From a virus, in the IMG/VR virus record IMGVR_UViG_3300017917_003744, positions 1-23,940 of that record: a DNA stretch of 23,940 nucleotides; one strand, given 5' to 3'. The notes beneath the pieces were generated by a model. That model saw only the letters and a program-made list of their open reading frames with translations. It did no database searches and was not told the origin of the DNA. Position numbers and translations under genes: made by a program. Numbering within the stretch: the stretch's first letter is position 1; every line of letters starts with the position of its first letter. Shown here piece by piece: positions 1-23,940 of this stretch.

Positions 1-4
1 TGAC

Positions 5-2356
5 ATGTTAGATAAATTTGAGGAGTACTTTTTAGATTTTGCATCTGAGAGAGTTAACGTTGAGATACCATACAAAAAATTCAAAGATGTTAAACATGAC
101 AATTTCCAAAATTTATTAAAGTCTATTGTTACTGTTAAGAAAAAAGATTCGGACCCAACAAATACCAATCTCTTAATTAAAACATTAAGAGAACAACAAT
201 TAGAAAATTTAAAAATATTAACAAAAGAGATTTTATCAGAATCTAATCTAATAAAAGTAACAATAGGTAATCCTAAGGAAATCGATTTATATACTTGGAA
301 TGGTTTTGCGGGTATGAGTAATGTTAATAGTTTTTCATATAGAAACTATGATGTTGTACAAATATCAGATGCGGATAACTTATCCAGTTTTGAATTAACA
401 TTAGGTCAAGATATAGATGGATACTATTTACAATTCTTCCAAGTTAATAACATGGAATTTAGTGAGGAATATTTCCTAACTTTTAGACCATTGATTTACA
501 TATATGCAGGTTATAGAAAGGCGGGAGGTACAAATACCAAAACCGCATTCCAAAAATATTTGATTGATAACATTCTTTCATATAATAATGGTAAAAATGT
601 AGGTATTCAAAATAGACAGGATTTATATCTTAATACAATTATTTCTAAATTGGTTGGATTAAAAGGACAAACAAATACAATTCAACAAACAATATTAAAT
701 GGTTATAATGATAGTCCACTTAAACTTGAACAATATAATTACTTTAAATCGTTCAATGATAAATGGGTGGCCGGTAATTCAATCGGTCAAAGATTATTGT
801 TGGAAGAGTTCTTATTTTTAGATAAAGCAAATAAAGATATAGGTGACAAAGCATATTTTAGTTTAGAGAAATTAATACCGTTTGATTCAGCTGAAGATGA
901 TAAACTGAATTTATATAGTATGATTGGTTCCCTAATAAGTGGAACAGGATTCGATATGAGGGGCTTACCCGCTTATGTTAATTTCTACGGTACCAATTTC
1001 TCAAATAAATCTAAATTAACACCATCTAAAAAGGTTGCTCAGAATTTATTTGGTACATTTTTAGAAGTTGATTATCAAGAATCATCACCAAAAATTATAT
1101 TACAATACACAGGACCAACATCTAAACATTTGGAAATGAGTGATATTAATAAAAAATATAATTTTAATGATGACAGTTTTAATGTTGGTGATGCGAATAA
1201 AAACCCATTAGTAATTACCATACCTGATGTGTTTAATAATTCAGATATGTCAAAATCTAATAAGGTTGTTGCTTTTGAGGTTAATTTCGGAGACCAAAAT
1301 CAAAGTATTTTCAAAGGCGTTCAATTAGACCAATCATCAATAAGAAATACATCAGAATCGTTTATTGCTCAAGAGAATTTAGGTAGATCAGAGTCAGGAG
1401 CCAATGCTCATCAAGTTGATATTGGGTTATTTGATGTTTATAGACAAGCGTCATATACTTGTGATGTGACCTGTTTAGGTAATGTAATGATTCAACCAAC
1501 AATGTATTTTTACTTAAAAAATATCCCAATGTTTAGAGGTTCCTATTGGATAACAGAGGTGACTCATAATATTAAGGGAAATAACATAACAACATCATTT
1601 AAAGGGACAAGAATACCTTACGCTTCGTTACCCGACCCTAAAGATTCATTTATATCGAGTTACCGCGCACTATTTGATAAAATTACAAAAAGTGCAATGG
1701 CGAGAGTTAAACAAGAAAGTTTAAATATTTCAGGTTCAACCAAAAATGAAAAATCAATTAATACCGACCAAGGTACATTCACCATTGATATGGGAGGTAA
1801 AGAAAAAGAAATAAAAGGAGAACAATTATTACAAGAAACAGGAGTCACCAAATACGGAGTTAGATATAATGGATATAATGGTGAAAAATATATCCAAAAA
1901 GTTACATATAACGGTAAACAATACTTCAGAGCGATTGCTGTGGGTATGGGAGGTAAAACATACACACCAGATGGAACTATCCAAATGAGTTTATTGAGTA
2001 GACTAACTTCTAGAAAAGTAGAGGGTACAACAACAGACACAAATGGTAATAAAGTTAGTTATCTATCATGGAACGACATCAAAGATAATAAACATAAATT
2101 TTATTCATTGAGATTTGATTTAAGTGTGGTAGGGGCTAATGAAATAATTAAAGCAAAAACGGTATTTTTTAATCCTAAAACAAATAAAGAAACATCAATT
2201 GACCCAATCAATAGTGACCCAATTACAAAAAGTAACATTGTTGGACCAATTACAGTAGGACCAAATATTGATGGTTATGGGGTTGCATTATCACAAACAC
2301 TAATGAGTGAATTGGGATTATATGACGGGGATGTTGTTTATTTCACAATGACATAA
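5..2356 (+). CDS. Large virion structural protein, baseplate-hub-like
   Basis: 783-aa protein, complete in the window; the ATG lies one base after a TGA that may end an upstream gene. There is no signal peptide and no catalytic motif. Residues about 420-450 read as a soluble beta-rich core (FEVNFGDQNQSIFKGV, then NTSESF). Residues about 475-540 hold a stretch typical of tail hub proteins, with MYFYLKNIPMFRGSYWITEV and then a GTRIPYASLP turn; hub proteins of the T4 gp27/gpD class share this kind of 'structure, then re-measured beta-barrel' ending. The last 40 residues (GYGVALSQTLMSELGLYDGD) look like a small barrel domain added at the end. The neighbours downstream are small phage proteins, and a baseplate wedge block lies 10 kb away. 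Being structural is fairly sure; the hub assignment is inference. It could instead be another large baseplate or tail-tip protein. Confidence 0.6.
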   Translation: MLDKFEEYFLDFASERVNVEIPYKKFKDVKHDNFQNLLKSIVTVKKKDSDPTNTNLLIKTLREQQLENLKILTKEILSESNLIKVTIGNPKEIDLYTWNGFAGMSNVNSFSYRNYDVVQISDADNLSSFELTLGQDIDGYYLQFFQVNNMEFSEEYFLTFRPLIYIYAGYRKAGGTNTKTAFQKYLIDNILSYNNGKNVGIQNRQDLYLNTIISKLVGLKGQTNTIQQTILNGYNDSPLKLEQYNYFKSFNDKWVAGNSIGQRLLLEEFLFLDKANKDIGDKAYFSLEKLIPFDSAEDDKLNLYSMIGSLISGTGFDMRGLPAYVNFYGTNFSNKSKLTPSKKVAQNLFGTFLEVDYQESSPKIILQYTGPTSKHLEMSDINKKYNFNDDSFNVGDANKNPLVITIPDVFNNSDMSKSNKVVAFEVNFGDQNQSIFKGVQLDQSSIRNTSESFIAQENLGRSESGANAHQVDIGLFDVYRQASYTCDVTCLGNVMIQPTMYFYLKNIPMFRGSYWITEVTHNIKGNNITTSFKGTRIPYASLPDPKDSFISSYRALFDKITKSAMARVKQESLNISGSTKNEKSINTDQGTFTIDMGGKEKEIKGEQLLQETGVTKYGVRYNGYNGEKYIQKVTYNGKQYFRAIAVGMGGKTYTPDGTIQMSLLSRLTSRKVEGTTTDTNGNKVSYLSWNDIKDNKHKFYSLRFDLSVVGANEIIKAKTVFFNPKTNKETSIDPINSDPITKSNIVGPITVGPNIDGYGVALSQTLMSELGLYDGDVVYFTMT

Positions 2357-2401
2357 GAATATTAACAAATTTGGGATATTTATACAATATAAAAGAATAT
2401 T

Positions 2402-2602
2402 ATGGAAAATAATAAAATTAATGCGGTAGATCAGTTCTTAAATCCAAAACAAGTTAGAAATGTTTTTAACGATGGTATGGAAAGAGAAGAATGTGATGTG
2501 GTAACTGGTGAATGTTACACAATTAGAGAAAAAGACGGAATAGTAGAAAGAATAAATAAAAAATACGTTACAAACGACGGTAGACAATTATTACAAGATT
2601 AA
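2402..2602 (+). CDS. Conserved small phage protein of unknown function
   Basis: 66-aa acidic/basic mixed protein with no membrane segment. The central part has ECDVVTGECYTIREKDGIVER and the C-terminus KKYVTNDGRQLL. From memory of the group, small proteins with a 'VTGECY...DGLVER...DGRQLL' pattern recur in T4-like phages of aquatic bacteria, so this looks like a real conserved gene with no assigned role. The two cysteines, eight residues apart, could bind a metal or form a disulfide, but nothing else supports that. It starts 45 bases after the hub-like gene and ends 3 bases before the next ATG, so it is probably co-transcribed with the following gene. No Shine-Dalgarno sequence is visible. Confidence 0.75.
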   Translation: MENNKINAVDQFLNPKQVRNVFNDGMEREECDVVTGECYTIREKDGIVERINKKYVTNDGRQLLQD

Positions 2603-2605
2603 GCC

Positions 2606-3253
2606 ATGTTAGAACAAAAATTACAAGAAGAATTAAATCGTTATAAAGCCATTAACAAATATGGTAAAACGATGATAATGGAACAAGAAGTACCACCTGC
2701 AGACCCTGCGGCTATACCGCCAGCGGACCCAGCGGCGACTGACGCTCCACCTGCTGATGCAGCACCTTTAGATGTACCACCAGCAGACCCAGCGGCAGCA
2801 CCTGCAGATGTACCAGCTCCTGAAGATACAACGGAAGAAATTGATATTACAGATTTAGTTAATATGACTAAGAGTCTTAAAAAAGATATCGAAGATAATA
2901 AAAACGATAATACAAATGTGGTAGGTAAAATGGATGATGTTTTTACTAAGTTATCAGATTTGGAAACCAAATTGTCACAAATGGACCAAGTTATGGCTAA
3001 GATTGACCAATTAGGTACACAAATCCAACAAGTAAAACCTCAAAGTCCTCAAGAAAAACTTGAAATGCGTTCTTTGGATTCATATCCATTTAACGAGAAA
3101 CCACAAGAATTTTTTGCACACAAACAAGGTGAAATGCAAGCAAGCGGTAAGAATGAGTATGTTTTAACAAAAGATGAAGTTGTTAACTACCCAGCCGACA
3201 CAATAAAAACCTCATTCAATCCAGAACAACAAGAAGATGAATATAAGTTCTAA
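2606..3253 (+). CDS. Pro/Ala-rich coiled-coil protein, probable virion-associated
   Basis: 215-aa protein in three parts. Residues 1-28 form a charged helix (MLEQKLQEELNRYKAINKYG). Residues 30-72 are a low-complexity linker built on PPADPAA units. Residues about 77-150 are a predicted coiled coil with spaced hydrophobics (LVNMTKSLKKDIEDNK, then LSDLETKLSQMDQVMAKIDQL). The C-terminal 60 residues are polar and contain SLDSYPFNEKPQEFF. The linker codons are GC-richer than the surrounding genes. The design (flexible linker plus coiled coil) fits a structural or scaffolding-type protein, but no family is recognised and the function is unknown. The gene starts 3 bases after its upstream neighbour, and its last 17 bases overlap the next gene. 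Confidence 0.75.
   Translation: MLEQKLQEELNRYKAINKYGKTMIMEQEVPPADPAAIPPADPAATDAPPADAAPLDVPPADPAAAPADVPAPEDTTEEIDITDLVNMTKSLKKDIEDNKNDNTNVVGKMDDVFTKLSDLETKLSQMDQVMAKIDQLGTQIQQVKPQSPQEKLEMRSLDSYPFNEKPQEFFAHKQGEMQASGKNEYVLTKDEVVNYPADTIKTSFNPEQQEDEYKF
2693..2821 (+). repeat. PPADPAA coding repeat (residues 30-72 of the coiled-coil protein)
   Basis: Degenerate tandem repeat encoding units such as PPADPAA and PPADAA, about 43 residues long. It is GC-richer than its surroundings. It likely forms an extended flexible linker between the N-terminal helix and the coiled coil. Confidence 0.75.
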
Positions 3254-3608
3254 TGTAAATTTTTTAGTAGGTTTACAATTACAATTAAAAATATGTCATT
3301 GGCAAACTAAAGGTATTGCAAGACACAACGCATTTGGTGGTTTCTATGATGATTTAACTCCATTGATTGATGATTTTATAGAACAAGCGATGGGTAAATA
3401 TGGTAGATTTGTATTGGATGACGAAACAAAAACAATACAGTTGGCGAATTTATCAGATATTGATATTAAAGGAATGGTTAATACAACAAGAGAAGCCTTA
3501 ATACAATTTAACGAACAATTTGATTCAACAGATACAGATTTATTAAACTTAAGAGATGAAATTTTAGGATTGGTAAATAAGTACTCGTATTTGTTCACAA
3601 TGGAATAA
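3237..3608 (+). CDS. Dps/ferritin-like small protein (DUF5856-like)
   Basis: 123-aa all-helical protein. Residues 13-57 match the first two helices of Dps mini-ferritins: LKICHWQTKG corresponds to the conserved 'xxHWxxxG' start, then H30, then LIDDFIEQ. Aligned by eye, H21, H30, D45 and E49 fall on the Dps ferroxidase ligands (H30 to D45 is 15 residues and D45 to E49 is 4, as in E. coli and Listeria Dps). The loop between the two histidines is three residues shorter, and the extra Asp four residues after the second His is a glycine (G34). At 123 aa it is shorter than typical Dps (about 150-170 aa). T4-like phages carry a family of this kind annotated DUF5856. The ATG lies inside the 3' end of the upstream gene (17-base overlap), giving translational coupling. 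Iron binding is possible but unproven; it may be only a fold relic used structurally. Confidence 0.75.
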   Translation: MNISSNVNFLVGLQLQLKICHWQTKGIARHNAFGGFYDDLTPLIDDFIEQAMGKYGRFVLDDETKTIQLANLSDIDIKGMVNTTREALIQFNEQFDSTDTDLLNLRDEILGLVNKYSYLFTME

Positions 3609-3631
3609 AAAAATATAAAATAATATAAATT

Positions 3632-3859
3632 ATGCAATCAGGTTCAGCGGCAAGAATAGCCTCAAATACAGTTACAAGTTCATTATCACATATTGATACA
3701 TTAATATCAGGAGCAACTGCTCAAGGTTTATATTCTATTATGGTTGAGGGATCTAGAATTAATTCTTCAATGGTAACAACATTAAAATCATATGGATACA
3801 CCGTAGATGCCGTTTTTGATACCATGGGAACATACCCAAGATATGTGATATCGTGGTAA
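3632..3859 (+). CDS. Small phage protein of unknown function
   Basis: 75-aa protein with N-terminal Ser/Ala-rich helix (SAARIASNTVTSSLSHIDTL) and a C-terminal part with alternating hydrophobics (GLYSIMVEG, then LKSYGYTVDAVF, then YPRYVISW). The pattern 'helix, then G-x-Y-x-I, then L-x-x-x-G-Y-x-V' is often seen in small phage structural proteins, but I cannot name a family. It is the last gene before the terminator at 3885-3913 and starts 23 bases after the Dps-like gene. No membrane segment or cysteine is present. Confidence 0.7.
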   Translation: MQSGSAARIASNTVTSSLSHIDTLISGATAQGLYSIMVEGSRINSSMVTTLKSYGYTVDAVFDTMGTYPRYVISW

Positions 3860-3884
3860 TCTAAAATTTATTTAAAAAAACTTT

Positions 3885-3913
3885 AACCCGGATTTCTCAA
3901 TTCGGGTTTTTTT
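3885..3913 (+). terminator. Rho-independent terminator after the first gene block
   Basis: AACCCG (3885-3890) pairs perfectly with CGGGTT (3903-3908) across a 12-nt loop and is followed by an unbroken T run to 3913. It lies 26 bases after the stop of the 75-aa gene and 45 bases before gp32, so it separates the two units. Confidence 0.85.
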
Positions 3914-3958
3914 ATGTATATTTTACTATAACGTTTTAAAAACTTAAATTTAATTATT
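3914..3958 (+). promoter_or_regulatory. Likely promoter region for the gp32-type gene
   Basis: These 45 A/T-rich bases lie between a strong terminator and the gp32 start, so a promoter for gp32 is expected here. TAAATTTA (3945-3952) is one base off the Bacteroidetes -7 consensus TAnnTTTG, but it lies only 6 bases from the ATG and there is no clear -33 element. A T4 late-type TATAAATA is absent. The call rests mainly on position. Confidence 0.3.
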
Positions 3959-4807
3959 ATGTCTACATTTGACGCAGTACTAGCACAGTACGAGAAAAAC
4001 AAGAACAACGCCACAAGTGGCAACGCAAACAAAGTATCCCAAGAGGATAGAATGAAGAAGTATTTCACTACCGTATTACCTAAGGGTTCTAAAGGTGAAG
4101 AAAGACGTATTCGTATTTTACCTACTAAAGATGGTTCTTCACCATTTGTTGAGGTATATTTCCACGAAGTTCAAGTGGATGGTAAGTGGGTTAAATTATA
4201 TGACCCTAAACAAGAAGGTAAACGTTCTCCATTACATGAAGTTTACGAGGGATTAATGATGACAGGTGTCGATGCTGATAAAGAATTGGCTCGTACATAC
4301 CGTTCACGTAAATTCTATATTGTAAAAGTAATCGACCGTGACCACGAAAATGACGGTGTTAAATTTTGGAGATTTAAACACAATCACAAAGGTGACGGTA
4401 TTATGGATAAAGTATTCCCAATTTTCCGTAACAAAGGTGATATCACTAACCCTGATACAGGACGTGATTTAATCCTTTCTTTAGCATTAACTAAATCAGG
4501 TAATGGTAAAGAATACACAACAATCAATTCAGTAATTCCTGAAGATGCGGGTCCATTACACACGGATTCTGATATTGCAAAAACATGGTTAGACGATGAA
4601 TTAACATGGTCTGATGTTTATTCTAAGAAAGATGAAAACTACTTAGAATTAGTTGCAAGAGGAGAAGCTCCACGTTGGGATAGTGACCAAAAGAAATATG
4701 TGTCATCTTCTACAAGTGAAGAAGTAATCGCAGCACCTAAAGCACCAACAGCACCTGTGGTAGACCCACAAGATGATGAAGATGTTGATGGTGATTTACC
4801 ATTCTAA
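3959..4807 (+). CDS. 32: Single-stranded DNA-binding protein, T4 gp32-like
   Basis: 282-aa protein with the three-part gp32 layout. The N-terminal B-like region holds FDAVLAQYEKNK, then the core starts at MKKYFTTVLPKGSKGEERRIRILP. The core holds FVEVYFHEVQVDGKW, ARTYRSRKFYIVKVIDRDHE and GRDLILSLAL, typical of the T4-type OB fold. The acidic tail ends in DDEDVDGDLPF, the kind of tail that in T4 gp32 contacts the replication and recombination proteins. It is slightly shorter than T4 gp32 (301 aa). The whole protein has no cysteine, so the zinc site of T4 gp32 (one His, three Cys) is absent. It would coat single-stranded DNA at forks and in recombination. Arg codons are mostly CGT, unlike the AGA-rich tail genes, which fits high expression. 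Terminators on both sides make it a one-gene transcription unit. Confidence 0.93.
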   Translation: MSTFDAVLAQYEKNKNNATSGNANKVSQEDRMKKYFTTVLPKGSKGEERRIRILPTKDGSSPFVEVYFHEVQVDGKWVKLYDPKQEGKRSPLHEVYEGLMMTGVDADKELARTYRSRKFYIVKVIDRDHENDGVKFWRFKHNHKGDGIMDKVFPIFRNKGDITNPDTGRDLILSLALTKSGNGKEYTTINSVIPEDAGPLHTDSDIAKTWLDDELTWSDVYSKKDENYLELVARGEAPRWDSDQKKYVSSSTSEEVIAAPKAPTAPVVDPQDDEDVDGDLPF

Positions 4808-4816
4808 TAATACTAT

Positions 4817-4871
4817 AGGACCCTCATTAAAGTAAACGCCACCACGTTGAAATAATGAGTGGTCCTTTTTT
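4817..4871 (+). terminator. Long nested-hairpin terminator after gp32
   Basis: AGGACC (4817-4822) pairs with GGTCCT (4861-4866), and CTCATTA (4823-4829) with TAATGAG (4853-4859), giving 13 base pairs with one bulged T at 4860. The 23-nt apical part holds a second small stem, AACG (4835-4838) with CGTT (4845-4848). A T run spans 4866-4871. The stem is much longer than needed for termination, so it may also protect the gp32 message from 3' exonucleases. Confidence 0.85.
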
Positions 4872-4885
4872 AAAAAAACAAAACA

Positions 4886-5866
4886 ATGGCAGGAATTAAA
4901 AAAACAGATTTTTCGGCAATTAAGAAGAAATTCTCAAAAGAAGCCGAATACAAAGCCGACCGATTCTTCGATTTAGGAGATGCGTTTTTAGAGGCTACGG
5001 GTATTCCAGGTCCAGCTATGGGTCACATCAATATGTTATTAGGACATAGTGATACAGGAAAAACTACAGCGTTAGTAAAAACGGCGGTTGACGCACAAAA
5101 GAAAGGTATCCTACCTGTGTTTATTATTACAGAACAAAAATGGAGTTGGGAACACGCTACATTGATGGGATTTGATAAAGACGGTGAATATCTTTTCAAT
5201 AGTGATTTCGAATACATCGAACAAATCACTGACTACATCAACGAATTGATGGATGCTCAAGAAAAAGGTGACATTCCTTATGATATGTTATTCCTTTGGG
5301 ATTCAGTAGGTTCTGTTCCTTGTAAAATGACTTATGATGGTAAAGGTGGTAAACAACACAACGCATCAGTTTTGGCTGATAAGATTGGAATGGGTATCAA
5401 CCAACGTATCTCAGGTTCAAGAAGAACAGATAAACCTTACACAAACAGTTTGGTTATTGTTAACCAACCTTGGGTAGAATTACCTGACAATCCTTTTGGA
5501 CAACCAAAAATCAAAGCTAAAGGTGGTGAAGCCATTTGGTTAAACTCATCATTAGTATTTTTATTCGGTAACCAAAAAGGTGCAGGTACTACTAAAATCT
5601 CTATCACTAAAGATAAGAGAAAAATCAGAATCGCTACACGTACTAAAATCTCAATCAGTAAGAACCACATCAATGGTGGTGGATATGAGGATGGACGTAT
5701 CTTGGTAACTCCACAAGGATTTATGCATGGTAAAGACGATACTGAAGAAAAACGTTCTATCGAAGAGTACAAACGTGATAACGGAGAGTACATCGGTAAA
5801 CAATTAGGTGTTAATGTTACAGACATCGCAGATACACAAGTTGTAACAGAGGAAAGTGATTTATAA
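4886..5866 (+). CDS. uvsX: UvsX-like RecA-family recombinase
   Basis: 326-aa strand-exchange ATPase of the RecA/RAD51 fold. Walker A is GHSDTGKTT with the lysine at residue 59, preceded by a GHINMLL strand. The Walker B strand MLFLWDS ends in D139. Between them FIITEQKWSWEHATLMG carries the expected catalytic Glu region, and NQPWVELP followed by an AKGGEA turn is typical of UvsX. The tail is acidic (TQVVTEESDL). It is shorter than T4 UvsX (about 390 aa), mostly at the N-terminal end. It would form filaments on gp32-coated single-stranded DNA and start recombination-dependent replication. The gene follows gp32 after a terminator and is the first of the replication cassette. Many Arg codons are CGT. 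Confidence 0.93.
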   Translation: MAGIKKTDFSAIKKKFSKEAEYKADRFFDLGDAFLEATGIPGPAMGHINMLLGHSDTGKTTALVKTAVDAQKKGILPVFIITEQKWSWEHATLMGFDKDGEYLFNSDFEYIEQITDYINELMDAQEKGDIPYDMLFLWDSVGSVPCKMTYDGKGGKQHNASVLADKIGMGINQRISGSRRTDKPYTNSLVIVNQPWVELPDNPFGQPKIKAKGGEAIWLNSSLVFLFGNQKGAGTTKISITKDKRKIRIATRTKISISKNHINGGGYEDGRILVTPQGFMHGKDDTEEKRSIEEYKRDNGEYIGKQLGVNVTDIADTQVVTEESDL

Positions 5867-5878
5867 TAATATTTTTTA

Positions 5879-6901
5879 ATGTCTGTTTTATTAGTAGATG
5901 GCGACAATTTACTTACGATTGGTTTCTATGGTGTTAAAAACGCCTTTCATAAGGGAGAACATATTGGAGGAATTTATCATTTTCTCAATACTCTTAGAAG
6001 AACATTTGAGACGTACAATTTAGACAAGATAGTTGTATTTTGGGATGGAATTGAGGGTTCCCAAACTCGTAAGAAAATATATGCACCATACAAAGAAAAC
6101 AGAAAATCACGTCTTCGTTCTGAAGAAGAAGTAAATTCTTACACATACCAAAGAGATAGAATCAAACAATATCTTGAGGAGTTATTTGTAAGACAGGGAG
6201 AATATGAGTATTGTGAGACCGATGACAACATCGCTTACTATACTCAGAATTCACCTAACGAAAATAAAATCGTTTATTCTTCAGATGGTGACCTAACTCA
6301 GTTAGTTTCAGAGAATACACAAATTTACAATCCGTCACACGGAAAACTTTACAAACAAAAAGATACAATTGTTTACAACCACGAGGAAATTTTAATCGAA
6401 AATGTTAAATTGGTTAAGATGATGTGTGGAGATTCTTCAGATAACATTGCTGGCATAAGAGGAATGGGAGTTAAGAGATTTTTATCTGTTTTCCCTGAAC
6501 TAAAAACTGAACAACTTTCTGTTGAACAAGTTAAGAACAAATGTGAGGAAATCTTTCAACAAGATAAGCACAACAAACTTATTGCGAATTTACTAACAGG
6601 CGTTACCAAATATGGAGTATTAGGTGAGGAATTTTTTGATGTAAACAATCGTATCGTTAGTTTGGACGAACCTTTTTTAACCGACGAGGCTAAAGAGAAT
6701 ATAAATTTATTAATAAATGAAAATTTAGACCAAGAAGGTAGGTCATATAAAAATGCAATGAGAATGATGAGGGATGACGGATTATTCAATCTATTACCAA
6801 AATCAGATGATGGATTTGTTAATTTTCTAAACCCATTTCTTCGATTAACAACAAAAGAAAAAAATAAAAAAAAAACAATTAAAGTAAAAAACTATGAGTA
6901 A
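5879..6901 (+). CDS. rnh: T4 RNase H-like 5'-3' exonuclease / flap endonuclease
   Basis: 340-aa FEN-family nuclease. Metal-ligand motifs appear in family order: VDGDN (D7, D9), FWDG (D56), ETDDNIAY (E113, D115, D116), SSDGDLTQL (D136, D138) and CGDSSDNI (D185, D188). The last is followed by GIRGMGVKR, the helix-hairpin-helix-like DNA contact. The basic stretch KKIYAPYKENRKSR (65-78) lies where the arch helix of the family starts. SSDGDLTQL followed by a NPSHGK turn closely resembles T4 RNase H. It would remove RNA primers and 5' flaps during lagging-strand synthesis. It is slightly longer than T4 RNase H (305 aa), with a Lys-rich tail (TTKEKNKKKTIKVKNYE). It overlaps the next gene by 8 bases (ATGAGTAA), which suggests coupled translation. 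Confidence 0.9.
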   Translation: MSVLLVDGDNLLTIGFYGVKNAFHKGEHIGGIYHFLNTLRRTFETYNLDKIVVFWDGIEGSQTRKKIYAPYKENRKSRLRSEEEVNSYTYQRDRIKQYLEELFVRQGEYEYCETDDNIAYYTQNSPNENKIVYSSDGDLTQLVSENTQIYNPSHGKLYKQKDTIVYNHEEILIENVKLVKMMCGDSSDNIAGIRGMGVKRFLSVFPELKTEQLSVEQVKNKCEEIFQQDKHNKLIANLLTGVTKYGVLGEEFFDVNNRIVSLDEPFLTDEAKENINLLINENLDQEGRSYKNAMRMMRDDGLFNLLPKSDDGFVNFLNPFLRLTTKEKNKKKTIKVKNYE

Positions 6902-7343
6902 TCAACAATTTGACATTACAAAGTTTGAGTTTCTTTTAACATTAGAAGGAAACATTATCTGCCAACGTTTCTTCAATGTGAAAGATCACGTTCAGGAATC
7001 TCGCCGTTCAATGGATTTACACTATTATGTAAAAAATATTTGTGAAGATATTGCGGAAGATTTGAAAATAAAAAGTTCCGATTATTTGTGTGAAAATCAA
7101 AATTATTTCCTATCTTCGGACTATGTGGAAGATTCGCCAGAAAAGGACAGAGAGCATTTTTTATTAGTCATTAAGTTAAATGACGATGTATTTATTCAAA
7201 GAATATTCCCAGCATATTACTACCACCCAAAGGTTAGGTATACTGTTGATATTCGTCCAAAGTTGAAGCGTATTTTGTCAGACTTAACTGACATCTTGTC
7301 TTCAGAAGAATTGGAAACCACATACTTGAACTACGAACTATAA
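6894..7343 (+). CDS. Unknown protein of the replication cassette
   Basis: 149-aa soluble alpha/beta protein with no family I can name. Visible features are a strand-rich start (FEFLLTLEGNIICQRFFNV), a helical centre (LHYYVKNICEDIAEDLKIK), an aromatic stretch (RIFPAYYYHPKVRYTVDIR) and a helical C-terminus (KLKRILSDLTDILSSEELE). Its start is inside the end of the nuclease gene and the helicase follows 27 bases later, so it is very likely co-expressed with fork proteins. A helper for helicase loading or fork assembly (in T4, gp59 does this) is a guess from position only; there is no visible sequence match to gp59, which is also larger. Confidence 0.8.
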   Translation: MSNQQFDITKFEFLLTLEGNIICQRFFNVKDHVQESRRSMDLHYYVKNICEDIAEDLKIKSSDYLCENQNYFLSSDYVEDSPEKDREHFLLVIKLNDDVFIQRIFPAYYYHPKVRYTVDIRPKLKRILSDLTDILSSEELETTYLNYEL

Positions 7344-7370
7344 TTTAAAAACATATAATAACAAAACACA

Positions 7371-8744
7371 ATGGAAGAAAAGAATTTTGGATATCTCGGA
7401 TTTACATTTCAACAATCACTAATAAAGGCAATCATAGAAGATAAAAAGTATGGGGAAACAATCATTGATGTAATTGAAAGTAAGTTTTTTGATAATAATT
7501 CATTTAGATTTATTATGGAAAACATGAAAGAACTTTACAAGGCATACAATAAAATACCTAATTATGATACGTTGGCTCAAAAGATAATGGCTGAAGGTGG
7601 TAACAAAGATTCTTCCAAAGTTCATGTTGACACGTTAGAGGCAATAAAAGATAACGAAGCTCAAACCGAATATGTAAAAGACACCGCTCTAAATTTCTGT
7701 AAACAACAGAACTTAAAAAAAGAACTAAAAGGTGTTCAACATATTATTGATAATGGTGATTTCGAATCTTACCATAAGATTGAGGAAATTATTCAAAAGG
7801 CATTACAAGTTGGTATTACTAATGACGATGCTACCGATGTGTTTCACGGTATTGACGAGGCTTTAGAGAGTGATTATCGTTTACCAATCCCAACAGGTAT
7901 TGTTGGTGTTGATGAAGTATTGAAAGGTGGATTGGGAAGAGGTGAATTAGGTGTTGTATTGGCACCAACTGGTACAGGTAAAACAACTTTACTTACTAAA
8001 TTTGCTAATACTGCATATAATTTAGATTTCAATGTACTTCAAATATTCTTCGAAGATAATCCGGGTAATATTAAAAGAAAACACTATACAATTTGGACTG
8101 AAATTACTCCAGACGAACAACCTGAATTTAAAGAGGAAGTTAAAAGAAAAGTAGAGGAAGTACAGGCAAGATCAAAAGGTAGTTTAAAATTATTAAAACT
8201 TGCGAGTGACCATATAACAATTTCAGATATTAAATCTAAAATTAGAAAAATGAACTCGGAAGGATTTAAAGTTGATTTATTAATTATCGATTATATTGAT
8301 TGTGTGTCCGCAGAAAAGTCAACTAACGGAGAAGAATGGAAAGGTGAAGGTTCTGTTATGAGAAGTTTAGAGGCGATGACTGGTGAGTTTGACATGGCAA
8401 TTTGGACAGCAACACAAGGTAACCGTGAATCAATTTCATCTGAAGTTGTAACAGGAGACCAAATGGGAGGTTCAATTAAGAAAGCACAAATCGCACACGT
8501 TATCTTATCTATTGGTAAAACATTAGAACAAAAGGAACATAACTTAGCAACTTTAACATTACTTAAGTCACGTATTGGTAGAGACGGTATTATTTGGCAG
8601 AACTGTAAATTCAATAATGAATTCTTAGTTATTGATACAGAATCACAAAATACCTTATTAGGTCACGAAGAACAAAAAGTTCAAAACAATCAAAATAGAG
8701 CGAGAGAAGCTTTCCTTAAAAGACAAGAATTAGCAAAAAAATAA
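7371..8744 (+). CDS. 41: Replicative DNA helicase, DnaB/T4 gp41-like
   Basis: 457-aa hexameric helicase. The N-terminal third (FTFQQSLIKAIIEDKKYG, then FRFIMENMKELYKAYNKIP) is the DnaB-type helical primase-interaction domain. The RecA-like motor begins at about residue 175 with IPTGIVGVDEVLKGGLGRGE. Walker A is APTGTGKTT with K204, and Walker B is LLIIDYID with D307. TATQGNRES (about 345) holds the sensor Gln/Asn, and HVILSIGKTLEQKEHN with KSRIGRDG near 400 carries the arginine-finger-like residues of the family. It would unwind the phage fork ahead of the polymerase. Length is close to T4 gp41 (475 aa). No primase gene is adjacent in this window. NrdB follows 13 bases later. Confidence 0.93.
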   Translation: MEEKNFGYLGFTFQQSLIKAIIEDKKYGETIIDVIESKFFDNNSFRFIMENMKELYKAYNKIPNYDTLAQKIMAEGGNKDSSKVHVDTLEAIKDNEAQTEYVKDTALNFCKQQNLKKELKGVQHIIDNGDFESYHKIEEIIQKALQVGITNDDATDVFHGIDEALESDYRLPIPTGIVGVDEVLKGGLGRGELGVVLAPTGTGKTTLLTKFANTAYNLDFNVLQIFFEDNPGNIKRKHYTIWTEITPDEQPEFKEEVKRKVEEVQARSKGSLKLLKLASDHITISDIKSKIRKMNSEGFKVDLLIIDYIDCVSAEKSTNGEEWKGEGSVMRSLEAMTGEFDMAIWTATQGNRESISSEVVTGDQMGGSIKKAQIAHVILSIGKTLEQKEHNLATLTLLKSRIGRDGIIWQNCKFNNEFLVIDTESQNTLLGHEEQKVQNNQNRAREAFLKRQELAKK

Positions 8745-8757
8745 ATAACAAAAAAAA

Positions 8758-9729
8758 ATGACAGAGAAAATTTTACAAGACAACCCGGGGAGGTTCGTTC
8801 TATTCCCTATCGAACACCATGATTTATGGAAGTTCTATAAACAATCAGAAGCGTCTTTTTGGACTGCAGAAGAAATTGATTTAGGTCAGGATGTATCGGA
8901 TTGGGAAAACAAATTAAATGCGGACGAACAACATTTTGTTAAACACGTTTTAGCGTTTTTTGCGGCATCCGATGGAATCGTAAATGAAAATTTAGCTATG
9001 AACTTTGTTAATGAAGTACAATATACTGAAGCTAAGTTTTTCTATGGTTTTCAAATCATGATGGAAAATATACATAGTGAAACGTATTCGTTATTAATCG
9101 ATACGTTGATTAAAGATAAAGATGAACAACATAGATTATTTAACGCAATTGAAACTGTACCTGCAATTAAGAAAAAAGCAGAATGGGCAATTAAATGGAT
9201 TAATTCTGATTCATTTGTTGATAGACTATTAGCGTTTGCTGCTGTGGAAGGTATTTTCTTTTCAGGTTCATTCTGTTCAATTTTTTGGTTAAAGAAAAGA
9301 GGTTTATTACCAGGTTTAACATTCTCAAATGAGTTAATTTCACGTGACGAAGGTATGCACTGTGATTTTGCTTGTCATTTATATAACAATCATATTGAAA
9401 ATAAAATTTCAAAAGAAAGAATTAAAGAAATTATCTGTGGTGCGTTAGAGATTGAAAAGGAATTTATTCTTGAAGCATTACCGGTAAGATTGATTGGTAT
9501 GAATTCAGATTTAATGTCACAATATCTTGAATTTGTTACTGACAGATTATTGGTAGCTTTAGGTGTTCCTAAAGTTTACAATTCTGAAAATCCATTTGAT
9601 TTTATGCAGAACATTGCATTACAAGGTAAAACAAATTTCTTCGAGAAAAGAGTTGCCGAATATCAAAAGGCAGGGGTGAATAACGTTTCGGAAGATTTAG
9701 ATTCCGCATTTGGTGACGTAGATTTTTAA
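8758..9729 (+). CDS. nrdB: Class Ia ribonucleotide reductase, small (radical) subunit
   Basis: 323-aa R2 protein. All iron ligands of the di-iron radical site can be read: D72 ([11 protein letters not shown]), E103 and H106 ([10 protein letters not shown]), E164 ([10 protein letters not shown]), E198 and H201 ([11 protein letters not shown]). The radical tyrosine is Y110, seven residues after E103. The stretches [12 protein letters not shown] and [20 protein letters not shown] make it eukaryote-like rather than E. coli-like, a type also found in Bacteroidetes. The C-terminus (SAFGDVDF) resembles the tail by which R2 docks on R1. It makes the tyrosyl radical that NrdA uses to reduce ribonucleotides to deoxynucleotides. 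The gene precedes nrdA by 15 bases, the reverse of the T4 order. Confidence 0.96.
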
Positions 9730-9744
9730 AATAGTTAACAGAAA

Positions 9745-12186
9745 ATGAAAGTAAAAAAGAGAGACGGTTCCTTAGAGGAAATGAGATATGACAAAATTAC
9801 TAAACGTATTAGTGTTCTTTGTCACGATTTAAATATGGAGTATATTGACCCCACCTATGTTACATTAAAAGTAACACAAGGTATCTATGATGGTATTTCA
9901 ACAACAGAATTAGATGTATTAGCGGCAGAAACTGCGGCATCTATGGTTACAACACATCCTGATTATGCAAAATTAGCTGGTCGTTTAGCGGTTTCTAATT
10001 TACATAAAACAACACCAAAGAAATTCTCACAATCAATTAAAGAATTATATTCTTTTATTGAACCTAAAACAGGTAAAGAATCATCACTAATTGATGAAGA
10101 TGTTTATCATTTTGTGATGTCAAATAAAGAAGTATTAGATGGTGCAATTCAACAAGACCGTGATTTGGATTTTGATTACTTTGGTATAAAGACATTAGAA
10201 CGTTCTTATTTGTTAAAAATTGGTTCACGTATTGTTGAAAGACCACAATATCTTTATATGAGAGTTGCGGTTGGTATTTGTAAAGGTGATGTACAAATGG
10301 CATTAAGAATATATGACGATTTATCACAACACTTTTATACACACGCAACCCCAACATTATTTAATGCGGGAACAAAAAGACCACAAATGTCTTCTTGTTT
10401 TTTAATTGGTAACAAAGGTGACGATATTGATGGATTGTTCGATACAATAGCGGACGTTGCAAAGATTTCTAAGTGGGCTGGTGGTATTGGATTACATGTA
10501 CATGATGTTCGTGCTAAAGGTTCATATATTAAAGGAACTGGTGGAGAATCTGACGGTTTATTACCAATGATGAAAACTTATAATGAAGTTGCACGTTGGA
10601 TTAATCAAGGTGGGAAACGTAAAGGTTCATTTGCAATTTATTTAGAACCATGGCATGCTGATGTTCTTGAATTTATTGATTTAAGAAAAAATCATGGTAA
10701 AGAAGAAATGAGAGCAAGAGATTTATTCTTAGCAATGTGGACTCCAGATTTATTTATGAAGCGTGTTGAAGAAGATGGTGATTGGACATTGTTCTCACCT
10801 GATGAGGCACCTGGTTTATCTGACGCTTATGATACACCTGAAGAGAAAACTTTTACCATGTTGTATGAATCATATGAACAACAAGGTTTAGGTAGAAAGG
10901 TTATGAAGGCAAGAAAATTAATGGATGCAATCTTAACCGCACAAATTGAAACGGGAACCCCTTATATGTTATATAAGGACCCCGCAAATTATAAATCAAA
11001 TCAAAAGAACTTAGGTACAATTAAGTCATCTAACTTATGTACCGAAATTATAGAATACTCATCACCAACAGAACAGGCTGTTTGTAATTTAGCATCAATC
11101 GCATTGCCTAAGTATATCATCGATGGTAAGTTTAATCACGAACTATTGTATGAAAATACCTACCAAGTTGTAAAGAACTTGAACAACGTAATCGATTTAA
11201 ACTTTTATCCAACGGAAGAAACAAAACGTTCAAATTTCAAACATCGCCCTGTTGGTTTGGGTGTTCAAGGATTGGCTGACGTATTCTGTCAATTAGGTAT
11301 TGGTTTTGAAAGTGATGCTGCTGACCAATTACAAACAGATATATTTGAAACAATATATTTTGCGGCAATGACATCATCAAATGATTTAGCAAAAGAATTT
11401 GGTGCTTATGAATCAATTTCAGGTTCCCCAATTGAAAAAGGTATTTTCCAATTTGAAATGTGGGGTAAAACTGATAAAGATTTGTCAGGTCGTTGGGATT
11501 GGAAAAAATTAAGAAAAAGTGTAATTAATTATGGTGTAAGAAATTCATTATTAGTTGCACCGATGCCGACAGCGTCTACTGCACAAATCTTAGGTAACAA
11601 TGAAGCGTTTGAACCATTCACAACAAACCTATATTCACGTAGAACATTAAGTGGTGAATTTATTATGATTAATAAACATCTTGTTAATGATTTATTGAAA
11701 CTTAATTTGTGGAATGAAGGAATGAAAAATAAATTGATTATGGAAAACGGATCAGTTCAAAATATTCCTGAAATACCTACAGAAATGAAAGAGGTTTATA
11801 AGACTGTTTGGGAAATGTCTCAAAAGAGAATTTTACAAATGGCGGCGAACAGAAGTATTTTCATTGACCAATCACAATCATTGAATTTATTTATTGACAA
11901 CGCAACTAAACCTAAGTTATTGGCTGCACATTTATTCGGTTGGAAATTAGGTTTGAAAACTGGTATGTACTACTTAAGAACTAGAGCGGCAGTTGATGCA
12001 CTTAAAGGATTAGGTGTGGACACTTCAGCATCAAAACCCGTTGAATCTTCAACAGGACAACAGTCCGCAGTTTATCCAACGACACCGACTAACAATCCAA
12101 TTATTAGTGAAAACACACCTGAATTGGAAATGATTACAGAAAGACCAACAGATTCTCCATTTGAATGTGAGGGTTGTGGATCATAA
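9745..12186 (+). CDS. nrdA: Class Ia ribonucleotide reductase, large (catalytic) subunit
   Basis: 813-aa R1 protein, complete. Residues 1-90 are an ATP-cone (KVKKRDGSLEEMRYDKIT, then KLAGRLAVSNL), the overall-activity allosteric site. The active site is intact: C218 (SSCFLIGN) and C447 (AVCNLAS) form the redox pair, and N430, C432 and E434 lie in SSNLCTEII. Y742 and Y743 (GMYYLRTRA) are the radical-transfer pair. The C-terminus ends in CEGCGS (C808, C811), the swinging dithiol reduced by thioredoxin or glutaredoxin. Spacings are almost the same as in human RRM1. With NrdB it would raise the dNTP supply during phage replication. A long linker rich in Pro, Thr and Ser (about 760-800) precedes the C-terminal dithiol. 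It is the last gene of the replication cassette. Confidence 0.96.
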   Translation: MKVKKRDGSLEEMRYDKITKRISVLCHDLNMEYIDPTYVTLKVTQGIYDGISTTELDVLAAETAASMVTTHPDYAKLAGRLAVSNLHKTTPKKFSQSIKELYSFIEPKTGKESSLIDEDVYHFVMSNKEVLDGAIQQDRDLDFDYFGIKTLERSYLLKIGSRIVERPQYLYMRVAVGICKGDVQMALRIYDDLSQHFYTHATPTLFNAGTKRPQMSSCFLIGNKGDDIDGLFDTIADVAKISKWAGGIGLHVHDVRAKGSYIKGTGGESDGLLPMMKTYNEVARWINQGGKRKGSFAIYLEPWHADVLEFIDLRKNHGKEEMRARDLFLAMWTPDLFMKRVEEDGDWTLFSPDEAPGLSDAYDTPEEKTFTMLYESYEQQGLGRKVMKARKLMDAILTAQIETGTPYMLYKDPANYKSNQKNLGTIKSSNLCTEIIEYSSPTEQAVCNLASIALPKYIIDGKFNHELLYENTYQVVKNLNNVIDLNFYPTEETKRSNFKHRPVGLGVQGLADVFCQLGIGFESDAADQLQTDIFETIYFAAMTSSNDLAKEFGAYESISGSPIEKGIFQFEMWGKTDKDLSGRWDWKKLRKSVINYGVRNSLLVAPMPTASTAQILGNNEAFEPFTTNLYSRRTLSGEFIMINKHLVNDLLKLNLWNEGMKNKLIMENGSVQNIPEIPTEMKEVYKTVWEMSQKRILQMAANRSIFIDQSQSLNLFIDNATKPKLLAAHLFGWKLGLKTGMYYLRTRAAVDALKGLGVDTSASKPVESSTGQQSAVYPTTPTNNPIISENTPELEMITERPTDSPFECEGCGS

Positions 12187-12192
12187 AAATAA

Positions 12193-12244
12193 TGGAAGAC
12201 TCCCTCAAAGTATGACTGTCGACAAGGCGTACCTTGGTCTTCCA
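12193..12244 (+). ncRNA. Hairpin A of a structured non-coding region downstream of nrdA
   Basis: TGGAAGAC (12193-12200) pairs perfectly with GTCTTCCA (12237-12244). Inside it CAAGG (12223-12227) pairs with CCTTG (12232-12236) over a CGTA loop, and this inner stem abuts the outer one directly. The 22 bases 12201-12222 are left free, including CCCTC. It is not followed by a T run, so it is not a simple terminator. No known RNA family was recognised. Confidence 0.5.
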
Positions 12245-12245
12245 G

Positions 12246-12277
12246 GTTTTGAGAATACAGGGGGTGAATATCAAAAC
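12246..12277 (+). ncRNA. Hairpin B of the structured region downstream of nrdA
   Basis: GTTTTGA (12246-12252) pairs perfectly with TCAAAAC (12271-12277) over an 18-nt loop. Five G bases in the loop (12260-12264) could pair with CCCTC (12202-12206) of hairpin A, with one G-U pair, forming a loop-loop contact. It begins one base after hairpin A. Confidence 0.45.
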
Positions 12278-12285
12278 ACTATATT

Positions 12286-12312
12286 AAACCCAGCTTCGGC
12301 TGGGGTTTTTTA
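12286..12312 (+). terminator. Rho-independent terminator with UUCG tetraloop after nrdA
   Basis: CCCAGC (12289-12294) pairs with GCTGGG (12299-12304) over TTCG, with flanking A-T pairs, one unpaired G (12305) and a T run at 12306-12311. It ends the replication and reductase cassette, 37 bases before the gp25-like gene. Confidence 0.9.
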
Positions 12313-12348
12313 TTTATTACCATTTCATAATAGTTTATATTTATTGAT

Positions 12349-12801
12349 ATGGCGGTAAAATACGGAATAGATTTTCCATTTAGAGACAGTATGGAAGGTC
12401 ATTATTTAAAAATGACTACAACACCCGAAAGGGAGGTTAGAGCTAATTTAATACATCTTTTATTAACTAAGAGAGGTACTAGATATTTCTTACCTGATTT
12501 CGGTACAAGATTATATCAATTCATTTTTGACCAAAATGATATGGTTACTTGGGGATTAATTGAAGAAGAGATAAGAGAATCGGTAAAAAAATACATACCA
12601 AATTTAGATATAACAAATCTTGAAGTGATTTCAGCAGAAGATGACCCTGATAATATAAAAACATTTTCAAATGATGAAGATGAAAGACTTTTTAGAGTTT
12701 CAGATAGTTCAACTAAACCATATACTGCTAAAGTAAAAATAGAATATACAGTTAATAACGGAGCATTTACAACTTCAGACTTTATAATATTAAACATTTA
12801 A
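12349..12801 (+). CDS. 25: Baseplate wedge protein, T4 gp25-like
   Basis: 150-aa protein of the gp25/GPW family, which forms the inner baseplate next to the sheath and is conserved in all contractile injection systems. The family core is TPEREVRANLIHLLLTKRGT followed by RYFLPDFGTRLYQFIFD, with the conserved RG-x-R and P-x-FGT-x-L patterns (residues about 26-65). Next are a helix (LIEEEIRESVKKYIPNLDI) and a C-terminal beta part (YTAKVKIEYTVN). Length is as usual for the family (T4 gp25 is 132 aa). The gp6-like gene begins one base after the stop, as expected for partners in the wedge. It starts 37 bases after the terminator, so a promoter is expected between 12313 and 12348, but no clear consensus is visible. 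Confidence 0.9.
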   Translation: MAVKYGIDFPFRDSMEGHYLKMTTTPEREVRANLIHLLLTKRGTRYFLPDFGTRLYQFIFDQNDMVTWGLIEEEIRESVKKYIPNLDITNLEVISAEDDPDNIKTFSNDEDERLFRVSDSSTKPYTAKVKIEYTVNNGAFTTSDFIILNI

Positions 12802-12802
12802 A

Positions 12803-14635
12803 ATGGGAAAAAAAATATCATACGCAACCAGAGATTTTGCGGGAATTAGACAAGAATTAGTAAATTTAACAAAAGAATATTACCCTGATTTGGTAAAAAA
12901 TACCAACGATGCATCAATATATTCAGTATTGTTAGATTTAAACGCTGCGGTTGCTGATAACTTACATTTTCATATTGATAGAGTTTGGCAAGAAACAATG
13001 TTGGATTTTGCACAACAAAGACAATCATTATTTCACATTGCAAAAACATATGGAATTAAAATACCGGGTAATAGACCATCGGTTTCATTATGTGATTTTT
13101 CGGTAAATGTACCTGTAAGAGGTGATAAAGAGGATGATAGATATTTGGGTATCTTAAAAGCGGGAGCACAAGTTTCAGGTGGAGGTCAAATATTTGAAAC
13201 GTTGGAAGATATTGATTTTTCAGACCCATTCAACAGTAGAGGCGAACCAAATAGATTGAAAATACCAAATTTTGACACTAACAATAAATTAATATCATAT
13301 ACAATTACAAAAAGAGAACCTGTTGTTAATGGTGTTACAAGAATTTATAGAAGAGTAATATCGGAATTAGACCAAAAACCATTTTTAAAGATTTTCTTAC
13401 CTGAACAAGATATATTAGGGGTTACATCTGTAATCCATAAAGAAGGTACATCATTTGGTGCAAATCCAACTTCATCAGAATTTTCAAGTGTAACTAATAA
13501 ATGGTACGAAGTTAAATCGTTAATTCAAAATAAAGTATTCATACCAGACCCAACGGCTGCGTCAGATACAAATAATTTTAAAGCGGGAACGTATTTGGAT
13601 GTTAATAATAAATTTATCACTGAATATACACCTGAAGGATATTTTTCATTAACATTTGGTTCGGGAACTGTAAACCCATTAGATAATTTGGACAACTATA
13701 TGAATGGTTCGTTGAAAGTTAATTTGGCAAGTTATTTAAATAATATGTCATTAGGTTCAGTACCTAAAGCAAACACCACAATATTTGTAAAATATCGAAT
13801 TGGTGGTGGTAAAGATTCGAATTTAGGGGTTAACGTCATCACAAGTATAGATGATGTTGATTTTGAAGTAAACGGTCCAAATGAGAACTTTAATTCACAA
13901 GTACAATTATCTTTAAGAGTTACAAATGTTACACCTGCAGTTGGAGGATCTGACCAACCAACAATCGAAGAGTTAAGAAATATGATAGCATACAACTTCT
14001 CTACACAAAATAGGGCAGTTACTTTAAATGATTATAAATCTTTGATTGAAACTATGCCGTCTACATTTGGTGCACCTGCAAAAGTTAATGTAATGGAAGA
14101 GGATAATAAAGTTAAAATTAAACTATTATCATATGATGATAAGGGTAATTTAACCGATACGGTATCTAACACATTAAAAAACAATATATTAAGTTATCTA
14201 TCTGAATATAGAATGATAAACGATTATATTGATATTACAAGTGGTCAAGTAATCGATTTAGGATTAGAAATAGATTTAATTGTTGATAAAAATGAAAAAA
14301 CAAGTGACATCCTAAAAACAACAATTGAAAATACAATTAGTTTCTTTGCAATTGAGAAACGTAAAATGGGTGACCCATTATTTGTGGGTGATTTAATGAG
14401 AGAAATTGGATCGGTGCCGGGAGTTGTTAACATAGTTGACATACGTGTTTATAACAAAATAGGAGGAGATTACTCAAGTTCTGAGGTGTCTCAAAGTTAT
14501 AAAGACAATATAACTAAAGAAATTCAACAAACGGATATGACTATTTTCATGAAATCAAATCAAATTTTCCAAATTAGATTCCCAAATGTTGATATTAAAG
14601 TAAGAACTAAATCTTTAGGAACGACTACATATTAA
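12803..14635 (+). CDS. 6: Baseplate wedge protein, T4 gp6-like (gpJ family)
   Basis: 610-aa protein. The N-terminus (SYATRDFAGIRQELVNLTKE, then YSVLLDLNAAVADNLHFHID, then ETMLDFAQQRQSLFHIAKTY) is the signature of phage baseplate J/gp6 proteins. It is followed by GIKIPGNRPS, as in other T4-like wedges. The C-terminal third has ELRNMIAYNFSTQNRAVTLN followed by DYKSLIETMP, and then two alpha/beta repeats (IKLLSYDDKG; LGLEIDLIVD), typical of the gp6 dimerisation part. It would bridge neighbouring wedges in the inner baseplate ring together with gp25. Length is close to T4 gp6 (660 aa). Arg codons are nearly all AGA. Confidence 0.88.
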   Translation: MGKKISYATRDFAGIRQELVNLTKEYYPDLVKNTNDASIYSVLLDLNAAVADNLHFHIDRVWQETMLDFAQQRQSLFHIAKTYGIKIPGNRPSVSLCDFSVNVPVRGDKEDDRYLGILKAGAQVSGGGQIFETLEDIDFSDPFNSRGEPNRLKIPNFDTNNKLISYTITKREPVVNGVTRIYRRVISELDQKPFLKIFLPEQDILGVTSVIHKEGTSFGANPTSSEFSSVTNKWYEVKSLIQNKVFIPDPTAASDTNNFKAGTYLDVNNKFITEYTPEGYFSLTFGSGTVNPLDNLDNYMNGSLKVNLASYLNNMSLGSVPKANTTIFVKYRIGGGKDSNLGVNVITSIDDVDFEVNGPNENFNSQVQLSLRVTNVTPAVGGSDQPTIEELRNMIAYNFSTQNRAVTLNDYKSLIETMPSTFGAPAKVNVMEEDNKVKIKLLSYDDKGNLTDTVSNTLKNNILSYLSEYRMINDYIDITSGQVIDLGLEIDLIVDKNEKTSDILKTTIENTISFFAIEKRKMGDPLFVGDLMREIGSVPGVVNIVDIRVYNKIGGDYSSSEVSQSYKDNITKEIQQTDMTIFMKSNQIFQIRFPNVDIKVRTKSLGTTTY

Positions 14636-14649
14636 AATGTTTTTTCGTT

Positions 14650-14685
14650 ATAATAGTAGAAAATCTCATGCTTTCTATTTATTAT
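14650..14685 (+). promoter_or_regulatory. AT-rich hairpin just before the start of the 1280-aa gene
   Basis: TAGAAA (14657-14662) pairs with TTTCTA (14672-14677), and ATAATA (14650-14655) with TATTAT (14680-14685), with small internal mismatches. It ends 4 bases before the ATG at 14690. It could modulate translation of the gene; a weak terminator or a chance AT palindrome are alternatives. Confidence 0.35.
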
Positions 14686-14689
14686 AAGA

Positions 14690-17600
14690 ATGATGCAAAA
14701 ACATAGAATTTCAACAAATATTGGTAAGGATCAGAAGGTAACTGTCGAGTTAAAACAAGACTATGATCTTTTGGAAATTTTATCCTTAAAATTTACCCAA
14801 CAAGAGGCATATACTTCATTGTGTTCTGATTATGGGGTAGTTTGTGGTAGAATTTCGGTAAATAATGGATTCGGAGTACCAAACGCAAGAGTTTCTATAT
14901 TTGTACCACTTTCATCTGCGGATGAAAATGACCCCGTAATTTCAAAATTATACCCATATAAATCAATTTCAGATAAAGACGATACAAATCACAGGTATAA
15001 TTTATTACCATCGAGAAAACAACACGGTGGACACGAACCAACTGGTACATTCTTTGACCAATCAGATATCCTTTCAAGAGAAGAGGTATTAGAAGTTTAT
15101 GAGAAATATTATTCTTACACAGTAAAAACAAATACATCAGGAGACTTCATGATATGGGGTGTTCCATTAGGTGAACAAATTATTCATGTGGATGTTGATT
15201 TATCTGATATAGGATGTTTTTCATTAAGACCAGATGATTTTATTAGATTAGGTGAAGGAGTTGATAAATTTAAAAACACTTATTCCTTTAAAGCGTCAGA
15301 AGATATTGATTCATTACCACAAATTGTGTCATTTCAACAAACAATAAATGTTTATCCTTTTTGGGGTAATCAAGACTTATGTGAAATTGGAATTACAAGA
15401 ACCGATTTTGATTTATCAAGTAAAGGTGTAAAGATAGAACCTAAAGCATATTTCTTAGGTTCGGTATATTCTGACCAAGGAAAAAATTCAGTAAATAAAA
15501 ACTGTACCCCAAAAGGTACAATGGGTCAAAAATGTTCTTTAATATCAGGTCCTGCCATTATTGAAATCATTAGATTTTCTAATAATATGGATGATAAAAA
15601 TAGACCAATATTAGAAAAATATGAGGTTGAGGAAGATGTTGATGAGGATGGTTCATTTGTGTTACCATTACCGATGAACCTAGAATATGTTTATACTGAC
15701 GATTTTGGTGATTTACAAGTAACAAATGACCCTAATAAAGGTATTGCAACAACTGGGGTATATCGTTTTAGAATTACAATGAAAAACGAACAACTTGGTA
15801 GAGTTCGTGTTGTTGGTAGTTACTTAGTTCCAAACATTAGAGAATATAATAGTACAGAAGAAGAGATTGATAAGTCATATACATTCTCATTAAATTGGGA
15901 TGACTATCCAACTGCAGCTACAAATACAAATGTAATTTTTAATCAAACATACGGTTCATATTACCCTAAAGACTATTTCTATAGAATGACATATAATAAA
16001 GTTTATGGTGTGTCATCATTTATGGGTTCTTATTTTTCATCCAATGGATTTAATAGACATACATTTTTAGGTATTAAAGAAATTGCACCGAAAGATGAAG
16101 ATGATTGTGATGGTAATGTTGTAACTCCACCGGTTAATTGGGGTATTCAGAAATTTAATTTTGCAATTTTATTGGCAATAATAATTAACATTTTTGAAAG
16201 AATTATTTATACAGGTTTCGTTTCTGCGGTACAAGTTTTAATTATACCATTCCAAGTATTATATGATTGGAGAATTTATTTGGGTATCGATACCAGTATT
16301 TTAACGATTACAATTATTGATTGGTATCCATTTAGGGCTGGAGGTCTTATAGATATGGATGCAAAAGTAATTGAACCATTACAACAATTCGGCACAGTTA
16401 GATTAGGTATTTCAATATATCCCGAATGTGAGACATGTGATAACCTTGATTATTCTATACCAGACCAAACCCCACAAGAAACCGATCCTGAAAAACTATT
16501 TGCTTTAAAAGTACAAGGATATGCGTTTCCTGAATCGTTTGTTGCTAGTTGTTTTAATATAGGTCCATCAACACTTTACTTTAGTACACCTCCGGTGAGT
16601 ACTGGATATACTTGTGCTGCCAATTACGGTTCACAAATACCATCATTAATAACTGTTTCAAGTGACACCTCAAGATATATAGTAAAATTTGCCAACGAAA
16701 AAAGTGGGTATATATCTTTAATTAAAGGAACGAGAAATGGTATTGATTATTATTATTTTGTTGATAATTTAAAATTAAGTTATAGTGGAGGAAATCCACC
16801 AACCGGACCAATTACATACAAGATTTTTGACACACAAACTCGTTTACTTTCATCTGCACCATCATCATCTGGTTTAAATAGTGAATTGGAAGGTGGATGT
16901 CAACAATATGTTACTGTCTACAATGAAAGTATTGTTACAAAATCTTATTGTGTAACTGACCCATCATCAACATATAGTTCATTACCAATTGCAACAAGTG
17001 GTATATCTTGTAGTGGTGGTAAAGTTATTGCAGGACAAGTAATCGGAGGTGATTCAAATCCATGTGGAACTTGTGATACTAAATCAGGATTTTCTGAATT
17101 TAGATATGGTTTATTTACAATCGTACCGGCAGCCAAAGTTAGTAACTGGAGTCCAAATTTTAAAGCAATTGGAGAATACACAAGAAGAAAATTAGTTGGT
17201 AAATTATTTTGTGAAGGAGTAGTTAATTATTCATTCTTAGATAACTGGTTAACTGGTTCACTTTATTTTTTCCCATTCAAGGCTAAAGTAAGATGGGATG
17301 ATGAGGCTACATTAGATTTAAATTATAGGTCAACAAATTATTGTGGTGATTTAGTTTATTTTAAAATTGGTACTTTAGAAAATACTGTAAAAAGATTTTA
17401 TTATAGATCGGCATATACTGTAGACGGTTCATCATTTACAAGAGCAAGAAGTACTATGGGACACCCAACAACAATCGTTGATTTAGGTCCAAGAGATGAA
17501 TTCATAAAAGAAATTTGTACAGACCCAAGCTTAGACCCAAACTGTTCAGTTGTTAGAAATATTGGACCATCATCATACCAAGATTTTAAAGAAATGTTAG

Positions 17601-18532
17601 GTTTATATATTAACTATAAAATGGACACACTAGGTGTTGATGGTGATTATACCGACTTTTTTGATAATAATGGATTTGATTACATATTACCAAATAAAAT
17701 GGATGGTTATGTTTTCAATGGTGACGTTTTACAATTGATTTCAATTAATAGTGAAGCGGGTATCGAAGAGTTTGATTTACAAAATCCAAATTATTCTGTA
17801 TATAACCCAAGAATATTAGACGCTGAACAAATTGAATCGATGTACGGTGCTGATGCATCTTTCCCAATTAATTTTGCATTGGATAAAGAAGATGGATATA
17901 GAGTTAGAGTTTGTTTAAATGAACCGGGTAGATTAACAGAATCATCTCAACCCGTACCATTTTATTTATGGGATAAAGGAGGTACTGGATTTGGTTCAGG
18001 AATACAACAACATTGGGATTATGATAATATACAAGTACAACCATTACAAGGAATGACATACGGATATGTTCCAACTGGAGATACTTCACACAAATATGTT
18101 TTATTCCCAATGACAAAACAATATGGTGGAATGATTACTGGTTATACAGGTATTCAAAGTTCATTATTTAGAATATTTGATGTTGAAACAATAGTATCAG
18201 GTGCACATACAGATTATGATAATCAAGAAGAAGGTTTTACTGTTTTAGAAATCTCATCTTGGTCTTCAGGTACCACGAATGATGAAAAAATACGAAATGG
18301 AACTGCGGGTACAATCTATACGAGAGTTGGAAATATTGGTAATTGGATAACAAAAAGCTGGGTAAACACTGACGATTATTTTATTAAACCCACATCAACA
18401 AATTATAGTGGTAATAAACAAATTTTGTCTACACCATTCTTATACTATTTCGGATTGAGACCGGGTAAAACTGCGGTTGATAAATTTATGTACAAATTTG
18501 GACCAAAAGGGGCCTTCCCAACTGCTGAATAA
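14690..18532 (+). CDS. Very large baseplate/tail protein in the gp7 position
   Basis: 1280-aa protein; the start is the first of two adjacent ATGs. Residues about 46-70 (VVCGRISVNNGFGVPNARVS) and 142-178 (TSGDFMIWGVPLGEQIIHVD) look like the two halves of a carboxypeptidase-regulatory/transthyretin-like beta-sandwich, a fold used in baseplates and fibres. Residues about 490-526 are strongly hydrophobic (FAILLAIIINIF, then FVSAVQVLIIPFQVLY) and would be called membrane helices in a cellular protein. Two CxxC pairs occur (YPECETCDN about 580; NPCGTCDTK about 790), with many other cysteines. Position after gp25- and gp6-like genes matches T4 gene 7 (1032 aa), and size is similar, so a peripheral wedge protein is likely. 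There is no sequence match I can name. It shares one base with the next gene (TAATG). Confidence 0.75.
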   Translation: MMQKHRISTNIGKDQKVTVELKQDYDLLEILSLKFTQQEAYTSLCSDYGVVCGRISVNNGFGVPNARVSIFVPLSSADENDPVISKLYPYKSISDKDDTNHRYNLLPSRKQHGGHEPTGTFFDQSDILSREEVLEVYEKYYSYTVKTNTSGDFMIWGVPLGEQIIHVDVDLSDIGCFSLRPDDFIRLGEGVDKFKNTYSFKASEDIDSLPQIVSFQQTINVYPFWGNQDLCEIGITRTDFDLSSKGVKIEPKAYFLGSVYSDQGKNSVNKNCTPKGTMGQKCSLISGPAIIEIIRFSNNMDDKNRPILEKYEVEEDVDEDGSFVLPLPMNLEYVYTDDFGDLQVTNDPNKGIATTGVYRFRITMKNEQLGRVRVVGSYLVPNIREYNSTEEEIDKSYTFSLNWDDYPTAATNTNVIFNQTYGSYYPKDYFYRMTYNKVYGVSSFMGSYFSSNGFNRHTFLGIKEIAPKDEDDCDGNVVTPPVNWGIQKFNFAILLAIIINIFERIIYTGFVSAVQVLIIPFQVLYDWRIYLGIDTSILTITIIDWYPFRAGGLIDMDAKVIEPLQQFGTVRLGISIYPECETCDNLDYSIPDQTPQETDPEKLFALKVQGYAFPESFVASCFNIGPSTLYFSTPPVSTGYTCAANYGSQIPSLITVSSDTSRYIVKFANEKSGYISLIKGTRNGIDYYYFVDNLKLSYSGGNPPTGPITYKIFDTQTRLLSSAPSSSGLNSELEGGCQQYVTVYNESIVTKSYCVTDPSSTYSSLPIATSGISCSGGKVIAGQVIGGDSNPCGTCDTKSGFSEFRYGLFTIVPAAKVSNWSPNFKAIGEYTRRKLVGKLFCEGVVNYSFLDNWLTGSLYFFPFKAKVRWDDEATLDLNYRSTNYCGDLVYFKIGTLENTVKRFYYRSAYTVDGSSFTRARSTMGHPTTIVDLGPRDEFIKEICTDPSLDPNCSVVRNIGPSSYQDFKEMLGLYINYKMDTLGVDGDYTDFFDNNGFDYILPNKMDGYVFNGDVLQLISINSEAGIEEFDLQNPNYSVYNPRILDAEQIESMYGADASFPINFALDKEDGYRVRVCLNEPGRLTESSQPVPFYLWDKGGTGFGSGIQQHWDYDNIQVQPLQGMTYGYVPTGDTSHKYVLFPMTKQYGGMITGYTGIQSSLFRIFDVETIVSGAHTDYDNQEEGFTVLEISSWSSGTTNDEKIRNGTAGTIYTRVGNIGNWITKSWVNTDDYFIKPTSTNYSGNKQILSTPFLYYFGLRPGKTAVDKFMYKFGPKGAFPTAE

Positions 18533-20307
18533 TGGAAGAGAATAAAAAAATATTATTACCTAGTAAAAGGTACAAAAAGGCTGACGAACAAGAACTAAAT
18601 TTAGAACTTGGTTTAGAAAATTCCGAATCATTATTGAGAATTGGTGATAAGGATATTATTTTAGATTTAGCGAAGCTTTATGTTGATGAAAGAAACGCAA
18701 GTCCAAATTATAAGATATTTGGAAAATTAAGAATGATTTTCAGAAACATGTATAGTGGTACAACTGAATATTCTTATTTAAAAGAAAGATTATATTTGGT
18801 TGGAGATGGTACTGAAAATAATAATTTTCCAGGTTTTTTACCATATGATGAATTTGCATTCTTAAGAAGAGATGTGTATAGAGAAGTAAACGTACCAACA
18901 ACAAAAAGTACATTAGGTACATTTACACCAAATATAACATATTCAGGTTCAACGGCACACCAAGAAGTCACACCAATAAATGCACCTTATCATAATTGGA
19001 ATCTTTACTTAACTTATGTTTATGATAACGATTCTAATTTTCAAATGAAATACACATTATCCGGTAACACATATAGTACATTAGTTTTTAATTCTGGTGA
19101 TGGTATTCCATTTAGAATTGAAGATAATGGCAACATGTATACATTTACAAGTCCAGTCCCACACGGAATGAAAGAAGGTGAATATGTTAGATTAGCTGGA
19201 GACCAATTACCATATGCGGGAAATTCTAGTGACAATACATTTTACATAACAAGTGTAGGTAATGAAATTTATGATTCAGAAAAATATGTTATAAACATAT
19301 TAAAGACAGAAATAAAAGACCAATACAAGACTTCATATTTTACAAGTACAATTTTTTTAGGTAAAAGAGTTTTAGATATCAATAATATTGATGACACAAT
19401 TTCAGAATATTATGTTCATAAGCACAAAACATTAACCGATACCGGTGGATATATTATGGATCAAATTGGATTTGAAACTCCAATATTTGAAGATGAAAAG
19501 AAAATATTAGTTGAAAATAGTGCAGGTGCTAATGACGTTATTGTTGAAAGAAACAGAATGGAATCTGTGTTATACGATTTCAAAGAACCATTGGTATTAA
19601 GTGGTTTAACAAATAATTTAGGATACACACCAACTGAAGTTTACGTAACTACAATTTTTAGAAATGGTAATGGTTATTTCGATTACCCACCAAAAGTTGG
19701 TTATAAGTTTAATTTTCATAATAGTTGGATTGATGAACATTTTGATGGTAGTTCTTCTAACGAAACAAACATAACAAGTTCCACATTCACAAGAGAAGGT
19801 ATAACTTTTACAAGTGGTAATACATTATCAATTGGAACAACACTAACAGGTGCATATGTTGAGTATAATAGAAAAGAATTAAAAGAAAGAATTATAAGTG
19901 AAGCTTATCACAAGTTCACCAATCCAATTTCTATATTTGATTTTAATCAAGATACACCATCAGTGTATGATAAATCATCAGCAACTAATATGTTTGGTTT
20001 ATATTATCAACCGCATAATAGAGTAAAGTTGAGAGAGTTATCACCATATACTGAATCTGCAAAAACCAACGATATTCTTAATTTACCTGAAAATACAATA
20101 TATGATTCTACCGAAGATGTGTGGAGATGGAGAGACTTATATGACCATGGATATATTGATATTGATGGATTTGGTACAGATTTTCCATTTGTAAACAACA
20201 TTCATTACGTAAAAAAAGATATTAACTTCTATTTAAGAAATGAGAAGAATTATAATAATAAACAAGACGGTTTGATTGATTTCAACAAAAGAAAAATTGA
20301 TTGTTAA
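18532..20307 (+). CDS. Baseplate/tail structural protein of unknown family
   Basis: 591-aa protein translated from an ATG overlapping the upstream stop by one base. The N-terminus is charged (MEENKKILLPSKRYKKADEQ), then a helical stretch (IILDLAKLYVDERNASPN, YKIFGKLRMIFRNMYSGTTE). The rest is rich in Asn, Tyr and Thr with alternating beta strands (PVPHGMKEGEYVRLAGDQLP is a typical beta-turn unit). No signal peptide, membrane helix or enzyme motif is seen. It follows the gp7-position gene, where T4 has gp8, but it is much longer than gp8 (334 aa) and no match is visible. It is tightly coupled to both neighbours, so it probably belongs to the same wedge or appendage assembly. Confidence 0.75.
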   Translation: MEENKKILLPSKRYKKADEQELNLELGLENSESLLRIGDKDIILDLAKLYVDERNASPNYKIFGKLRMIFRNMYSGTTEYSYLKERLYLVGDGTENNNFPGFLPYDEFAFLRRDVYREVNVPTTKSTLGTFTPNITYSGSTAHQEVTPINAPYHNWNLYLTYVYDNDSNFQMKYTLSGNTYSTLVFNSGDGIPFRIEDNGNMYTFTSPVPHGMKEGEYVRLAGDQLPYAGNSSDNTFYITSVGNEIYDSEKYVINILKTEIKDQYKTSYFTSTIFLGKRVLDINNIDDTISEYYVHKHKTLTDTGGYIMDQIGFETPIFEDEKKILVENSAGANDVIVERNRMESVLYDFKEPLVLSGLTNNLGYTPTEVYVTTIFRNGNGYFDYPPKVGYKFNFHNSWIDEHFDGSSSNETNITSSTFTREGITFTSGNTLSIGTTLTGAYVEYNRKELKERIISEAYHKFTNPISIFDFNQDTPSVYDKSSATNMFGLYYQPHNRVKLRELSPYTESAKTNDILNLPENTIYDSTEDVWRWRDLYDHGYIDIDGFGTDFPFVNNIHYVKKDINFYLRNEKNYNNKQDGLIDFNKRKIDC

Positions 20308-21866
20308 TGCAGATTTTAAGAAAGAATGAAGATTTAAATCTTGTTTTAAATCATGAAACCGATTTCCAAACAAATTTAGGGTGGCAAGAAAACCTCGCAC
20401 AATTAGAGGATGAAATTCTTAGTGACATTATTAATCCAACTGAAAACTATGAAACTGTTAGATTTATACATGAACCCTATGATTCAACAAATAATCTTTC
20501 AGAAAATGTTGTTGAACAGACTGACATATGGTTTTATTTTTATTTCTTAAATAACGGAACATATAATAATGGTTTAGATTATAATAGAGTTGGAATTACA
20601 ACTAGAGAAAACGCAAAAATGTTGAGACAATCAACGGAAAGTTTCTTTAGATTAGAATTTTTTAAGACTCCACATATTCTTGATGATAACGGTGAAATTA
20701 TTGGTTATGAAGCACCAACTAGAATTAACAGAAAATTAGTTTTTGCAAAAAATTTAAGTTTACCATTAGGTGAAAAGGTTTTCTATACTGGTGAAAATTT
20801 TAACGAATATATTCACGTACCCGTGTTTATGGGTTCAAATTATAAGAATAAAGAAAACATGTATTTCTTTTGGTTCCAAGACGAAAGTGTTTTAACTGAA
20901 ACTACTTTAAGTGGAACAACAACGGGTAATACTTTTTTCATGACAGCTAAATTCTTTAATGCTTCAGACGGTAGTATTGTAGATTTTACAAATGACGTAT
21001 TTTCTGCATCATACTCATCAACCGGTTTGACAGAGTCTACCGATATGTATTATCAAATTGATATAAATAAATTAGATTATTCATATAAGGTTTATTTGTT
21101 TAATGGTACAAAAAGTACTGACAGATATGGTAGAACATGTTTACCAATACAATTCTATGAAAGAGGTGGAGGTTCGTTTACAAAACCAACATACGATTGT
21201 ACATCATATGTACCACCACCAACACCTGCACCTAGTCAAACACCTGCAGCAACACCACCGGCAACACCGGCAGCAACACCACCTGCAACACCCGCACCAA
21301 CACCTAATGGTGGTAATGGAGGAACGAATCCCCAAACAGGTTATTATTTATTATTGCAACCATGTACCGAAGCCCCTGGAACGGGAACCGGATGGACTAT
21401 GAATACATTTACACAATCACAAATAACTGTTGGTCAATTATTTGAGTCGGCGGGAAATACATTCTATCAAGTCATTAATTATCAAACACAACAACCATTT
21501 CCAACAGGTATAATTGAGGGTACTAAATCGTTTACATATACATCTTGTAGTCAAGTTCCTAATGCTTATCAACCACCAATTCCTGACCCTGGCGTGTCAA
21601 TATTAATACATACGGGTGCAACATTTTATAATACAACTGAACCATGTAGTATGTATGAATCGGCAATTGCCGCTCAAAGTAGAATATTTTACTTAGATGG
21701 TCATAACATACCTGTAACTGGTGATTATATATATAATACTGCGGCTTGTGAGGATGATAATAAATTTAGCGGTAATTCAAATTTATATGCAGCACTTGCA
21801 AATGGTTCTAAATATGTTTTTAGAATTGGTGGAGGTGGATATGTGAGTGAGGTCACTCAGTGTTAA
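20307..21866 (+). CDS. Tail/baseplate appendage protein with Pro-rich linker
   Basis: 519-aa protein. The ATG at 20307 is preferred because it overlaps the upstream TAA (TAATG), as at the previous gene junction; a TTG at 20301 in frame would add two residues. Residues 1-300 are a beta-rich structural domain with many aromatics (TDIWFYFYFLNNGTYNN, ENMYFFWFQDES). Residues about 303-333 are a linker of TPPATPA units. Two small Cys-containing domains follow: about 345-405 (YYLLLQPCTEAPG to FTYTSCSQ) and about 425-519, which has FYLDGHNIPVTGDYIYN, NLYAALANGSKYVFRIGGGG and a terminal Cys (VTQC). Such small terminal domains are what appendages use to vary their tips. Receptor binding is inference. 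It is followed by a 40-base AT-rich gap. Confidence 0.75.
   Translation: MQILRKNEDLNLVLNHETDFQTNLGWQENLAQLEDEILSDIINPTENYETVRFIHEPYDSTNNLSENVVEQTDIWFYFYFLNNGTYNNGLDYNRVGITTRENAKMLRQSTESFFRLEFFKTPHILDDNGEIIGYEAPTRINRKLVFAKNLSLPLGEKVFYTGENFNEYIHVPVFMGSNYKNKENMYFFWFQDESVLTETTLSGTTTGNTFFMTAKFFNASDGSIVDFTNDVFSASYSSTGLTESTDMYYQIDINKLDYSYKVYLFNGTKSTDRYGRTCLPIQFYERGGGSFTKPTYDCTSYVPPPTPAPSQTPAATPPATPAATPPATPAPTPNGGNGGTNPQTGYYLLLQPCTEAPGTGTGWTMNTFTQSQITVGQLFESAGNTFYQVINYQTQQPFPTGIIEGTKSFTYTSCSQVPNAYQPPIPDPGVSILIHTGATFYNTTEPCSMYESAIAAQSRIFYLDGHNIPVTGDYIYNTAACEDDNKFSGNSNLYAALANGSKYVFRIGGGGYVSEVTQC
21213..21305 (+). repeat. TPPATPA coding repeat (Pro-rich linker)
   Basis: About 31 codons of Pro, Thr and Ala with units such as ATPPATPA, joining the large N-terminal domain to the small C-terminal domains of the appendage protein. 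Confidence 0.8.
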
Positions 21867-21906
21867 ATCAAATAAGATGATAATAAAATAATATTTAAAA
21901 GATAAA

Positions 21907-23478
21907 GTGAAAAGAATAAGACATTCGATAAAAAGGAAGGATATACCACAAACAAAGTTAATTTCATTAACTGAGCAGAAATGGTATGTCTCAGAAACGG
22001 AGTCTTTATCTTGGAACGATGCCGATAGAAATTTATATATTGGTCCCGCGGTTGGAGATATTATTTTTAATGTTACGGGAGGAACAATAACATCAGGTTA
22101 TTATAGATGGGGAACACCAAATACAAATAGCTGGAATTTAATTACAGGTACCCAAAAACAAATTAATGCTGAAGTGTTTGATGATATTCAATTACCAGTA
22201 TTTTTGTTAAATAAGGTTGATGAATTTGGAGCAATGGTTGGATTTGACGGTAACGTAAAAGAAAACCAACAAGTAAAAGCAACGTTCTCATATTCAGTTG
22301 ATTGTGGTCAGGTTACTTTAACAAATACCACAAATGCAACTAAATTTAAAGCGTTAGGAAAAGCAACATATACTGCAATATGGGGTGACGGAACAACATC
22401 GAATATTGGAGTACAGGGATATTGTCAGGGACCAAATTGTCACAAGGCGGTAAAGACATTTACAACTGGCGGCCAAAAGAATATCAAAATTAAATTAGAC
22501 GCTCCTTGGGCTAAAATTGAATCGTTTGCTGTTGTTACCATAGATTGCCCTGAAATTGTTACACCAACACCTACACCAACTCAATTTCAAACTCCAACTC
22601 CAACTAATACCATTACACCAACTATTAGTGTTACACCAAGTATCACACCAACAAAGACGCCTACTCGTACTCCAACAAAGACACCTACACCAACACCTAC
22701 TATTACACCAACAATTACAAGTACACCTACGGAAACGCCAACGCAAACTCCTACAGTGACACCAACTATTACGTTAACACCAACGATTACCAATACACCA
22801 ACTATAACCCCAAGTATTACACCAACACAAACTGTTCCTGCGGATTGTACATTCGATGTTATTGCTATTATGCAACCAACACCAAGTCCAACGCCGACTA
22901 TGACGATTACACCAACCATTACTCCTACAATAACATTGACCCCAACCATTACACCAACGGTGACAGAAACACCTACGCAAACTCCTACAGTAACTCCAAC
23001 GATTACTGAGACTGCAACACCGACACCAACAGTGACAGAAACGCCTACACAAACACCAACTGCAACTGTTACGGAGACCCCAACACAAACACCAAGTGAA
23101 ACGCCAACTCAAACTCCAACCATTACACCAACGGTGACAGAAACACCTACGCAAACTCCTACAGTAACTCCAACGTTAACTCCGAGCGAAACTCCTACGT
23201 TAACACCTACAATTACACCAACAATTAGTGAAACACCAACTCAGACGCCAAGTGAGACTCCAACATTAACACCAACGGAAACTCCAACGGGTACACCTAC
23301 TATTAGTCAATCACCAACACCTACACCAACAACAACACCTACACCGACGTTATTGAATTGTGATTTTACAGCCACATTTGAAGAATATATTGAATTAACA
23401 CAAACACCAACACCTACACCAACAATAACCCCAACACCAATAGATTGTAATTTTACTGCAACGTTTGATGAAGTGTAA
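21907..23478 (+). CDS. TPT-stalk protein with PKD-like domain, probable tail appendage
   Basis: 523-aa protein. The start is a GTG; an in-frame stop at 21889 leaves no earlier ATG and the next Met is far inside. Residues 1-115 are a beta-rich domain ([20 protein letters not shown], then [16 protein letters not shown]). Residues about 120-215 resemble a PKD/immunoglobulin-like domain, with the WGDG turn ([11 protein letters not shown]) and a Cys-rich loop ([10 protein letters not shown]). Residues 219-481 are a stalk of TPT units ([15 protein letters not shown]), interrupted at 309-323. Cys boxes occur at C314 (DCTFDV), C485 (NCDFTATF) and C514 (DCNFTATF), the last at the C-terminus. The stalk codons are strongly scrambled apart from an exact 60-bp duplication. 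Mucin-like TPT stretches are unusual in phage proteins, and extended stalks of this kind suit a fibre or surface-binding decoration. Function is not proven. Confidence 0.8.
22942..23001 (+). repeat. 60-bp exact direct repeat, copy 1
   Basis: Identical over 60 bases to 23116-23175, offset by 174 bp (58 codons, in frame). It encodes [20 protein letters not shown]. Bases on both sides differ between copies, so the match has sharp ends. Confidence 0.95.
23116..23175 (+). repeat. 60-bp exact direct repeat, copy 2
   Basis: Second copy of the 60-bp repeat at 22942-23001. An in-frame exact duplication in an otherwise codon-scrambled array points to recent duplication or gene conversion. Confidence 0.95.
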
Positions 23479-23537
23479 TTAAAACAATCACTAATGGTTT
23501 AAAATTATGACCAAATAATTAAAACTTTATATTTATA

Positions 23538-23545
23538 AAAAGGAA
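23538..23545 (+). promoter_or_regulatory. Shine-Dalgarno-like site of the last gene
   Basis: AAAAGGAA at 23538-23545 lies 5 bases before the ATG at 23551. It is the only clear Shine-Dalgarno-like sequence at any start in the window; the other starts follow plain A/T-rich tracts. Confidence 0.55.
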
Positions 23546-23550
23546 ATACA

Positions 23551-23940
23551 ATGAGTAGACATTTTGATGTAAAAATAGTTACGGGTTCCGCAGAAGGACC
23601 ATATGAAATATATTACGATGGTAATGTAAATAACCATGCGTTAAAATATGGTACTTCAAACAATGCAACAGGTTTAACACTTAGTGAATTGAGTACAGGG
23701 ACAGGTGTGAGAGTAACTGTACCTGACAATGCAACGACCTTAACATTAAAGAATTCAAATCCAAATTGTTCTACATCTCAAACATATAATATTAGTGCAT
23801 TAACACCAACACCAACCCCTACATTAACAAGTACACCAACGCTTACTCCAACTATTACAATTACACCAACTGTAACAAATACACCTGGGGCTAGTTTAAC
23901 ACCAACACCTACGGTTACACCAACAATAACAAACACACCA
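23551..23940 (+). CDS. Second TPT-stalk protein, 5' part only
   Basis: The gene begins at ATG 23551 and is open to the window end (130 codons, no stop). Residues 1-82 are a small beta-rich domain: MSRHFDVKIVTGSAEGPYEI, then YYDGNVNNHALKYG, GLTLSELSTGTGVRVTVP and a Cys near residue 77 (NPNCSTS). From residue about 84 a TPT stalk begins ([20 protein letters not shown]), with one break (NTPGASLTP). It resembles the previous protein in design (small head, TPT stalk), but the head is different. It was read directly from the sequence. A similar tail-appendage role is likely. Its stalk could continue well past the window. Confidence 0.75.
   Translation, partial: MSRHFDVKIVTGSAEGPYEIYYDGNVNNHALKYGTSNNATGLTLSELSTGTGVRVTVPDNATTLTLKNSNPNCSTSQTYNISALTPTPTPTLTSTPTLTPTITITPTVTNTPGASLTPTPTVTPTITNTP
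23806..23940 (+). repeat. TPT stalk coding repeat of the last gene (partial)
   Basis: Thr-Pro-rich units running to the window end, with the same degenerate codon use as the upstream stalk array. Confidence 0.85.

Follow-up and report, generated by a model that had tools for sequence, protein, structure and literature searches.

A compact RNA structure has been identified 3' of the gene nrdA in a T4-like phage record (IMG/VR record IMGVR_UViG_3300017917_003744), of which the window, i.e. the whole stretch of 23,940 nucleotides that was analysed, is a fragment. The element occupies positions 12193-12279 of the plus strand, is matched by two covariance models (R1 and R2), and comparative data demonstrate that it is a real, conserved and strand-specific RNA structure, and an independent unit whose core is kept in very different places. 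Judged against Rfam 15 and the open-access literature, it is a previously unlisted phage RNA class. As regards its role, the reading we favour, at a probability of roughly 0.5, is that of an autonomously folding phage RNA which in the window forms part of the nrdA 3' UTR, is stable and acts in trans on a widely conserved partner.

The window carries genes for a gp32-like protein, a RecA-like protein, a 5'-3' exonuclease, a DnaB-like helicase, nrdB and nrdA, downstream of which come gp25 and a baseplate wedge protein. The gene upstream of the element, nrdA (9745-12186, plus strand; Pfam Ribonuc_red_lgC/lgN and ATP-cone), encodes the class I RNR large subunit; its stop codon is at 12184-12186 and gp25 starts at 12349. 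A sequence-only reading of the intervening DNA, the interpretation of which is partly supported by the present data, had proposed consecutive stem-loops, and its parts are all in place: the stem formed by TGGAAGAC (12193-12200) and GTCTTCCA (12237-12244), that formed by GTTTTGA (12246-12252) and TCAAAAC (12271-12277), and the other stems as well. It was also correct in assigning terminator function to the third hairpin alone. This intrinsic terminator of the RNR transcript (12289-12312, plus strand), a CCCAGC-TTCG-GCTGGG hairpin (12289-12304) and a T run, is an ordinary one which lies 3' of the element and outside the RNA family. Further downstream, a GTTTATATTTAT box (12333-12344) is found directly 5' of the gp25 start codon; being conserved in nearly all RNR-locus relatives and rare by chance, it probably serves these phages as the tail block's late promoter.

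Minimum free energy folding recovers both stems, and the segment 12187-12312 is more stable than most shuffled versions of it (z -2.16; 5 of 200 shuffles equally good), an advantage that shrinks when the terminator is left out (z only -1.30; 22 of 200). Single-sequence thermodynamics is therefore weak support for the structure, and it is the comparative data that settle its reality. An alignment of 53 distinct relatives, annotated with helices A-B-C-D plus E and F, has 97.1% of its cells paired and double-sided changes at 14 of 31 pairs, with a covariation of 0.227 against 0.116 +/- 0.006 in shuffled alignments (0 of 500), while slid-register controls on the same relatives are each less than 53% paired. 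Covarying pairs in both stems, the absence of which among relatives would have counted against a compact structured RNA, are thus present, and that proposal stands.

The individual parts, all on the plus strand, are as follows. Helix A joins UGGAAG (12193-12198) to CUUCCA (12239-12244), is paired in 99.1% of cells and shows double changes at three of six pairs, one pair being distributed as UA:32/AU:21. It had been drawn from the sequence as an 8-bp outer stem, which holds for this phage but not for the family, where it comprises 6 bp (12193-12198/12239-12244). In the longer version, the two terminal pairs compete with a pseudoknot and are confined to close relatives of the window phage. This pseudoknot, helix B, pairs ACUCCCU (12199-12205) with AGGGGGU (12259-12265), the latter in the loop of hairpin D, over 7 bp that include variable pairs (AU:27/GC:18/GU:6 and UG:40/GU:5/CG:4/AU:3); taken alone, it is 98.6% paired with a covariation of 0.235 versus 0.110 in shuffled data (0 of 500). 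The loop-loop contact suggested earlier is hence real as a pseudoknot, but in the register then proposed (12202-12206/12260-12264) covariation does not rise above shuffled values. Hairpin C (12222-12237), with a CGUA loop at 12228-12231, is paired in 98.4% of cells and includes a CG:46/UA:7 pair; it has five pairs in the window (12223-12227 CAAGG / 12232-12236 CCTTG), and the hairpin covaries strongly in the O-type set described below. The dinucleotide CG at 12220-12221 pairs with loop bases 12228-12229 to form helix F, a 2-bp second pseudoknot which closes within this inner hairpin. Helix D, composed of GUUUUGA (12246-12252) and UCAAAAC (12271-12277), shows double changes at six of seven pairs. 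The small and variable hairpin E (AGU-AUG-ACU, 12209-12217) is paired in 92.5% of cells in close relatives and is longer, replaced or absent in other family members. Two unpaired segments flank the 3' strand of the pseudoknot, AUAC on its 5' side (12255-12258; A 133/134, U 134/134, A 134/134, C 127/134 of the unique cores) and GAA on its 3' side (12266-12268; 132/134, 134/134, 134/134).

The family core measures about 65-90 nt and is built of two nested pseudoknots, with 4-6 bp in helix A, 7 bp in B, 5-6 bp in C and 2 bp in F, to which a closing helix is added. In D-type members, including the window element, helix D closes the loop that contains the second pseudoknot strand, while in O-type members the core as a whole is surrounded by an outer helix, O, and D is replaced by a small hairpin. 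When the 33 O-type sequences are aligned, 96.3% of cells are paired, with double changes at 18 of 31 pairs and a covariation of 0.256 versus 0.067 shuffled (0 of 500). A G.U pair in helix A and a U.G pair in B are kept without exception in all 33 members, which identifies the element as an RNA of this strand; a DNA cruciform or packaging site, which had also been considered, is ruled out by the invariant G.U pairs. The window core was parsed with all class features (the A/B/C/F core, RCNCCCU...AGGGNGY, AUAC and GAA); the class additionally has conserved unpaired YAA, and its unpaired conserved bases are common to high-GC and low-GC phages. Among the 134 unique cores, the first pair of helix F is CG in 80, AU in 35, GC in 14, GU in 3 and UA in 2; since the core parser required at least one F pair, the completeness of F (100%) is partly by construction, whereas its variety is not. 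Each variable helix of the D- and O-type sets, which were aligned separately, shows covariation, and so does the F pair. Model R1, which was trained exclusively on O-type members outside the RNR locus, has a single best match, the element of the window (28.6 bits, E 4e-5; next 12.7), and because it was built without any RNR-locus member, this ranking indicates homology across contexts. Model R2 matches window positions 12181-12279 at 113 bits, the next best match scoring 12.6.

In 80 nrdA relatives taken from IMG/VR, the element lies 7-10 nt 3' of the nrdA stop codon in about half, the remaining ones having the terminator only or, in a few cases, a shortened, core-less element. On the nrdA tree, presence and absence require at least seven changes, at least five of them on well-supported branches, which shows the element to be accessory. 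Seven nrdA-locus alleles in the tree lack the conserved C/F/E core, a loss that needs at least five origins; six of them (L015, L016, L026, L043, L059 and L074) retain A, B and D, and L067 is mostly deleted. Helix B still pairs in several core-less RNR alleles. The loss represents either decay or a sign that the bare pseudoknot has a cis structural role at this locus. The same core is found behind class I nrdA, a second nrdA type and class II RNR. Two further observations concern the RNR genes themselves. In L093, L105, L133 and L240, the exact pre-gp25 site of the class I genes is taken by a class II-like RNR, in some cases together with a small Cys-rich ORF, and the RNA element is retained. 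In L210, L216 and L219, nrdA upstream of the element appears to be split by an intein in which an endonuclease ORF is nested, the frames ending ..ELIEGDDIVTV and then ..ITGNGCVSHNTAQILGNNEAF.

The succession of an aptamer-like architecture and a terminator in the window could be taken to indicate a riboswitch aptamer controlling RNR readthrough into the baseplate genes or, elsewhere, tmRNA or tRNA production, and a phage tmRNA gene with a glutamine-riboswitch-like domain (glnA motif) has been reported (PMC9004378). This reading is nonetheless quite improbable. In a terminator-type riboswitch, the terminator belongs to and competes with the aptamer; here, it is kept in all 60 testable nrdA 3' flanks, whether these have a full element, a core-less one or none, and its arms are variable, show no conserved alternative pairing and have sequences unrelated to the element. 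Such independence makes the element unlike an aptamer driving that terminator. Moreover, the tail gene has its own conserved GTTTATATTTAT box, and the contexts compared have neither a downstream gene nor an expression platform in common.

When IMG/VR was scanned with pieces of the core, a procedure that yields a lower bound on contexts, the core was recognised in at least 195 distinct contexts from very different phages; the RNR/gp25 locus accounts for 93 of these, a class that is over-represented since the search started from that locus. The tmRNA 5' leader contributes 18 copies among the matches listed, all 18 of which begin just 3' of a TAnnTTTG promoter box. In others (L264, L278, L281, L302, L340, L221, L233 and L238), the element lies within the tmRNA itself, 3' of the tag stop codon, a position assigned by ARAGORN in 8 of the at least 195 contexts and by Rfam in some more. 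It is also found directly 3' of tRNAs (L255, L260, L286, L308, L314 and L339), within the tRNA array of L154, close to HNH or tail genes in high-GC phages, and in two huge phages, LR756504 (636 kb), where it lies about 50 nt 3' of a tmRNA, and LR756500 (462 kb; L370).

Some of these contexts show additional features. In L154, positions 1-10318 hold a 23-tRNA array in which the element is one of many long spacers that are probably structured. In L370, a second structured RNA candidate, flanked by TAACTATTGGA and TCCAATAGTTA, follows the element at 1570-1700. A second module common to the phage tmRNAs of L264, L288 and L340 lies 3' of the tag and reads GGTCAGAGCTC..GACCAGGTTGTTT..GTTCCCACA..ATCAAAC; it may be a further conserved pseudoknot. 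Predicted tmRNA tags end ..TEEVTVA in L287, L288 and L326 instead of the usual ..ALAA, and ..AVAA in L264 and L340.

That several phage tmRNAs embed the element after the tag stop codon raises the idea of a tmRNA pseudoknot module, a structural replacement for one of the tmRNA's own pseudoknots, which escaped to other loci. We consider this hardly probable at all. Location within tmRNA applies to a minority of contexts only, many carriers have leader or trailer copies, and tmRNA was not detected in several RNR-type records of 160-208 kb, although other records have both; the former records indicate that the element can do without a phage tmRNA. In addition, tmRNA pseudoknots are not known to have a core as invariant in sequence as that seen here.

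Copy number was assessed in 47 phage records of up to 636 kb, most of which had been chosen as carriers so that they inform copy number and not prevalence: a single copy is present in 40, two copies in one and none in six. These six are three RNR relatives without the element at the locus, LR756508 and two relatives available in culture, Flavobacterium phage immuto and Microcystis phage Mel-JY01, in which a scan found the element absent. The only genome among the 47 with two copies, G778 (the record of L241), holds divergent ones at 5281-5377 and 33862-33945, one between tail genes and the other in a gene-poor stretch. A repeat or mobile element is ruled out by the usually single copy per record. 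The earlier suggestion of a phage small RNA, a message-stability element or a regulator of nrdA or the tail genes fares unequally in the light of these data: the small RNA is the best of the three, and the regulator finds no support, because the same RNA occurs behind unrelated RNR types, in tmRNA, tRNA and other contexts, nearly always as one copy per record, and because the terminator is indifferent to its presence.

The element has so far been observed in phages only. Searches of Rfam 15 with the window and members of five other contexts returned no family at the gathering threshold, which bears out the initial impression that it is not a known riboswitch or ribozyme; matches were limited to the surrounding tmRNA and tRNA genes, with weak E-value-mode matches far below gathering. 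BLAST against 50,697 phage records retrieved two huge-phage genomes only, with the element annotated in neither, and no description was found in the open-access literature on phage tmRNA, structured RNA and ribozymes. The 18-base core has 7 matches in bacterial genomes, about the chance expectation and none with the rest of the motif. Model R1 found nothing in 395 genomes from the phylum of one Bacteroidales MAG, nor did a strict pattern in 346 genomes from the phylum of Nocardiopsis, both weak negatives due to strict filters.

It is conceivable that the element serves in cis as an RNA-protection or insulation module, its pseudoknot blocking exonucleases or helicases and so stabilising the attached RNA; it would then guard the 3' end of nrdA mRNA, the 5' end of pre-tmRNA and the spacers between tRNAs. 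The element indeed has the same orientation as the accompanying RNA in every case, be it at mRNA 3' ends, at precursor 5' ends or between tRNAs, and a protective scaffold would explain why bare A+B+D, with B still pairing, survives core loss in several RNR alleles. This explanation is unlikely, as a general protector would be expected many times per genome, whereas 40 of 41 positive records are single-copy, and it would have no need for conserved unpaired bases common to high-GC and low-GC phages.

The strongest alternative, albeit a fairly unlikely one, is that of a new self-cleaving ribozyme which might cut phage transcripts beside tRNAs, tmRNA or the stop codon of nrdA. In topology, its succession of strands, A5'-B5'-C-A3'-D'-AUAC-B3', matches the HDV-like P1a-P2a-P3-P1b-P4-J4/2-P2b, and in O-type members the order P1-P2-P3-P1-P4-P2 is supported by covariation (A5'-B5'-C-A3'-D'-B3'); D-type members, including the window element, have no separate P4 hairpin. 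The HDV consensus comprises a 7-bp P1 and a catalytic C in J4/2, followed by a purine/A before P2b. Neither the long P1 nor the catalytic C is found here, since helix A has just 4-6 bp and AUAC-A, present in nearly all 134 cores, replaces the strand with the catalytic C; in addition, the Rfam searches match no HDV-like or other ribozyme family. A ribozyme would agree with the size, the double pseudoknot and the conserved unpaired AUAC, GAA and YAA, and the exchange between O- and D-type helices has a precedent in the non-circular permutation of hammerhead ribozymes (PMC10085705). HDV-like theta ribozymes adjoin phage tRNAs, lying within +/-5 nt of the 3' end and mostly within +/-1 (PMC10879173), whereas in the tRNA-array members helix A lies at no fixed distance from the tRNA ends called by ARAGORN (4, 5, 5, 10, 10 and 22 nt), which is at odds with a cleavage site no more than 5 nt from the tRNA 3' end. 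Further points against self-cleavage are the usually single copy per genome, even amid dozens of clustered tRNAs, the fact that cleavage would split those tmRNAs in which the element is embedded, the several RNR alleles that lost the core and kept A+B+D, and a pattern scan for the tail-first permuted strand order, which gave no match. Pseudoknot-stimulated stop-codon readthrough was considered as well and is ruled out by the variable lengths of the element, which leave no conserved downstream frame.

A trans-acting RNA is the best reading of a conserved element which is usually single-copy, accessory and phage-only, and the core of which stays constant despite its changing address. In the window, it would be transcribed as the 3' UTR of an nrdB-nrdA transcript ending at the terminator 12289-12312, fold autonomously and persist as a stable RNA. 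Its position and copy number suggest that it may act in trans, as an abundant structured RNA, and not on the adjacent genes, a setting favouring abundance being provided by promoter-led tmRNA leaders and by tRNA, tmRNA and RNR transcripts as carriers. Host translation or RNA machinery would be the first suspect as its partner because of the association with tmRNA and tRNA genes. On the other hand, tmRNA-embedded copies are not obviously separate molecules in several phages, and the core-less RNR alleles and the one genome with two divergent copies are also difficult to accommodate. Worded more broadly, to include catalysis, we think it somewhat probable that this is an RNA exclusive to tailed phages with varied hosts and genomes of up to 636 kb, trans-acting or catalytic against conserved host machinery, and carried as one accessory copy that has moved among RNR, tRNA, tmRNA and own-promoter loci with its double-pseudoknot core almost invariant.

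Few structured RNA classes are known to be phage-exclusive and yet recurrent across unrelated phages. This one is experimentally tractable: its consensus is tight, it has two pseudoknots that covary strongly along with the other helices, constructs of both O- and D-type are at hand, and simple patterns suffice to search for it. The link to tmRNA and tRNA genes together with frequent gain and loss points to translation or RNA turnover as the object of a conflict between phage and host, which is currently reported by no annotation pipeline.

With respect to known systems, HDV-like and theta ribozymes also enclose a hairpin in two interleaved helices, with a fourth hairpin and the closing strand to follow, and are likewise phage-borne and often tRNA-adjacent; the element differs in that its extra 2-bp helix joins other strands and in that it also occurs within tmRNA. 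With exonuclease-resistant and mRNA 3'-end stabilising RNAs it shares a compact pseudoknot at transcript ends (12187-12284, ahead of the terminator), but it is usually present once per phage genome, has a conserved unpaired core and is not restricted to transcript ends. The glutamine riboswitch in phage tmRNA (PMC9004378) is similarly an autonomous structured domain inside tmRNA, with no sequence or Rfam relation to the element, which is devoid of an expression platform. Finally, the tmRNA pseudoknots PK2-PK4 resemble it in that some phage tmRNAs carry a compact pseudoknot 3' of the tag stop codon, whereas the element has an invariant core and most of its members reside outside tmRNA.
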